A DNA stretch of 64,000 bases from Pseudobdellovibrionaceae bacterium (GCA_021731025.1 JAKFYD010000007.1:1-64000), one strand, 5' to 3'. Shown: positions 1-64,000, counted from the stretch's first letter. Notes: generated from the letters alone by a model not told the origin. A program made the numbers and translations.

Positions 1-106
1 GATCGCTGCTGAAGTAGCAAGTCTCTGCGTAGCGAGAAGCTTGGGCTATAGCGCCACTAAGAATGGTGGTCAGAGCAATAAATGCTAGTGCGAATTTTGT
101 TTTCAT
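1..106 (-). CDS. Small exported protein, N-terminal part only
   Basis: The gene runs off the left edge of the window. Reading leftward from ATG at 106-104 gives about 35 residues. They form a typical Sec signal peptide: basic start MKTK, a hydrophobic core, then a cut site after AIAQA. A single cysteine follows in the short mature part that is visible. A purine-rich ribosome site (AAAGGAA) lies 6-7 bases before the ATG. The next gene upstream on the same strand (258-608) also encodes a short exported protein with a similar leader, and a terminator separates the two, so they are transcribed independently. No function can be assigned. Confidence 0.6.
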   Translation of the reverse strand, partial: MKTKFALAFIALTTILSGAIAQASRYAETCYFSSD

Positions 107-182
107 AAATTTCCTTTGGTTATGAATTTTGCTACCTACTAGCAAAGGAATCCCAGGCAGGCAACGGTGTTTCTTCACCAAT

Positions 183-228
183 ATAAAAAAGCTATGCTAA
201 CCATCCTAGGGATGTGAAAGCATAGCTT
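183..228 (-). terminator. Rho-independent terminator of the small exported protein gene
   Basis: Ten-base arms AAGCTATGCT (189-198) and AGCATAGCTT (219-228) are perfect complements around a 20-base loop. On the minus strand the stem is followed by a run of T. It lies 30 bases after the stop codon of the gene at 258-608. Confidence 0.8.
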
Positions 229-257
229 ATGAACTTAACTACGGATTGTTGTAAAAA

Positions 258-608
258 CTAGCGTACGCCGTTAACTAATACGTCTTGAGCAGCGGCACGG
301 ATTTCCATGTCGTGTTTATCAGCGTAGGAGCCTAAGAACGAGGGAACGAAGATTTTATTTTCTTCAGTCACCATTGTAGCTTCACGTTGAATCATGACTT
401 TGTTCAGTTCAGCATCATCAGTCACCGCGCAGGCAATCAGTGTTGTTGTCGTCAATGGTGGAAGAGTTGTGCTGGTGATAAGACCTAAAGTCACATCAGC
501 TACTGTTCCATCATCATCACAATGGTTGTCGCCGTGGCGTGCCTGAGCTACAGAAGCTGAAGCGATGATCATAAGAGTCGCTAGCAGAGCAGATACTTGT
601 GTTTTCAT
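258..608 (-). CDS. Small exported protein, function unknown
   Basis: This encodes 116 residues with a clear Sec signal peptide (MKTQ, hydrophobic core, cleavage near SVAQA). A short His/Asp-rich patch (RHGDNHCDDD) follows, and the rest is polar with two cysteines. I place the start at ATG 608 because AAAGGA lies seven to eight bases upstream. A longer reading to 764 would put the signal peptide in the middle of the protein, which is unlikely. The His/Asp cluster could bind metal, but that is only inference. A strong terminator follows directly, so the gene is probably monocistronic. I do not recognise the family. Confidence 0.65.
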   Translation of the reverse strand: MKTQVSALLATLMIIASASVAQARHGDNHCDDDGTVADVTLGLITSTTLPPLTTTTLIACAVTDDAELNKVMIQREATMVTEENKIFVPSFLGSYADKHDMEIRAAAQDVLVNGVR

Positions 609-800
609 GGTGTTTCCTTTCGTGAAAAACATCGTGGTTAAAACCTGCTGCGAACCTAGCAAGGCCAAAAATAAAAAACAAATTTTACTGAATAGTGATG
701 TTGAAGTGAGGTTAAATGCCCAATCGACCGGGGTAAGATGACCAAAAGTCTTTAGTTTAAGCAATATTAAGCAGTGGAAAAAAACGCGTTAAGAGAATTC

Positions 801-2066
801 TTACTTGACGAGGTATTCTTTCCAGCGCGAAAGCAGAGCCGGCGTCAGCTGAGCGTAACAGACAGTTCCTTCGCTGGCGGCCTCTTTGCGGAGGATGCGG
901 GTTTCCCGATCCAAATCGAAAATTTTATATTCTTCACGACGAGGAAAATACAACTGCACATCCGTTTGCAATTCGTTAACGGCGTCAGCCATCAGCTGTT
1001 TCAATTGATCAAGACCTTGACCCGTTAAAGCACTGACGAAGACTCGGGGAAATTGGCGAACCTGAAATTGTTTTTCGGGGGAAGCTTTATCCAATTTATT
1101 AAACACATGGATAATTTTTTTATTGGTCCATTTGAATTCTTCAATCAGCTGATCCACGACCTCGATTTGTCGAGCCATGTTTGGCGAAGAAATATCCACC
1201 ACATGAAGAAGCACATCCGCTTCGGCAGACTCTTCCAAGGTCGCTTTAAAAGCTTCAATCAACTGAGTCGGAAGTTTGCGAATAAATCCCACCGTGTCAG
1301 TAACGACAGCAGGCGGTCCACTGGGAAGGAAAATTTTCCTTGTGGTAGGATCCAGGGTCGCGAAAACCTGATTCTTCGCCATGACCTGAGATCCAGTGAG
1401 GCGATTTAACAGAGAGCTTTTCCCTGAGTTCGTATAACCAATCAATGCGAAGCTGGGAATTTCATGACGACGACGAGAGCTGCGATGTTGAGCTCGATTT
1501 TTACGGACGCCCTCTAATTTTTTCTTAATCAGCGAAACTCGCTCGCGAACGCGACGGCGATCATTTTCCAGAGCGGACTCACCGGGACCTCGGGTGCCGA
1601 TACCGCCACCTTGTCGAGACAGTGATCCCATCCAGGCGTCAACCATGCGAGGCATTTGATCCAAAAGTTGAGCTAACTCGACTTGCAGTTTTCCTTCGAA
1701 GGTTTGGGCACGAAGAGCGAAAATATCTAAGATTAATTGATTGCGATCTAAAACTTGCACGCCAATGGATTCGCGCAGATTTCGCGCTTGAACTCCAGAA
1801 AGTTGATGATCGATGACGACGTATTTTGCCCCAGAATCCAAGACCATCTCTTTGATCTCTTCCACTTTTCCAGTGCCGATCAACGTGGCTGGATTCCACT
1901 GCGGTAAAGTTTGAATGACAGAGCCAACAATTTCCCCGCCGGCTGCAGCCACAAGCTCTTCGAGTTCTAATAGATTTTCTTTAATTTCAGAAAGGGATTC
2001 GGTCTTTAAACCGACACCGACGACAATGGTACGATCATTCGTTCTTATTTGAGACGTTTTCGTCAA
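801..2066 (-). CDS. hflX: GTPase HflX
   Basis: The 421-residue product matches HflX, a ribosome-associated GTPase of the Obg-HflX group that splits stalled or heat-damaged 70S ribosomes. The HflX-specific N-terminal domain covers about residues 1-200 and includes the family's glycine-rich segment (GGGIGTRGPGES, 153-164), followed by a basic coiled-coil region. The G domain then shows G1 GYTNSGKSS (210-218), G3 DTVGF, G4 NKLD and G5 SALTG. Length is typical for the family. ATG 2066 is used. A membrane dipeptidase gene on the same strand ends 56 bases upstream, so the two may share a transcript. HflX is often found with housekeeping genes, and nothing here suggests a special role. Confidence 0.95.
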   Translation of the reverse strand: MTKTSQIRTNDRTIVVGVGLKTESLSEIKENLLELEELVAAAGGEIVGSVIQTLPQWNPATLIGTGKVEEIKEMVLDSGAKYVVIDHQLSGVQARNLRESIGVQVLDRNQLILDIFALRAQTFEGKLQVELAQLLDQMPRMVDAWMGSLSRQGGGIGTRGPGESALENDRRRVRERVSLIKKKLEGVRKNRAQHRSSRRRHEIPSFALIGYTNSGKSSLLNRLTGSQVMAKNQVFATLDPTTRKIFLPSGPPAVVTDTVGFIRKLPTQLIEAFKATLEESAEADVLLHVVDISSPNMARQIEVVDQLIEEFKWTNKKIIHVFNKLDKASPEKQFQVRQFPRVFVSALTGQGLDQLKQLMADAVNELQTDVQLYFPRREEYKIFDLDRETRILRKEAASEGTVCYAQLTPALLSRWKEYLVK

Positions 2067-2122
2067 ATCAAGCCACCTCTATCTAAAGCTTAGCATAACA
2101 ATAATGGAAAACGACAAAAAAA

Positions 2123-3304
2123 TCATTCTGGAAGATAATTTAATAGAAATTGAAGGGTGTTTTGACCCATTATTAGAGCAATTTCTTTCTGACTTAAACC
2201 ACTGTTATGCAATTCCAGGGATAATAAACCCATCTGTGCCGCATCGATGGGAGTCCAAACATAGCCATCCCAGTCTGAGCCCAAGGCCACATGTTCTATT
2301 CCCACCAAATCTTTAACATGCAAAATTGATTTCACAATGCTTTGAAGATCCTGACCGCAGGTGGCCTCACTCCAAAAACCTACTCCAATCAGTCCACCTT
2401 TTTGCGCGATCTTTTTAATTTGTTCATCCGTCAAATTGCGATTGGTGGGACAGACACCTTGCACTCCCGTATGTGATACCAAGGGCGCGCGGGTTGAAAG
2501 CTCAATCACATCATCGATTGTCGCCGCAGAAGCGTGAGCCAAATCAATGATCATCTTTTTTTCATCCATTTTTTTAAGCCAAGCTTTTCCCAGTTCGGTG
2601 AGCCCATATTTTTGGGCGCCCTGCTGCGAGCCACTCATGTTCGAATCTGTCAGATGAGCAGGGCTAATCATGCGAACACCAGCTTCGTAAAAGTCGTTGA
2701 GTTCTTGCAGATCTCCTTCGAGAGCCTGGGCTCCTTCAATGCTTAACCATCCCGCAGTGATTTTTGGATTCTCTTTTCGTTTTTCCAGATAACGGATGAG
2801 TTCATTGCGGCTGGTGATAATGAAAAAGTCATTTCTTTCGCGGCGAGCTTGGTGAAGTTTTCCGATTTGATAAAGAGCGCGCTCGGAAAGGCGAGTGAGG
2901 GATTTTAAGGGCCAGCCTGAAAAAGCCGCGAGCCAAAAAATATTGTCAGAATTATTTTCGTTTTTAACGACAGAAATATTCCGCGGAGCTTGGGTGACGA
3001 TCGAGAAGGCCTGCAAGGCAATGTTCCCTTCGATCAATCGAGGAATATCAACATGTCCTCGAGAGGATCTTTCACTGATGGGCCGGTTCCACAGGAGAGT
3101 GTCGGCATGAAGATCGCTGATAAAAAGATCTTGGTGAAAGGCGGGGACTTTGCTGAGATCTTGAGAAGTAAAATGCTGTTCCAGCCCATTAGCTTTGGGC
3201 TCGAGAATATGGGGAACAAAAATAAATCTGAGAAATATGTAGACGCCGATCAAGAGTGCAGTGAAAACAGCGGCCGCGAGTTTAAGCTTTTTTCTTGGTA
3301 ACAC
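2123..3304 (-). CDS. Membrane dipeptidase (peptidase M19, renal dipeptidase type)
   Basis: This is a zinc dipeptidase of family M19, which cleaves dipeptides, including those with D-residues. It has one N-terminal membrane helix, so the enzyme probably faces the periplasm. Zinc-site signatures are visible in order: DLHADTL near the start of the domain, the glutamate of SIEGAQ, histidines in the DLAHAS and VSHTG segments, and GSDWDG near the C-terminus. I chose GTG 3304, which begins just after the stop of the upstream SDR gene (3307) and gives 393 residues. An in-frame TTG at 3340 would overlap that gene and has no ribosome site. Coupling to the SDR gene is likely. A role in recycling wall peptides or digesting prey peptides is inference. 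Confidence 0.85.
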   Translation of the reverse strand: MLPRKKLKLAAAVFTALLIGVYIFLRFIFVPHILEPKANGLEQHFTSQDLSKVPAFHQDLFISDLHADTLLWNRPISERSSRGHVDIPRLIEGNIALQAFSIVTQAPRNISVVKNENNSDNIFWLAAFSGWPLKSLTRLSERALYQIGKLHQARRERNDFFIITSRNELIRYLEKRKENPKITAGWLSIEGAQALEGDLQELNDFYEAGVRMISPAHLTDSNMSGSQQGAQKYGLTELGKAWLKKMDEKKMIIDLAHASAATIDDVIELSTRAPLVSHTGVQGVCPTNRNLTDEQIKKIAQKGGLIGVGFWSEATCGQDLQSIVKSILHVKDLVGIEHVALGSDWDGYVWTPIDAAQMGLLSLELHNSGLSQKEIALIMGQNTLQFLLNYLPE

Positions 3305-3306
3305 AA

Positions 3307-4242
3307 TCAAACTCGCTTTCGGGTGTAAGCTTTTCCCCAAGTTTTAGCTTTTGGCAAAAGCGAAAACAGCACGGGGAGTACCCATCTTCGTGGCAGAAGT
3401 CGGCGAATCAAATGAAAGATAACCGCGTCGGGAGTTCCAGCCATCCAGAGCGGTGGGTTTTCTTTTTGAATCGCTTTTAAAATTCGTCGAGCGACTGTTT
3501 CGGGAGTCGTGATGGAAAGTCTCATCATCTTTTCAACAAAAGGGGTCATGTGATGGTAGTAGTCGCTGTAAGGGCCCTCGAAAATCTTTTTGGGATGAGA
3601 GTGAGTTGTGTAATAGACATGTTTAAACGAGTTCGAGTTTATAAACCCAGGCTGAATGAGAACGACATTGATTCCGAGAGGTTTCATTTCATACCACAGA
3701 GCCTCGCTGGCTCCTTCGAGCGCGTACTTCGAAGCGCTGTAAGCCGCCATCGTGGGCATGGCCAACATTCCGCTGACCGAGGAGACATTGATAATTTTAC
3801 CGCGACCTTTTTCTCTCATCTTTGGCAGCACGAGGCGGGTTAGTCCCTGTGGGCCGAGGTAATTCGTTTGCATTTGTAAGAACTCATCTTCGTCGGTCAT
3901 ATGTTCAACAACGGCACGGTAACTGATGCCGGCGTTATTAATCAGGATGTCGACCCCGCCCCAAAGACGTTCAATTTCTTGGATCAGATTTTTTCTTTGC
4001 GTTTCAAGCGCTACATTAAGTTCGCGAATGATAATACGATCGCTTTCGGGAAATTTCTCTTTAAGTTTGGCGATGGATCGACTGCGAGCTGTAATTACCA
4101 ACCGATATTGGTTTATAGGATAAAGCAATTCAATCAAGGCAAGACCAAGCCCCGAACCACATCCCGTCACCATAATCACCGGGCGATAGGGAGATTTTTT
4201 ATTTTCTATGCGACGCCAACGTCGCAGCCACCATAGACTCAT
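3307..4242 (-). CDS. Short-chain dehydrogenase/reductase (SDR)
   Basis: The 311-residue product is a classical SDR. The nucleotide-binding motif TGCGSGLG is at residues 26-33, the structural motif NNAG follows, and the catalytic pair is in YSASK with an upstream serine in the VSSVSG segment. The C-terminal extension with a hydrophobic stretch resembles the retinol-dehydrogenase/DHRS-like branch, which often acts on lipids or sterol-like substrates. The actual substrate cannot be read from sequence. An arginine/tryptophan-rich N-terminus precedes the Rossmann fold. There is no convincing ribosome site before ATG 4242. The downstream dipeptidase gene starts right after its stop, so translation of the two is probably coupled. 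Confidence 0.85.
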   Translation of the reverse strand: MSLWWLRRWRRIENKKSPYRPVIMVTGCGSGLGLALIELLYPINQYRLVITARSRSIAKLKEKFPESDRIIIRELNVALETQRKNLIQEIERLWGGVDILINNAGISYRAVVEHMTDEDEFLQMQTNYLGPQGLTRLVLPKMREKGRGKIINVSSVSGMLAMPTMAAYSASKYALEGASEALWYEMKPLGINVVLIQPGFINSNSFKHVYYTTHSHPKKIFEGPYSDYYHHMTPFVEKMMRLSITTPETVARRILKAIQKENPPLWMAGTPDAVIFHLIRRLLPRRWVLPVLFSLLPKAKTWGKAYTRKRV

Positions 4243-4333
4243 TTGAGTTTATTTTTCGCTATGTCCGGTGCCTTGTCAGGTAATTTTATTTTCGGGCTGG
4301 GAATTACACGGGGAGACAAGGTCAAGAGTACTT

Positions 4334-5167
4334 TCAGCTCGACATCATCTTTATCCCAGCTTGTTGTCGATAAATATGATGATTGTGTTTTTGGCAGAGA
4401 ACCCTGAGGTTATCTAGATCATCCGTGCCACCGGCCCATTTTGGCTTGATATGATCGATATGGAGATTCCATCTTGAGCCGCAGACTTCGTTTGTTCCGT
4501 GGTCTTTATGCTGACAACATTGATCCCTTTGTAACACTTGTTTTTTTACTGCCACGGTGGCAGTGGATCCTTCTTTTTGTTTAATAAATTTATCTGAAAG
4601 ATATTTAATGAGTGTGGGTAAATCATTTGATTGGGTGGCATTTGAGGCAAGATCTTTTGCTTTTTGAAGGGATTCCCACTGTTCTTTGGTGAATGTCACT
4701 TCAAACCTTACACTTCCATCTTTTTGATGAGTTACTTTGGTTTGTTCTTTAATTTTTAGATCAAGTTCTTTAGAGATAATTACTTGAGATTCACTCACAG
4801 TCTTATCGCTGATTTGTGCAATTAAACTTCGTTTTTGTTCCAGGGTAGTTTCACTCTTCTCACGAAAGGCTTTTTGTAAAAGTGTGGTCTGACTTAAATT
4901 AATTTCACCAGACTCTATTTTAGCTTTAAGCTTTGGTTCCACTGCAAGTAACCTTGCCGCATCAATACGGCGCTGAGCTGATCCTCCGGGATAGCCACAT
5001 TCCTTTACTAGATAGTCATAAAGATTTGCATACTTAAAATCCAAGTATAGCTTTCTTCGATCTGCTTCTTTAATATGCTCAATCACTAAAGCTAAAAGTT
5101 TATTCTCAGCTCTCGCTAGGGATTTAATCTTTTGATCTAACTCTTTATTATTTAATTTTGAAATCAT
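4334..5167 (-). CDS. HNH endonuclease with N-terminal helical domain
   Basis: The 277-residue product has two parts. Residues 1-200 are helical and charged and include the segment GYPGGSAQRRIDAARLL, which I recall from multi-copy HNH proteins of Bdellovibrio and myxobacteria. The C-terminal 70 residues carry a zinc-type HNH nuclease fold: paired cysteines in RDQCCQH and EVCGS, the catalytic region LHIDHIKPKWAGG, then NLRVLCQKHN. A good ribosome site (AGGTGAAGG) precedes ATG 5167. It stands alone between unrelated genes, with no intron, phage or toxin partner visible. The biological target is unknown. It could be a selfish element or a DNA-degrading enzyme. The nuclease call is firm and the role is not. 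Confidence 0.85.
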   Translation of the reverse strand: MISKLNNKELDQKIKSLARAENKLLALVIEHIKEADRRKLYLDFKYANLYDYLVKECGYPGGSAQRRIDAARLLAVEPKLKAKIESGEINLSQTTLLQKAFREKSETTLEQKRSLIAQISDKTVSESQVIISKELDLKIKEQTKVTHQKDGSVRFEVTFTKEQWESLQKAKDLASNATQSNDLPTLIKYLSDKFIKQKEGSTATVAVKKQVLQRDQCCQHKDHGTNEVCGSRWNLHIDHIKPKWAGGTDDLDNLRVLCQKHNHHIYRQQAGIKMMSS

Positions 5168-5412
5168 ACCTTCACCTCACAAAACTTATAACATGCATTT
5201 TAAAAGCCAATTTCAGAGGGAAGTTAAGATTAAAAGAGAAAAACAAACTCAACTAAAAAACGCAGCTCAGACGCTCGAAAAGGCTCAGCATTGAAATGAA
5301 AATACTCATGCAAGAAGGATCAGGGTAAATAAACAAAATCCTAATTACACAACCACAGCGAACTCGGAAATGCAGTCAAGAAAAATCATCAAAAAAATAT
5401 TTCCCACGACAA

Positions 5413-6480
5413 CTAAAATGCGCCGATATCTTCCCAGCCAAAGCGCAATTGAATATTGGAATTGAACATTGTTTGCGAACCGCTTGAATCAGCTGCGGCG
5501 TCGGCTGCTGAGTGCTGATATTTGAATTGATGTTGTTGGCCGAACCAGTAAAGACCGATTTTTTTGCCAAAATCCATTTTGAAAGAAACTCCGAGCAGAC
5601 CATCAAAAGACATTTGTGGAGACATTGAGATACTTCCGCTGGAAGTCGACGACGAAAAAGGATACTGATATCGCAAATTCGCTTCGTAAAGCCATTTTTC
5701 ATTTCTAGGTATTTCAACCTTAAGTCCTACCGCCGCATTTAAGGAGTGATTATCAATTAGCATAATGACGGCATCGTTAGTCTGATACATGAAAGGAAAT
5801 TGATGATATTGTAAGCCCGTTGTTAAAAATAGATTGTAGGGCGAAATATCTTCGCTGAAACGATAATCCATTTCGGCTAAAGCTGTCGTCCAGGTGTAGT
5901 TATTTTTTGAAACCACGGTTGTACTTTTAGTTCCCACATCGCCGGGGATGTAATGATATTCTCCGAGCAATGAGAGGCGCGAACTTAAAGTGTAAGAGCC
6001 TCCCACCATTCCGGTGGGTCCATAGGTTTCATAGCTCGTGCTGTTGATGCTTCCAGTTCCAGACTGTCCATATTTTAAATAATTAAATCCTGCACCCATC
6101 CAGAAGTCATATCTTTTTGTAATATAGGGTTTCTTTAAGACCTCGATGGGCATGGCAATCACGGTGGGCTCTTGCGGAGTAGGGCTAAGCGAGCTTTCCG
6201 GAGTTGAAGCAACGTGACGCTTTGGGTTCTTAAGAGGAAATAACTTTTTCACATTAAAAATGAGTTGAGGTTTTTCTTCGGGTGCTTCTTCAGTCACCGT
6301 TGGTGGTGCAGAGGCGGGAGCTGAAGGTGAACCATTATCAACAATAGTTTGTTTACTAGATCCAGAATTTTCTACAAAAGTTTTTTCCTTCGACGAAGAA
6401 AAATAAAGACCGGAAAGGGCAACGAGTAGCCCCAGAAGAATAAAACCCAGTTTAGAGTATGGTCTTCGATAAGACGACAT
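5413..6480 (-). CDS. Outer-membrane beta-barrel protein, function unknown
   Basis: The protein has 355 residues. One N-terminal membrane or signal segment (about residues 11-27) is followed by a Pro/Ser/Glu-rich linker to about residue 110. From about residue 120 there are alternating hydrophobic and polar strands, many ending in aromatic residues (YDFWMGAGFNYL, LSLLGEYHYIP, LFLTTGLQYHQF), and the chain ends in phenylalanine, as many porin-like proteins do. This is the pattern of a beta-barrel of about eight to ten strands with a long periplasmic linker. The helix lacks an obvious cleavage site and may be an uncleaved anchor. It is divergent from the very large lipoprotein gene at 6645. No family name can be given. 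Confidence 0.7.
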   Translation of the reverse strand: MSSYRRPYSKLGFILLGLLVALSGLYFSSSKEKTFVENSGSSKQTIVDNGSPSAPASAPPTVTEEAPEEKPQLIFNVKKLFPLKNPKRHVASTPESSLSPTPQEPTVIAMPIEVLKKPYITKRYDFWMGAGFNYLKYGQSGTGSINSTSYETYGPTGMVGGSYTLSSRLSLLGEYHYIPGDVGTKSTTVVSKNNYTWTTALAEMDYRFSEDISPYNLFLTTGLQYHQFPFMYQTNDAVIMLIDNHSLNAAVGLKVEIPRNEKWLYEANLRYQYPFSSSTSSGSISMSPQMSFDGLLGVSFKMDFGKKIGLYWFGQQHQFKYQHSAADAAADSSGSQTMFNSNIQLRFGWEDIGAF

Positions 6481-6644
6481 AGTTTATAAATCGGCAGACC
6501 CGGTTGATTAAATGAGGAGCAACTGGACTTAAGCTATGAAAAAAATCTCACATCTCGAAATGAGTCAAATTCATTAATTATTCTTAATAAAGTATTTAAG
6601 CTAAAGCATTCAACCCTTCTTAAGTCCATGCCGATAAGTAGGCT

Positions 6645-9600
6645 ATGAAGCAACCGACCACACGTCTACTTTTGCCTGGTTTGTCGAGAGCCGTTTTGGC
6701 TCTGACGGCTGTGGCTTTCTTTATGAGTTGCACGAAGAAAGACTTGCAAGTGGATGCTATGAGTGTGAATCCAACTCAAGTCAGCGGGTCCGTTGCGCAA
6801 TTTTCTAGTTTCTCGACTTTAGCGACCTGCACGGGTGGCGTGGCCGCGATTTACTCTCTCGATGCTACAGGAACAAAAACGGGCAGCGCTTTAGCTCAAT
6901 CTGCCTTAGAATCTGATGGCAGTTTTAAGATCGATATTACAAACACGGGAATCGATTTAAAAGCTTCGAAAGTAAAGTATCAAATTGAGATTGCAGGTTG
7001 TGCCGAAGCTCTCACGCGACCTTTGACCGCGAGCAAGGATCAAGTTGTTTCGCGGGGTTCAACTCTTATAGAAAAATTAGCGCGCATTCAAGATGCAGCA
7101 AAGAAAAATGTGACGGAAGTGAGTCCTGCCAGTGTCGAACAGCTTTTAAAAGATTTGAACTCATTGGGAAGTACAAGTTTGGAAGGAGCTTATGCTGATG
7201 CCGTTGCAAATACGAGTTTAGCAACTTCATTTCAATCAACTTTCAACACAAACATCACCAATTTAATCTATTCGAAACCACTGGTTTCTGCAGCCACTGT
7301 TCCAACAACTTTGGTTGAAAATACGGCCAGCAATTTTTCGGTGACTGCTGTTCATTGGAGTTCCACTTATAATTTGGCTTACGAATGGATCCTCGATAAT
7401 GTTGTGGTTTCTAACTCTTCCACTTACGCTTTTACTCCCAACAAGAATCAGCAGGGGACAAAATCCCTCGAGCTTCGAGTGGGTTGGAATAACGGCTCCA
7501 ACGGCGTGGATGCGACCAAAGCTTATTTCACTCAGGCCCAGTCGATCGCGATCAGCAACACCTATCCTGCGATTGTTCCTGCTCTCACATTAACCAGCAG
7601 TGCCGTCACAAATTCTTCCTCGGTGACGATGAGCTTAGCGACGGGTGCTGCCTTGGTGAATTGTGCAAGCTTTAGTAACTTGGCTTTAACAGAAGACAAT
7701 ATCATTAGTCCGCTCTTACCATTCTACTATACAATTTCGTGCAGCACGTCGCCGACGCAGACTTTAAATCACACTCTCAGCGGAAGCGATGGAATCAAAA
7801 CTTTGCGACTGTGGGCCATGGATGCTGCAGGAAATATTTCAGCCTCGGCTCAATCAGTTTCGATCACATTGGATCAAACAGCGCCCGGTTTAGCAGTGAC
7901 AAATTTATCCAGCGTGATTAAGGGCGGAAGCTCGGTGAATATTGCTTACGCTGTTTCGGACGCGACCAGTGGTTTAGCCAGCGCAAAATTGCAGTATGCC
8001 GCAGATGGAACTACATTTGCGGATATCGCTGGCGGCACGATCACCAGCGTCGCCTCACCTTTTGTTTGGACAGCGCCCAGTGCGAATGTGACAGGGGCAA
8101 AGATCAGAGTTGTAGGAACGGATAATGCAGGGAACACGACAACAGCGACAACCGCTGCATTTGACATTGATAATACCGCGCCATCGGCACCGACTATTGC
8201 TCGAACCAGCAGTGATTTTTCAAACTCTACCGCTGTTGTCATTGCCGTCAGTTGCATCGCAGATTACGACAAGATTCTTTTTTCTGAATCATCAACAACT
8301 CCTGCAGTAGGTTCTGCTTCGTGGGAAACTTGTGCTGCGACAAAAAACTTTACGGTTTCAACGGGTGATGGCCTGAAAACAATTTATGCTTTTACGAAGG
8401 ATGCTGTTGGAAATATTTCGTCTTCGTCTAATGTGACACTGACTTTAGATCAAACGTCGCCCGTGATCAGTCTGACAACTCCCACGGCCTTAAAAGGCAA
8501 TTCGACCGAGGGAACTCTCAGCTGGACATTGACGGAAGCGAACGTGGCCGCGTCGACAAATTTTACCGTTGAAATTTACGATGGAACAAGTTGGGCCTCG
8601 GTGGGAACTAAAGCGGCTACAGCGGGAGCTAATGCCGCTCAAGCTTATTCGCTGACGAATTTTTCAGTGCCTTCTGTCAATGTGACGACGGCAAAGTTAA
8701 GAGTCTCTTTAACTGACAAAGCTTCAAATGCGACAACCAGTGAAACTGCTGCTTTCACTGTTGATAGTGCGGCACCTGTTTTATCTTCGGCCTCGATCAA
8801 TGATGATGCTTTGTATGCGGGTTCGACTGTTGTGAATATGAAAGTGAACTTAACGGATTTAATTTCTTCGGGAATAAAAGTGCGATTGGCTTTGGCAAAT
8901 GCGGGAACGGGCGCTTGCCAATCTGAATACCTGGATGACAACTGGATTTCTTGGACGGGAAGTACCCAACTATTTCCTTTTGTGGTGCAAGCGGTGGATG
9001 GGACTAAAAAACTTTGTGTTTGGGCCCGCGATGCTGTTGGCAATATCTCAGTGATTTCACCGACTGCAGGAACAGCTGGCGTGAACACGGACTCGATTGT
9101 TTACTCTGCGGGAAATGCTCCAGTTGTGACTCAATTTGTAGTGACACGTAACTCTGATGGAACGCGCACAATTCCAGCAGGACAAGTGGTGAAGATCGAG
9201 TGGGCGGTCAGTGATGCTGAATCCTTAGATAATAATCCGATTGCTATTTCGTACACCACAGATAACACAACTTGGAAAGATGTAGTGACCGGTCTTGATA
9301 TCAACGTTGCCGCTAACCAAACTTGGCTTGGTGGTCTTACTGGAAATCCAACGACGGGTTCGGGCACCTATACAAGTTTTAATTCACCTTCGGGAAGCTA
9401 TTTTAGAATGCAAATTGTAGCTCGAGATTTTGTGGGAAATAAATCGGTTGTCGCCCAATCGAATGCGCTGAACACAGGAAGCTGGAGTGTTTTTGCAGGA
9501 ACAAAGGATCGTGGTGATGGCGGGACAGGGCTGTCGGCAACTTTCGAGGCTGTCAGTGTGATTTCACAATATGCCATTGATCCCAAAAAAGGGGATATCT

Positions 9601-11675
9601 ACACGGTGGACACGGGCCGAGGAATTCGCAAGCTCGATGTTAAAACGGGAATAGTTTCGTCCTTTATAAAGAATGGGGCGAATAATATTCCTGCGAATGG
9701 GGAAGCTCTGCCGACCGCAATTACGGTAGGAATTAGTGGGCAAGTTCGAATTAAGTTTGATTCTTCAGGAAGACTTTATCTTTTAATCCCGGGAAGTTCA
9801 ACGGCGAGCGCCGTCATCTATCAGTTTGATTTGGTGGCGAGCACGGCGCGACGTTTTCTAGGAAGTGCAACCTCGGACAAATATGATTCAACAGCGACAC
9901 CCGCGAATGTTTTTTTGACTGGGGGCGAGTTCGCTTTTGACGAATCCAATTCGATCTATTTTTTCACAAGTTGTGATCCTTATCAAACGACCTATTCTTC
10001 GTCGAGTATGCCATTTCGAATTATGAAAGTGACTCAAGATGTGAACGGCATTCCTGTCGCATCTTCCGTAGTGGCGGGAAATTGTGTTTGGGATAATCCA
10101 ACAGCAGGGCCACAGAATGCTTTGACCTCTCCTTTAGGAAAATTGCTCTATGTTGGAGATCATAGTGCTTTAGCTGTATGGAATAATGGAAATAATATTG
10201 TTTACACGGGCGGTGCCGCCTTGCCGCTGTACAAGATCGATAATGGCAACCTCTATTTATCGTCCATCACGAATTCAACTTCTGGTGCAATTCTTTCTTA
10301 TAGCAATGACCTAGGAAAACTTTATTTTACGACAACCACCGGAGATCTCTATTCCATCACTTTAACTCCAAATGCAAACAACGGGGATACCTTAGTGCCT
10401 GTAGTGACTTCGAACGGAACGGGCAGTTGTTATATTGACGGAGTCAGCGCGCTCAGCGCTTGTGCTCGGGCTATCGGTCCCGTCATCACGAACAGCAGTG
10501 GAACAATTTTCTTTTCAGATGGGAAGTCCAGTTACGGCGGAAATGAAAAATATCGAATTCGTTACATCGATCAAAGCTCAAAACTGCGCACTATTTTTGG
10601 AACAAGACCTTTCTTTGGTGAGGGCTTAGATAAAACTTTAGCCAGAGCCGCATTTTCTGGGGTTTATTACAAAGGAACCGGAGAGTCCAATACTGGAATA
10701 TTCCCAGCAGGATTGTACTTTGTTGATCCTGTTGGAATGGTGTTAGGCCGAATCAAAACAGAAACTGATCAATCCATCCAATTGCTGTGGGGAAATCAGA
10801 TTCCTGGTACCGCGATTGATAGCTCGACGGAAAGTTTTGGCACGGACAAATCTTTGGGGAGTGCTTATGTGTACAGCATGAAGGCCTTGGCTTTTGCATC
10901 GGGTTTACCGATGCTGCGTACGGGTGATGGTAAACTTTTAAGTACCGATGCAACCGGAAAAGTTCGACCACTGATGACTGGAACGGCGAGCTGGGAGAAT
11001 GCGGCTAACAGCGCAAACCCATTGTCCTACAAACTGTATGTTGACGGTGGGATGTCGAATTTTACTTTGAAAGACGATGGCCTTTTTGTTGGTGGTGGCT
11101 ATTACACAGCTGCATCTAATCCTGGGCTTAAGCACGCATTTAAATATTTTGATTTTACTGCCAGTAGCACGAAGATAATTATTGGTGGTTGGGTTTCATC
11201 TTATACAAATCCTGTGAGTGACGGTGATAAAGCGGCCGGTCAAGCCGTAAACGCAAATCTTTCCTACCTGTGCACGACTCAAGCGCAATGTTACATGCAG
11301 TATGTTTCAACGCAGGATCGCCTTTATTTTGGTGAAAACGAAAAATTCAGGTATATGTACAAGCCAACCGACACCACTCAGTCGACTCTTGTTACGGTCT
11401 TTACCTTAACTGGTGGAGTAACGGTACGGAACTTTATCATGGCTCCTGATAATTCTTTCGTTATTTATCTGAACAGTTCTGGGCAAATTAAATGTTATGA
11501 TATCAGTTCTGGAAAAACTTGGTGTGATAACAGCACGAATCTTTATCCTTATGCAGGTGCAACATCGATCGGTCCTATCACTGTCGGACCGAATCAATTC
11601 ACTTGGAAAGATAGCGCCACTTTATTTGTTTCAAACTACAATGGTGAGATCCTTCAGTACAATTTGCCTCCGTAA
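6645..11675 (+). CDS. Giant lipoprotein with Ig-like repeats and a C-terminal propeller-like region
   Basis: The product has 1,676 residues. Residues 1-29 form a lipoprotein signal with lipobox FMSC (Cys29), so it is anchored by lipid, probably on the outer membrane. From about residue 220 to 930 it holds repeated Ig-like beta-sandwich modules joined by the recurring hinge LDQTAP, DNTAP, LDQTSP or VDSAAP, with paired cysteines in some modules. From about residue 945 (SVFAGTKDRGDGG) onward it resembles NHL-type propeller repeats (AIDPKKGDIYTVDTG, YQFDL, YFTTTTGDLY). This is an adhesin-like layout of stalk plus binding head. ATG 6645 has only a weak ribosome site. It is monocistronic and its stop lies 11 bases from that of convergent malic enzyme. 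The ligand is unknown. Confidence 0.8.
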   Translation: MKQPTTRLLLPGLSRAVLALTAVAFFMSCTKKDLQVDAMSVNPTQVSGSVAQFSSFSTLATCTGGVAAIYSLDATGTKTGSALAQSALESDGSFKIDITNTGIDLKASKVKYQIEIAGCAEALTRPLTASKDQVVSRGSTLIEKLARIQDAAKKNVTEVSPASVEQLLKDLNSLGSTSLEGAYADAVANTSLATSFQSTFNTNITNLIYSKPLVSAATVPTTLVENTASNFSVTAVHWSSTYNLAYEWILDNVVVSNSSTYAFTPNKNQQGTKSLELRVGWNNGSNGVDATKAYFTQAQSIAISNTYPAIVPALTLTSSAVTNSSSVTMSLATGAALVNCASFSNLALTEDNIISPLLPFYYTISCSTSPTQTLNHTLSGSDGIKTLRLWAMDAAGNISASAQSVSITLDQTAPGLAVTNLSSVIKGGSSVNIAYAVSDATSGLASAKLQYAADGTTFADIAGGTITSVASPFVWTAPSANVTGAKIRVVGTDNAGNTTTATTAAFDIDNTAPSAPTIARTSSDFSNSTAVVIAVSCIADYDKILFSESSTTPAVGSASWETCAATKNFTVSTGDGLKTIYAFTKDAVGNISSSSNVTLTLDQTSPVISLTTPTALKGNSTEGTLSWTLTEANVAASTNFTVEIYDGTSWASVGTKAATAGANAAQAYSLTNFSVPSVNVTTAKLRVSLTDKASNATTSETAAFTVDSAAPVLSSASINDDALYAGSTVVNMKVNLTDLISSGIKVRLALANAGTGACQSEYLDDNWISWTGSTQLFPFVVQAVDGTKKLCVWARDAVGNISVISPTAGTAGVNTDSIVYSAGNAPVVTQFVVTRNSDGTRTIPAGQVVKIEWAVSDAESLDNNPIAISYTTDNTTWKDVVTGLDINVAANQTWLGGLTGNPTTGSGTYTSFNSPSGSYFRMQIVARDFVGNKSVVAQSNALNTGSWSVFAGTKDRGDGGTGLSATFEAVSVISQYAIDPKKGDIYTVDTGRGIRKLDVKTGIVSSFIKNGANNIPANGEALPTAITVGISGQVRIKFDSSGRLYLLIPGSSTASAVIYQFDLVASTARRFLGSATSDKYDSTATPANVFLTGGEFAFDESNSIYFFTSCDPYQTTYSSSSMPFRIMKVTQDVNGIPVASSVVAGNCVWDNPTAGPQNALTSPLGKLLYVGDHSALAVWNNGNNIVYTGGAALPLYKIDNGNLYLSSITNSTSGAILSYSNDLGKLYFTTTTGDLYSITLTPNANNGDTLVPVVTSNGTGSCYIDGVSALSACARAIGPVITNSSGTIFFSDGKSSYGGNEKYRIRYIDQSSKLRTIFGTRPFFGEGLDKTLARAAFSGVYYKGTGESNTGIFPAGLYFVDPVGMVLGRIKTETDQSIQLLWGNQIPGTAIDSSTESFGTDKSLGSAYVYSMKALAFASGLPMLRTGDGKLLSTDATGKVRPLMTGTASWENAANSANPLSYKLYVDGGMSNFTLKDDGLFVGGGYYTAASNPGLKHAFKYFDFTASSTKIIIGGWVSSYTNPVSDGDKAAGQAVNANLSYLCTTQAQCYMQYVSTQDRLYFGENEKFRYMYKPTDTTQSTLVTVFTLTGGVTVRNFIMAPDNSFVIYLNSSGQIKCYDISSGKTWCDNSTNLYPYAGATSIGPITVGPNQFTWKDSATLFVSNYNGEILQYNLPP

Positions 11676-11686
11676 GGAAGACAAAT

Positions 11687-14038
11687 TTAATTATTTAAAC
11701 CCACTTGCTTCCTCTTCCGTCGATAATCCTTCATGTACTGCGCTTCCAAGCTTGTTAACACAACAGAATGAATGATCCCTTCGACCGTGGTTGTTCGCTG
11801 AAGAACGTTGGCGCTGTGTTTGACTCCCATCAAGAAAGGCCCGATGACTTCGACTTTTCCTAATTGCTGCAAAATTTTGTAACTGATGTTCGCAGATTCA
11901 AGATTTGGGAAAATTAAAATGTTGGCTCCGTCTTTCAAATGGCTGAATGGAAAAATCCGCTCGATGATCGAGGCGCTGACCGCTGCATCAGCTTGGATAT
12001 CACCTTCGGCCACAATATTTGGATTTTTATCGCGCACCAGTTCGGCGGCCCGACGCATCTTTGCGGGTGTGCCTTCTGATGAAGTGAAGTTGGAATAACT
12101 GAGCATCGCAATCTTTGGTTTTTCTCCAAAGTATTCGGTGATGCGTGAAGCTTGCAGGGCAATTTGGGCTAGCTGCTCGGCTGTAGGATTAATATTTACG
12201 GTGGTGTCAGACAACAGATAAACACGATCTTCAGTCAGAACAAAGTTCACACCTGCGGGCACTCCATCCGTGTGCATGCCGATGACTTGTAAGATGGGTC
12301 TCACAGCGTCGGGATAATTTTGCGACGAACCGGTGACCATGCCATCAGCGTCGTCCATCATCACCATCATCGAAGCAAAGTAGTTGGGGTCTGTCATCAA
12401 ACGCTCGGCCTCGCGCAGGGAAACTCCTTTGCGTTGTCGGCGTTTGTAAAGTTCCTGGGCGTAAGTGTGGAACTTGGGATGAAGAGAAGGTTGAATGATG
12501 GGTACGTCTTCAAGAGTCTGCAGGTCGAGGTGTTTAATTTTTTCTTTAACTCGATCGGGATAACCCAACAGAATCGGCTGACAAATTCGTTCTTCGACGA
12601 GAGTGCGCAAGGCTTTCAAAATTTTTGTGCTGGAACCTTCGGGGAAAACGATTTTAGGAAGTTCGCCTTTGTTAGCCGCGGTATTTTGGTGAACTTTGTG
12701 AATCGCAGTGCGAATGAAAACTTTGGAAGGCCCTTGAAAAGCTTCCAGAGTATCACGGTAAGCATCCCAATCGGTGATGGTTTTTGTGGCGACACCTGAA
12801 TCAATAGCCGCTTTTGCAACGGCGGGAGCAACCCACAATAAAACACGATTATCAAAAGGTTTGGGAATCAAATACTCGCGACCAAATTTAAAACTTTTTC
12901 CACCGTAGGTCGCCGAAACTTTTTCGGGAACATCTTCGCGAGCGAGCTTCGCCAAAGATTTCACCGCGGCTAGTTTCATGGCTTCGTTGATTTGAGTTGA
13001 TCGGGTATCTAAAGCTCCGCGGAAGATCGAGGGGAATCCTAAAACATTGTTCACTTGATTGGGATAATCCGACCGTCCTGTAGCGATAATGGCATCAGGT
13101 CGAGCCGCGCGCGCCGTCACGGGATCAATTTCAGGATCGGGATTGGCCATGGCGAAAATAATAGGATCTTTCGCCATTTTTTTAAGCATCTCTCCTGTCA
13201 ATGCGCCGGCAACAGAAAGTCCCACGATAACGTCAGCTCCATCTAAGGCCTGATGTAAACTTCGGCGGTCCGTCTCGACAGCAAAGGATTCTTTGTATTT
13301 ATTCATTCCTTCGGTACGACCTTTGTAAATGACACCTTGAGAGTCACACATTATGAGATTTTCTCTTCGTACCCCCAAAGAAATAAAAATATTCGAGCAG
13401 GCCACGGCACTAGCGCCAGCTCCGTTGACAACGACACGAATGTCTTCCAATTTTTTATTGATGATTTGACAAGCATTCAGCAGAGCAGCTCCACTGACGA
13501 TTGCGGTTCCATGTTGATCATCATGGAATACGGGAATCTTCATTTCCCGCTTTAAGGTTTCCTCAATTTCAAAACATTCGGGGGCTTTAATATCCTCGAG
13601 GTTGATACCACCAAAGGTGGGTTCTAAAGCTTTAACGGCCTGAATAAATTGAGCACTCGAGTCAGATTTAATTTCAATATCAAAAACGTCGATGCCGGCA
13701 AATTGCTTGAAGAGAATTCCTTTTCCTTCCATGACCGGCTTTGATGCCAGTGGACCAATGTTCCCCAAACCTAAAACGGCTGTGCCATTAGAGATCACCG
13801 CAACCAAATTTCCTTTGCTGGTGTAGTCATAAACTTTCGAGGGATCCTTTGCGATCATCTTGCAGGGGGCCGCAACTCCTGGAGAATATGCCAGTGAAAG
13901 ATCTTTTTCGGTTGAGCAAGGTTTGCTGGAAACAACCTCGATTTTTCCAGGTTTGCCTTTTGAGTGATATTCTAAAGCCTCGCGTTCCAAAGTTTTCTCG
14001 ATACTATTTTGGGGAGTCGACACCGACTGGTTTTTCAT
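11687..14038 (-). CDS. maeB: NADP-dependent malic enzyme with phosphotransacetylase-like domain
   Basis: The 783-residue product matches the long MaeB form, which oxidatively decarboxylates malate to pyruvate with reduction of NADP. The malic enzyme N-terminal region shows [10 protein letters not shown] and [12 protein letters not shown]. The NAD(P)-binding half carries [14 protein letters not shown] and [10 protein letters not shown]. From about residue 455 to the end lies a phosphate acetyltransferase-type domain that in MaeB is regulatory, not catalytic. Length is slightly above the usual 760. ATG 14038 has a ribosome site (AAAGGA). The gene is divergent from the beta-oxidation operon and may feed NADPH and pyruvate to a cell living on amino acids and lipids; that link is inference. 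Confidence 0.95.
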
Positions 14039-14195
14039 TGAGGTCCTTTCTGAATGGCTCGTAAGGACATCCTAGCCCCTTTAAGAAAAAGGAGGAGTTT
14101 TAACAAGTTGCGGTAGCGAAAATACCAATTGGAGTTCGGCACCGTGATTTGTATCCTTAGCTTGAAATTGGATTTGCAACTTGAAGGAGTTATTC

Positions 14196-15539
14196 ATGAA
14201 GTCACCTCGGGACGTCGTTATCGTTGATGGATATCGCACCCCTTTCGCTAAAGCTGGAACTAAACTCAAAGCCGTTCATGCAGCCGATCTTGGAAAAGCG
14301 GCGCTGAAGGAATTGCTGGCTAGGACCAATATTGATGTGAAATTGATTGATGAGGTCATCGTCGGAAACACTGGAAATCCCGTAGATTCTGTGAATATCT
14401 CTAGGGTCGTGGCTTTGAGCGCAGGTTTGCCAATACAGACTTCGGCCTATACGGTTCATCGCAATTGCGCTTCGGCTTTGGAAAGCATCTCGCAGGGATT
14501 TGAAAAAATTCGCTCGGGAACAATGGATGTGATTGTTGCCGGTGGGACAGAAAATATGTCGCAAATGCCCACCTTACTGCCACCCAAAATTCAGGGAATT
14601 TTCGACAAGCTGTTTACCGCCAAGGGGCCAAGCCAAGCCTTGCCTTTGTTGGGGAAACTGTTTAGCGCCGAAATGAAACAGATGAAAGCCTTGCTGACAG
14701 GAAATATGAAGGACGAATATTTCCCGGTGGTTTCAATCATGAAAGGTTTAACTGACCCTTTTGTTGGAATTAATATGGGGCAAACCGCTGAGATTCTGGC
14801 TAAAGAGTGGAATATCAGTCGCCTGGAGCAAGACCAATTCGCTTTGGCTTCACATCACAAAGCCGCTGCCGCAACAAAATCAGGTAAATTCAAAGAAGAG
14901 ATGGTGCCGATGCCTTTGCCTCCTGATTACAAAGAGGTTCTTCATGAAGACATCGGTCCTCGAGAAAACCAAACATTAGAAGCTCTTCAAAAGTTAAAAC
15001 CATTTTTTGATAAACAGACGGGGACCATCACGGCTGGAAATTCATGCCCGATTACCGACGGTGCAGGTATGGTTCTGATGATGTCGCGAGAAAAAGCAGA
15101 AGCTTTGGGATATAAACCTTATGCGCGAATTCTTTCCTACGCTTTTGCGGGACTCGAGCCTGAGCGTATGGGATTGGGACCAGCTTATTCAACTCCGCTG
15201 GCACTTAAGCGAGCAAAAATGGATTTGAAACAAATAGGACTTATTGAGTTGAATGAGGCTTTCGCGGCACAAGTGATCGCTTGCCAAAAGGCATTGGATT
15301 CCGATGAATTTTGTCGAACGAAATTGGGACTGGGTGGAAAAGTGGGCGAGATTCGCAATGAAATTATGAATGTCAATGGAGGCGGAATTGCCTTGGGTCA
15401 TCCCGTAGGAACAACGGGTACCCGATTAGTGCTGACTTTGATGAAAGAAATGAGACGAAGAAATGTTCAGTATGGATTGGCAACTCTCTGTATTGGTGGC
15501 GGTCAAGGTGGATCAATGATTATCGAGAGTGAGGCTTAA
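14196..15539 (+). CDS. fadI: Acetyl-CoA C-acyltransferase (beta-oxidation thiolase)
   Basis: This 447-residue thiolase carries out the last beta-oxidation step, splitting 3-ketoacyl-CoA into acetyl-CoA and a shortened acyl-CoA. The nucleophilic cysteine is in HRNCASA (Cys91). The C-terminal catalytic histidine is in GGIALGHPVG, and the second catalytic cysteine is in LCIGGGQGG. The length fits the FadI branch better than the shorter FadA. I start it at ATG 14196, which has GAAGGAG six bases upstream; a TTG at 14181 would overlap this site. The stop codon is one base before the start of the trifunctional subunit, so the pair is one operon and probably one enzyme complex. Confidence 0.92.
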   Translation: MKSPRDVVIVDGYRTPFAKAGTKLKAVHAADLGKAALKELLARTNIDVKLIDEVIVGNTGNPVDSVNISRVVALSAGLPIQTSAYTVHRNCASALESISQGFEKIRSGTMDVIVAGGTENMSQMPTLLPPKIQGIFDKLFTAKGPSQALPLLGKLFSAEMKQMKALLTGNMKDEYFPVVSIMKGLTDPFVGINMGQTAEILAKEWNISRLEQDQFALASHHKAAAATKSGKFKEEMVPMPLPPDYKEVLHEDIGPRENQTLEALQKLKPFFDKQTGTITAGNSCPITDGAGMVLMMSREKAEALGYKPYARILSYAFAGLEPERMGLGPAYSTPLALKRAKMDLKQIGLIELNEAFAAQVIACQKALDSDEFCRTKLGLGGKVGEIRNEIMNVNGGGIALGHPVGTTGTRLVLTLMKEMRRRNVQYGLATLCIGGGQGGSMIIESEA

Positions 15540-15540
15540 G

Positions 15541-17700
15541 ATGAACGAGCAAAATGCATTTAAAGTTGTTCCCCACGGAGAAATTGCCGTTCTTGAGTTC
15601 GATCTTGTTGGTGAAAAGGTTAACAAGCTTTCCTCCCACGTGATGAAACAACTGAGCAAAGTGATCGATGATCTGAAAGCCAGTCCTTATAAAGCCGTCG
15701 TGATCTTGTCGAAAAAACCGAAGATCTTTATCGCGGGTGCCGACATTGAAGAAATCAAAACGATGACAACCAAAGAACAGTTCGAAAGCGCTGTCGAGGG
15801 TGGACAAAGTATTTTTAATAAACTGGAAGATCTACCCCAGGTTGTTGTTGCAGCTGTGAATGGCGCCTGTGCTGGTGGCGGCTGTGAATTGATTCTTGCT
15901 TGTGATTACCGAATGGCTTCGGACGATAGCTCAACAAGAATTGGTTTACCTGAAACTCAGTTGGGTATTATTCCCGGCTTTGGGGGTTGTGTGCGCCTAC
16001 CAAGAGTGGTGGGCTTGCAAGCGGCTTTGGATGTGATTCTTGCTGGGAAATTATTAAATGCAAAAAAAGCTCAGAAGATTGGTCTGGTTGACCGACTTGT
16101 TCATCAGAATCAATTGCTTGCCGAAAGCATTAAATGGACCCAAGAAATTCTGAAAGAAGGAAAAGGAAAACGCAAAAAAACCTTTAAACCAAAGGGCGCC
16201 GTGAATGTTGTTTTAGAGAGCGCTCTAGGAAGACCTGTCGTTTTTTCGAAAGCTCGTCAGTCCGTAATGAAACAAACTCGCGGCCATTACCCTGCTCCTT
16301 TAAAGGCTCTCAGTGCTATTCAGAAAACCTACGGCATGAGTGATCGGGAAAGAGCTTTGCGTATTGAGCGTGAACTCTTTTGTGAAGCCGCGGTCACTGA
16401 TATCAGTAAAAATTTAATCCATGTTTTTTTCCTGACGGAAATGGTGAAAAAGCAAAGTGGGGTTCCCGGAGTTGCGGTGAAGCCTCAGGAAGTGAAATCC
16501 ATTGGTATTTTGGGCGCGGGAACTATGGGTGGTGGTATTGCCTACGTTGCTGCCGACAAGGGAATTTCCGTAAGAATGAAAGATCTGTCGTGGGATGCTT
16601 TGGGTAAAGGATTGAAGCATGCTCAAGACTTATGGATGAAGCTGATGAAGAAAAAAGTCATCGATCGCTATCAGTTAAAACAAAAAATGGATTTGGTTTC
16701 GGTGGGATTGGATTATTCTGGATTCAAAAGCTTAGACGTCGTTGTTGAAGCGATTGTTGAAGATATGGCCATCAAACAAAAAGTCATCGGCGAGACCGCA
16801 GCGCAAATGCGAAATGATGCGATCATTGCAACAAACACCAGTTCTTTAAGTGTAACGGAAATGGCTCAGGGGCATCCTCGACCCGAATATTTTGCAGGAA
16901 TGCACTTTTTCAATCCTGTAAATAAAATGCCATTGGTGGAAGTGATCCGTGGTGAAAAGACTAGCGATACAACAATCGCAACGATTTTTGATTTAACGAA
17001 AAGAATGGGAAAAATGCCTGTCGTCGTAAAAGATGGTCCAGGCTTTTTGGTGAACCGATTGTTGCTGCCTTATATGGCAGAAGCGGCCTTTTTGCTTCAA
17101 GAAGGAATGTCGATTGATATCGTTGATAAAGCTTACGTCGAAAGCTTCGGCATGCCGATGGGACCTTTTGCTTTGATGGATGAAGTGGGTTTGGATGTCT
17201 GTGCGAAAGTTTTGAAAATCTTTAAAAAATCTTTCGGAGAGCGCATCGAAATTTCGCCGATCATGGAAAAACTTCTGGCCGCGGGAAGACTAGGACGTAA
17301 AAACTCGAAGGGTTTCTATTTGTATGATGCTACCGGAAAACGTTTAGAAACGGATTCGACGGTCTACGAAGATTTAGGTCTTTCCTCACCAACGGATCCC
17401 TATGAAGAAAAAGAATGTCTTGAGCGAGGCGTGTTTTCGATGATCAACGAGTGTTCTTTAGCACTGAACCAAGATCGCATTGTGGAAACTCCGCATGAAG
17501 TGGATTTGGCGATGATCATGGGAACAGGATTTCCGCCATTCCGCGGGGGCTTATTGAAATACGCAGACAGTTTAGGTGCAAACTACATTGCTGACCAGCT
17601 TGAGCTTTATTCGAGCCAAAGAAAAGCCGCACGATTAAAACCGGCGGCTCCTTTGCGAGATATGGCTAAGAACGAAAAAACATTTTACGCGAAGACTTAA
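15541..17700 (+). CDS. fadJ: Fatty acid oxidation complex alpha subunit (enoyl-CoA hydratase / 3-hydroxyacyl-CoA dehydrogenase)
   Basis: The 719-residue protein joins two enzymes. Residues 1 to about 190 are a crotonase-fold hydratase with the oxyanion-hole segments IAGADIEEI and ACAGGGCEL and the catalytic region IGLPETQLG. After a linker, the NAD-binding dehydrogenase begins at about residue 320 with GAGTMGGGIAYVAA, followed by the HFFNPVNKMPLVE segment and the two C-terminal helical dehydrogenase domains. Start ATG 15541 has GAGG eight bases upstream, and an upstream GTG lies inside the thiolase gene. It is coupled to that thiolase. Its stop codon shares two bases with the stop of the convergent gene at 17697. 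FadB would be the alternative name. Confidence 0.92.
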   Translation: MNEQNAFKVVPHGEIAVLEFDLVGEKVNKLSSHVMKQLSKVIDDLKASPYKAVVILSKKPKIFIAGADIEEIKTMTTKEQFESAVEGGQSIFNKLEDLPQVVVAAVNGACAGGGCELILACDYRMASDDSSTRIGLPETQLGIIPGFGGCVRLPRVVGLQAALDVILAGKLLNAKKAQKIGLVDRLVHQNQLLAESIKWTQEILKEGKGKRKKTFKPKGAVNVVLESALGRPVVFSKARQSVMKQTRGHYPAPLKALSAIQKTYGMSDRERALRIERELFCEAAVTDISKNLIHVFFLTEMVKKQSGVPGVAVKPQEVKSIGILGAGTMGGGIAYVAADKGISVRMKDLSWDALGKGLKHAQDLWMKLMKKKVIDRYQLKQKMDLVSVGLDYSGFKSLDVVVEAIVEDMAIKQKVIGETAAQMRNDAIIATNTSSLSVTEMAQGHPRPEYFAGMHFFNPVNKMPLVEVIRGEKTSDTTIATIFDLTKRMGKMPVVVKDGPGFLVNRLLLPYMAEAAFLLQEGMSIDIVDKAYVESFGMPMGPFALMDEVGLDVCAKVLKIFKKSFGERIEISPIMEKLLAAGRLGRKNSKGFYLYDATGKRLETDSTVYEDLGLSSPTDPYEEKECLERGVFSMINECSLALNQDRIVETPHEVDLAMIMGTGFPPFRGGLLKYADSLGANYIADQLELYSSQRKAARLKPAAPLRDMAKNEKTFYAKT

Positions 17701-18494
17701 AAGCCCATCGCGAATTTAATTCCATAACGATCGGTGCCGAAGGCTTTCGAGTATTCGGCGCCAAACTTCACCACGACTAAGCTGGCTTCAACTCCCAAAA
17801 TCATTTGAGTTCCAGTGACAGTTTTCTTTTCTGACTGCGAAGAGGAATAGCTCGGATCGAAAATAGTTCCAGCTGAAGTTCCACTCACACTCAGTTCATT
17901 GGTTCCAGTGAGAAATCCAACTCCGGCGTAAGGCTCAACAACAGGTATCATCGGTGACACTAAAATTTGCAGACCATTCACTTTCGTTTTATTTTCTACA
18001 GTCGCTGTGGCGCCAGAAACCACCTGATTGAAAGAAAGTTTCGCGTCGGTGTAAACTCCGCGAAGGGCAACGTTGACGGGAAGTATAGGAACAACATCAT
18101 TGATATTCCATTTTAATCCAAACGACGTTGAAGACATATCGCCTCCAGTTGCTGACATCTTTGGCAAAAGAACGGCTTCGACCGAGAGACCGAAGGGAAT
18201 TCCAACCGCAGCCATCACGCCGGCATTGTAAAGTTTGGGAAGTTCCGATCCCGAGTTTCGTTTTGCAATGGCATCTGATTTTGGGGAAGCTGTTTGAGCA
18301 GCAGTAAATCCCACTTGAAAACCAAAAACTGTTCCTAATTTCGAAGCGCCCATCATGGAATTATGAGTAAAGTTCGCCGAGGCCTCATTGGCGATACTAT
18401 CAAAATCATCGCTGGTTAAATTGGTGAATTGAGGATCAGCTGCTGATGCCATAGTCGAGGCCAAGATTATTGTTGAGATGATGAAATGTTTCAC
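17697..18494 (-). CDS. Exported barrel-like protein, function unknown
   Basis: The 265-residue product has a Sec signal peptide (MKHFIISTIILASTMASA, cut after ASA). It then shows alternating beta strands and ends in phenylalanine (KFAMGF), which suggests an outer-membrane barrel of about eight to ten strands. Segments such as LPVNVALRGVYTDAKLSF and PYAGVGFLTGTN are typical strand-turn patterns. The start is GTG 18494, chosen because AAGGAG lies eight bases upstream. Its stop overlaps that of fadJ on the other strand. No enzymatic motif is present. A transport role next to fatty-acid genes is possible, but FadL is much longer, so I do not call it that. Confidence 0.65.
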   Translation of the reverse strand: MKHFIISTIILASTMASAADPQFTNLTSDDFDSIANEASANFTHNSMMGASKLGTVFGFQVGFTAAQTASPKSDAIAKRNSGSELPKLYNAGVMAAVGIPFGLSVEAVLLPKMSATGGDMSSTSFGLKWNINDVVPILPVNVALRGVYTDAKLSFNQVVSGATATVENKTKVNGLQILVSPMIPVVEPYAGVGFLTGTNELSVSGTSAGTIFDPSYSSSQSEKKTVTGTQMILGVEASLVVVKFGAEYSKAFGTDRYGIKFAMGF

Positions 18495-18700
18495 GACGAC
18501 TCCTTGTAGTTAAAGACTTGCGCAAATTTAAGCATGAGAGCTAGTCCCTAAGCAACTGTCTAACAAATATTGTCGCTGAGGGGCTTTACCCGCTGGGTCC
18601 CTTCGGAAATTCTCATTTTGATACAGTCAAATGCGATTAAACAGATTTAGCCTGATCGGAGCGGTCCTCTCTTTGCTTTATGTAAAGCTAAGGAGTTTTT

Positions 18701-19354
18701 ATGAAAAAGTTTTCTTTAATCACAAAAGCCTTTTTTACCCTGCTTATGCTGATGGCCTTCCTCGGTTTGGCAGCTTGCGCTAAAAAAACCAACGGTGGAG
18801 CTAGCCGCGCCCAAAGGGGAACAGGTGCTCCGTTGAATGCCAACGGTTTTTTAGGTGGAAATAATATTAACTACACTAATGGACAACCAGTGAATGGCAT
18901 TCCGGCTCAGCAACCTTCTTGTGCAGGAAATCAGTCTGCTATTTACTTGAGTCAAGACGGAAGTTCTTACGGAAATTTCCGCGCTAATTTCGCTGAATTT
19001 TTAGGCGAAGAGATTGGCGAGCTCGGTTCAAACGGAGTGAGATTGCAGCTGCGCTTGAAAGTGAATGGACAAAGTGTAATTCCACAGCAAAGTGCTCTGG
19101 CCATGGTTATCACTGACTCTTATGCTGCAGAACAAGGTGATATTGAGGTTGTTTTTGATTCCGCAGTCAGTGGAAATGCAAATGGATCGACAGGCGATTT
19201 TACACTAACTTTCCAGGACAACTACGGCCAAGTCTTTGTTGAAGGCCGAGCTCAAGGCAATATGGTTCAAGGCCGCGTTTCCTTCCAAAATTCTGGCGGT
19301 CAAACGAAGTCTTTAGGCCAATTTAGCACAAGTTCTTGCGCAGTCCTCTATTAA
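18701..19354 (+). CDS. Lipoprotein, function unknown
   Basis: The product is a 217-residue lipoprotein. The signal segment ends in the lipobox LAAC (about residue 26) and is followed by a Gly/Asn-rich linker rich in NG pairs. From about residue 75 onward there is a compact beta-rich domain (AIYLSQDGSSYG, RLQLRLKVNG, FTLTFQDNYGQVFVEG) that opens and closes with a cysteine, which could form one disulphide. The ribosome site AAGGAG is five bases from ATG 18701. A lipid-anchored beta-sandwich in the periplasm or at the surface is the best reading. No known family is recognised. It is divergent from the exported protein at 17697. Confidence 0.65.
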   Translation: MKKFSLITKAFFTLLMLMAFLGLAACAKKTNGGASRAQRGTGAPLNANGFLGGNNINYTNGQPVNGIPAQQPSCAGNQSAIYLSQDGSSYGNFRANFAEFLGEEIGELGSNGVRLQLRLKVNGQSVIPQQSALAMVITDSYAAEQGDIEVVFDSAVSGNANGSTGDFTLTFQDNYGQVFVEGRAQGNMVQGRVSFQNSGGQTKSLGQFSTSSCAVLY

Positions 19355-19370
19355 AATTTTCTTGATTGTT

Positions 19371-19398
19371 AGACCTTCCTTCCAAAGAATGAAGGTCT
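19371..19398 (+). promoter_or_regulatory. Hairpin abutting the start codon of the next gene
   Basis: The arms AGACCTTC (19371-19378) and GAAGGTCT (19391-19398) are perfect complements and the right arm touches ATG 19399. The right arm contains the only Shine-Dalgarno-like bases (GAAGG). It could be a poor terminator for the lipoprotein gene, since no T run follows, or a structure that hides the ribosome site. Confidence 0.4.
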
Positions 19399-20511
19399 AT
19401 GTCTTACAGCTTAAAATTCGACTTAGACATTTTGAATTCAGTGGCAGGTGGCCGGTCCGCCATCGATATTCCACGATTGAATATTCACACCATTGAAGAA
19501 GCGAAATCCTTTATTTCTTGTTATGGCTTTGATCTTTCAAAACCCGAGAGCGTCGAATCCCTGTGGTATTTTCATCGCCGAGCTTTAATTCTAATCACTG
19601 AAAAGTTAGGTTTTCCGGTGGCAGATATTCCCGAAGTCATCAAGAATCCAAAAGTGCTGTATGATATTTCGCGTCTTTTGGTATTTGCCAGTTCTCGGGA
19701 CCCTCAGCAAAAAGAACTGCAGCGCTGGGCTTGTGCCTTCCTTCGGTGCATGCACGTGTTCGTTCATGCGGAAAATGATCTCTTTGCCAGCTTTTCCCAG
19801 GAAATCCAAAAACAAATTCTCGAGCCTTATCAGCACGCCATAATTAATGACGGCAGTCGCCACCGCATCTTTTTAAAAAGTAAAAAACAAAAGCAAACGG
19901 TCGAGATTGATTTGGCGGGTTTTGAAGTTAAGCCTTTTAAAACGTCTTCAAGCACGGTCATCAAGTTGCTCGCAAGGCCTGATGCTCTAGCGATGAAAAT
20001 TTTCGACAAGCTTGGGGTCAGATTTGTCACGAGATCACTTTTCGATAGCTTTCAAGTCATTCGTTTTTTGGTGGACGAAAACATCATGAGCTTCCCGCAC
20101 ATCATGCCCGATCAGTCCTCCAATAATTTGTATCCCGTTAAACTCTTTGTGCAAACCTGTGAAGAGCTCACTCAAACGCAAAAGACCTTCACAGACGAGG
20201 AAGTGTACAAAAAATTTGAAGAGGCCTACAAACAGGTTTCCGATAAAGTCGATTTTCAAGATCAATTGTTTCGAAAGCCCAATGAACAATCCGATTCAGA
20301 TTTTCGTTTTATCAAATTCATCACTCGACAATTGATCACCGTTAATACCGTAGGGCATAAGCCGTTCACTTTCTTTTATCCTTACGAAGTGCAAATTATG
20401 GATGAGCAATCCCATCAACAAGCTTCGTCGGGACCTCTTGAACATCAAGCTTATAAAGAGCGGCAAAAAATGGCAGCTCGCGAGCGTATCTTACCGAAAG
20501 TAAAGGAGTAG
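19399..20511 (+). CDS. Conserved deltaproteobacterial-type protein, possible distant RelA/SpoT-like fold
   Basis: The product has 370 residues, no signal peptide and no membrane segment, so it is cytoplasmic. I do not recognise it firmly. I recall a single-copy family of about this length in Bdellovibrio and myxobacteria (TIGR04552-like), but this is from memory. The stretch around residues 190-240 (LLARPDALAMKIFDKLG, then VRFVTRSLFDSFQVIRFL) resembles the part of RelA/SpoT synthetase domains where an acidic residue and a beta strand precede the helix; catalytic residues cannot be confirmed. The C-terminus is highly charged. A tight link to the downstream acyltransferase, whose ribosome site lies in this gene's last codons, suggests co-expression with lipid synthesis. 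Confidence 0.5.
   Translation: MSYSLKFDLDILNSVAGGRSAIDIPRLNIHTIEEAKSFISCYGFDLSKPESVESLWYFHRRALILITEKLGFPVADIPEVIKNPKVLYDISRLLVFASSRDPQQKELQRWACAFLRCMHVFVHAENDLFASFSQEIQKQILEPYQHAIINDGSRHRIFLKSKKQKQTVEIDLAGFEVKPFKTSSSTVIKLLARPDALAMKIFDKLGVRFVTRSLFDSFQVIRFLVDENIMSFPHIMPDQSSNNLYPVKLFVQTCEELTQTQKTFTDEEVYKKFEEAYKQVSDKVDFQDQLFRKPNEQSDSDFRFIKFITRQLITVNTVGHKPFTFFYPYEVQIMDEQSHQQASSGPLEHQAYKERQKMAARERILPKVKE
20502..20508 (+). promoter_or_regulatory. Ribosome binding site that points to a CTG start for plsC
   Basis: AAAGGAG ends seven bases before CTG 20516. No ATG, GTG or TTG in the right frame lies within reach. The first in-frame ATG (20576) has no ribosome site and would remove most of the N-terminal membrane helix. 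Confidence 0.55.
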
Positions 20512-20515
20512 CTTT

Positions 20516-21247
20516 CTGAAATTTTTTTCATTATGCCGTACTCTTATTGGCTGTGCCGTTTTTCCTTTTTTTCTGATGATTTGCTCGGTGGCCTTTTTAT
20601 TTTGCAATTGGATTTGCTCGTCTCGGCAGCTTGACGATGCCATTATTCGATTTTGGTCTCGAGGCAGCTGTTGGATGTTTGGTGTCTCGGTGAACGCGCG
20701 GGGATTAGAGAACGTCCCAGCAGGCGGGTGTTTGTTTGTCTTTAATCACACCAGTTTCTTCGACATCTTTGCGATGTGTGCGGCACTTCCCAGCTTTCGT
20801 TTTGGTGCAAAGAAAGAGCTCTTTATGATTCCCTTTTTAGGACCAGCGATGAGCCACGCCGGAGTTTTGGTCATCGACCGCGCGGACCGCAATGAAGTCT
20901 TTAAAGTTTATGAACAAAACAAAGATAAAGTCGCTCGAGGGGAAAGATTCGCTTTATCTCCTGAAGGCACACGCCAAGAGACAGAAATTTTAGCTCCTTT
21001 TAAGATGGGCCCATTTATTTTTGCGATCAGTGCCAAAGCACCCATTGTTCCTGTCATTATTAAAAATGCTAGCGCCGTTTTACCAAAAAATGCCTGGCTT
21101 CCGAACTGGGATGCTTGGCGCCGCACCATTGATATGGAAGTTTTACCGCCAATATCGACAGAGTCCGAGACCTATGAAAAGCGTTACGAATTACAGGCTA
21201 AGGTTTACGAGACAATGAAGGTTCACTTCACCGCACGCCAAGTTTGA
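20516..21247 (+). CDS. plsC: 1-acyl-sn-glycerol-3-phosphate acyltransferase (PlsC family)
   Basis: This acyltransferase adds the second acyl chain to lysophosphatidic acid in phospholipid synthesis at the inner membrane. With the CTG start the protein has 243 residues, beginning LKFFSLCRTLIGCAVF and continuing through a hydrophobic helix to about residue 40. The catalytic motif HX4D is NHTSFFD (His78, Asp83), and the glycerophosphate-binding motif is SPEGTR. Length and layout fit PlsC. CTG is inferred from the strong ribosome site. An ATG at 20576 is the alternative and would give 223 residues. It follows the 370-residue gene by four bases. Its 3' end overlaps the convergent SH3 protein gene by 25 bases. 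Confidence 0.85.
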   Translation: MKFFSLCRTLIGCAVFPFFLMICSVAFLFCNWICSSRQLDDAIIRFWSRGSCWMFGVSVNARGLENVPAGGCLFVFNHTSFFDIFAMCAALPSFRFGAKKELFMIPFLGPAMSHAGVLVIDRADRNEVFKVYEQNKDKVARGERFALSPEGTRQETEILAPFKMGPFIFAISAKAPIVPVIIKNASAVLPKNAWLPNWDAWRRTIDMEVLPPISTESETYEKRYELQAKVYETMKVHFTARQV

Positions 21248-22569
21248 TTCAAGATGTGAGTTTGTAAACTCACGCGACGACTTCCCGTATCCATTAAAAT
21301 TTCGATGAAGGGGGTTTTTAAAGATTCAATTCTTAAAATTTTGACCATAGAGCCCACATTGACATTTTGTTGAGACAAAACATCAGCGACGCGATCCCAG
21401 CGAATAAAGGGTTCAAAAGTTTTTCCCGAATCTAAACTGCGGTAAGAACCGACGAACCAAACTCCATCTTTGTGAACAGCTACAGGGTAGTCTTGATTGC
21501 CAAAAGATTCCAGTTTATGCCACTGAATGCCATCTTCAGTTCGGTAAATCCCTTTTGCGGAAACCAAGCCGTGAACCTTTTGTGAATCGGTGAAAGCCAT
21601 CGAAAAAATGGATCTCTTTAAAAGTTCATCCGTCTTAATACCATTGGCATTTCGACCCGCGTTTTGCGAAGAAACATTCTCGTGATCCATTTTCCACCAA
21701 ACCTCGCCATGGTCTTTCAGGCGACTGACAGCCCACCGAGCCTCGACAATTTTTTTGATCTCGACCCGTGATCGCATTTGGGGTCCTTGATATTGGGGAT
21801 TCAAGACAAAAGCGCGAGAGGCGTCAGGAATAAACGCCGTAAATTCTTCTAGAGGAAAAAGCAAATTGTCCTGAGTTTTAAGCTGTGAAAATTCGCGATG
21901 TCGAACTTGCACCCAACCTAATTTCTGATGATGAGCCCAGCGAGCAAAATCAGCGCGAAGGTAGACATGCCCTAAGTCAATATAACCCTGATGCTTTCCA
22001 AAATTAACGTAAAGCCAGTTTTTCTCGATACGGAATTGGGGAAGGCGAGTGCCCTGGGAAATCGTGGTGAGCAATCGAGCATTCAGACTGGGTGTAGCGC
22101 GAAGATAAGTATCGGTTAAGGTAAAGGCCGAACCTTGATCTGTAAACTGGGGATCTAAGTTGGAAATAGATATCCAGCCTTCCAATTGTTTCGAGCGCAC
22201 AAGTGCCCAGCTGCTGCTGATCGCAAGAACTTCGACCGAAGTTTTGGCCTTCAAAGAGCCTAGATACTTTCCTTGAGATTGGGGTTGTCCTCGCAAAACT
22301 GAAAGATCTTTTGTCATTGCGGTTTTAAGAAGTTGAACATCGCGAAGCAAATCATTTTCCTTTAAGGAAAATTCTTTTCGGTCCCAAGCTACCCGAAAGT
22401 TAATTTCAGCTTCGCTGCGAAGAGTGTTTTTTTCCAGATCTTCACGGGAGCATTGGCCTGACGAAAAAAGACTTTTGGGGCTTTTAAAAAAAGGAACGGC
22501 CTTGGGAAGAACCACAGGTAGGGCGGCAAAACTGGGTGTAGCGAACAGGACCAACAAAATCCATTTCAT
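21223..22569 (-). CDS. Exported SH3-domain protein
   Basis: The 448-residue product has a Sec signal peptide (MKWILLVLFATPSFA). About residues 85-210 contain two bacterial SH3-like modules, seen from the patterns VLAISSSWALVRSKQLEGWIS and LRATPSLNARLL with NWLYVNFGKHQGYID. The C-terminal half (about 330-448) has segments like GIYRTEDGIQWHKLESFG and YRSLDSGKTFEPF that look like sialidase-type or YCF48-type propeller turns. Such proteins commonly bind cell wall. I use ATG 22569, with GAGG eight bases upstream; a longer reading to 22707 would overlap the divergent dehydrogenase gene and bury the signal peptide. The function beyond wall or surface binding is unknown. Confidence 0.75.
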   Translation of the reverse strand: MKWILLVLFATPSFAALPVVLPKAVPFFKSPKSLFSSGQCSREDLEKNTLRSEAEINFRVAWDRKEFSLKENDLLRDVQLLKTAMTKDLSVLRGQPQSQGKYLGSLKAKTSVEVLAISSSWALVRSKQLEGWISISNLDPQFTDQGSAFTLTDTYLRATPSLNARLLTTISQGTRLPQFRIEKNWLYVNFGKHQGYIDLGHVYLRADFARWAHHQKLGWVQVRHREFSQLKTQDNLLFPLEEFTAFIPDASRAFVLNPQYQGPQMRSRVEIKKIVEARWAVSRLKDHGEVWWKMDHENVSSQNAGRNANGIKTDELLKRSIFSMAFTDSQKVHGLVSAKGIYRTEDGIQWHKLESFGNQDYPVAVHKDGVWFVGSYRSLDSGKTFEPFIRWDRVADVLSQQNVNVGSMVKILRIESLKTPFIEILMDTGSRRVSLQTHILNQTWRAVK

Positions 22570-22699
22570 TGGGGAGACCTCATTTAAAGTCTGCAACGCA
22601 CAAGGCAAATGGACAAGACCAGATCTGATTTTTGACTCGCTCTTTGAATTCAGATAAAGATTCCAAAGGATTCTCATCTTCAAATAATGCGAGGTAAAA

Positions 22700-23563
22700 A
22701 TGGACATTCGAAAGATCGGCGTGGTCGGCGCTGGCCAAATGGGAAATGGTATAGCTCAAGTGGCAGCCCAGTATGGATATTCCGTCGTTATGACAGACGT
22801 TTCTGCAGCTTCCCTCGAGAAAGGCCTACAGGTCATTTCTAATTCTTGCGACCGCCTGGTCAAAAAGGCCAGTATGACTGAAGCTCAGAAAAGTGAGCTC
22901 CTCAAAAACATCCAAACCAGCACCGCTTTAAACGATTTAAAAGACTGTGATCTGATCGTTGAAGCCGCTACGGAAAATCTGGATCTTAAGCTTAAAATTT
23001 TTAAAGAACTTGATGGCGTGGTGAAGCCCCAAGCTCTTTTGTGTTCGAACACATCTTCAATTTCCATCACTAAAATTGCTGCCGTCACAAAGCGGCCCTC
23101 GTTGGTGGCAGGCATGCACTTTATGAATCCCGTTCCCTTGATGAAACTGGTCGAGGGAATTCGTGGTTTGCAAACTTCGGATGAAACTTTTACGGCCGTA
23201 AAAAATCTCGCGGAAAAAATGGGAAAAGTTTTCGTCGAAAGTGACAAAGATATGCCGGGCTTTATTGTGAATCGCATTTTGATGCCCATGATTAACGAAG
23301 CGGTCTATACTCTTCATGAAGGCATCGCTTCTGTCGAGTCCATCGACAATGCGATGAAGCTGGGAACGAATCAACCGATGGGACCGCTAACTTTGGCTGA
23401 TTTCATTGGTCTTGATACTTGTTTAGCGATCATGAATGTTTTGCACGATGGTCTAGGTGATTCGAAATATCGCCCTTGTCCTTTGTTGGTGAAATACGTT
23501 GAGGCCGGTTGGTTGGGACGTAAAACAGGACGTGGATTTTACAATTACGAAAATCAAAAGTAG
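22700..23563 (+). CDS. hbd: 3-hydroxybutyryl-CoA dehydrogenase
   Basis: The 287-residue enzyme oxidises 3-hydroxybutyryl-CoA to acetoacetyl-CoA or runs in reverse. The NAD-binding fingerprint GAGQMGNGIAQVAA is at residues 8-21. The catalytic region shows SNTSSISIT, GMHFMNPVPLMKLVE with its histidine, and PGFIVNRILMPMINEA. Length is typical for the single-domain short-chain enzyme. ATG 22700 has GAGG upstream. It opens a three-gene operon with enoyl-CoA hydratase five bases downstream and then IcmF. Together these convert butyryl and isobutyryl units. PaaH is another name in use. Confidence 0.93.
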   Translation: MDIRKIGVVGAGQMGNGIAQVAAQYGYSVVMTDVSAASLEKGLQVISNSCDRLVKKASMTEAQKSELLKNIQTSTALNDLKDCDLIVEAATENLDLKLKIFKELDGVVKPQALLCSNTSSISITKIAAVTKRPSLVAGMHFMNPVPLMKLVEGIRGLQTSDETFTAVKNLAEKMGKVFVESDKDMPGFIVNRILMPMINEAVYTLHEGIASVESIDNAMKLGTNQPMGPLTLADFIGLDTCLAIMNVLHDGLGDSKYRPCPLLVKYVEAGWLGRKTGRGFYNYENQK

Positions 23564-23568
23564 GAAGT

Positions 23569-24363
23569 ATGAACGCTAGCGAAAAAACGATTTTATTAAC
23601 TCAAGAAGGTCCTGTATGGACCATGACCATCAATCGCCCGAAGGCTTTGAACGCTCTTAGCAGCGAAGTCTTAGGTGAAATGGCGGATGCTCTTCGCCAG
23701 CTCAGTGAAATGAGTTTTGAAAACGCTCGAGTGTTGGTGATTACGGGGGCTGGCGAAAAATCTTTCGTTGCTGGCGCGGATATTAAAGAGCTTTCTGATC
23801 TCAATGAAGAGCAAGCTCAACAGTTTGCGCGACGGGGACAAAGTATTTTTCATGAACTCAATTTGATCAATATTCCCGTGATTGCTGCCGTCAATGGTTT
23901 TGCCCTGGGCGGTGGGTGTGAGTTGGCTTTAGCTTGTGATTTTATTTATGCCTCTGAAAAAGCGAAATTTGGTTTGCCCGAAGTGAGTCTGGGATTAATT
24001 CCTGGCTTTGGTGGCACCGTTCGCTTAGCTCGAGCGGTGGGCATGCGACGCGCTCGCGAGTTAACTTTTTCGGGGGAAATGATTTCTGCGACCGAAGCTC
24101 ATCGCATGGGTTTAGTGAATCAGGTTTGCCCTCCAGACCAGCTTATGAGTGAAGTGAAAAAGAAAGTGGAAATGATTTTGTCTCGAGCTCCTCAAGCCGT
24201 CGCGAATGCAAAAAGATCACTGAATCGCGCTTGGGATATGGAAGTCGAAGAAGCATTGAAAATGGAAGCGGAACAATTTTCTGAACTTTTTAATTCCGAA
24301 GATTATCGGGAAGGCACTAAGGCTTTCCTCGAAGGGCGTAAAGCTCAGTTTCAAGGAAAATAA
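23569..24363 (+). CDS. Enoyl-CoA hydratase (crotonase)
   Basis: The 264-residue crotonase-fold enzyme adds water to crotonyl-CoA or related enoyl-CoA. It has the oxyanion-hole segments VAGADIKEL and ALGGGCELALACDF, and the catalytic glutamates lie in GGGCEL and FGLPEVSLG. The motif IPGFGGTVRLAR follows as in true hydratases. Length and motifs match short-chain crotonases. The ribosome site is AGGAAG before ATG 23569. It sits between the dehydrogenase and IcmF, with two bases between its stop and the icmF start, so the three are translated together. Confidence 0.93.
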   Translation: MNASEKTILLTQEGPVWTMTINRPKALNALSSEVLGEMADALRQLSEMSFENARVLVITGAGEKSFVAGADIKELSDLNEEQAQQFARRGQSIFHELNLINIPVIAAVNGFALGGGCELALACDFIYASEKAKFGLPEVSLGLIPGFGGTVRLARAVGMRRARELTFSGEMISATEAHRMGLVNQVCPPDQLMSEVKKKVEMILSRAPQAVANAKRSLNRAWDMEVEEALKMEAEQFSELFNSEDYREGTKAFLEGRKAQFQGK

Positions 24364-24365
24364 AA

Positions 24366-27300
24366 ATGGCCAATTACCAACCTAAGAATCCTGTTCGCAT
24401 CGTCACCGCTGCCAGCCTTTTTGATGGCCACGATGCCAGCATCAATATCATTCGAAGAATCCTGCAAGAGCAAGGCGCCGAAGTCATTCATCTGGGACAC
24501 AATCGCTCGGTCAGTGATGTCGTCAAAGCCATTTTGCAAGAGGGCGCTCAAGGTGTGTGCATCAGCTCTTATCAGGGTGGGCACATGGAGTACTTCAAAT
24601 ACATGAAGGATCTCCTGAACGAAGTGGGTTGCGGTTACGTAAAAATCTTCGGCGGTGGCGGCGGAGTCATCGTGCATGAAGAGAAAAAAGAACTGGAAGC
24701 TTACGGCATTTCTCAAATTTTCCATCCTGATGATGGTCGCAGATTGGGCCTCGAGGGCATGATTGAAATGATCGTGAAGACTTGCGACTTTCCTTTGTTG
24801 AAAGAAGCTTCAGCTTCGCTAGATAAATTTCCTTTGCGAAGCAAAAAACCACGAGCTTTCTTTGATCCTCTTTTTGGAAAAGATCCAGTGCCTTCCGTCG
24901 AGTTGGGTGTTGCACTAACCGCGGTCGAAAATGGCGAAAAAATTTCTTCACTGGAAAAGTTTGGTTTAGAATCTTTTGCTCAGAAAAACAAAACGCCTAT
25001 GGTTCTCGGAATCACAGGCACCGGCGGCGCCGGAAAATCCAGCTTGATTGATGAGCTGGCTCAAAGATTTTTGAATTCCTTTCCCGATAAAAAAATGGCC
25101 ATTGTTTGCGTGGATCCTTCGAAGCGAAAAACCGGAGGTTCGTTGTTGGGTGATCGCATTCGCATGAATTCCTTGAGTCGCTCGCGCATCTTTATGCGTT
25201 CCGTGGCTTCACGGGGTTCAGGACGAGAGATCGCGCAAAGCCTTCCTGATATTTTAAATTTTTTAAAACAATTGGATTTTGATTTTATCATCGCCGAAAC
25301 TTCAGGGATTGGTCAGGGGAATATGGCCATCACCGAAGTCAGTGATTTATCAATGTACGTGATGACTTCCGATTTTGGAGCGCAATCGCAGTTGGAAAAA
25401 ATCGATATGATCGACTTTGCCAACTTGATCGCCGTGAACAAAGCCGATCGCCGAGGAGCCCAAGACGCTCTTCGAGATGTGACCAAACAATTTAAGCGTT
25501 CACGAAAAATATTCGATGATAAAGTTAAGGTTCCGGTTTTCTTGACTCAGGCCAATCAATTCAACGATGGTGGCTTGAATAAGTTATTTTTTGCCCTGGT
25601 TGAACAGCTGAACGAAAAAACGGGCGGCTTCGCCCTTTCCGAAGAATATAAAAAAACGATTCTTTCAGCCGAAGAGCACATCATCATCCCTTCCGAACGA
25701 CAAAACTATCTTGCCGAAATTGTAACGAGCATCCGTAAATACAAAGAACGCACTCAAGTGCAGGCTCAGAAGGTTTCCCGGTGGGGCGCTTTAGAGATGT
25801 TGAAAGATCAACTGCAAATTCCCGACAAACAACGCCAGCAGTTGGTTTCTGAACTGACTCAAGATTTAACTTCCGATGAAGTCAGTGAATTGAAAAATTG
25901 GGATAACTTTATCGATTTGTATTCAAAAGATGAATTGGTATTTCATGTTCGTGGTCGGGAAGTGCGACAAAGTTTAGTTACTGAATCTTTAAGTGGAACT
26001 AAAATTCGCAAAGTAGTTTTGCCAAAACTCACAGACTGGGGCGATCGCTACCGCTTCTTGCGATTAGAAAATGCTCCAGGATATTTTCCTTACACGTCCG
26101 GGGTTTTTCCATTAAAGCGCGCCGACGAAGATCCCAAACGCATGTTTGCGGGTGAGGGCACTCCGGAAAGAACCAATCGACGATTTCATTATTTGTGTGA
26201 AGGCGAGAAAGCACATCGTCTATCAACAGCTTTCGACAGCGTGACTTTGTATGGTCAAGATCCTGACCTGCGCCCCGATATTTTTGGTAAGGTGGGCGAA
26301 AGCGGCGTCAGCATTTGCACTTTGGACGACATGAAAAAACTCTACGCCGGTTTTGACTTGTGTTCACCAAACACCAGCGTGAGCATGACCATCAATGGTC
26401 CCGCACCTATCATCTTAGCTTTTTATTTCAATACCGCAATCGACCAGCAGGTCGAGAAAAAAGTAAAAGAACTCGGTCGACGTTTAACCGACACCGAATG
26501 GAAACAGCTTTCCGAGTGGACCCTGCAACAAGTTCGAGGGACTGTCCAAGCTGACATTTTAAAAGAAGACCAAGGTCAAAACACTTGCATCTTCTCGATC
26601 AATTTCGCTCTGAAAATGATGGGCGATATTCAAGCTTACTTCGTTGATAAGAAGGTAAAGAATTTTTATTCCGTCAGCATTTCGGGCTACCACATTGCCG
26701 AAGCCGGAGCGAACCCCATCAGTCAATTAGCCTTCACTCTGTCAAACGGATTCACCTTTGTGGAATACTACCGCTCGCGAGGTTTAAACATCGATGACTT
26801 CGCCGGCAACCTGAGTTTCTTTTTCTCGAATGGTCTCGATCCCGAATATACCGTTCTCGGCCGAGTCGCCCGCCGTATCTGGGCCGTAGCGATGAAAGAT
26901 CTTTATAAAGCCAACGATCGTTCGCAAAAGTTAAAGTATCACATTCAGACTAGCGGGCGTTCCCTGCACGCTCAAGAGATTGCCTTCAACGACATTCGCA
27001 CAACCTTGCAAGCACTGATCGCGATCTATGACAACTGCAATAGCCTGCACACCAACGCCTACGATGAAGCGATAACGACTCCGACCGAAGAGTCAGTTCG
27101 TCGCGCAATGGCCATTCAAATGATCATCAATCGCGAATTTGGCGCCGCGAAAAATGAAAACTCCAATCAAGGAAGTTATTTCTTTGAAGAGCTTACCGAC
27201 TTGGTCGAAGAGGCTGTCTTGAGTGAATTCATGCGCATCAACGAACGCGGCGGAGTTTTGGGTGCGATGGAAACCCAATATCAACGCTCGCGCATTCAAG

Positions 27301-27644
27301 AAGAGTCCTTGTACTATGAGCGTTTAAAACACGACGGAACTTTACCAATCATTGGAGTGAATACGTTCATCGATCCTAAGACATTAGAAGCGAGCTATGT
27401 GCCACCAAAGATCGAGTTAGCGCGCGCCTCCTACGACGAAAAAAATCAGCAGCTGAGCAATTTAAATGAGATTAAAGAATCTAAAAAATCCGATGCCGAA
27501 ATGGCTTTGCAGAATTTGAAAGAAGCAGCACTGGCAGGAAAAAATATCTTCGCTGAGTTAATGCGAGCCGCCCGAGTATGTAGCTTGTATCAGATGACCC
27601 AGGCTTTGTACGAAGTCGGTGGGCAGTATAGAAGGAATATTTAG
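24366..27644 (+). CDS. icmF: Fused isobutyryl-CoA mutase IcmF
   Basis: The 1,092-residue protein has the full IcmF order. The B12-binding domain covers residues 10-140 with the cobalamin motif DGHDASI. A MeaB-type GTPase chaperone follows from about residue 215, with Walker A GTGGAGKSS and a NKAD base motif. The acyl-CoA mutase barrel fills the C-terminal half. It interconverts isobutyryl-CoA and n-butyryl-CoA using coenzyme B12, with the GTPase guarding the cofactor. The segments GVFP and NPISQLAF keep the Phe and Gln that I align with isobutyryl selectivity, as opposed to the Tyr/Arg pair of methylmalonyl-CoA mutase. It is the last gene of an operon with crotonase and dehydrogenase, which would carry butyryl units on toward acetoacetyl-CoA. 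Confidence 0.95.
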   Translation: MANYQPKNPVRIVTAASLFDGHDASINIIRRILQEQGAEVIHLGHNRSVSDVVKAILQEGAQGVCISSYQGGHMEYFKYMKDLLNEVGCGYVKIFGGGGGVIVHEEKKELEAYGISQIFHPDDGRRLGLEGMIEMIVKTCDFPLLKEASASLDKFPLRSKKPRAFFDPLFGKDPVPSVELGVALTAVENGEKISSLEKFGLESFAQKNKTPMVLGITGTGGAGKSSLIDELAQRFLNSFPDKKMAIVCVDPSKRKTGGSLLGDRIRMNSLSRSRIFMRSVASRGSGREIAQSLPDILNFLKQLDFDFIIAETSGIGQGNMAITEVSDLSMYVMTSDFGAQSQLEKIDMIDFANLIAVNKADRRGAQDALRDVTKQFKRSRKIFDDKVKVPVFLTQANQFNDGGLNKLFFALVEQLNEKTGGFALSEEYKKTILSAEEHIIIPSERQNYLAEIVTSIRKYKERTQVQAQKVSRWGALEMLKDQLQIPDKQRQQLVSELTQDLTSDEVSELKNWDNFIDLYSKDELVFHVRGREVRQSLVTESLSGTKIRKVVLPKLTDWGDRYRFLRLENAPGYFPYTSGVFPLKRADEDPKRMFAGEGTPERTNRRFHYLCEGEKAHRLSTAFDSVTLYGQDPDLRPDIFGKVGESGVSICTLDDMKKLYAGFDLCSPNTSVSMTINGPAPIILAFYFNTAIDQQVEKKVKELGRRLTDTEWKQLSEWTLQQVRGTVQADILKEDQGQNTCIFSINFALKMMGDIQAYFVDKKVKNFYSVSISGYHIAEAGANPISQLAFTLSNGFTFVEYYRSRGLNIDDFAGNLSFFFSNGLDPEYTVLGRVARRIWAVAMKDLYKANDRSQKLKYHIQTSGRSLHAQEIAFNDIRTTLQALIAIYDNCNSLHTNAYDEAITTPTEESVRRAMAIQMIINREFGAAKNENSNQGSYFFEELTDLVEEAVLSEFMRINERGGVLGAMETQYQRSRIQEESLYYERLKHDGTLPIIGVNTFIDPKTLEASYVPPKIELARASYDEKNQQLSNLNEIKESKKSDAEMALQNLKEAALAGKNIFAELMRAARVCSLYQMTQALYEVGGQYRRNI

Positions 27645-27762
27645 AGGCTTTTTGCTTACTCAAGAGATATGAAGGTTATAACCGTCACTTCTCTCGAGAG
27701 GGGAATCTGCACCACCTGTGGATTAAATTTCACGGCCACGGTGGCAGTAAACCCTTCAAGTG

Positions 27763-28725
27763 CTAATCCACCAGCTTCGGATGAGCAAAGTGCAATTGGC
27801 GATCGCAACCGAAGCTCACCATAGCTTTTTTCGCAGTGATGTGACCGATGTTTTGCCACAAATCACCTTCGCGGTCTTTAGACTCTTCAGAGATATCGAT
27901 ATTAAATATCAGTTCACGATTTTCATCCATCGCTTGTAGAATTTCATTTCTAAAATCGGCTTGATTGTTTTTCTTGAGCCAAGACGCCGGAGCAATTCGC
28001 ATCCAGTTTGGTGTTTTTACTCTTCCAGTTTCACTCAATTTGGCGATCGGAGTTACGGGACGGAAGGAAGGGTTGTCGTCTCCGGTTTTGAGAGCTTTAA
28101 CAATCCTCAAGGCCAGACCCAGCGCCGAAAAATCAAATCCTGTTTCAGGTTCGTTGGTCAGGCGAGTTTGTAGGAAACGATCGGTCTTCTCTCCCAGGAC
28201 AACATCCACCGTGAAAAAGTTGGCGGGTTTAACCACCTCGTTGGGATCCAATGTGGGAAAGATTTTTCCAGCGAAACCGAAGCCTCGTTTTTCATTTTTA
28301 AGAACTCGTTCTTTGGTGACAGAAATACGACCGATAAAAAGGCCTTTAGATCCTTTTTTAAAGTAACCGGAATAATCATTCTTTTGAGTGGTCTCCCACT
28401 CGCCAACTATGCAAACTCCGTTGGGATGTAGTTTTTTGGGAAGATAATCGTAGTAATCAAATTTTTCGCTGGTGGTTCTTTTCGCGTCTTGAGCAAGATC
28501 AGGTTTAGATCCAAAAAGTGTTAGCGCGTTCATTGGATAAACGGGCAGTTGTCCCTTTTGGTAAACTTCTAATTCACGATTTTGTTTCTCGGTTGTGACT
28601 CGAGGACTTGAATTCGAAATCACTTCAAGAACTTGATTGTAGCTTGAACCAAGGTAATCATTTTTCGTCGTGGCCCAGGTGGATATAGAGATAAGTGTCG
28701 TCGTTATTAGAAGAGCTGATTTCAT
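27763..28725 (-). CDS. Exported catalase-fold-like protein
   Basis: The 320-residue product has a short Sec signal peptide (MKSALLITTTLISISTWA). The mature part resembles the core of catalase-related proteins: KKLHPNGVCIVGEW aligns with the distal-histidine strand, then GYFKKGSKGLFIGRIS, RGFGFAGKIFPT and KPANFFTVD, and near the end CDRQLHFAHP. The possible distal histidine is the one in LHPNG. I cannot find the proximal tyrosine motif of true catalases, so peroxidase activity is uncertain. The ribosome site AAAGGAAAGGT precedes ATG 28725. It stands alone and is convergent with icmF. A haem or lipid-peroxide role in the periplasm is possible but unproven. Confidence 0.5.
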   Translation of the reverse strand: MKSALLITTTLISISTWATTKNDYLGSSYNQVLEVISNSSPRVTTEKQNRELEVYQKGQLPVYPMNALTLFGSKPDLAQDAKRTTSEKFDYYDYLPKKLHPNGVCIVGEWETTQKNDYSGYFKKGSKGLFIGRISVTKERVLKNEKRGFGFAGKIFPTLDPNEVVKPANFFTVDVVLGEKTDRFLQTRLTNEPETGFDFSALGLALRIVKALKTGDDNPSFRPVTPIAKLSETGRVKTPNWMRIAPASWLKKNNQADFRNEILQAMDENRELIFNIDISEESKDREGDLWQNIGHITAKKAMVSFGCDRQLHFAHPKLVD

Positions 28726-28862
28726 AAGTGACCTTTCCTTTTTGCGAACTTTGTTCTTTTTAAAGCGATAATCGTGCCGCAGAAAAGGGAATTAAATTCA
28801 CTTGGGGAGTGCAATAGTGTTTAGCGCTGTCAGCGATAGACTATTTTTGTCAGCGGAATAAA

Positions 28863-30440
28863 TTATTTGTCTCGATTTGAGACGCGAGAAAGAGAAGACA
28901 CTTTCTCAAAAATCTTCTCAGCAATCCTTACCCCGTCGCAAGCAGCGGAAGTAATTCCTCCAGCGTAACCTGCACCTTCGCCCGCAGGATACAGTCCTTC
29001 ATGCGATGTGCTTTCCAAAGACACTTCGTCACGCATCACCCGGATCGGGCAGCTTGTGCGCGATTCCAATCCGTACAACTGAGCTTCTGCAGTTAAAAAT
29101 CCCTTCATCGAAGAATTGAATTTCAAGATTCCTTCCTTCAGCTTATTTTTTAAAGCCGAAGGCAGCAGTAAATCCAAACGAACCGCAGATTCTCCCGAAG
29201 GAGATGAGCCTTTCATTACTCGACCAGATCTCTCCTCGAAAAAATCCATCAAATTTTGTGTTGGTAATTGCTTAGTCCCATCCGCAGATTGCACCGCTTG
29301 GAAGGCGCGGGCTTCTAAATCACGACGCATCTTTAATCCGCCCCACAGGTCGTTGCCGAAATTTTTTTGATGATCGATGCTGATCACCAAGGCGGCATTG
29401 GCCCAGGGGGAATTGCGGTTGAAGTTGCTCATGCCGTTGCAGACAACTCCATCAGGGGAAGTTCCGCTGGAAAGAACGAATCCACCAGGGCACATGCAGA
29501 AACTGTAAACTCCAACGCCGCTCGAGGAATCGTGATGAGCCAACTTGTAATTCGCGCTCCCTAGCTTAGGATGTTCGGCCCAATTGCGATATTGAATTTG
29601 ATTGATTAATTTTTGAGGATGCTCGACTCGCAAACCCATGGCGAAGGATTTTCCTTCTAAATGAACTCCGATATCCTGCAAGTGATACAACATATCTTCA
29701 GCACTGTGGCCGGTGGCTAAAATAATTTGCGAGGATTGAAAAGTTTGACCTTGTTCTGTTTTCACTCCGGTCACGAATTGGCGATCACCTTCCCGGCGAG
29801 TTAAAATTTCGACCACTTGGCTGTTGAAATGAATTTCACAACCGTTTTGCAATAAATATTCGCGCAATTTGGGAATCACTCGACGAATGCGATCGGAACC
29901 GACGTGAGGATTCGAAAGATATTTTATTTCCTCGGGAGCACCGAAGCGAACTAAGCGTTGCAACACGTAAGGAATGTGAGGCGATTTAATTCGCGTGATC
30001 AATTTGCCGTCGGAATACAAACCGGCTCCGCCTTCGCCATAGCAAACATTATTGCGGGGATCCAATTCTCCGTAGCGCCAGAACCGATTAATGCCTTTGA
30101 TTCTCTGAGTGCTCTCAGAGCCACGCTCAAAAAGCAGGCAGGGGATGCCCCGTTCAACCAAGCGAAGAGCCGCGAAGAGGCCCGCTGGCCCCGAGCCGAT
30201 GATGATGGGCTTTTCTTGCGTCGAAGAAGAAATTTTCTCGACAACTTCTTCCTTGTCGCTGAGGACTTCTCCAGGATCGCCAACTTCCAAGGAATAAACG
30301 AAATGGGCAGAATGTCGGCGTCGGGCATCAACGCTTTTTTTAAGAATGCGGTAGGGCCCGTGACCTGGAAACATCCAAGCTAATTTTTCAGCTAAGTCTT
30401 CGTCGATACCAAGCTCGAGATTTTCAATTTTTCGCGACAT
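28863..30440 (-). CDS. FAD-dependent oxidoreductase (uncharacterised dehydrogenase, COG2509 type)
   Basis: The 525-residue flavoprotein has a short N-terminal domain typical of this group (HGPYRILKKSVDARRRH). The FAD dinucleotide motif follows in IIIGSGPAGLFAALRLVERG at about residue 78, then CYGEGGAGLYSDGKL and a second flavin contact in ILATGHSAED. Near the end, LYPAGEGAGYAGGITSAACDG is the usual C-terminal FAD-binding segment. There is no signal peptide, so it is cytoplasmic. The family is widespread and the substrate is unknown. There is no clear ribosome site at ATG 30440. It is divergent from psd with 30 bases between the two starts, so promoters overlap. Confidence 0.85.
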   Translation of the reverse strand: MSRKIENLELGIDEDLAEKLAWMFPGHGPYRILKKSVDARRRHSAHFVYSLEVGDPGEVLSDKEEVVEKISSSTQEKPIIIGSGPAGLFAALRLVERGIPCLLFERGSESTQRIKGINRFWRYGELDPRNNVCYGEGGAGLYSDGKLITRIKSPHIPYVLQRLVRFGAPEEIKYLSNPHVGSDRIRRVIPKLREYLLQNGCEIHFNSQVVEILTRREGDRQFVTGVKTEQGQTFQSSQIILATGHSAEDMLYHLQDIGVHLEGKSFAMGLRVEHPQKLINQIQYRNWAEHPKLGSANYKLAHHDSSSGVGVYSFCMCPGGFVLSSGTSPDGVVCNGMSNFNRNSPWANAALVISIDHQKNFGNDLWGGLKMRRDLEARAFQAVQSADGTKQLPTQNLMDFFEERSGRVMKGSSPSGESAVRLDLLLPSALKNKLKEGILKFNSSMKGFLTAEAQLYGLESRTSCPIRVMRDEVSLESTSHEGLYPAGEGAGYAGGITSAACDGVRIAEKIFEKVSSLSRVSNRDK

Positions 30441-30470
30441 GAGTTTACTTATAACACAGGTGCATTTTCG

Positions 30471-31328
30471 GTGACAGTCCTAGGACGTCTATGGAAAAAT
30501 TACCCTATGGGTTTTTTAGCACAATTTCTACCCCGTCGTATGTTCAGTCGCTTAGCTGGTGAAATCGCCCGCATTCGCTGGCCCTTGGGGCTTCACTTTC
30601 TGATCAATAAGCTTTTTGCCATGGCCTACAAAATTAATCTTCAAGAAGCCGAAAAGCCGCTTTCTCAATATCGCACTCTGGTGGATTTTTTCACACGCAA
30701 ACTCCGCGAAGGGGCACGACCCATTGATGGACACGCTGTCGTCCATCCATGCGATGCCGAGATTGTTCAGCATGGTCCCATTGATGGAATGACTTTGATC
30801 CAGGCGAAGGGTCTTAATTATCCCGTCGATGTCCTGACTCGACACCCTGATATTTCGGAACATTTTCTCAATGGCTACTTCTTAACTTACTATCTCTGTC
30901 CGACCGATTATCATCGCGTGCATTCGCCCGTCGACGGGCTGATCACTCAGTGCATTTATACCGAAGGGGATTTGTGGCCGGTCGATCCTTGGGGGCAAAG
31001 ATCGATCGAGTCTTTGTACTGCAAGAACGAAAGAGTCTTCGTTGAAATCGCAACAGATCTAGGTCCTGTCGGACTGGTCTTCGTGGGAGCCATGAATGTA
31101 GGCTCTATCGTTCTTAGTTTTGATGATAAAATAAAAACCAATCAGATGCTGCCTTCGAAAACTTATCCCTACGCTCCGAAAATTCAGATTAAAAAGGGCG
31201 AAGAGCTTGGGCTTTTCCGCTTGGGAAGCACGGTCATCGTTCTATACTCGCACCACTATGCGGAGCAACTGAAGAGTATGAATTTTAACCGACGCTTCGT
31301 CAAAATGGGGCAGGGTCTTATTCCCTAG
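30471..31328 (+). CDS. psd: Phosphatidylserine decarboxylase proenzyme
   Basis: The 285-residue protein makes phosphatidylethanolamine from phosphatidylserine at the inner membrane. The self-cleavage motif LGST near the C-terminus (FRLGSTVIVLY) provides the serine that becomes the pyruvoyl group of the small alpha chain. Other family segments are LVDFFTRKLREGARP and CPTDYHRVHSPVDG, with the histidines used in processing. Length is as expected. The start is GTG 30471 with a weak AGGT upstream. It lies head to head with the FAD oxidoreductase gene. Together with plsC at 20516 it belongs to phospholipid synthesis. Confidence 0.95.
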   Translation: MTVLGRLWKNYPMGFLAQFLPRRMFSRLAGEIARIRWPLGLHFLINKLFAMAYKINLQEAEKPLSQYRTLVDFFTRKLREGARPIDGHAVVHPCDAEIVQHGPIDGMTLIQAKGLNYPVDVLTRHPDISEHFLNGYFLTYYLCPTDYHRVHSPVDGLITQCIYTEGDLWPVDPWGQRSIESLYCKNERVFVEIATDLGPVGLVFVGAMNVGSIVLSFDDKIKTNQMLPSKTYPYAPKIQIKKGEELGLFRLGSTVIVLYSHHYAEQLKSMNFNRRFVKMGQGLIP

Positions 31329-31450
31329 AGGGTTAGTTCGTGAATGCGGATTTAAATTTAATAAGCGCGATCGAATGACAAAGCCAACTCGGTGCCCGAA
31401 ATGCAAGGCCGAAGATATTTTTCCGCCGTTATTTTCTATAAGGAGCTCCG

Positions 31451-32959
31451 GTGTTTGAAAGTCAGTTAGAAGATTCATTTCAATTGGCTAATTTTCGAAA
31501 AGGCCAGCGCGAAATCATTGAAGCTGTTTTTGCAGGAAGAGACGTCTTAGCCATTTTACCGACTGGGGCGGGTAAATCCCTGTGCTATCAGTTTCCCTCG
31601 GTCTATCTTAAAAAGCTTGTTGTTGTTATTTCACCATTGATTTCCTTAATGAAGGATCAAGTGAGTTCCCTTCAGAGAAAAGGCATACCTTCGGGCTGTT
31701 TGTATTCAAGTCAAAGTACCGATGAGAAAAAATTAATTTTTTCACAAATTGAAAAGGGCGGAACATTTATTTTGTATCTCTCGCCAGAGCGAGTGCAAAA
31801 AGAGGGCTTCCAAAAGTGGATCATGAAACGTTCCATCGCGCTGTTCGCCGTTGATGAGGCTCACTGTGTGTCTCAGTGGGGCCACGACTTCCGGGAAGAG
31901 TACGCCGGATTAAAAATTTTAAAAGCTTTGCGTCCAGATATTCCTGTCTTGGCTTTGACGGCCTCTGCGACTCCTGTTGTGTTAGATGATATCGCAAAAA
32001 ATTTGCAGTTGAAGAATCCCGAAAGGCTAGTGCACGGCTTTTACCGCCCAAATCTTTACTATCAGGTTGAGTCCTGCAGTGACGAGCAAGAAAAACTGAA
32101 TTGGGTTTTGGATGCTCTTAATCAACATCCAACGGGCAGAGTTATCATTTATTGTGGAACAAGAAAATCCACAGAAGCTGTGGCCGAGTTTCTTCAAGAA
32201 AAATTCGAGAAGGTGGGCTTTTATCATGCGGGATTAGCTTCGTCCGAGCGAAGCCAAACTCAAGAAGCTTATGAAAAGGAAGAGCTTCGTATATTGGTGG
32301 CGACGAATGCTTTTGGGATGGGTATCGATCAGCCCAATGTTCGCTTGGTGATTCATTTTCAAATGCCAGCGAATATCGACAGCCTTTACCAGGAAATGGG
32401 CCGAGCCGGTCGAGATAATGATCCCTCGACTTGCTTGATGCTGTATTCGACAAAAGATAAAGGCTTGCAATCCTATTTCATTCAAAGCTCAAGCGCTGAT
32501 GCAGCCATTAAATCTTTACGCTGGAGAAATCTGAATGCCCTGGTCAGTTACGCGGAAGCCGGAGAATGCCGCCATGCTGAGATCTTAACTTATTATCGAG
32601 ATTCCCAAAGACTGAAGAGCTGCGGTCATTGCGATGTCTGTGATCCAAAGTCTGACCGAAAAATACTGAAGGCCGAAAAACTTTCCTTGCCCACGATATT
32701 ACGTAAAAAAATTAAAGCCGTACTTAATCCACTGAGTGAAGTTGAAGAAGAAAGATTCCAAACTCTTCGAAAGTGGAGACGAGCCAAAGCCGACGAACTG
32801 GATATTCCTGCCTTTGTGATTTTTAGCGATAAAACTTTAAAAGATTTAGCGCAGAAAAATCCTCAAAACCGTGACGAGTTAAAAAACATTTACGGTATTG
32901 GTGAAGCTAAATTGGAAAAATTCGGTTGGGATGTTTTGGCGGAATTGTCAGGGCGATAG
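31451..32959 (+). CDS. recQ: RecQ-family ATP-dependent DNA helicase, compact form
   Basis: The 502-residue helicase has the RecQ core: Walker A LPTGAGKSLCYQ, DEAH box VDEAHCVSQWGHDF and motif VI QEMGRAGRD. The zinc site follows with four cysteines (GECRH, then SCGHCDVC, about residues 374-397). An HRDC domain closes the protein (about 430-502, KWRRAKADELDIPAFVIF). Only about 40 residues separate zinc site and HRDC, so the winged-helix part of the RQC region seems to be missing, which explains why it is shorter than the E. coli protein (about 609). The start is GTG 31451 with AAGGAG six bases upstream. It acts in recombination and fork repair. Confidence 0.93.
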   Translation: MFESQLEDSFQLANFRKGQREIIEAVFAGRDVLAILPTGAGKSLCYQFPSVYLKKLVVVISPLISLMKDQVSSLQRKGIPSGCLYSSQSTDEKKLIFSQIEKGGTFILYLSPERVQKEGFQKWIMKRSIALFAVDEAHCVSQWGHDFREEYAGLKILKALRPDIPVLALTASATPVVLDDIAKNLQLKNPERLVHGFYRPNLYYQVESCSDEQEKLNWVLDALNQHPTGRVIIYCGTRKSTEAVAEFLQEKFEKVGFYHAGLASSERSQTQEAYEKEELRILVATNAFGMGIDQPNVRLVIHFQMPANIDSLYQEMGRAGRDNDPSTCLMLYSTKDKGLQSYFIQSSSADAAIKSLRWRNLNALVSYAEAGECRHAEILTYYRDSQRLKSCGHCDVCDPKSDRKILKAEKLSLPTILRKKIKAVLNPLSEVEEERFQTLRKWRRAKADELDIPAFVIFSDKTLKDLAQKNPQNRDELKNIYGIGEAKLEKFGWDVLAELSGR

Positions 32960-33102
32960 AAGGCAAGTCTCCTTTGCAGCCGTGGAAAAAAGAATAAGTT
33001 GTCAAAACTTTAAACAGTACCTAAGCGTGTGGAAACAAATACAATTGCTTTAAAAGCGGTCTCCTTTTCGCAATAGCCGCTGGCCACTGGAGAACCTCAC
33101 GT

Positions 33103-34281
33103 ATGAAGAATATCGGTATTGCAATTATACATATATGTTTTTTGGGCGCTGCTTTTGCTTCAGCAGCGGCTGAAACTAAAAAACAAACCTACGAATTTGA
33201 AGGAACAGACATCACCGCCTTCGTCGAGCATTTCCGTCCTGCAGTGAAGACCTTGAAAAAGCCCGTTACTGTTTATAATTGGTCCTCTTCAAGCCAGTCT
33301 GATTTTTGGAAAGTACCGCAGAAACCAAATGACGAAAATCTTGTGGCTATGGCCCAACGTATGGGTCAATCATTTTGGCGGAATTACGGCAGTCAGGATA
33401 GCGAACGAGGAGGTATGTACGGTTATGGTCTTTATGCTGCTTTAGATCCAGTGGTGACCCGAAGTTTTGGTGGCACTCAATGGGTTTTGTTAGAAATGCA
33501 GTTCCCGGCGGGATTTAAAATGATCGATCTTTACGATCCAATTCAAAAAACAAAATCAAGCGCGAACTTAAATACTCTTTCTGAAATAAATAAAAAATTT
33601 AAATGTTCTATGTCCGGTTATGTTGAGCTGGATGCCCTGTTCACCTCTGGTGGGAAATCAGTAGATCCCAGCTGTCAAAGATTAGTAAAAAATGTTTTTG
33701 GTACCATTTTTAAGATAGATGCATTTGCATACACTTAAGGTTCAACACAGTATAGTAGCTGCTCTGGTAGTTTCAATTCATACCGTGCCTTCGTTATTAC
33801 AAATCCCCATTGGATGAGTGCAGAAAATATAAATTTTTATTCATCAAATACGACAGCCAATTTGGAAGAACGAATTCGCATTCAAACTCTAACATTGAAA
33901 TCCCTTGAAACTTCTTCAGCAGAAGAAGATCCGAAAGCAATGCTCATTGCTCAAATAACTTCTTACATTAAGTTGAAGCCTGATAGCTACGTGGCTGGAT
34001 CGACAACTAAATGTGAAAACGACAGTTGTGTTATTAAAGTTAAATTTTGTGATTCGAGCACCGAGGCCTGCGAAGATGTTAGTTTGAATCCGATACCACG
34101 CCCAGGGGGAGGCCTTATTACTTCCCGTGAAGCTCAAAGAACCAGTAGCGGCCAACTCCTCTGGTCCGATCTTGAGGGTAAACCCAAACAAACCACCATC
34201 GACACCTGGCTTAAAAAAAATAATTACGGTTGTACTGTTGATTCTCCTTTTGTTGAAGATGCTAAAAAGGTATCACCATGA
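33103..34281 (+). pseudogene. Exported ADP-ribosyltransferase-like protein interrupted by an in-frame stop
   Basis: The frame from ATG 33103 to TGA 34281 is open except for one TAA at 33736-33738. Part one (211 residues) begins with a Sec signal peptide (ending ASAAAE) and contains VTVYNWSSSS, then GMYGYGLYAALDPVVTRSFGG. This looks like the paired strands of an ADP-ribosyltransferase fold (compare GxGLYxAxDPxxSxxFG). Part two continues at once with Cys-rich YSSCSGSFNSYRAFVI and NPHWMSAENINFY, where a late glutamate could be catalytic. No start codon with a ribosome site exists for part two until ATG 33814. I read it as one gene broken by a nonsense change. Readthrough or a sequence error are alternatives. 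It overlaps the Fic gene by ATGA. Confidence 0.6.
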
Positions 34282-35405
34282 AAATAAACTCGGTCGCACA
34301 ATTGAGTATACTTGTATTTATTTCTGCAATTAACTTCGCGGCCTGGTCTTGTCCCGAAAGTTTAAAGCTTTATCAAACAAAGTACGCTCACGGACTCAGC
34401 CTTTGCGAATTGCACGATCGCTATCAACAGGCTCTGCAGTCATTGCTTCAGCAAAACATTCAAAATCCTGAGCGCATCGGTAATTTAAGAGCACCGCGGT
34501 TTATCAATCTTCCAGATTGGTTGTCCAACCGCACTAACAGAGCAACATCGGCTTTGACGATTTATGAACCCGCACCTTCGACGTGGCTCAGTTGGGAAAA
34601 AGGGGCTCAGGTCATAGACAGTGAAGCCCGAAAAAATTTTGATCAACAAAAAATTCCAATTTTAACAATGGATTTTCTGAAAGATTTGCATGCAACGGCA
34701 CTAAATGGACTTCTGGATTCTGCTGGCCAGTTTCGTCAAGGTGGCGAAATCGGCATGGCTTTAAATCTGAAAAGCTCTTTGACTCGCACGCAATTAGTTG
34801 GACTTAAGAATAACGAGTACCGCGGAGTTCTAAATCGCGATACTAAAATAGTTGGTTTTAATCCGACCCACTGCTTGGAGCATCGAACCGAGGAGTTCAA
34901 AACAGAATGGTCCAAGCAGCGTTCATTTAAGCGAGTGTTATGGCCCATGATCGACAATCAACGCTATTTTGTTGATGCGAAGGGTATTGAAAGACAGTGT
35001 GGTTATTTTACTTACGCACCCCTTGATGAAGTTAAACCTCAGATCGAAAGCTGGCTTGCCTATGTCAATGCAGCAACTGCAACTTGGGGATCACAACAAC
35101 CTGATGGAGATCCTATTCTAGTGGCGGCCCGAGCTCAGCGTTGGTTTGTATCTATTCATCCCTATGAAAAGGGAAATGGGCGTGTCAGTCGTTTTGTGAT
35201 GGAGTGGCTTCTTCAAAGCCTAGGTCTGCCGGCCCCCGTTTTAGAAGATATGAATGAAGATCTTTACATGACGGAAAAACAATGGGCCGCAGAAGTCGGC
35301 GAAGGGATTCTGCGCGCGGTTAGTGCCGTGGAAGAATGTGCCCAAAATCCAGCTACCCTTGGCTGTGCCGAAATTGCTAAATCTTTAGAAGGAGAAAAAC
35401 CATGA
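34278..35405 (+). CDS. Exported Fic-domain protein
   Basis: The 375-residue protein has a Sec signal peptide (hydrophobic core SILVFISAINFAAW). The Fic core motif is complete: IHPYEKGNGRVSR with the catalytic histidine at residue 294. Fic enzymes usually transfer AMP, or another phosphate-linked group, from a nucleotide to target proteins. I see no S/TxxxEG/N inhibitory helix in the chain, and no antitoxin-like gene stands next to it. Export of a Fic enzyme is unusual, since most act inside the cell or are injected, so a target outside the cytoplasm or in another cell is implied. It overlaps both neighbours by ATGA (34278, 35402), so the operon is translationally coupled. Confidence 0.85.
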   Translation: MKINSVAQLSILVFISAINFAAWSCPESLKLYQTKYAHGLSLCELHDRYQQALQSLLQQNIQNPERIGNLRAPRFINLPDWLSNRTNRATSALTIYEPAPSTWLSWEKGAQVIDSEARKNFDQQKIPILTMDFLKDLHATALNGLLDSAGQFRQGGEIGMALNLKSSLTRTQLVGLKNNEYRGVLNRDTKIVGFNPTHCLEHRTEEFKTEWSKQRSFKRVLWPMIDNQRYFVDAKGIERQCGYFTYAPLDEVKPQIESWLAYVNAATATWGSQQPDGDPILVAARAQRWFVSIHPYEKGNGRVSRFVMEWLLQSLGLPAPVLEDMNEDLYMTEKQWAAEVGEGILRAVSAVEECAQNPATLGCAEIAKSLEGEKP

Positions 35406-36685
35406 GCTTCAGAAAAAATCTAATCGGTGGAATCGCACTTTGTCTGCTTTTGTCGGCTTGCAATCACCAAGCGCCCAATGATTCTACACTGACTCTTGTG
35501 TCTGCTTCAAAGATTGCCCAATCGGGAGCTCCAAGGAAAGTTAAATCTGAAGAGTACGCTAAAGCTGCAGAAGTTTTACTGACGGCACAAGGTTTTGAAG
35601 AAGCAGACCGCTTGGCGAAATTAGCTCTTGAGCAAGATTCTAAGAATTTGCGGGCTCAATTTATTCGAGCAGTAACATCGGTCATCATGGTCCAAAAGGG
35701 GATTTACGCGCGCATGAGCCCTTTGATCGAGAAACATCCGGCCGCGTTCAAAGAGTACCAACTAGCTGTGATCGAGATGAAAGTTGATGATAAAAAAAAT
35801 ATCAATAATTTTTTGTTGAACGGAAAAGCTGACATTGCCACTGAAGACCAATTCCAAAGTCATTTAGACTTAACTGCAAAAGCCATTGGTGATTTCCGCA
35901 AATTTGCGAAGGCAAATAAAGATTCAGAACTGACAATTAAGGCCAATGCAGATTTAGTTCCTGATCTTATTGAAAGATATGCAAATTCATGTGAAATCAA
36001 GGAAACAGCAAACCTTGAATACGAACTTGTTTGCCCTTCCCATCTGCAACGCTACGAAGTTACTTTTAACGGAGCCGATTTCGAAGCGATGGCCGCTGCT
36101 GCAGCGATGTATGAGACCGCATTTATCCTGTACAATGGATACGATCTTTCAGGTGCTGTGCAAATCGCTGCAAAGTATGCTGAAGTTGAAGATCGATCCA
36201 CCGAGGTGATCCTTCAAGACCTTTTTAAAAACTCGTCTTTTGGGAAACTTCGTAAAGCTGCGAAGTTAACTGAAATAAAAAATCTTGGTCTTGATCTTGT
36301 GAAAGGATTGAACTGGGCCATTCGCAATCAAAACACACTTTGCCCAAAAGGAAACTCTCATTCTCACAATCGGATAGGGAAATGGGCGAACAAAGGTCTT
36401 TGTTTGCCTCCAGTTGTCCAACCTCTAATCGAAAAGTTTGAAAAAGTATTTAATGGTGAAGCCATCGATCAGAATATCGAAACGCCATCTGGTCCATATC
36501 CGACTCAAGTGGCTTATGGGGCTTTCTTTATTAAACCAACACAAGACCTCCGCGCTTTGGGACCATTTCGTTTCGACCGCTGCAATCAGCTTCTTACGGT
36601 TGGTGATCAGACATTGGGTGGAGTTTTTCCGAATGCTGATGCCGATAAAATTCACTCCCTGCAAGCGAGCGAGTGCAAAAAGTAA
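35402..36685 (+). CDS. Lipoprotein with TPR-like region, function unknown
   Basis: The 427-residue protein has a lipoprotein signal with lipobox LLSAC at about residue 20. Residues 50-110 look like a tetratricopeptide pair (YAKAAEVLLTAQGFEEADRL, then ALEQDSKNLRAQFIRAVT). The long C-terminal part is helical with four or more cysteines (SCEIKE, LVCPSH, TLCPKG, LCLPP). It is the third gene of the exported Fic operon and overlaps that gene by ATGA. Its stop is immediately followed by the ATG of the last gene. A partner or scaffold role for the two enzyme-like proteins is inferred only from position. Confidence 0.7.
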   Translation: MSFRKNLIGGIALCLLLSACNHQAPNDSTLTLVSASKIAQSGAPRKVKSEEYAKAAEVLLTAQGFEEADRLAKLALEQDSKNLRAQFIRAVTSVIMVQKGIYARMSPLIEKHPAAFKEYQLAVIEMKVDDKKNINNFLLNGKADIATEDQFQSHLDLTAKAIGDFRKFAKANKDSELTIKANADLVPDLIERYANSCEIKETANLEYELVCPSHLQRYEVTFNGADFEAMAAAAAMYETAFILYNGYDLSGAVQIAAKYAEVEDRSTEVILQDLFKNSSFGKLRKAAKLTEIKNLGLDLVKGLNWAIRNQNTLCPKGNSHSHNRIGKWANKGLCLPPVVQPLIEKFEKVFNGEAIDQNIETPSGPYPTQVAYGAFFIKPTQDLRALGPFRFDRCNQLLTVGDQTLGGVFPNADADKIHSLQASECKK

Positions 36686-37027
36686 ATGAAAAAACTAGGG
36701 TTTGCTTTCTTTTTTATATTCTTATCACAGCCGTGGGTTCGAATGGCGGCTGCACCGATGACGAAATTTGAAATTCGTCATTGTGATGCTCAAAATTCTT
36801 GTTTCGTTGCTAGCGGTGAAAAAGCAAATATATCGTTAAGTCAGAATTATTTATCAGCAAGTGAAATTCAAGTTAAGGTCACAAGAAAAGGACAAGTGCC
36901 GCAGATTAATCATTGCGCTTCGATGACCTACGATCTGATCACCCAACTTTTAATTTGTGACAATCAAGATGTTGGGAGACCTTCATTAACTATAAACTCG
37001 CAAATGGTCGTTCGAAAATTTAACTAA
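36686..37027 (+). CDS. Small exported protein, last gene of the Fic operon
   Basis: The 113-residue product has a signal peptide (core LGFAFFFIFLSQPWV, cut near MAAA). The mature part of about 90 residues is beta-rich and holds four cysteines (HCDAQNSCF, NHCAS, LICDN) that could form two disulphides, which fits a periplasmic or secreted fold. ATG 36686 directly follows the TAA of the lipoprotein gene with no space, so translation is coupled. A hairpin follows 11 bases after its stop. No family is recognised. Inhibitor, immunity or chaperone roles toward the Fic or ART-like partners are all possible. Confidence 0.6.
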   Translation: MKKLGFAFFFIFLSQPWVRMAAAPMTKFEIRHCDAQNSCFVASGEKANISLSQNYLSASEIQVKVTRKGQVPQINHCASMTYDLITQLLICDNQDVGRPSLTINSQMVVRKFN

Positions 37028-37038
37028 AAAGAATAGAC

Positions 37039-37068
37039 GTGAGTTACTGCCACATGGCTGTAACTCAC
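37039..37068. terminator. Strong hairpin between convergent genes
   Basis: GTGAGTTAC (37039-37047) pairs with GTAACTCAC (37060-37068), and the stem continues inward with GCCA/TGGC after one T-T mismatch. There is no T run on the plus side. On the minus side a T-rich stretch follows, so it may end the M14 peptidase transcript and block the Fic operon transcript. Confidence 0.55.
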
Positions 37069-37084
37069 TCAACGTAAACAAAAT

Positions 37085-38563
37085 CTAATTTACCGTAATT
37101 ACCTGCTGAACCGGTGCACCCTTCATTTCAACTTCGAACTGAGCCTTGCGACCATCTTTCAGCATCACTCCGAAAGTGTATTTGCCCGGGTCCAAAACCT
37201 TAAAGTAATAGCCACCGAAATTAGTGCGGTAAGGTTTTTCGCCTTGGCCCAAAATGATATTCGCAATCGTCAACTGAGCTTGCGCAGGCTGTCCTGTTTT
37301 TCCGTCGATCACTTTAACCGTCAGTAAGTTTTGGTTCATGCGATTCAGAAAGTAGGCCCAGGCTTTACGGTGTTTCACCAAAGTGGGATCGCGCAAATCG
37401 TAGGGAGGTTGAAACTCTTGGTTCACTTCGAAAGTGTAAGCCAAAGCTCCGAATTCTCCGAACATGAAAGTGGAGGAATCTCCATCTACGGAATACAGCA
37501 ACTGCCATGGAGTTCCCGGAGTGTAGTGGCCATCGCCGGAATCTGAAGGTAAGATTTGGGCGAGCTCGACTCCAATTTTCGAGAGCAAGGCATTCTCGCC
37601 CGTGAATACGCCTTTGCACCCGTAGGGATAAAGAACTAATTCACTGTAGGAATGATAGCTTAAAGACGCCGTGGGAATGACCTTCAGAGCTAAGTTCATC
37701 AGCGCTGATGATTCGGGTTCGCTGGCGGCTTGAGCTCCACGATAAGTTTCACTGCCGGTCGCGCCTGAAGATCCATTGCAGGCGTTCCATTTGAAAGAAT
37801 AATTTCGGTTCAGGTCGACTCCGTAAGTGCCGCCGTTTTCACCGTGGGCGTTTTTTCTCCACCACTTGTCTTGAGTCCACACAATATTATTGCCATCGAC
37901 ATTCAACATCGGAACAAGCCAAATGTTCCAATTGTCCAACAGAATTTTCCAACGGGGATCTCGACGAATTTGTGGGTTTAATAAAGAATCAGCAACATCC
38001 ATCACCACTTCCGAAGTCATAACTTCACGAGCGTGGTGCATGCCATCGAAAATCAGTGAAGGCTTTTGGTAAAACTCGGCTGTTTGCGGATTCGGTGTGC
38101 TTGAAATCAGCAAAGCCCAAACAGGACGACCTTGAAAAGATGTTCCGATTTGTTCCAGTCGGGTTTGATTGGGGAAGCGGGCATTAAGTGCTTTTAATTT
38201 TTCTTCCACTTTTTGCGGATTAAGATAGCGGGGATCAAGAGCTTCGTTGTTTCCACCGGGGCCACGTCGAGAAATAATTTTTCCGCGAAACTTTGCGGCT
38301 TCCAATTTTTTTATTCCATCATTGGTAGTGATCACTTCAATTTGTTTTTTCTTCCAATTGAAACCGGCGACGTCGAATTCATTTTGGTGAAGCCAGCCCA
38401 CATAATTAGCCATTTGATAAGGATTTGTGACAGGTACTTCGATCATGTAACGAAACTTTTCGGTTTCCGCTCCTTTAAGACGAAGCCATTGAGGTCCTGC
38501 CGTTGTCAGTGCGGCGGTCACGCTCAACAAAATAAAAACTAAACTCAAATAGATTTTTTTCAC
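37085..38563 (-). CDS. Exported zinc carboxypeptidase (peptidase M14)
   Basis: The 492-residue protein has a Sec signal peptide (ILLSVTAALTTA). The M14 domain shows zinc ligands His177 and Glu180 in HHARE, a third ligand His304 in SYHSYSE and the catalytic glutamate Glu379 in YTFEV. Other hallmarks are VDLNRNYSFKW and GSETYRG. The last 80 residues are a beta-sandwich of the carboxypeptidase regulatory type (KVIDGKTGQPAQAQ). It trims C-terminal residues from peptides outside the cytoplasm, plausibly from prey proteins. The start is GTG 38563 with AAGGGGA upstream. It is convergent with the Fic operon. Confidence 0.93.
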   Translation of the reverse strand: MKKIYLSLVFILLSVTAALTTAGPQWLRLKGAETEKFRYMIEVPVTNPYQMANYVGWLHQNEFDVAGFNWKKKQIEVITTNDGIKKLEAAKFRGKIISRRGPGGNNEALDPRYLNPQKVEEKLKALNARFPNQTRLEQIGTSFQGRPVWALLISSTPNPQTAEFYQKPSLIFDGMHHAREVMTSEVVMDVADSLLNPQIRRDPRWKILLDNWNIWLVPMLNVDGNNIVWTQDKWWRKNAHGENGGTYGVDLNRNYSFKWNACNGSSGATGSETYRGAQAASEPESSALMNLALKVIPTASLSYHSYSELVLYPYGCKGVFTGENALLSKIGVELAQILPSDSGDGHYTPGTPWQLLYSVDGDSSTFMFGEFGALAYTFEVNQEFQPPYDLRDPTLVKHRKAWAYFLNRMNQNLLTVKVIDGKTGQPAQAQLTIANIILGQGEKPYRTNFGGYYFKVLDPGKYTFGVMLKDGRKAQFEVEMKGAPVQQVITVN

Positions 38564-38624
38564 GGGTTCCCCTTTGTCATTCTGGGCTCATTAAAACCCT
38601 ACAATTTAAGCAGGGACAAGAAAA

Positions 38625-38984
38625 TTAAATCGGGTAGCTGCACTCGGTAAAAGGGGTTTCGCGGATGCTGACTTGACTGAGTTCAGGAAAAAAGACCTTT
38701 GATTTTTCGAACACCCAACGGCACAGATTTTCGGTGGTGGGATTTTCTAAGCCGGGGACATCATTCAACAATCGATGGTCTAACTGCTGAAAGAGGGGGG
38801 TCATCTTTGATTGAATCTCGTGATAATCAATCAGCCATCCCATGGGTTCTTTGACGGGTCCTTGAAAGGTCAGCCAGATCACAAAACTGTGACCATGGGT
38901 GCGGGAACAGGGATGAGACTTATCCAAATGAGGAAGGAAACGGGCGGACTCAATTTGAAATTGCTGTTTCAGTTCAACTTTCAT
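38625..38984 (-). CDS. queD: 6-carboxytetrahydropterin synthase (QueD family)
   Basis: The 119-residue protein is a 6-pyruvoyltetrahydropterin synthase fold enzyme. In queuosine synthesis QueD turns dihydroneopterin triphosphate into 6-carboxytetrahydropterin. The catalytic cysteine and zinc histidines are in CSRTHGH (Cys26, His30, His32), and the late motif PTTENLCRW is typical. I start it at ATG 38984; a longer reading to 39053 would cross the start of the divergent paralogue. The ribosome site is weak. It is head to head with another PTPS-fold gene 28 bases away. No other queuosine gene is in the window. Confidence 0.85.
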   Translation of the reverse strand: MKVELKQQFQIESARFLPHLDKSHPCSRTHGHSFVIWLTFQGPVKEPMGWLIDYHEIQSKMTPLFQQLDHRLLNDVPGLENPTTENLCRWVFEKSKVFFPELSQVSIRETPFTECSYPI

Positions 38985-39012
38985 AAGATGAGACTCTAAC
39001 AAAGGACCCACA

Positions 39013-39501
39013 ATGAAGACAACGACTCTTCTGCTGGCCAAGGAGAATTTCAAGTTTTCCGCCGGTCATTTTTTGATTTTTGACGATAAAACCGCGGAAC
39101 GACTTCACGGTCATAACTATCAAGTGAAGGTGGACATCACGATTCCCCCCGAAGAGGATTTAGCAAATCAAGGTTATTTCATCGACTTTAACGAGTTTAA
39201 AAAAATCATCAAAGCGCGTTTGGATTTATGGGACGAAATTGTTTTGTTGCCCGAAAAGCATCCCGATATGAAAATCACCACTTCAGGAAATTCTTTGGAT
39301 GTGCGTTTCCGCGATCGTCATTATGTTTTCCCTCGGAACGAAGTGCTTTTACTTCCAGTGAGAAACACTTCGGTCGAGCAGCTGTCCCGTCTTTTAGCTC
39401 AGGAGTTTTTGGAGAGCTTTAAAAAATTTAAAGTGAAGCAAGTTCAGGTTACTGTCGAGGAAACCCGCGGTCAGGGTGCCACAACGATTGCCGGTGATTA
39501 A
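39013..39501 (+). CDS. PTPS-fold protein without the catalytic cysteine
   Basis: The 162-residue protein has the pterin synthase fold: FSAGHFL with zinc ligand His19, then RLHGHNYQVKV with His32 and His34, and a C-terminal VTVEETRG with the pterin-anchoring glutamate region. The cysteine that lies four residues before HGH in QueD is alanine here (Ala28), so it should not carry out the usual QueD reaction in the usual way. There is an insertion of about 30 residues between the two halves. It is divergent from queD. A changed pterin reaction or a regulatory role are possible. The fold is sure, the reaction is not. Confidence 0.75.
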   Translation: MKTTTLLLAKENFKFSAGHFLIFDDKTAERLHGHNYQVKVDITIPPEEDLANQGYFIDFNEFKKIIKARLDLWDEIVLLPEKHPDMKITTSGNSLDVRFRDRHYVFPRNEVLLLPVRNTSVEQLSRLLAQEFLESFKKFKVKQVQVTVEETRGQGATTIAGD

Positions 39502-39535
39502 ACGGTGCAGCAAGCCCCTAATACTATCTTATAAA

Positions 39536-39550
39536 TGAAATCGATTCTCA
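39536..39550. promoter_or_regulatory. Possible Fur-type box upstream of feoAB
   Basis: TGAAATCGATTCTCA is a partial 7-1-7 inverted repeat matching 10 of 14 positions of the consensus TGATAATnATTATCA. It lies 72 bases before feoA, just after a possible -10 TACTAT. The match is modest. Confidence 0.3.
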
Positions 39551-39621
39551 GCTGGTGTTCAATTCGAAAAAGCTCAGCGATGCCTCTACCGCGGATTCCT
39601 TCCATCGCCTATGATTAAGAC

Positions 39622-39873
39622 ATGCAAGGAAGTCTGCATCAGTTAGCGACAGAGTTTGGTGAGCTCGAAGGTGAAATCATTGGATTTTCGGGGGATCTGC
39701 TTATTTGCGAACGTTTGCGTGAGATGGGGCTTCATCAAGGAGCTCAAATAAAAGTTGTGGGTCGCGCACCCTGGCGTGGGCCCTGGTTGGTGCAGTTCAA
39801 ACAAGTTTGTTTAGCCTTGCGAACCGAGGAAGCGGAATGTCCAATATTGAAACTAACATCGAAGAAAAATTAA
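39622..39873 (+). CDS. feoA: Ferrous iron transport protein A
   Basis: The 83-residue product is a small SH3-like FeoA protein. The pattern CERLREMGLHQGAQIKVVGRAP is the core of the family, followed by LVQFKQVCLALRTEEAECPIL. FeoA supports FeoB-driven uptake of ferrous iron across the inner membrane. Its end overlaps the start of feoB by 37 bases, so the two are coupled. An in-frame ATG is at 39622; the ribosome site is weak (ATTAAGAC). It lies downstream of a possible Fur box. FeoC is not present. Confidence 0.88.
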   Translation: MQGSLHQLATEFGELEGEIIGFSGDLLICERLREMGLHQGAQIKVVGRAPWRGPWLVQFKQVCLALRTEEAECPILKLTSKKN

Positions 39874-41741
39874 ATATTGCTCTGATCGGAGCGCCCAATT
39901 CAGGAAAAACAACTCTTTACAATTGGTTGACGGGCTCAAATTTTAAAACCGTTAATTATCCTGGAGCTACCGTTGAATATTCGGTCGGTGCTGTTCGATC
40001 GAATCTGGGTTCGGGTTTGCAATTTTTGGATACTCCCGGGACATACAGCCTTCATCCCAAGAGCGCCGATGAAGAAGTGACCTTGCGGGCCCTCTATGAA
40101 AATGATCGCGTCGGAGAAATCTCGGGGCTGGTTGTGGTTGTCGATGGCACTCAGCTCAGTCGGCACTTGCTTTTAGCGCGACAAGTGCAAGAGACAGGCT
40201 TTCCATTTATTCTTGTTGTAACCATGGCCGATCTTTTGCGACGGGAACACATTCATTTTTCACCCGAAGTTTTAAAAAAAGAATTTGGCGCGCTTGAAGT
40301 TATCTATTTCGACGGAGTCTTAGGCGGCGGACTGAAAGAAATTATCGGGAAATCCCATCAGCTGAAAAGAACCGGTGCCCCTTTAAAACCAAAAATATGG
40401 ACCGCTGAAAAGCATGAAAACGAATTATCTGAAATTGAAAAAAAATTAATTCAGTGGGGAATCAGCGGTAAATCCGAAGACCAAAAATTAAAAAAAGTTT
40501 TCGCCTTCACAGAAATTCTCGATCGTTGGTTGTTGCATCCCGTCGGTGGGCTGTTGATTTTCTTTTGTATCATGAGTCTTTTGTTTTTCAGCATTTACTG
40601 GATGGCTCAGCCTTTCATGGATTCCATTGATGCGGCTTTTAGTTTTGCGGCAGAAACAGTTTTGAAGCTAGCGCCGGGACAGCTGTGGAGTGAATTTATT
40701 GCCGAAGGTTTGGTGAAAAGTTTTGCCGCAGTTCTTATTTTTGTTCCGCAAATTTTCATTTTGTTTTTTGGTATTGGTTTACTCGAGGCCTCGGGTTATT
40801 TAGCTCGGGCCGCCACATTGATCGACCGTCCTTTGTCAGTTGTGGGTCTGAGTGGAAGATCCTTTGTGCCCCTGTTGTCGGGATTTGCTTGCGCGGTGCC
40901 GGCGCTCATTGCGACCCGAAATATTGCTTCGAAAAGAGATCGCTTTATCACTCAGATGATTATTCCTTTGATGACCTGTTCAGCTCGTTTGCCGGTTTAT
41001 GCTTTGCTGATTGGATTTTTATTTCCTGGTGATGCCTTAGCAGCGGGATTCACCTTAGCGGCTTTGTACTTTACATCCTTGCTGATTGGAGGCATCGCGG
41101 CCGGCATCATTAACCGCATTCTGAAAAAAGAAAAAAGTAATTTCTTTATGTTGGAACTTCCTTTGTACCGTCGGCCGCGCCTAAGAATTATTCTCGTTCA
41201 GAGTTGGCATCGTACAAAGTCCTACATCAAAAGAGCAGGACCAGTCATCTTCGTCATTGCCGTAGTGATGTGGTTGGGAACAAATTTTCCTTATCAACCT
41301 GATGCTTCACTAAGAATAGAAAACAGTTATGCCGCACAATTAGGAAAAGTGATCGAACCTGTTTTTGTTCCCATGGGCATCGACTGGCGAGTAGGCTTCG
41401 GTCTTCTTTCGGCTTTTGCGGCCCGAGAAGTTTTTGTTTCTTCGATGGCCGTTATCCTGCATGTGTCGAACGCCGACGAAGACACTTTGTCAGAGTCCTT
41501 AATTCATGAAATGCAGACGGCGCAATTCCCCAATGGACAGAAAATTTTTACCTTGAGCTCGGTTTTAGGTTTGATGGTTTTCTTTATGATCGCTCTGCAG
41601 TGCATGTCCACCGTAGCGACCATGCATCGCGAATCAGGTCAGTGGCGCTTAGCAGTGATGCAATTGGTGTTACTGAATGTCCTTGCCTACGCTTTGTCGG
41701 TTGGTCTTGTTCAAGGCCTCAGAGCTATTGGCGTCGCTTAA
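39837..41741 (+). CDS. feoB: Ferrous iron transport protein B
   Basis: The 634-residue membrane protein takes up ferrous iron and carries a cytoplasmic G domain at its N-terminus. G1 is GAPNSGKT (residues 18-25), the G2 region is VNYPGATVEYSVG and G3 is DTPGTYSL. The G4 motif reads TMAD (129-132), not the usual NMxD. About eight membrane helices follow from residue 230, with the Gate motifs SGFACAVPALIATR and FAAREVFVSS, each repeated as in other FeoB proteins. I start it at ATG 39837 with GAGGAAG upstream, inside feoA. It overlaps the convergent gene at 41725 by 17 bases. It is somewhat shorter than the E. coli protein (773). Confidence 0.93.
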   Translation: MSNIETNIEEKLNIALIGAPNSGKTTLYNWLTGSNFKTVNYPGATVEYSVGAVRSNLGSGLQFLDTPGTYSLHPKSADEEVTLRALYENDRVGEISGLVVVVDGTQLSRHLLLARQVQETGFPFILVVTMADLLRREHIHFSPEVLKKEFGALEVIYFDGVLGGGLKEIIGKSHQLKRTGAPLKPKIWTAEKHENELSEIEKKLIQWGISGKSEDQKLKKVFAFTEILDRWLLHPVGGLLIFFCIMSLLFFSIYWMAQPFMDSIDAAFSFAAETVLKLAPGQLWSEFIAEGLVKSFAAVLIFVPQIFILFFGIGLLEASGYLARAATLIDRPLSVVGLSGRSFVPLLSGFACAVPALIATRNIASKRDRFITQMIIPLMTCSARLPVYALLIGFLFPGDALAAGFTLAALYFTSLLIGGIAAGIINRILKKEKSNFFMLELPLYRRPRLRIILVQSWHRTKSYIKRAGPVIFVIAVVMWLGTNFPYQPDASLRIENSYAAQLGKVIEPVFVPMGIDWRVGFGLLSAFAAREVFVSSMAVILHVSNADEDTLSESLIHEMQTAQFPNGQKIFTLSSVLGLMVFFMIALQCMSTVATMHRESGQWRLAVMQLVLLNVLAYALSVGLVQGLRAIGVA

Positions 41742-43560
41742 AATAATAATAGCGCCGATACCAAGGGTGGGTTTTTTTCAGTAATTGAGCTGGACCATCT
41801 TCAGGAAAAATAGAAACGCGAAAAATATTGTAAGGATTGTCTTCCAAATGCAGATCGCCAATGGTGGTATTAACGGCATAGGTGTAGCTGGCTTCGCGAG
41901 CCGCTTCTTCAGCGAATTCATTTTTAATTCCATAGGTATAAGCATAAACAGGAATTGTGCAATTCAGTTCTTCTTCAAGCCTCTTTTTGGATTCCTTAAG
42001 CTCATAAAAAGTTTCCTCGCGATTCATTTGGCTGAGCTTTCGGTGTGAAAATCCGTGGGAACCGATCTCTTGACCTGACTGCGCAAGTTCTTTTCGCTGC
42101 TGGTGATTCATCAGAGGAAGTTGCGGAGTTTCATCGGCTTCGTCCCATTGATTGCTTTTCACGTTGGTGTCAGCCAAGAGGAAGAAGGTGGCCTTGAACT
42201 TGTGTTCTTGAAGAAGGGGCACGGCGTTTTCTAAATTATTCACGTAACCGTCATCAAAGGTGAGGATCAAAGGTTTACGAGGAAACTCGTTAAAATTCCG
42301 CTTGAGATCTCGAAACTCTTTGAGCTCCGCAAAAGATAAAGTTTCGAAGCCGTGCTTTTGAAAGAACTGCAAATGCTGTTTAAATTTATCTTTAGTGATA
42401 AAAATGCGGTGCCGAGTTTCTAAGGGTTGATCAGTGACTTTGTGATACATCAGAATTGGAATCCAAGCCGGATGATTTTTTTTAAAGATAGCTGATTTAT
42501 AAAGTTCAGTGATTCGCCAGGCAATTTCGTTCAGCCCATAATCTTTAAGCACAATGGATCTTAACAGTGGACCGTCAGTTTTTTTTGAGTTTCCAATGAA
42601 GTTTTTGAGTTTTTCAAAAACATCCTCATTCTTCATGGAACGAAAAAGAAATTCGTGATGAATATCGCCGAAATTACTGTGCTTTGCTTTTTGATAATTG
42701 TCAGCGGTGATAATTCCAATATTTTCAGCTTCGCCAAGAGCCCACAGCGGAACTTGAGCTGCCAAGGCCGCCATGGCAACGCGACCGGCGCCGATGATCA
42801 AATCATAAGAGTGCAAATGAGACTCGAGTTGAGAAATATGGGAGAAATTGTTGATACGATCTTTGTACGTGGATTTAAGCTGGTGAAACTGAGTCTGACC
42901 CTGATCATTCAAACGATCAATATTCCCACCGACCAAATCAATTCGCAAGTCAGGGAAATGCTGAAGGAGTTTCGGAAAAACATTTTGTAAAAGTTCGGCG
43001 ACTCGCTCGCCCTTAGGGCCGGTGGTTCGTCCAATAACAGCCAAGTGAAAACCCGTTTTCTGGCGGTTTTCTTTCAGTCCCACTTTTTCAAAATCAATCA
43101 TGTTAGGTAGGGTAACAATCTTGCGGGCATTGATTTTCATATTTACAATCAGATCACGAGTTAAATTTTCACAAATCGAAATGATCTTGTCCCCGTAAAT
43201 GTCGAAAAGTTTTTTAGACCAAGATCGATGGGGACGTCCATGCAAAGTCGTTACTAAAAGACGTTTGGATTTTTTACAGCAGCTGTAAGCCAGGCGAACC
43301 GCAGCCCGCGAGTGAGCATGGACAACATCAATGTTATTTTCCTGCATGTATAAAAGTAATTTCTTTTTACTTTCCCGGCGACTCCAGAAAGTTGTGCGAT
43401 GAACAGGAAGGGGCCAGAAAGTCAGTTCTGTTTTTTGATGAAGCTCATCGGAAACGATAAAAACCTGATGGCCGTTTCGCTTTTGCCATTCACCTAAAGT
43501 GAGAGCGTAAACTTCAGCGCCGGTCAGCTCAATTTGAGAAAGTAGGTGCAATATTTTCAT
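41725..43560 (-). CDS. Glycosyltransferase (GT4-like) fused to polysaccharide deacetylase
   Basis: The 611-residue protein joins two enzymes. Residues 1 to about 360 form a GT-B glycosyltransferase: an N-terminal Rossmann half with TGAEVYALTLGE and VVHAHSRAA, then a second half with AVIGRTTGPKGE and IIGAGRVAMAAL. Residues about 378-611 are a NodB-type deacetylase with TFDDGY (near 433-438) and EIGSHGFSHRKLS (near 497-509) carrying the metal-binding Asp and two histidines. No signal or membrane segment is visible, so it is cytoplasmic or loosely bound. The pair would add a sugar and remove its acetyl group during polysaccharide, lipid A-like or wall-sugar synthesis. It overlaps feoB at the 3' ends. 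Confidence 0.85.
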   Translation of the reverse strand: MKILHLLSQIELTGAEVYALTLGEWQKRNGHQVFIVSDELHQKTELTFWPLPVHRTTFWSRRESKKKLLLYMQENNIDVVHAHSRAAVRLAYSCCKKSKRLLVTTLHGRPHRSWSKKLFDIYGDKIISICENLTRDLIVNMKINARKIVTLPNMIDFEKVGLKENRQKTGFHLAVIGRTTGPKGERVAELLQNVFPKLLQHFPDLRIDLVGGNIDRLNDQGQTQFHQLKSTYKDRINNFSHISQLESHLHSYDLIIGAGRVAMAALAAQVPLWALGEAENIGIITADNYQKAKHSNFGDIHHEFLFRSMKNEDVFEKLKNFIGNSKKTDGPLLRSIVLKDYGLNEIAWRITELYKSAIFKKNHPAWIPILMYHKVTDQPLETRHRIFITKDKFKQHLQFFQKHGFETLSFAELKEFRDLKRNFNEFPRKPLILTFDDGYVNNLENAVPLLQEHKFKATFFLLADTNVKSNQWDEADETPQLPLMNHQQRKELAQSGQEIGSHGFSHRKLSQMNREETFYELKESKKRLEEELNCTIPVYAYTYGIKNEFAEEAAREASYTYAVNTTIGDLHLEDNPYNIFRVSIFPEDGPAQLLKKTHPWYRRYYYFKRRQ

Positions 43561-43593
43561 CTCTGTCCTATTCTAGAGGTCAGGAGTATTAGC

Positions 43594-44076
43594 ATGCAAA
43601 CTTATTTATTTGTAGCTCTGGCCGTATTCTTTTTTGTCTTTACTAGCAGCGCCACCGAAGTCACCACAGACGCTGAAAAAAAATCTTCGACGGAGTCTGC
43701 GGAAGTTCCAGACGCTGATAAAAATGCAGAAAAAAAGGAAGATCCTGCAGCGGCGGATGGAAAACCCGCCGCTGCTACTTCAACTGCCAGCAGCCATACC
43801 GGCGAAATTTTTGTGATTCGCAATGGGCCTAAAACCGAAGTTTTTTTCCGCAATCACAACCAAAGTTATTTTATTCCTAAGGGAAACAAGCACAATGCTC
43901 AGCTGAAAGAGCTGCAAAAAAAATCAAAACTCAGTCAGCCGGTCACCATCGAATTTAATGCAAAGACTCGCGAGATCAGCCAAGTGCAGGAAAGCCGACC
44001 CGCTCCGGCAGCGTCTGCGACGTCCTCATCGAAAAGCGACGGGAGTGCTGCTGATTCGAAGGGCACTTCAAAATAG
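43594..44076 (+). CDS. Exported low-complexity protein, function unknown
   Basis: The 160-residue product has a signal peptide (core YLFVALAVFFFVF, cut near SSA). A long Lys/Glu/Ala/Asp-rich stretch follows (residues 20-70). A small folded part of about 60 residues then appears (GEIFVIRNGPKTEVFF, SYFIPKG, PVTIEFNAKTREI), and an Ala/Ser/Lys-rich tail ends it. CAGGAG is seven bases before ATG 43594; the frame extends upstream to 43546, but that would overlap the divergent gene. The central domain looks beta-rich. No known family was recognised. Confidence 0.6.
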   Translation: MQTYLFVALAVFFFVFTSSATEVTTDAEKKSSTESAEVPDADKNAEKKEDPAAADGKPAAATSTASSHTGEIFVIRNGPKTEVFFRNHNQSYFIPKGNKHNAQLKELQKKSKLSQPVTIEFNAKTREISQVQESRPAPAASATSSSKSDGSAADSKGTSK

Positions 44077-44230
44077 CTTCACCAAATAGCAATAGGCTCG
44101 ACCTGGTTTAAAAAACGTAAACTCTGATCCTTGTAGGCGCCTATAGAAAGGCAACAGGTTTTGACCCGAGATATTTCAAGATGTTGTGGATCATTCATTA
44201 GCCTTTAAAGGATCGCCTCAGATTTTACGT

Positions 44231-44271
44231 TAAAAATAAAAAATCCGCTGACCAAGAAAGCTCAGCGGATT
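44231..44271 (-). terminator. Rho-independent terminator of the spondin-like gene
   Basis: AATCCGCTGA (44242-44251) pairs perfectly with TCAGCGGATT (44262-44271), with a ten-base loop. On the minus strand a T-rich tail (TTTTATTTTTA) follows. It lies 36 bases after the gene's stop. Confidence 0.85.
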
Positions 44272-44307
44272 AAGAAAAATGGATTTTAATAACCGGTGTT
44301 ATTGGCA

Positions 44308-45027
44308 CTAGTCTTTGAAGACTTGAATTCGCAGCGCACCCGAAGTTGGAATCATCAAGGATTGCACGTCTTGGGCGTCGTATTTTTCCTCAAGTGCATT
44401 CAGTACGCTCGGCAAATATCCCGGGAAGAAACGAATTTTATTTTCGTTTTGGTTCACCTCCGCAAGTAGTCTCAGGCAATCAACAGCCGAGGCTGCAGCC
44501 TGACAAACATCTCCGACGGAATGTCCTGCAGAAATAGCTGGGTCAAGAAATGCACCTGTGGAGACGACTTCATCTTTGTCCACAACGAGGGGTACAGTCA
44601 TATCCATGAAACGAGCTAAATGGCGAGTATTAAGGTTGTAGACGGCACAAGTGTCCTTGGTTTTTCCATACATAGCTTCAAAGTGAATGCTTTGACCCCG
44701 ATTAGAAATTGGAAGTCTCAGCTCGAATGTTTGTCCCGGCAAAATTGGGCCCGAAGTTTTTTGAGACCATATGACATTTGCTCTTTTGTTAATTTCGGTG
44801 ATGCGAACATCAGGATTTCCGGTTTGGCAAAGTCGGGTAAACCCAACAGTCGGAAGACTTCCAATTTTAATCAGTGGTTCTGCGTTAGCAGTAACGTAGA
44901 CTACGCCAGGGGAAATTGGCATTCCCGATCCATTTGTAACCTTAATCTTGTAATGAGTAGCAGCCTGCGCTAGAGAAGCTGCACACAAAGTTGCTGCGAG
45001 AAAACTTCCTTTGATTAATTTATTCAT
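44308..45027 (-). CDS. Exported spondin-like domain protein
   Basis: The 239-residue product has a clear Sec signal peptide (MNKLIKGSFLAATL, cut after AQA). The mature N-terminal half resembles the Spondin_N fold: HYKIKVTNGSGMPISPGVVYV, then GPILPGQTFELRLP, which matches the family's core of an NG turn, SPGVV and PGQ before strand pairs. Two to four cysteines are spread along the chain. Spondin-like proteins in bacteria are exported and of unknown role. An ideal ribosome site AAGGAGGT precedes ATG 45027. It is divergent from a LysR gene and is probably its regulated target. A terminator follows. Confidence 0.7.
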   Translation of the reverse strand: MNKLIKGSFLAATLCAASLAQAATHYKIKVTNGSGMPISPGVVYVTANAEPLIKIGSLPTVGFTRLCQTGNPDVRITEINKRANVIWSQKTSGPILPGQTFELRLPISNRGQSIHFEAMYGKTKDTCAVYNLNTRHLARFMDMTVPLVVDKDEVVSTGAFLDPAISAGHSVGDVCQAAASAVDCLRLLAEVNQNENKIRFFPGYLPSVLNALEEKYDAQDVQSLMIPTSGALRIQVFKD

Positions 45028-45106
45028 ATGACCTCCTTGTTTATGAGTCTGAACTTTAATGTTCAACGACATAATATTCATGCTCTTCAAAGGGAATTAT
45101 AACTAG

Positions 45107-45142
45107 GTTAAAGTAAATTAACTTGAGGATTTAGTTTAACTT
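45107..45142. promoter_or_regulatory. Possible LysR operator between divergent genes
   Basis: GTTAA (45107-45111) and TTAAC (45118-45122) form an inverted repeat, and TTAACTT recurs at 45118-45124 and 45136-45142. The position between the spondin-like gene and the LysR gene suits a LysR site, but the bases are AT-rich and could match by chance. Confidence 0.25.
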
Positions 45143-45172
45143 AATATGAAGTACGTGATAGAAGTTTGGCCT

Positions 45173-46114
45173 ATGGACGAAATAAATTTCAACCAAATCA
45201 AACGCTTGTGGAATTTGAAACTCGTTGTCGAGGTGGGCTCTATTAAAAAGGCAGCAACCCATGCGAACGTGACTAGCTCCGCAATGTCACAATCCATCTC
45301 GGGCCTGGAAGTTTCCATTGGTCGAAAGCTTCTTCTGAGAAAAAAGCAGAAGTTAGTCCCGACAGAATATGGATCACAACTTTTAAAATCCGCCGAACCT
45401 GCATTCGGTTTATGTTTCGATCTTCAACGCAACTTATCGAACGGTTGCGTAATCTTACCAAAGATAGATTGGCTTGATCTCGCCACAACCGAAAGTTTAG
45501 CCGTCGATATTTTGCCAGAGATTGTGAAACGATTGAGAGGGCACTACCCAAATATTCGTTTGAAGGTGAAGTCTGGAAGAAGCTCTGAGTTAACCAAGGC
45601 CGTGCGAAAGGCAGAGATTTGCATGGCACTAGTTGAAGAGAATGACTACATGCAGGGAGTGACAGCCATCCCCATTGCCGAAGAACGTCTTGGTTTTTTC
45701 TGTTCTGTGGAAAACTCTTCTCGAAAAGGATCAGACCTGATTGAGTCTTTAGGCGTTGGCACTCTTACGTGCGGGCTAGATGGCCATCCTCCACATTATA
45801 CAAAATTTTTGCGAATTTTAGGCAAATCGGTAAAGCCCACACTGAGTAGCGAATCGTACGAAGTCCTTCGTGCTGCAGCGGTTGAGGGTGTCGTGGTTGC
45901 CATATTACCATCTCGGGTTGCTTGCAGAAAATTAGATGATCTGATCGAAGTTTTTCCAACAGAGAAAAAAATTGCATCGAAGGAAAAATCTCCCGGCACA
46001 TACCGTCTTTATCTTGTTTGTGAGCCCGGATGTACGACAGAAGAAAATGATTTTTTAGCGATGGAAATTAAGTCCATCATTAGCGCAACACCTCTCAATG
46101 AAAAATCCTTATAA
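45173..46114 (+). CDS. LysR-family transcriptional regulator
   Basis: The 313-residue regulator has a LysR winged helix-turn-helix at residues 5-65 (LVVEVGSIKKAATHANVTSSAMSQ as helix-turn-helix, split here by the turn at NVT). An effector-binding periplasmic-protein-like domain follows (about 95-300) with the pattern LDLATTESLAVDILPEI and a return strand VVVAILPSRVA. I use ATG 45173, which gives the usual LysR beginning; ATG 45146 would add nine residues and neither has a strong ribosome site. It is divergent from the exported spondin-like gene, the classic layout of a LysR protein and its target. The inducer is unknown. Confidence 0.8.
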   Translation: MDEINFNQIKRLWNLKLVVEVGSIKKAATHANVTSSAMSQSISGLEVSIGRKLLLRKKQKLVPTEYGSQLLKSAEPAFGLCFDLQRNLSNGCVILPKIDWLDLATTESLAVDILPEIVKRLRGHYPNIRLKVKSGRSSELTKAVRKAEICMALVEENDYMQGVTAIPIAEERLGFFCSVENSSRKGSDLIESLGVGTLTCGLDGHPPHYTKFLRILGKSVKPTLSSESYEVLRAAAVEGVVVAILPSRVACRKLDDLIEVFPTEKKIASKEKSPGTYRLYLVCEPGCTTEENDFLAMEIKSIISATPLNEKSL

Positions 46115-46144
46115 TGGACCGGTAGGAACGGACTTCATCGATAG

Positions 46145-47386
46145 TTAAAAAACGCTGTGAAGTAATACTTCTCGAACAAATTCAGGTCCGCGGAGAAAAT
46201 GTTCCAGGGTCATGGATTCGTTCGGTTGATGAGCTTTTTCGATGCTGCCACCGCCGCAGATAAAACAATCAATAGCTTGGGTCGAAAAGTAAGAAGCATC
46301 GGTGGTGTAGCTCACGGCATGAAGATCTGTTTGCTTCGTAACAGCTTTAAGAGTTGCTATCATTTCTGCGTTGAGAGAAGGAACCAGGCCAGGGGCGCTG
46401 ATCAAATGATTAAAGTGAATTTCATCTTGAAGATCACCGAGCTCACTTTTTAATTCTTCGTAAACACTCATCAGTGGAGTTCCCGGCAAAGGTCGATAGC
46501 TAAAAACCATGCGACATTCATCAGGAACGACATTGTCAGCAAGACCCCCTTGGATTCTCACCAGGGAAAGATAATCAAAAGGAAAATCTGGAAAAAGTTT
46601 TTTGATATTCTCGTCGTGTCGAGAATGATATTTTTCATTCAAACGGCGAGTGGCTGCAATGACTTTTTCCGCAGGCATTATGGCATTAACACCCCAATCG
46701 GGTCGACTGCTGTGGGCGGCTTTGCCTTTCAGGATCACTTCAAAAATAACCATGCCTTTGTGCGAATTAATAATTTTAAAATCAGTGGGCTCTCCAATAA
46801 GAGCTTTTTTAGGGACTGGCATTTTTCCCAGTAGGGAACTCAAACGGGGAGCTAAGCTTTTTGCTCCTAGGCAGCCAATTTCTTCGTCGCAAGTGAAGAG
46901 GCAAACGATGGGTTGCTTTAATTTTTTTAAATCCGAATCTTTAAAAGCTTGCAGACAGTGAGCCATAAATATTTTCATGTCTGAAGTTCCACGGCCGTAC
47001 AATTTATCTTGGTCCAAAGTGAGCTTTAAAGGATCAGTCGTCCAACCTTTTTGGTTTTCAAAAGGAACCACATCCATATGCCCGGAAAGTATAAGACCGT
47101 TTTCTTCTGTCGGACCTATTGAGGCAACAACCTGATGTTTACCGTTGGGCTCTTGGGTCAGTTGAACATTAAATCCCAAAGTCGTTAACTCGTTGGCAAA
47201 AAAATTCGCGCAGTCACTATTGCTTTTCGAACTCACAGTGTCGAAGCTCAATAGCCGCTCGGACCAATGCCAAAGGGGGCTCGATTTCAATTCTCTTTCG
47301 CTGGTGAGCTTTGAAGGGCTATTCATAGCCTCATTCAATTCTAAAATTTGGGCTCTTTCAAGGAATAATCTCTCGGGACGAACCAT
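46145..47386 (-). CDS. M20-family deacylase (acetylornithine deacetylase / succinyl-diaminopimelate desuccinylase type)
   Basis: The 413-residue zinc enzyme belongs to peptidase family M20. Metal-site motifs appear in order: SGHMDVVP with zinc His and Asp, YGRGTSDMK with the bridging Asp, TCDEEIGCLG with the catalytic Glu, and GEPT. The dimerisation domain lies between, and a C-terminal segment GGGSIEKAHQPNE holds the last histidine. It closely resembles ArgE, which frees ornithine from N-acetylornithine, but DapE and other amidases share these motifs. There is no signal peptide. ATG 47386 is used; ATG 47326 is the alternative, and neither has a good ribosome site. No other arginine gene is in the window. 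Confidence 0.8.
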   Translation of the reverse strand: MVRPERLFLERAQILELNEAMNSPSKLTSERELKSSPLWHWSERLLSFDTVSSKSNSDCANFFANELTTLGFNVQLTQEPNGKHQVVASIGPTEENGLILSGHMDVVPFENQKGWTTDPLKLTLDQDKLYGRGTSDMKIFMAHCLQAFKDSDLKKLKQPIVCLFTCDEEIGCLGAKSLAPRLSSLLGKMPVPKKALIGEPTDFKIINSHKGMVIFEVILKGKAAHSSRPDWGVNAIMPAEKVIAATRRLNEKYHSRHDENIKKLFPDFPFDYLSLVRIQGGLADNVVPDECRMVFSYRPLPGTPLMSVYEELKSELGDLQDEIHFNHLISAPGLVPSLNAEMIATLKAVTKQTDLHAVSYTTDASYFSTQAIDCFICGGGSIEKAHQPNESMTLEHFLRGPEFVREVLLHSVF

Positions 47387-47437
47387 TGACAGGGCTAGGA
47401 AGCTTCGAGAGGATTAAGAACTTAATAAGGATGTCAG

Positions 47438-49120
47438 TTGCCAAGAAAACCATCACGACGAGAATTTATACAGGGAATGAGTGTTGCTGGAGGATGGATT
47501 CTCGCGTCACCTTATACAGCCTGGGCGAAAAAAATAAATCCCGATTCAGAAATTTCTGATTTTTTAAAAAAGTATGGTCCCATTGACCATCTGACTTTAC
47601 CACAAGATGAAAATCATTTTCTTGGGGATCAGCCTCAACTGAAAGCTCATCCGCTGTTATGGGACAAAGAAAGCTTATTTAAAAAAACGCCTCGACCCGA
47701 GCCGAAAGAAAAAGCCAAGCTTGTAGTTATCGGTGGAGGGATCAGTGGCGTTGTCAGCGCTTATCTTCTTAAAGATCAACAGCCCATTATTCTCGAACAA
47801 TCATCCCGCTTCGGGGGCAATTCGAAAGCGGAAGTTTGGCAGAATTTGCCTTACGCATTGGGTGCCGCCTACTTTATGGAGCAAGAAAAAGATTCTGAAA
47901 TTTATAAGCTGTTCAGCAAGGTGGGCGTTCACTCGATATGCCGGTTTCGTGACGAAGAAGATTTAAAATTAATCGACGGACAATTCCGCAAAAATTTTTG
48001 GAGCGGCGAATACGACAAAGCGAACAAAGGTCAGTACGATCTTCTTTCGAAATTTTTTAAGGACACGCTGAACGAAGCTCAGGGTCGTGTCTATCCTGAA
48101 ATTCCCGTGGCTGTGAAAAACTTTTCTGAAGCTCCAAAAAAAATCGAGTATCTAAAATCGTTGGATAAATATTCATTGAAGGAATATCTAGAGAAGGTGG
48201 TGTGCAAAGGACAAAAGCTAACACCCATGATCGAGCAGGCCTTAGAAAAATATTTCTGGTCGGCCTTTGCTTGCACGATGTCTGAGATTTCAGCTCAAGC
48301 GGGGGTGAATGCCTACGCTGCCGAGTTTGGGAAAGCTTATGTCGCTGCTGGTGGAAACGCGGCGGTTGTTGAAAAGTTCTTAAGTCATTTATCGCAAAAA
48401 ATGCCATCGAAAAATTTGCGCACAGAAGTTCTTGTGGTCGACGTCGAAGTGCGGGATTCCGGTGTGCTTGTGACTTACAGTGATAAAGAAGGAAAGCTTC
48501 ATTGCATTCAAGCGCAAAATGTCGTCATGGCAGCGCCAAAATTCGTTGCAAAAAAAATCATTAGGGATTTGGAGCCGGAAAGACTCGAAGCCTTCAGCAA
48601 ATTGCAGTACCGAAGTTATCTGGTCGCAAACGTACTTGTGAAAAAAAAGGTGGATGAAAAGCTCTACGACTTCTACCTTCTGGGAAAAACTACTCCTGAG
48701 GTCGAGCAGTCTCAGGTTTCTGATGTGATCGTGGCGAATTTTGCGAAAAAGATTAAAGGCCCTTACAGTGTGCTGACTCTCTATCGAGGACTTCCCTATA
48801 GTCAGGGGCGGGCCTTGCTTTACACGGAAGGTAATTTTTCAAAGTACCGTAAAGAAATCGAAACTCAACTTCAGGATGAGATTTTGCCTCCGTTAGGTTT
48901 AAAGAAAAAAGACATTGCGGGATTAAGAATGACCCGCTGGGGCCACCCCATGCCTCTGAACTCTCCAGGTCTGATCTTGGATGGAACAATTGAAAAAATT
49001 CGTAAGCCATTTAAAAATCGCGTGTACTTTGTACATCAGGATAATTGGATGTTTGCCTCCTTGGAAACAAGCGTCGAAGAAGCCCTTTTTTGGACCCATC
49101 AGATTAAATTAAAGACCTGA
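47438..49120 (+). CDS. Tat-exported FAD-dependent oxidoreductase
   Basis: The 560-residue flavoprotein begins with a twin-arginine signal (SRREFIQ, residues 6-12, hydrophobic core MSVAGGWILA), so it is exported in folded form. From about residue 92, VVIGGGISGVVSAYLL is the FAD-binding motif, followed by EQSSRFGGNSK, in the manner of amine oxidases and phytoene desaturase-like enzymes. The late RVYFVHQDNWMFASLE region is the usual C-terminal contact. The substrate is unknown. The start is TTG 47438, with AAGGATG at the right distance; the nearby ATG 47431 is in another frame. It is divergent from the M20 gene with about 50 bases between starts. Confidence 0.85.
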   Translation: MPRKPSRREFIQGMSVAGGWILASPYTAWAKKINPDSEISDFLKKYGPIDHLTLPQDENHFLGDQPQLKAHPLLWDKESLFKKTPRPEPKEKAKLVVIGGGISGVVSAYLLKDQQPIILEQSSRFGGNSKAEVWQNLPYALGAAYFMEQEKDSEIYKLFSKVGVHSICRFRDEEDLKLIDGQFRKNFWSGEYDKANKGQYDLLSKFFKDTLNEAQGRVYPEIPVAVKNFSEAPKKIEYLKSLDKYSLKEYLEKVVCKGQKLTPMIEQALEKYFWSAFACTMSEISAQAGVNAYAAEFGKAYVAAGGNAAVVEKFLSHLSQKMPSKNLRTEVLVVDVEVRDSGVLVTYSDKEGKLHCIQAQNVVMAAPKFVAKKIIRDLEPERLEAFSKLQYRSYLVANVLVKKKVDEKLYDFYLLGKTTPEVEQSQVSDVIVANFAKKIKGPYSVLTLYRGLPYSQGRALLYTEGNFSKYRKEIETQLQDEILPPLGLKKKDIAGLRMTRWGHPMPLNSPGLILDGTIEKIRKPFKNRVYFVHQDNWMFASLETSVEEALFWTHQIKLKT

Positions 49121-49124
49121 TATT

Positions 49125-49148
49125 TTACCACTTCTTCCGGTAATTTTT
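49125..49148 (+). terminator. Weak terminator after the Tat oxidoreductase gene
   Basis: TTACC (49125-49129) and GGTAA (49139-49143) form a short stem followed by TTTTT. It lies five bases after the stop codon. Confidence 0.4.
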
Positions 49149-49273
49149 GGTACATTAGTTGCAAAATTTCCCAATAAGCTTATGGTTTTGCCTAGGGGAG
49201 ATTTTGTGTACAATATCGCCCCAAAATCAAAACAAATGAGTAAAAATAGTGCGTCATTTTATATGGGGGTAAA

Positions 49274-49654
49274 ATGAATCTCATGAAAGAGTTAACAGAA
49301 GACCATAAGGATATTCGGTCACAACTGCGTGCGTTAATGACAGAGTCAGAGAAAGAAAAAATGAAAGAGACCATCGTCACACTCAATGAATTCGTTTCTC
49401 ATCATGCCTTTTGGGTGAACGATGTTTTACGTAAATTAGTTAAGACAAAATCTGTTGATCAATTTACGGCTGATATTATGGAGAGTCGGGAAGACATCCA
49501 GGTCATTGAAGATCTATTTTCTAAAGTAAAAAACATTAAAAAAAGTGATGAAGGCTGGTTTGCAGATATTAAAGCTCTGTGCAGCATGCTTGAGCTTCAT
49601 CTCGAAGACGAAGAAGAATTCTTTCCAAAAATAAAACCACTTTTGCCAGGATAA
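49274..49654 (+). CDS. Hemerythrin-like four-helix protein
   Basis: The 126-residue helical protein matches the HHE cation-binding pattern. Possible di-iron ligands are His11 in EDHKDI, His43 and His44 in VSHHAF, and LHLEDEEEFFP with His109 and a glutamate. The second helix has HH followed by tryptophan and an asparagine-aspartate, not the usual HxxxE, so one ligand is altered. Such proteins bind oxygen, nitric oxide or iron. ATG 49274 follows GGGGT. It is 32 bases before the NtrC-type regulator gene, so the three genes to 52929 may form a sensing unit. Confidence 0.75.
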   Translation: MNLMKELTEDHKDIRSQLRALMTESEKEKMKETIVTLNEFVSHHAFWVNDVLRKLVKTKSVDQFTADIMESREDIQVIEDLFSKVKNIKKSDEGWFADIKALCSMLELHLEDEEEFFPKIKPLLPG

Positions 49655-49686
49655 ACAGTGCGGAGTTTACAAGAAAGGTTAGGAAC

Positions 49687-51096
49687 ATGTTTAAAGCAAG
49701 AATAGTGATTATCGACGACGATCAAGATATTCAGATGGTTATTAAGGGTTTCTTTTCGTCGAGAGGATACTTAACCTATTGTTACAGCGATGCTCAACAT
49801 GCCCTTTCTGATATTACGGAAGGTAAAGTTTCTTGTGACGTTGTTATCAGCGATCTTATAATTCCCGGGATTTCGGGAATTGAATTTACAACCAAGATGA
49901 AGCAGGCGGGGATACATGCTCCAATCGTTATGATCACTGCAACTAAAAAAATCGAGGTAGCTGTCGAAGCAATTCGTGCTGGCGCCTACGATTTCGTGGT
50001 TAAACCTATTAATTTTTCCCAATTATTACTTTCTGTCGAGCGGGCTCTTCAATTAGTCGAAGTTAAAGAGGAAATGCAAACCCTGAAAACGGCTGTTCAG
50101 CTGCAGGAAGGTCTTATCAGTGAAAACGGTATTGTAGGCCGGGGCCCAGGAATTAAAAAAGTCATTGATCTCGCTCGGCGAGTTGCGGCCTTTTCTTCAA
50201 ATGTATTAATCACAGGTGAAAGCGGAACGGGCAAAGAGATCGTTGCCAAAGCCATCCACAATTTGGGACCGCGTCGCAATAAAGCTTTCGTTGCAATTAA
50301 CTGTTCGGCCATTCCGGAAAATCTTTTAGAGTCAGAAATTTTTGGTCATGCCAAGGGTTCTTTCACGGGTGCTGTCGACAAAAAAATTGGTCTTTTCGAA
50401 GAAGCCGATGGGGGTACCATCTTTTTGGATGAAATTGGGGACCTAGCACTTCCTTTACAAGCTAAACTATTGCGCGTCCTGCAGGATAAAAAGATTAAAA
50501 GAATTGGCGAAAATCAATATCGCACCATCAATGCGCGAATTATTTCTGCCACTCATAAAAATTTACGGCAGGAAATCACTGAAGGCCGCTTTCGGGAAGA
50601 TCTGTTCTTTCGTTTGAATGTGATCCCAATTTGGATTCCACCTTTGCGACAAAGAAAAGAAGATATTCTATTGTTGGCAGAATATTTCTTGAAAAAATAT
50701 GTCAGTCTGAATGAAACCGGCGAAGTGAAAAAGACTTTTTCTAAAGAAGCTTTGCAAACTCTGATTAACAGCAGCTGGCCTGGCAATGTGCGGGAACTAG
50801 AAAATGCCATCGAACGTGCTGTTGTTCTATCCCGGTCGGAAGTGATTACAGCGACTGACGTCGAAACTGTTTTGGAAAGACCTGAAGAATCCAAACTGAA
50901 AAGCAGCTTTGATTTCGATAACTCCTTCACCTCACAGGATGTGCTGAGTGTCGATGAACTTGTCAATAAATACATTCTTTATGTTCTTCGCCGAAATCAG
51001 GGTCTTAAAGAGAAGACCGCGAAAGAACTGCAGATCGATCGTAAGACTTTATACCGTAAACTTAAAGAGATGGATTCGCGTCCTCACCTTAATTAG
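49687..51096 (+). CDS. Sigma-54-dependent response regulator (NtrC family)
   Basis: The 469-residue regulator has the three NtrC parts. A receiver domain (residues 1-125) contains the phospho-acceptor Asp56 in VISDLIIPG. An AAA+ ATPase follows, with Walker A GESGTGKE, the sigma-54 loop written GSFTGA (usual form GAFTGA) and Walker B GGTIFLDEIGD. A Fis-type helix-turn-helix is at the C-terminus (KEKTAKELQIDRKTLYRKL). It activates sigma-54 promoters after phosphorylation. It lies between a hemerythrin gene and a hybrid histidine kinase gene. A strong terminator follows, so the kinase is transcribed separately. Confidence 0.93.
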   Translation: MFKARIVIIDDDQDIQMVIKGFFSSRGYLTYCYSDAQHALSDITEGKVSCDVVISDLIIPGISGIEFTTKMKQAGIHAPIVMITATKKIEVAVEAIRAGAYDFVVKPINFSQLLLSVERALQLVEVKEEMQTLKTAVQLQEGLISENGIVGRGPGIKKVIDLARRVAAFSSNVLITGESGTGKEIVAKAIHNLGPRRNKAFVAINCSAIPENLLESEIFGHAKGSFTGAVDKKIGLFEEADGGTIFLDEIGDLALPLQAKLLRVLQDKKIKRIGENQYRTINARIISATHKNLRQEITEGRFREDLFFRLNVIPIWIPPLRQRKEDILLLAEYFLKKYVSLNETGEVKKTFSKEALQTLINSSWPGNVRELENAIERAVVLSRSEVITATDVETVLERPEESKLKSSFDFDNSFTSQDVLSVDELVNKYILYVLRRNQGLKEKTAKELQIDRKTLYRKLKEMDSRPHLN

Positions 51097-51133
51097 GGTT
51101 TTTAGAAGAAATTTTAACAGTTAGTTTGTTCCG

Positions 51134-51166
51134 AATAAGGAAGCTCCAGTAGCTTCCTTATTTCTT
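51134..51166 (+). terminator. Strong rho-independent terminator
   Basis: AATAAGGAAGCT (51134-51145) and AGCTTCCTTATT (51151-51162) form a perfect 12-base stem with a five-base loop, followed by TCTT. It lies 38 bases after the NtrC-type gene. Confidence 0.9.
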
Positions 51167-51288
51167 ATGACTTCGTCGAGTGATAAGTTTTTAAATATTT
51201 TAATCTAAAGTCATTTAATTCATGTAAATAGACCTGGGTTTATGGTAAATCTGTATGTCCGAAATCTAAAAGGTAACACGGAGGGCTT

Positions 51289-52929
51289 TTGAAAGTTTTG
51301 AATCAATTAGAAAACTCAATTGATTTTAAGAATATTTTTGAAAAAGTCCCTTGGGCGCAATTTTTATTACGTTTCGATAACGAACAATGTCTGGTTAATG
51401 CAATTAGTGACAAAGCTCTAGGGCTTTTAAATTGTTCCCGCGAAAATATTATCGGAAATGACTTTTCAGTTTTAGTTTCCAGTTTTAAGACTTTGAATGT
51501 TGAATATTCTCCGATGGAATTGCAGGAAAAGTTAAAGCAATTTTTAAAAGACAAAGAAAATGCACCTCGTCTTTTGCTAAAAACCAACGGGTGGGATCTT
51601 ACGGCCACTCCAGTTTTAGAGAATCAGGATCAATGCTTTTCTTTGATCTGTCATTTTACTGAAAGTAAGGCTCATTCGGAAAGTCTTGATGAAACAACAC
51701 AAACTGAAAAAAACCTGAATTTGTTGAACACAGAACTTGAAAGGAAAGTGCAGGAACGCACGGCTGAACTAGAAAAAGCCCGGTACATTGCTGACAATGC
51801 AAATCGCATTAAAAGTGTTTTCTTGGCGAACATGTCTCATGAAATTCGAACTCCTTTAGGTGCAGTTTTGGGTTATGCCGAATTGTTGGCCAATAAAGGT
51901 ATTCAGGGAATAGAGCGCGAGAAGTTCATTTCTGCTATTAAGAGAAATGGTGAGCTCTTATCAAATATTATCAATGATATTCTTGATCTGTCAAAAGTCG
52001 AAGTTGAGCTTCGTGAAGTTCTTCTTTCTGATGTCTTAACAGATATGGCCTCGCTCCTGAGTTTAAGGGCTTTGAATAAAGGAATTAGATTGCAAGTGAA
52101 TTATCATGGCGACATTCCTAAAATAATTCGAACCGATGTTCTAAGGTTAAGGCAAATCCTGATTAATATTATTGGCAACGCAATTAAGTTTACGGACCAG
52201 GGTTCGGTCGAAGTAACTATCAAATGCACAAAAGAATCCGCTGGTCAGAATAAGCTTACTTTTGATGTTAAAGATACAGGTCCTGGAATCAGCGAAGAAA
52301 ATATAAAAAATTTATTTCAACCTTTCTTTCAGGTTGATCCTTCGGCCCGACGTGAATTTGGAGGAACCGGATTAGGTTTAGTTCTGTCTCGAAACCTGGC
52401 TAAACTTTTAGGTGGGGATGTCGCGCTGGTAGAAAGTTCTTTACGACAAGGAAGTTTATTTTCAGTTTCGGTGAACCCCGGGCCAGTTGAAGAATTGAAT
52501 TCGCATCCCTTGCCAGCAGCTAGGCAGACTGAACCTGAAGTTGTCGAAAATGCTCGGTTGGACAATATCGAAATTCTTTTAGCCGAAGACTGCATTGATA
52601 ACCAGTTTTTGATTTGTACCTTTTTGACGAAGGTGGGAGCTAAAGTGGATGTCGTTGATAACGGACAAAAAGCTTTAGAAATGGTTAAGTCAAAAGACTA
52701 CGATTTGATTCTAATGGATATTCAAATGCCCGTAATGGATGGGTACGAAGCTGCCTCACAAATACGACAGCTAGGTTATCGTACACCGATGATTGCCTTG
52801 ACGGCTCATGCGCTCAAAGGCGAACGAGAATATTGTTTGAAGATGGGTTTTGATGAACACAACACAAAACCAATAAATCGCAAAACACTGATCAGCAGTG
52901 TGATCAGAACTTTGGCTAAGCATCATTAA
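51289..52929 (+). CDS. Hybrid histidine kinase
   Basis: The 546-residue protein is a cytoplasmic sensor without membrane helices. A PAS-like domain fills residues 1-125, then a short coiled coil (ERKVQERTAELEKA). The kinase core has the phospho-acceptor His184 in NMSHEIRTP, the N box NIIGNAIKFT, DTGPGI and GGTGLGL. The C-terminal receiver (about 425-546) has Asp477 in LILMDIQMP. It can both phosphorylate itself and relay phosphate. The start is TTG 51289 with GGAGG four bases upstream, a little short. The neighbouring NtrC-type protein is a likely partner, but phosphotransfer between them cannot be shown from sequence. Confidence 0.92.
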   Translation: MKVLNQLENSIDFKNIFEKVPWAQFLLRFDNEQCLVNAISDKALGLLNCSRENIIGNDFSVLVSSFKTLNVEYSPMELQEKLKQFLKDKENAPRLLLKTNGWDLTATPVLENQDQCFSLICHFTESKAHSESLDETTQTEKNLNLLNTELERKVQERTAELEKARYIADNANRIKSVFLANMSHEIRTPLGAVLGYAELLANKGIQGIEREKFISAIKRNGELLSNIINDILDLSKVEVELREVLLSDVLTDMASLLSLRALNKGIRLQVNYHGDIPKIIRTDVLRLRQILINIIGNAIKFTDQGSVEVTIKCTKESAGQNKLTFDVKDTGPGISEENIKNLFQPFFQVDPSARREFGGTGLGLVLSRNLAKLLGGDVALVESSLRQGSLFSVSVNPGPVEELNSHPLPAARQTEPEVVENARLDNIEILLAEDCIDNQFLICTFLTKVGAKVDVVDNGQKALEMVKSKDYDLILMDIQMPVMDGYEAASQIRQLGYRTPMIALTAHALKGEREYCLKMGFDEHNTKPINRKTLISSVIRTLAKHH

Positions 52930-54589
52930 TCTATATTTTGTTTACTTAAAAGAAATTTTCGTCAACGCTAAAGAATAGTCAGTAGAGCTTGCATTTTTGC
53001 CGTTAATAACACTCTTTAAGACGTGATTTCCATCGCCAACAACAGTGACAGTTGCTGATTTGACGACATTAGGCGTGCCACCAGCAGAATACCAGTCTTG
53101 CCCACTGACGACGAGAACATCGTCAATGTACCAGTCCACTTTTCCACGATTAGTGGTTGTATATCCTAAGACCTTCATAGTGTATGTTCCTGCTTTTAAA
53201 AAGAAGTTGATAGTGTTTGAGTCACCATTCGCGGCAGGACCTTGTTCTGAACCATGGCCATAGGCAACGGTATTGCTGTACCAAGTATTTAAGGTAGTAC
53301 CGCTAATAGTTGTTGCATCTTCCCACCACAAAGTTGCGGTTACGGGATAGGGTGAAGAATTCCAACTTGCAACTCCAGCAGCGTCGCTGACTAAAACTTT
53401 ACCCGCGCCAGGTGAGCCACCAGTCATTTTAATTTGGCCATTCACTTCTAAAGCATTAGAAGCACCGGTAACACCAATGCCGACATTTCCTGCGAAGTAG
53501 TTCTTTTGTGAAGATCCTGCTTGGTAAACTCCATAGTCATTCGTAGTCGGTGTTCCTGTGAATGAGTTGATGTAAACACCATAGCGATTAGCTAAAGCTA
53601 AAGTTCCTGTTTTCCCTAGCTCGGAAATATCGATACCTTTCATCGTTGTCACAGTGCCTGCATTACCGCTGATGTAAGCTGTTAAGCCAGCGGCTGAAGT
53701 TACTGTACCGCCTGCAACACTACCGCCGACCATACTTCCATGCAGAGCTGCTGCCGTCGCTGCACCTGAAGGTTGGAAAGCGAACCAGCCAGAAGATCCC
53801 TGACCAATAGTCAACGCACCTGTGCTGCCATTGTACTCAGCAAGCCCATCAACCCCGCTGATTTTACCAATGGATTTGTCGTTGGAAGCAACAACTCGAG
53901 ACGTACCGTTGATACCAGCTCTTGTTGTTGGGCTTGATGTTCCAAGGTCAGTGTGATTGGAAGAGGGATCAACTTCCACCAATGAATAAATGATAGGACG
54001 ATAGTCATCCGTGGTCGAGCCGCTGGAATTGTAAACTAATAGTTTTTCACTACTTAAGGTTGAAGTGGCGTTGATCGTTACGCTTCCGCCGGCGAGTATT
54101 CTCATTTTTTCTGAATCATTGGTTGCAAAGGCGATTTGGGTATTTTCCCGGTTCCAAATAGCAACGCCATTAGATGACTCATCATAACCAATAGCGACGC
54201 CATCAGATGAGAGAGCGCCTGTAGTTCCATTAGTGAAGCGAGCCAGTGAAGCGGTAGCTCCAGCCGAGTGGACGTGGAGAATTTGAGTAGGAGCTGTTGT
54301 TCCGATGCCGACTTTTCCATCTGCTGCGATACGAACACGATCAGTGTCATTGGTGCCAATGTCAATGGGAGTATTTTCACGGTTCCAGACAATTGCGCCC
54401 GTACCACCACTGAGACCTATAGCAAAGCCATCACTGTTGAGTGTTCCCGTGGTGCTGTTTGTGTAACGAGTAACAGGGTAATTTGTTGCATGAACATGCA
54501 AAGGATCGGCGGGGGATGAAATTCCTACGCCTACATTTCCAGTGCTATAGTAAATATCAGAACCCGTAGTTGTCCATTGGCTAGCATTT

Positions 54590-55290
54590 ATTGCACTCCA
54601 TGCCCCATCGCCACGTAAATAAGTTGTATTATCAGCGGTGCCTGAGCCTAATCTCGCGGTAGCAATAGTTCCTGAAGAGATTGCCGAAGCGGGAAGCGAC
54701 GCAATCGCTTGGCAAGTGAGGATGTCGCCCACGGAATTCCAAGACAAAGTTTCATTCGCAGCGCATCCGCTGGAAGCAAAAGCGGTACTTCCAGTAACTG
54801 TTGATCTTATATCCGTCATTGCAACAAAGTTAGGAACCCAGCTCGTCCCATTAAATCGCAACACTTGACCTGAAGTGGTTGGAGTTGTGGCGCTAACAGC
54901 AGTACCTTTGATTTTATCCACGGAAGTTGCGCCATAAGTTCCGCTCACGTCACCGACGAAAGTAGCAGCAGAACCAAGTTTAGCATCGAGTTGAGTTTGA
55001 ATGGAGGAGGTTACTCCATTCACATAACCCAGTTCAGTTGCAGTCGTTGCAACAGCAACAGGAATTCCATTGGCATCAGATGCTAATGCGCGAGAGGCAG
55101 TAATTGCCGTAGCATCCGTCATCACGCCAGAACCATCATTGATAACTAAGCGATTGTTGTTGCCACTGGCTAATTTACTTCGAGCAATCGCAGCTGCAGC
55201 AGCCACTTTCGAGTTATCAATGGCAGAAGCTGCGATTGTAGGATTTGGATATGTACCTGTTAAGTCTCCACCTGCTGAACCCGTAGGAGC
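54590..55290 (-). repeat. Fibre internal repeat, unit 3 (short)
   Basis: This is the third copy of the large repeat in the fibre gene. It holds the GTYPNPTIA, NNRLVINDGSG, TELGYVNG and SGCAANETLSWNS phrases but ends after LRGDGAW, without the LPAGAVGTPALSF part. Boundaries are approximate. Confidence 0.7.
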
Positions 55291-55954
55291 TCCGCCCGTA
55301 CCGATCATGTTTGTCCAAGCGCCATTTTCGTAAGCTTCAAATTTGTTTGTATCAGTTGCATAACGAATCATTCCATTCACGCCCGTGGTTGGACGATTCG
55401 CAACAGTATCTCGAGGAATAATGATCGAGCTTGCGGCAGCACCAGTGCCAGTAATATCTAAACGAGTTCCAGTTGTAGGCGTTGAGGTTCCGATACCGAC
55501 GTTGCCGGACGAAGTGATCCGCATTTTTTCGGCTAAAGCACTGGCGTTGTCTACGGTTGAAAATCTTAAATCGGCAGAGCGTGTGGCGAAAGTCAGATTT
55601 GTCCATGCTGATGCAATTTGAGCCATGTCCCGATAATTGCTGCTCAGATACCCTTGAATATTGATACCCGTTCCGTTGCCTGAAGTTGCACTTCCACCTG
55701 CACCTTGTCCTGCAACAACAAGTGGGACATCGATAGAGTCCGTCGTGCCACCAATTGTAGTTAAAAAGGCAGAAGGTTGATCCTGTCCAACGGCTGAAAG
55801 TGATCCACGACCGTTATCAATAAGAACATAGTTGCCGCCACCATTGTCAAATCGGGCATCACCAGTAACATCTAACTTGTAAGAAGGGCTTGCATTATTA
55901 ATTCCGACCTTGCCAGAGGAATCAATTCTCACTTGCTCAGCTCCGGCCGTAGCA

Positions 55955-56800
55955 AATTTAATGGTATCCGCAGTTCCAGAATAAATTCCTGTGTTGGTGT
56001 CTCCACTAAAGCTTAAAGCGGGAGTTCCCACAGCGCCAGCAGGTAACAAAATGGCGCCCGTCATAGTTCCACCGGCAAGAGGAAGTTTTGTTGCATCAGT
56101 CGCTGTTGGTGCAGTCCACGTCCCATCACCACGAAGATAAGTTGTATTGTCAGCGGTTCCTGAGCCTAAGCGAGCGGTAGCAATAGTGCCCGAAGAGATT
56201 GCCGAAGCGGGAAGTGATCCAATGGCTTGGCAAGTGAGGATGTCTCCGACAGAATTCCAAGATAAAGTTTCATTAGTAGCACAACCCGAGGTAGCGAAAG
56301 CCGTAGTTCCTGTTACTGTTGATCTTATATCAGTCATGGCGACAAAGTTAGGAGTCCAGTTAGTTCCATCGTAACGAAGCACTTGTCCACTTGTTGTAGG
56401 AAGAGCGCTTAAAGTTTTCCCTTTAAGTTTATCTACCGAAGTTGCGCCGTAAGTGCCACTGACATCACCGACAAAAGTGGCCGCAGATCCAAGCTTAGCA
56501 TCGAGTTGAGTTTGAATCGCAGATGTGACTCCGTTGACGTAACCGAGTTCAGTTGCTGTAGTTGCAACAGCCACTGGAATGCCGTTGGCATCAGAAGCAA
56601 GTGCGCGACTTGCAGTGATCGCCGTAGCATCCGTCATGACGCCAGAGCCATCATTGATAACTAAACGATTATTATTTCCACTAGCTAACTTCGAGCGAGC
56701 AATCGCAGCAGCGGCTGCAACTTTCGAGTTATCAATGGCCGAAGCTGCGATTGTAGGATTCGGATAAGTTCCAGTTAAATCTCCACCCGCACTCCCTGTT
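55955..56800 (-). repeat. Fibre internal repeat, unit 2
   Basis: Second copy of the large repeat, at residue level almost the same as unit 1. It has an added segment DAKLGSAATFVGDVSGTYG that unit 3 shares and unit 1 lacks. Boundaries are approximate. Confidence 0.75.
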
Positions 56801-57339
56801 GGAGCACCGCCAGAGCCAATCATATTTACCCAAGCTCCGTTTTCATAAACTTCAAATTTATTAGTATCAGTAGCGTAACGAATCATTCCGTTCACGCCAG
56901 TGGCAGGACGATTGGCAACAGTGTCTCGAGGAATGATGATAGAGCTAGCTCCTGTGCCAGTGCCAGCAACGTCGAGTAGAGTTCCCGCTGTAGGTGATGC
57001 TGTGCCGATACCGACTTTCCCAGCGGTATCGATTCTCATTTTCTCAGTCCCACCCATTGTAAAAAGGGTAGCCCTTCCACCAACACTATTACTATCAATG
57101 ACGAGAGCTCCGGCGTCTGCAGCTGCGGTGGAAGACTTTATATATAGAGAACTGTAATTACCTGCATCGTTAGCTAATTGAAATGACGTTCTAGCTGTTG
57201 CGGCATTATTTGAGTTACGCACCCACACTGTAGAAAGAGCATTTGTATTTCCGGAGACATCCAACAAAGAAGCAGGGCTAGTCGTACCCACCCCAACACC
57301 CGTCGTATCGACTGTGACTCGATCTGCTCCGTTAGTGGC

Positions 57340-58105
57340 TATTTTAATTGTATCAGCTGTACCAGAATAAATTCCAGTATTTGTATCACCGCTGAAACTT
57401 AGTGCAGGGGTTCCAACCGCTCCGGCTGGTAATAAAATAGCGCCAGTCATCGTGCCACCGGCAAGTGGAAGTTTAGTTGCGTCGGCAGGAGCAGTGACCC
57501 AGGTTCCATCACCACGTAAGTAGGTGGTGTTATCCGTAGTGCCCGAACCTAATCTCGCAGCGGCTACAGTGCCAGAAGAAATCGCTGAAGCGGGAAGTGA
57601 ACCAATCGCTTGGCAAGTAAGAATATCTCCGGCAGAGTTCCAAGATAAAGTTTCATTAGTAGCACAACCCGAGGCAGCGAAAGCCGTAGTTCCAGTCACC
57701 GTTGAACGAATGTCAGTCATTGCAACAAAATTAGGAGTCCAATTCGTTCCGTCGTAACGAAGTACTTGTCCCGCAGTTGTTGGTGCTGTCGACGGAGCAA
57801 TTTTTGTATTTAACTGAGTTTGAATCGCTGAAGTGACTCCATTGACATAGCCAAGTTCAGTTGCAGTAGTTGCCACGGCAACAGGGATCCCGTTTGCATC
57901 AGATGCTAATGCACGAGAAGCAGTAATTGCAGTAGCATCTGTCATGACACCAGAGCCATCGTTGATCACTAGGCGATTGTTATTTCCACTGGCTAACTTC
58001 GAACGAGCAATTGCTGCCGCAGCGGCAACCTTTGCATTCGTAATAGCTAAATTTGCAATTGTAGGGTTAGGATAAGTTCCTGAAAGATCACCACCGGCTG
58101 CACCT
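57340..58105 (-). repeat. Fibre internal repeat, unit 1
   Basis: First copy in protein order, running from GTYPNPTIA to SGTADTIK. Long stretches are identical in protein to unit 2 while the DNA differs mostly at third positions. Boundaries are approximate. Confidence 0.75.
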
Positions 58106-58595
58106 GTCGGAGAAGTCCCAGCAGCATTTCCGAGAGTCTGCGTTGTTGCACCATCGTAATATTTTAATTCTGCGGAAGTCGTGTCAAACCAAATACTTCC
58201 CGCAACAGGAGAAGCGGGTGGTGCAGCAGTGGTGTAGGTAGGAACGGTAGCTCCTGCAGTTGTTGCTGTTGGAACATACTTCGTACTTGTTCCGCCAATC
58301 AGTGCATTAAACTCTGTGAGTTGGGCCGGAGTCAAAGCGGGTGCCGTTGCAGGATTTCCACTTCCATCGACAGCGCGAATCAAGTGTGTCGCACCGAAAG
58401 CGCCAACCTGTTCACTCTCAATGGAAGCCATGGCCATAGGAATATAGTTGATACTCATGATGGGCATGGGTTCCCAAGTGCTCATTGTCTCATCTTTAAA
58501 ATAAACAATAAATTTTCGTTTATCACCTGAAGCCGGAGTGTAAGTGGTTCCCGAAACGCAGCGAGTAGCGTCGAATGTTAAAACACTGCGATTAG

Positions 58596-58600
58596 AAAAA
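58596..58600 (-). other. Homopolymer frameshift site in the fibre gene
   Basis: On the minus strand the run reads TTTTT between GCA and CTAATCG. Six T would join the signal-peptide frame to the fibre frame without any other change. With five T, translation stops at TAA six codons later. Confidence 0.75.
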
Positions 58601-58977
58601 TGCGATCTAAAGTGTAAGTCGGGGTATCGCTGCGAATTCCTGTGCCATCATTCAAGGTGATTGAAAAAATCCCTCGAGAGTCCGACATGTTTTTGGTTTG
58701 AGTCTCTTCGTACATCAAACAATTTTCTGTTCCTGGTGATCGAACTTGCATTAAGAATAAAACCGAAGAACTTTCCAGAGCGCTGCCATCAGGTTTTAAG
58801 ATACGACCTTGATAAGTAATCCCTGATCCAGCATGAGCTAAGCTGGTGAAAAGATAAGACAAAAATATTGCGGTTAATTTTTTTCGACTTACGAGTATCA
58901 TACCTTAGTCTATCGGCCGAAAATCAAGAAAACTTTAACGGACGCTTAGGAGAATTCTCGAAACGAGTCACTCGAAT

Positions 58978-59286
58978 TTACTGAATTTCTTCAGAGCTAA
59001 TAATACCCTGAGCATGATTGAAGACTTGGTAACCCTGAGGGGTTGTGTATTTTTGTTTTGGTACCTTAAACCCTACGCTGTGATGGATTCGATAGCTACC
59101 TGGCGTGGTCGTATAACCATGGGCTCCCGAGACGGCTTCTAGAACTGAACTTTTTTCCCCATTCGTCGCCGGAGCTGGTTCCTCGGCGGGTGAAATGGTC
59201 GCGCGAAAATAACAACCACTCATCAGGAAAAGAAATTGAAGCAGTACAAGGATTCTGAAAGTTTTTTTAAAACAAAATGCTTTCAT
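58978..59286 (-). CDS. Small lipoprotein
   Basis: The 102-residue product is a lipoprotein with lipobox LMSGC at about residue 25. The mature part is short, begins with a Pro/Ala/Glu-rich linker and ends in a Tyr/His/Gly-rich part (GYTTTPGSYRIHHS, YTTPQGYQVFNHAQG). There is no clear ribosome site at ATG 59286. It lies 76 bases upstream of the fibre gene on the same strand, and a terminator separates it from the upstream hydrolase-like gene, so it may be co-transcribed with the fibre gene. A helper role for the fibre at the outer membrane is only a guess. Confidence 0.55.
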   Translation of the reverse strand: MKAFCFKKTFRILVLLQFLFLMSGCYFRATISPAEEPAPATNGEKSSVLEAVSGAHGYTTTPGSYRIHHSVGFKVPKQKYTTPQGYQVFNHAQGIISSEEIQ

Positions 59287-59355
59287 AGGTTATACCATCG
59301 GAAAAAAGTTGAAAAATCTTTAATTTAATTATGAGACAGTTTTTTTAAGCTGCAT

Positions 59356-59393
59356 AGAAATAAAAGCAAAGGCACTCGCAGGAGCGCCTTTGC
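59356..59393 (-). terminator. Terminator of the hydrolase-like lipoprotein gene
   Basis: GCAAAGGC (59366-59373) pairs with GCCTTTGC (59386-59393), with inner CTC/GAG pairing. On the minus strand TTTTATTTC follows the stem. It lies 11 bases after the stop. Confidence 0.8.
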
Positions 59394-59404
59394 TATCAAG
59401 GAAT

Positions 59405-62398
59405 TTAATTCGCCGTATGCACAATTTTAGGATCTAAAAATGTATTGTCACAAGCCCAATCGCCGCGATTATTGACAATAAAGTCAATCTTATCTCCAGC
59501 AACGACATTGATATTACTCAAGTTCATCGTATATCCAGTGCGGTCACCATTGATAATATTTGTCTGCACTAAAACTGTTGCGTTATGTTTAACAATAAAG
59601 GTAACTCCCGAAGCTGTGCCAGTAGCTCCGCAACTGCTATCAGTGTCGTAAACAGGGCCAGTAATGTTCACTCGACCGTTGCTAGGCACTGTGAATCTTA
59701 AAACAGCGTCAGCCGCATTTCCAGGATGAGTGAGCGTTCGACCAATCATCAGGTAAGCTTCTGAAGCCGCTTTCATCACTCCCCAGGGAGAGTAGTAAGA
59801 CATCGCTTCGCCTTTTGAAGTCGTGTAGGAAAAGCCACGACCCGTATTGAATTCCGTCGAAGCTTGGTAGGTACTCACCACTCCTGGTTGAGGTTGGGGT
59901 TGAGGTTGAGGCTGTGGTTGCGGAACAGTCCCGCTAGTGCTCATGAAAAAGTTTTCATTTGTTCCACTCCAACAAGTCCACAAGAAAACTTCGGCACCGT
60001 CGGCGGTAGAAATCCCGCTGACATCCATACACTTGTCATTCACGCGATTATGTAATTTTTGTTTACCTCCGCCTTTATCTTCCAAGCGAAATTGTTGGTT
60101 CGTGGCTCCACTGCAAGTTAATTGCACAAGGGCCGCGCCATCAGCGGTGCTGGAATTTAAATTCGTTATGCATTTTCCACTGTGATTCGCACGAATTTCA
60201 AAATATCCAGAGCCCTTATCGTAAAAAGAAAAGCTTTGGTTTGCAGCGCCAGAGCAGGGATTTTGAACAAGCTTCACTCCATCAGCTGTGCTTGAAGTAA
60301 AGTCCACGCACTTGCCGCTGTTCTCGGCTTTCATCGTTGTTGTGAAAGCAGCGCCGCCAGGCTGAGGTTGCGGCTGCGGCTGTGGTTGCGGCTGCGGATT
60401 TGGGACTGACCCGCCAGCTGTAAAGACAATTTTTGGATCCAAGAATGTATTGTCGCAAGCCCAATCGCCGCGATTGTTGATAATGAAATCAATTTTATCT
60501 CCAGCCACAACGTTGATATTCAAATTCATTCCTACACCTGTACGATCACCATTAATGATATTGTTTTGCTGAAGAACTGTAGTGTTATGTTTTACACTAA
60601 AGGTGACTCCGGAAGTGGAACCCGTGGCCCCGCAACTGCTATCGGTATCGTAAACTTGTCCCGTGATAGTTAAACTCCCGCTTCCAGGTGCAGTAAATCT
60701 CAGCACGGCATCAGCGGCATTCCCAGGATGGGTGAGAGTACGACCAATCATCAAATAAGCTTCTGAAGCTGCTTTCATCACTCCCCAAGGAGAATAGTAA
60801 GACATCGCTTCGCCTTTTGATGTTGTGTATGAAAAGCCACGACCCGTATTGAAATCCACAGATCCTTGGTAGGAGCTCACAGTTCCTGGTTGGGGTTGTG
60901 GCTGGGGTTGCGGTTGCGGATTAGGAACGGTCGTTGATTTTTTTAAATAAAGCACAGCATCGCCACCAAAGGGCGGAGTTAAGCTGATAGTTCCACCAGC
61001 GTTAACTGTGCCTGCGCTGGTCATACCTAAAGTGATCGAAGTGTCAGCTCCGGGGTTATACCATTTGACATCATAAGTACCACTAAACCCTGCTAAGTTT
61101 ACAGAGATTGAGCCACCGTTGGGTGCGTAGACAATCACTTCGTCTTTTGAATTCCGAACAAGTGCGTATTTCCCATTGGTAATTCCACGATTGGGAACCA
61201 TGTCAATCAGGTTAACCATTTCAGATAGCAAGCGAGTTTGTCCCATAGCTCTTCGAATAGAATTCCGAGTGGTCTCGACCATATGATCTTGATCTTGAAG
61301 AATAGGATTTAGACCCTGCATAAAGCTTTTCCAAACCCATTGTGTGGCGGCAGGAACTGCTCCAGGTGTCATCTCTCCCCAAAGATGGTCGGTGTCGTTA
61401 ATGATGACTTTGAATCCGTCATTCGCAGGAGGATCGGTCATATAGTTGCCTTGGCCAAAGCGATCGCCACCGCTGGTGCCAGGGGCAATTCCATGGGCCG
61501 CGCTGTTAAATAAAATACTGTTTGGAGCATGGGGTACACTTAATTGTGGATTATAGACCATGGACATCACAACCGGGTGAGTGTCGCGAGCCTTAATGTA
61601 GTTGATCATATGATTCTGAAAATCAACCGATGAAGTGTCACCTTCGTTGTCGATATCATAAATGACATTATCTAAATCAGCTAACGTCGCTAGCACTTTA
61701 GAAACGTAACGCTCCTGAAGTTGCACAACACGGGGAATAGTTAACATATGCGTTTCGTAACCGACGCCGTCTCCATTCGCATCAGCATTTAGACCTTCAA
61801 CGTTGTTATTTCGGTGCATGGGGTGATGAGTCCACTGATTCGTGTAGGGTGGGCGGCCAATCGTCCACGAGTTAAAGACCATCAGCATGATATAAATATT
61901 TCGTTGTCGGGCAGCGATAACGATTTCACGCAAGCGTTGAAAGTAAACTTCATTGAATTGATTAAGGTCAAATTTTCCAAGACCGTTATTAGCAAGACCA
62001 AACTGAGTGGTCCTTACGTAAGGCATTGGTTCAATCAGCGAATTTTCCCCAGCAGTTTCTAAGGTCCACAGTCGAACGATGTTGTGTTTGTAGCCCGCAA
62101 TAAAATCTAAGACGCGATTGTAATCAATCATAGGAACAGGTCGTGAAGTAGAATCATTCTGAAATAAATAAAAATCATAACTGCCGGAAAGGTAAACAGC
62201 TTTTCCTGAGTTATCGGTAAAGTATCGCGGATTCACCGATGAAACACGCAGGCGCCCTTCAATGGCTTTCTGCATTTCAATCCCGTTGGATAAGGAAGTA
62301 ATTTCAGCTTTATTTTGTTCACCGGATGGAGAGCAGGCTGATAGCAGTAATCCCAAGGTAAAGACAAAAAGAAAATGAAAAGAGTTTCGCGGTCTCAT
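59405..62398 (-). CDS. Lipoprotein with glycoside-hydrolase-like domain, ricin lectin and duplicated sandwich modules
   Basis: The 997-residue protein starts with a lipoprotein signal (lipobox LLSAC). Residues 60 to about 400 look like a TIM-barrel glycoside hydrolase of the GH5/DUF4038 kind: RYFTDNSGKAVYLSGSYDF, YDIDNEGD with the likely acid/base Glu252, and HLWGE. A small beta domain follows (to about 490). Next comes a sandwich module, then a ricin-type lectin (CBM13) with repeated QxF phrases (QSFSFYD, QQFRLED), then a second copy of the sandwich module. Pro-Gln linkers separate them. It should bind and cut a surface glycan outside the cell. The substrate is unknown. ATG 62398 is preceded by GGGGG. 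Confidence 0.85.
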   Translation of the reverse strand: MRPRNSFHFLFVFTLGLLLSACSPSGEQNKAEITSLSNGIEMQKAIEGRLRVSSVNPRYFTDNSGKAVYLSGSYDFYLFQNDSTSRPVPMIDYNRVLDFIAGYKHNIVRLWTLETAGENSLIEPMPYVRTTQFGLANNGLGKFDLNQFNEVYFQRLREIVIAARQRNIYIMLMVFNSWTIGRPPYTNQWTHHPMHRNNNVEGLNADANGDGVGYETHMLTIPRVVQLQERYVSKVLATLADLDNVIYDIDNEGDTSSVDFQNHMINYIKARDTHPVVMSMVYNPQLSVPHAPNSILFNSAAHGIAPGTSGGDRFGQGNYMTDPPANDGFKVIINDTDHLWGEMTPGAVPAATQWVWKSFMQGLNPILQDQDHMVETTRNSIRRAMGQTRLLSEMVNLIDMVPNRGITNGKYALVRNSKDEVIVYAPNGGSISVNLAGFSGTYDVKWYNPGADTSITLGMTSAGTVNAGGTISLTPPFGGDAVLYLKKSTTVPNPQPQPQPQPQPGTVSSYQGSVDFNTGRGFSYTTSKGEAMSYYSPWGVMKAASEAYLMIGRTLTHPGNAADAVLRFTAPGSGSLTITGQVYDTDSSCGATGSTSGVTFSVKHNTTVLQQNNIINGDRTGVGMNLNINVVAGDKIDFIINNRGDWACDNTFLDPKIVFTAGGSVPNPQPQPQPQPQPQPGGAAFTTTMKAENSGKCVDFTSSTADGVKLVQNPCSGAANQSFSFYDKGSGYFEIRANHSGKCITNLNSSTADGAALVQLTCSGATNQQFRLEDKGGGKQKLHNRVNDKCMDVSGISTADGAEVFLWTCWSGTNENFFMSTSGTVPQPQPQPQPQPQPGVVSTYQASTEFNTGRGFSYTTSKGEAMSYYSPWGVMKAASEAYLMIGRTLTHPGNAADAVLRFTVPSNGRVNITGPVYDTDSSCGATGTASGVTFIVKHNATVLVQTNIINGDRTGYTMNLSNINVVAGDKIDFIVNNRGDWACDNTFLDPKIVHTAN
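59408..59880 (-). repeat. Duplicated sandwich module, copy 2
   Basis: This copy encodes the C-terminal module, from STYQAS to the stop. It shares a run of about 50 identical residues (beginning NTGRGFSYTTSKGEAM) with copy 1 about one kilobase away. Boundaries are approximate. Confidence 0.8.
60415..60885 (-). repeat. Duplicated sandwich module, copy 1
   Basis: This copy encodes the inner module, between two Pro-Gln linkers. Codon-level differences from copy 2 are few, which points to a fairly recent duplication or gene conversion. Boundaries are approximate. Confidence 0.8.
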
Positions 62399-62479
62399 TT
62401 TATACCCCCGGTTTGTTTACAGACCTTGCTAGTGTAAGGAAATTTGAATTAATTTCCCAATTTTTTATTCTTGAAAGCC

Positions 62480-62510
62480 AAAATGAGACGAATTTATTTT
62501 AAAATTAAAC
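62480..62510. repeat. Imperfect direct repeat, left copy
   Basis: Begins AAAATGAGACGAATTTATTT. It matches the right copy at 62754-62784 at about 25 of 31 positions and flanks the lectin remnant. Confidence 0.55.
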
Positions 62511-62593
62511 TTAGGCTGAACACCGAATGAGCAGGCGTAAAACTTTTGTTCGTATTTGTTTAATGCATGAATCAAAAAAAAGGCGCCCACAAG

Positions 62594-62701
62594 GAAGCCT
62601 CCACCAATATCTTCAAGGCGGAACAGCTGGTTGTCTGCAGCATCGCAAGTCGACTGCATAAATTGAGTTCCATTCGTGGTGTTCGGTGAAGGCAAGGTCA
62701 A
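62594..62701 (-). pseudogene. Fragment of a ricin-type lectin domain
   Basis: About 36 residues read NGTQFMQSTCDAADNQLFRLEDIGGG and neighbours, the same pattern as the lectin module in the adjacent 997-residue protein (VQLTCSGATNQQFRLEDKGGG). A TAG lies just upstream in frame, no ribosome site is present, and the similarity ends abruptly on the downstream side. It is a remnant of a longer gene or of a broken duplication of the neighbour. Confidence 0.65.
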
Positions 62702-62753
62702 ACTTTCCTAACTCATCCAGCGCGTTTCCAAATTAGGTAGTGCGAACATAATT

Positions 62754-62784
62754 AAAATGCGACGCATTTATTTTAAGATCAGGA
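62754..62784. repeat. Imperfect direct repeat, right copy
   Basis: Begins AAAATGCGACGCATTTATTT. It has the same orientation as the left copy, 274 bases away. The pair could mark the ends of a duplicated or inserted stretch. The position may be off by one base. Confidence 0.55.
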
Positions 62785-62983
62785 CATCCTGAAAAACAAC
62801 TTAAACGCTCAAGAAAAAATTCTTCTCGCAAACTATTATAAAGTCTAGACTTAGGGACGTGGCGAAAATACACTCAACCGAGGTCGTTTTAACCTCAAAA
62901 ATTTTAATTCTTTGCTCATGATATTCTATATCCTCTCTTAAGTACTGGCGGGCATCTTGCTTTGTCTTCTTTCAGGAGGATCT

Positions 62984-63583
62984 ATGCCTACAAAGAAAAA
63001 AAATCGTGGTACTCAAGCTAAGAAGAAAACAACCAGTTCGCCAAAGTCGAAACGCCCCAGTCAGCGTGCAGAGCAAGAGGGGACTGACATAATTAACTTA
63101 ATTCTGAAAGATCATACTCCATTAAAAAAATTAATTAAAGTTATGAAAGATTCGGATAAAGAGTTTTCAGAGCGCCATGCTGCTTTTGAAGAGTTCTGTC
63201 CTTTGCTGATCACTCATGCTAAGGCGGAAGAACTTGTTCTCTACACTCATCTGAAAAAAGACTCAGAAATGAGAACAGAAGCTTTAGAAGGCGATGTCGA
63301 GCATCAGTTAGCTGATCAAATGGTTGAAGAAGCTCAACGGACCAATGATGAAGATCTGTGGTCAGCAAAAGTTAAAGTTTTAGCTGAACTTGTTGAACAT
63401 CATATCAAAGAAGAAGAAGGCGAACTTCTTCCCGAATTCAAAAAAGATTCTGATAAAAAAGTTCGTGAAGATTTAGGTGAAGAGTTCTTAAGAATGAAAG
63501 AAAACATTAACGAAAATGGAACTGAAAAGAATCCTAGCTTGCTTCCCGAAGACGTCGACGAAGAGACGGTTGCAAGACATTAG
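62984..63583 (+). CDS. Hemerythrin domain protein with a basic N-terminal tail
   Basis: The 199-residue protein has a Lys/Arg/Ser-rich tail (residues 1-33, PTKKKNRGTQAKKK) and then an HHE hemerythrin domain (about 38-160). The ligand pattern is complete: LKDHTPL, ITHAKAEE with HxxxE, VEHQLAD, and VEHHIKEEEGELLP. It should hold a di-iron centre for oxygen, nitric oxide or iron. A Lys-rich tail of this kind can bind DNA or RNA, but that is inference. I use ATG 62984 because AGGAGG is six bases upstream; an earlier start at 62957 has none. A strong terminator follows. Confidence 0.85.
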   Translation: MPTKKKNRGTQAKKKTTSSPKSKRPSQRAEQEGTDIINLILKDHTPLKKLIKVMKDSDKEFSERHAAFEEFCPLLITHAKAEELVLYTHLKKDSEMRTEALEGDVEHQLADQMVEEAQRTNDEDLWSAKVKVLAELVEHHIKEEEGELLPEFKKDSDKKVREDLGEEFLRMKENINENGTEKNPSLLPEDVDEETVARH

Positions 63584-63597
63584 AAATATTTTATGAC

Positions 63598-63622
63598 GGC
63601 GCACGGGATGTGCGCCTTTTTT
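63598..63622 (+). terminator. Strong rho-independent terminator
   Basis: GGCGCAC (63598-63604) pairs with GTGCGCC (63610-63616) with a five-base loop and TTTTTT follows. It ends the hemerythrin gene. Confidence 0.92.
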
Positions 63623-63635
63623 CTAAGGAGATTTT

Positions 63636-64000
63636 ATGGAGTCAGAAATTGAAATTTCAGGTCGTCCCGTGGCGGTGATCACCGGGGCCTCAAGCGGAAT
63701 TGGTTATGAATTAGCCAAAGTGTTTGGTAAAAATAATTTTGATCTTATCGTTACAGCCGAAGACCCGGGAATTTTTGAAGCTGCTAATATCTTTCGGTCG
63801 CTCGGTGTCGAAGTTAAAGTCATTCAAACGGACTTGGCGACAACGGATGGCGTGGATTCTCTCTATAAAGAAATCGAACCTCATTATAGTCGTTTGGATT
63901 CAGTCGCTTTAAATGCCGGAGTCGGTATTGGCGGTGAATTTATAAATACAAATCTTGAAGAAGAACTAAATGTAATTAACTTAAATATAACTTCCACGGT
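63636..64000 (+). CDS. Short-chain dehydrogenase/reductase, N-terminal part
   Basis: The gene runs off the right edge, so only about 121 residues are visible. They form the Rossmann half of a classical SDR: VITGASSGIGYELAKVFG as NAD(P)-binding motif (near residues 14-31), an acidic segment after the second strand, and ALNAGVGIGG in place of NNAG. The catalytic Tyr-Lys pair would lie beyond the window. AAGGAG is five bases before ATG 63636. The terminator upstream separates it from the hemerythrin gene. The substrate cannot be told. Confidence 0.85.
   Translation, partial: MESEIEISGRPVAVITGASSGIGYELAKVFGKNNFDLIVTAEDPGIFEAANIFRSLGVEVKVIQTDLATTDGVDSLYKEIEPHYSRLDSVALNAGVGIGGEFINTNLEEELNVINLNITST

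What the first reader, a model, noticed from the sequence alone, without database searches (positions are those of the whole stretch)
33103..37068. Operon of exported Fic and ART-like proteins with two exported partners
Four genes in a row overlap by ATGA or touch, and all four products carry export signals. Two have folds of protein-modifying enzymes that use nucleotides (Fic: AMP transfer; ART: NAD). Fic proteins with a Sec signal are rare, and no antitoxin is present. In a predator this may be an effector set delivered to the prey or acting in the periplasm, with the lipoprotein and the small Cys-rich protein as carrier and guard. This is the best candidate for an undescribed system here.
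Basis: partly seen in the sequence, partly recalled or inferred. Interest (0 to 1): 0.75.

Follow-up and report, generated by a model that had tools for sequence, protein, structure and literature searches.

The report
Exported Fic–ART enzyme pair in predators
Predatory bacteria of the Bdellovibrio group repeatedly keep genes for two exported enzymes, a Fic protein and an ADP-ribosyltransferase-like protein, side by side or fused into one protein, which suggests an undescribed two-enzyme weapon or regulator; in this particular genome the second enzyme's gene is interrupted by a stop codon.

Summary
The gene row is real. The first gene is one ART-like gene interrupted by an in-frame TAA at 33736-33738; intact copies exist in relatives. 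All products carry export signals, and Fic matches Pfam above cut-off. The four genes are two separate modules. (1) ART + exported Fic: adjacent on one strand (≤154 bp, both orders) in 15 genomes of five Bdellovibrionota families; fused in G007 (ART–Fic) and probably twice in G331 (Fic–ART). In G203 a protein with a classical ART signature overlaps the exported Fic gene. No Fic lay in 259 kb of control loci. (2) LIPO + small Cys protein: widespread, usually near a TIGR02147 regulator, joined to ART–Fic only here and in G064. So the ART–Fic pair is conserved; the four-gene system is not. The ART fold is moderately supported: AlphaFold pLDDT 77; best PDB match the RES/ART toxin MbcT, probability 0.99, E 1.8e-3. 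The window's Fic motif, HPYEKGNGR, lacks the Mg-binding acid, so its AMP transfer is doubtful; the variant recurs in two other genomes. Best explanation: two exported nucleotide-using enzymes acting together outside the producer's cytoplasm, probably on prey; this copy may be decaying. Function is inferred. No earlier description found in the papers searched.

The parts
33103..33738 (+). ART-like gene, 5' part: export signal plus N-terminal half of the ART-like domain (motif GYGLYAALDP...SFG)
   Evidence: ORF; A1/A5 profile matches; fold of relative
33736..33738 (+). in-frame TAA stop that interrupts the ART-like gene; intact copies exist in relatives
   Evidence: 1 TAA inside the match; relatives read through this column
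33739..34281 (+). ART-like gene, 3' part, same frame; listed ORF starts at ATG 33814 with no Shine-Dalgarno sequence
   Evidence: L039 single protein matches both parts; 0/5000 shuffles stay open
34278..35405 (+). exported Fic-domain protein, 375 aa, conserved Cys 25, 43, 354, 363
   Evidence: PF02661 5.1e-12; alignment A2
35157..35192 (+). Fic signature HPYEKGNGRVSR (residues 294-305); acidic position replaced by Lys
   Evidence: compared with HxFx(D/E)GNGRxxR in PMC3667792
34581..34604 (+). conserved segment TWLSWEKG (residues 102-109), possible variant inhibitory helix (inference only)
   Evidence: A2 invariant columns W103, W106, G109; no canonical (S/T)xxxE(G/N) in the window Fic
35402..36685 (+). 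lipoprotein (LIPO), 427 aa, lipobox Cys20; member of a widespread Bdellovibrionota family
   Evidence: A3 profile in 47/144 genomes of the class; contexts; tree
36686..37027 (+). small exported Cys-containing protein (SMALL), partner of LIPO; some relatives weakly LptC-like
   Evidence: small exported gene follows LIPO in many loci; TIGR04409 1.3e-4 for one relative, below cut-off
37039..37068 (.). GTGAGTTAC-12-GTAACTCAC inverted repeat between convergent genes, terminator-like
   Evidence: read from sequence

Best explanation
The core is a two-enzyme module: an ART/RES-fold protein (expected to use NAD) and a Fic protein (expected to use ATP or another nucleotide), in one operon and both exported by Sec into an oxidising compartment, where conserved cysteines can form disulfides. 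Outside the producer's cytoplasm they meet no ATP or NAD of the producer, so no antitoxin is needed. Inferred steps: they reach a neighbouring or prey cell and modify proteins or drain NAD there, acting on the same target or pathway (hence the pairing and the fusions). LIPO-SMALL is a separate envelope module that became attached to the operon in two lineages. In this strain the ART gene is interrupted and the Fic active site is non-canonical, so the module is probably impaired or, for Fic, altered in chemistry. Shown: conservation, linkage, fusion, export signals, the stop, the motif change. Inferred: activity, target, delivery.
For: Same-strand adjacency of ART and Fic within 154 bp, in both orders, in window/G000, G065, G064, G045, G054, G052 (f1), G082, G083, G079 (f7), G121 (f9), G176, G179, G172, G209 (f12) and G351 (f26); two further convergent neighbours (L192, L193); no Fic in 259 kb of control loci. 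Fusions: L200/G007, ART at 6-120 (1.3e-18 with the widened profile) and PF02661 in one 1317-aa protein; L240/G331, Fic plus ART at 9.6e-4, and L239/G331, Fic plus a GFGLYVSKSPSDS motif. Partner replaced by a classical ART: L236/G203 C-terminus PF03496 5.1e-5 (23.1 bits, cut-off 23.4), with Vis, ExoT and ExoS as nearest, weak PDB matches. Correlated divergence of the partners: Mantel r 0.73, p 1e-4 over 13 pairs. Export segment in 17/17 ART and 16/16 Fic, against 19/40 window genes. Fold: pLDDT 76.6, pTM 0.75 for an intact relative; best PDB match MbcT, E 1.8e-3, prob 0.99; the top sequence-profile match is PARP13's ART domain at the GxGxY motif, E 0.098, not significant alone.
Against: About three quarters of the ART genes examined have no Fic next to them, and many exported Fic genes stand alone. 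The ART catalytic His/Arg of the first motif is not conserved across the family (window YNW). No Pfam model matches the window ART, a profile comparison with RES was negative, and the MbcT superposition is loose (TM 0.24/0.46, rmsd 7.3). The window's ART is interrupted. Correlated divergence could reflect shared genome ancestry alone. No secretion route or target is known.
Confidence: 0.5

Rival explanations
1. Fic regulates ART (or the reverse): the pair is an enzyme and its modifying regulator in the producer's own envelope, one switching the other by AMP or ADP-ribose transfer.
For: Fusions in both orders and tight linkage fit enzyme and regulator as well as two effectors. No canonical inhibitory motif in the window Fic.
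Against: The periplasm holds no ATP or NAD (established knowledge). The partner slot can be filled by what looks like a different ART class, which argues for shared output rather than a specific regulator. Many ARTs lack a Fic.
Confidence: 0.2
2. A decaying locus: in this genome the operon is a remnant without function.
For: In-frame stop in ART; the closely similar Fic of G062 is frameshifted and not on the ART's contig; the window Fic lacks the acidic residue.
Against: The 180 codons after the stop stay open; Fic, LIPO and SMALL are intact; the E-K/R Fic variant recurs in G062 and G351, so it need not be decay. The stop could be an assembly error, since the genome is an 81-contig draft.
Confidence: 0.25
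3. All four genes form one dedicated system with the lipoprotein and small protein as carrier and guard.
For: Same four families together in the window and G064.
Against: LIPO occurs in 47 of 144 genomes of the class, mostly with SMALL-like and TIGR02147 neighbours and without ART-Fic; none of the 20 LIPO control loci holds an ART or Fic; the window's LIPO is closer to LIPOs outside the cluster (35%) than to that of G064 (29%).
Confidence: 0.05

Closest known systems
Fic/Doc protein adenylyltransferases (PF02661; SoFic, VbhT, IbpA)
   Same: Fic domain above the Pfam cut-off; His, GNGR and final Arg of the signature present
   Different: Sec-exported, conserved cysteines, long N-terminal domain, no canonical inhibitory motif in the window Fic, HPYEK instead of HxFx(D/E), paired with an ART
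RES-domain NAD-consuming toxins (MbcT, NatT, ParT)
   Same: Nearest solved fold to the ART-like protein, prob 0.99; RES toxins consume or transfer from NAD (PMC12457610)
   Different: No PF08808 match in the window, exported, no Xre antitoxin gene beside it, extra C-terminal domain, partner is Fic
Classical ADP-ribosyltransferase exoenzymes (PF03496; ExoS, ExoT, Vis)
   Same: One Fic partner, L236/G203, reaches PF03496 just below the curated cut-off
   Different: The window ART is another ART class; found in Bdellovibrionota beside exported Fic
FicT-FicA and RES-Xre toxin-antitoxin systems
   Same: Two-gene operons with an enzyme of the same fold
   Different: Both partners are putative exported enzymes; no antitoxin found

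Membership tests
Fic/Doc family (PF02661) | Pfam profile match above the curated cut-off | tested here: met
   46.9 bits against 24
Canonical Fic adenylyltransferases | Strict HxFx(D/E)GNGRxxR signature | tested here: not met
   Window HPYEKGNGRVSR; G064's ortholog HPFADGNGRVSR meets it; signature from PMC3667792
Class I-III regulated Fic proteins | (S/T)xxxE(G/N) inhibitory motif in Fic or in an adjacent antitoxin | tested here: not met
   None in the window Fic; scattered matches in four paired or fused relatives, not at the Fic core of a family-wide pattern; no small antitoxin ORF seen upstream of Fic
ADP-ribosyltransferase superfamily | ART fold | tested here: inconclusive
   MbcT E 1.8e-3, prob 0.99, loose superposition; weak ART matches below it
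ADP-ribosyltransferase superfamily | Conserved catalytic triad (H-Y-E or R-S-E) | tested here: inconclusive
   GxGxY invariant, first-motif residue variable, third motif not assigned
RES domain (PF08808) RES-Xre systems | RES profile match and Xre/MbcA antitoxin neighbour | tested here: not met
   No PF08808 match in G000; no Pfam hit for ART
Exported effector delivered to prey | N-terminal export signal | tested here: met
   Hydrophobicity test and lipobox on LIPO; no dedicated signal-peptide predictor at hand
Exported effector delivered to prey | Transfer into prey and activity there | not testable with these tools
   needs experiment

The most novel reading that the evidence does not exclude
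Bdellovibrionota predators use a partner-swappable 'Fic + ART' effector architecture, as operons or single fused proteins, that combines nucleotide transfer and NAD chemistry outside the cell. Exported Fic proteins of the model Bdellovibrio group (G003, whose length equals that of strain HD100) would be Fic-ART fusions too: their C-termini show VWRGL, YGYSTS and QAEVMGIG, an R-S-E-like pattern seen only at motif level.
Probability: 0.35. Interest if true: 0.82.

Novelty: new variant of a known kind. Interest (0 to 1): 0.6.

Why it matters
How Bdellovibrio-type predators disable and manage prey proteins is poorly known. A conserved couple of exported enzymes with known chemistries gives named candidate genes, including some in genetically tractable Bdellovibrio, so the idea that predators modify prey proteins with AMP or ADP-ribose becomes directly testable. 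It also shows one functional pair assembled repeatedly, by adjacency, fusion and apparent partner replacement.

Tried and rejected
Profile comparison ART against RES: negative. Single-sequence fold of the window Fic: unusable, pLDDT 34.8, so the idea that TWLSWEKG is a built-in inhibitory helix was not tested. PDB searches with the C-termini of the HD100-type and 850-aa-type Fic proteins: no ART match; a comparison with PF03496 relatives aligned the cognate motifs but without significance, so these stay leads. Viral structure library: only weak PARP-like matches. Toxin-antitoxin reading rejected: no antitoxin, both products exported. Literature searches found no Fic-ART pair in Bdellovibrio.

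Full report
Observation. The row runs 33103-37027 on the + strand and ends at a 9-base inverted repeat (37039-37068) before a convergent M14 carboxypeptidase gene. Junctions are as reported (ATGA, ATGA, TAA|ATG). The first gene is not intact: ORF 33103-33738 ends at an in-frame TAA, and the same frame continues to 34281 (listed ORF 33814-34281). In G064 (L039) both parts match one uninterrupted protein, at 36% and 43% identity, and G062 and G065 also have one protein. The 180 codons after the stop hold no further stop; none of 5000 shuffles achieves that. The draft has 81 contigs, so an assembly error cannot be excluded. I describe the stop and do not propose a repair.

Export. All 17 ART and 16 Fic proteins examined carry a strong N-terminal hydrophobic stretch, against 19 of 40 long window genes. 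Fic Cys25 and Cys43 are invariant and Cys354 and Cys363 nearly so; ART Cys220 is invariant and Cys377 nearly so. This fits folding in an oxidising compartment.

The pair. Searching the phylum with an ART profile gave 60 of 369 genomes, and with the Fic profile 174 of 369. Reading the loci showed ART and Fic side by side on one strand, within 154 bp and in both orders, in 15 genomes: G000, G065, G064, G045, G054, G052, G082, G083, G079, G121, G176, G179, G172, G351 and G209, from families f1, f7, f9, f12 and f26. G065's Fic has a run of N, and G052's Fic is cut by a contig end. No Fic was found in 259 kb of control loci. With roughly 1-2 such Fic genes per genome of about 3000 genes, chance adjacency would be about one in a thousand per ART gene (my estimate). 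About three quarters of ART genes have no Fic beside them, so the pairing is frequent, not obligatory. The genomes are related, so the 15 are not 15 independent events.

Fusion and replacement. In G007 one exported 1317-aa protein holds ART (residues 6-120, 1.3e-18 with the widened profile) and Fic (PF02661 6.4e-8). In G331 two exported proteins carry Fic first and an ART-like C-terminus (L240, 9.6e-4; L239, by the motif GFGLYVSKSPSDS only). In G203 the gene overlapping the exported Fic gene encodes a protein whose C-terminus matches PF03496 at 5.1e-5, 23.1 bits against a cut-off of 23.4, with weak PDB matches to Vis, ExoT and ExoS. Distances between ARTs and between their Fics correlate over 13 pairs (Mantel r 0.73, p 1e-4); shared genome ancestry could contribute.

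Fold of the ART-like protein. AlphaFold on an intact relative (L207:3269-4513, with the window protein in the six-row alignment, its stop read as a residue) gave pLDDT 76.6 and pTM 0.75. The best PDB match is MbcT, a RES-domain NAD phosphorylase toxin (E 1.8e-3, prob 0.99, but TM 0.24/0.46 and rmsd 7.3); the other matches are not significant. By sequence profile the top hit is the PARP13 ART domain at the GxGxY motif, E 0.098. PF08808 does not match in G000, and a profile comparison with RES proteins was negative. RES toxins of known function consume or transfer from NAD (PMC12457610). I take 'ART/RES-like' as likely, not proven; catalytic residues are not settled.

Fic active site. The signature for AMP transfer is HxFx(D/E)GNGRxxR, the acid binding the Mg of ATP (PMC3667792, PMC5033356). 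The window has HPYEKGNGRVSR; G062 has HPFERGNGR and G351 HPFEKGNGR, while most paired Fics are canonical. G351's Fic is also the closest paired Fic to the window's (37%). The recurrence suggests a variant chemistry rather than simple decay, but this was not tested. The window Fic has no canonical inhibitory motif; a conserved TWxxW(E/D)xG segment could replace it (inference). The Fic fold prediction failed.

Lipoprotein and small protein. The LIPO family occurs in 47 of 144 genomes of the class, usually followed by a small exported protein and often near a third lipoprotein and a TIGR02147/DUF4423 regulator. None of the 20 LIPO loci read holds ART or Fic. The window's LIPO is closer to LIPOs outside the cluster (35%) than to G064's (29%), and the tree does not resolve the two as sisters. 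So LIPO-SMALL is a separate module, and the guard/carrier idea is not supported.

A wider lead. Exported Fic proteins of 720-820 aa in Bdellovibrio (G003, 3,782,950 bp, which from memory is the length of strain HD100; G006, G007, G009, G010, G012, G014, G023) and in G097 and G190 have C-termini with conserved VWRGL/IWRGL, STS and (R)Q-x-E motifs. Another type in G013, G016, G038 and G059 shows LLR(S/A)D, ST(S/N)T and (E/Q)xE. This looks like R-S-E ART, but Pfam, PDB searches and profile comparison did not confirm it. If true, Fic-ART fusion would be common across the phylum.

Verdict. The most likely mechanism, exported enzymes acting on another cell, rests on linkage and export signals and needs biochemistry.

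Noticed in passing
L113-L132 (LIPO loci), e.g. L127:6786-10058: A conserved Bdellovibrionota module: LIPO lipoprotein, small exported protein (one relative weakly LptC-like), third lipoprotein of about 260 aa, and a TIGR02147/DUF4423 HTH regulator, sometimes with two LIPO copies. Function unknown; no paper in the library holds the term TIGR02147.
   Followed up: partly
L091:6266-11480 (G088) and L171:2847-8256 (G337): Tandem arrays of four and five ART-like exported genes without Fic.
   Followed up: partly
L165, L166, L167, L168 (G176, G179): Exported proteins of about 940-1000 aa with the ART-like domain at the C-terminus and an unidentified N-terminal region; two of them are followed by exported Fic.
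   Followed up: partly
L020, L253 (G003), L254, L256, L257: Large exported Fic proteins with a C-terminal R-S-E-like pattern (WRGL, STS, QxE), possible Fic-ART fusions in the model Bdellovibrio group; not confirmed by profile searches.
   Followed up: partly
L249, L250, L251, L255: Exported Fic proteins (lipoprotein-type in G013 and G016) of about 850-910 aa ending in a domain with LLR(S/A)D, ST(S/N)T and (E/Q)xE motifs.
   Followed up: partly
L046:7391-8539: Exported 382-aa protein of unknown family 5 bp after an exported Fic without ART; possibly another partner type.
   Followed up: no
L042:7652-8690 (G062): Fic ortholog broken by a frameshift and unlinked to the ART of the same genome.
   Followed up: partly
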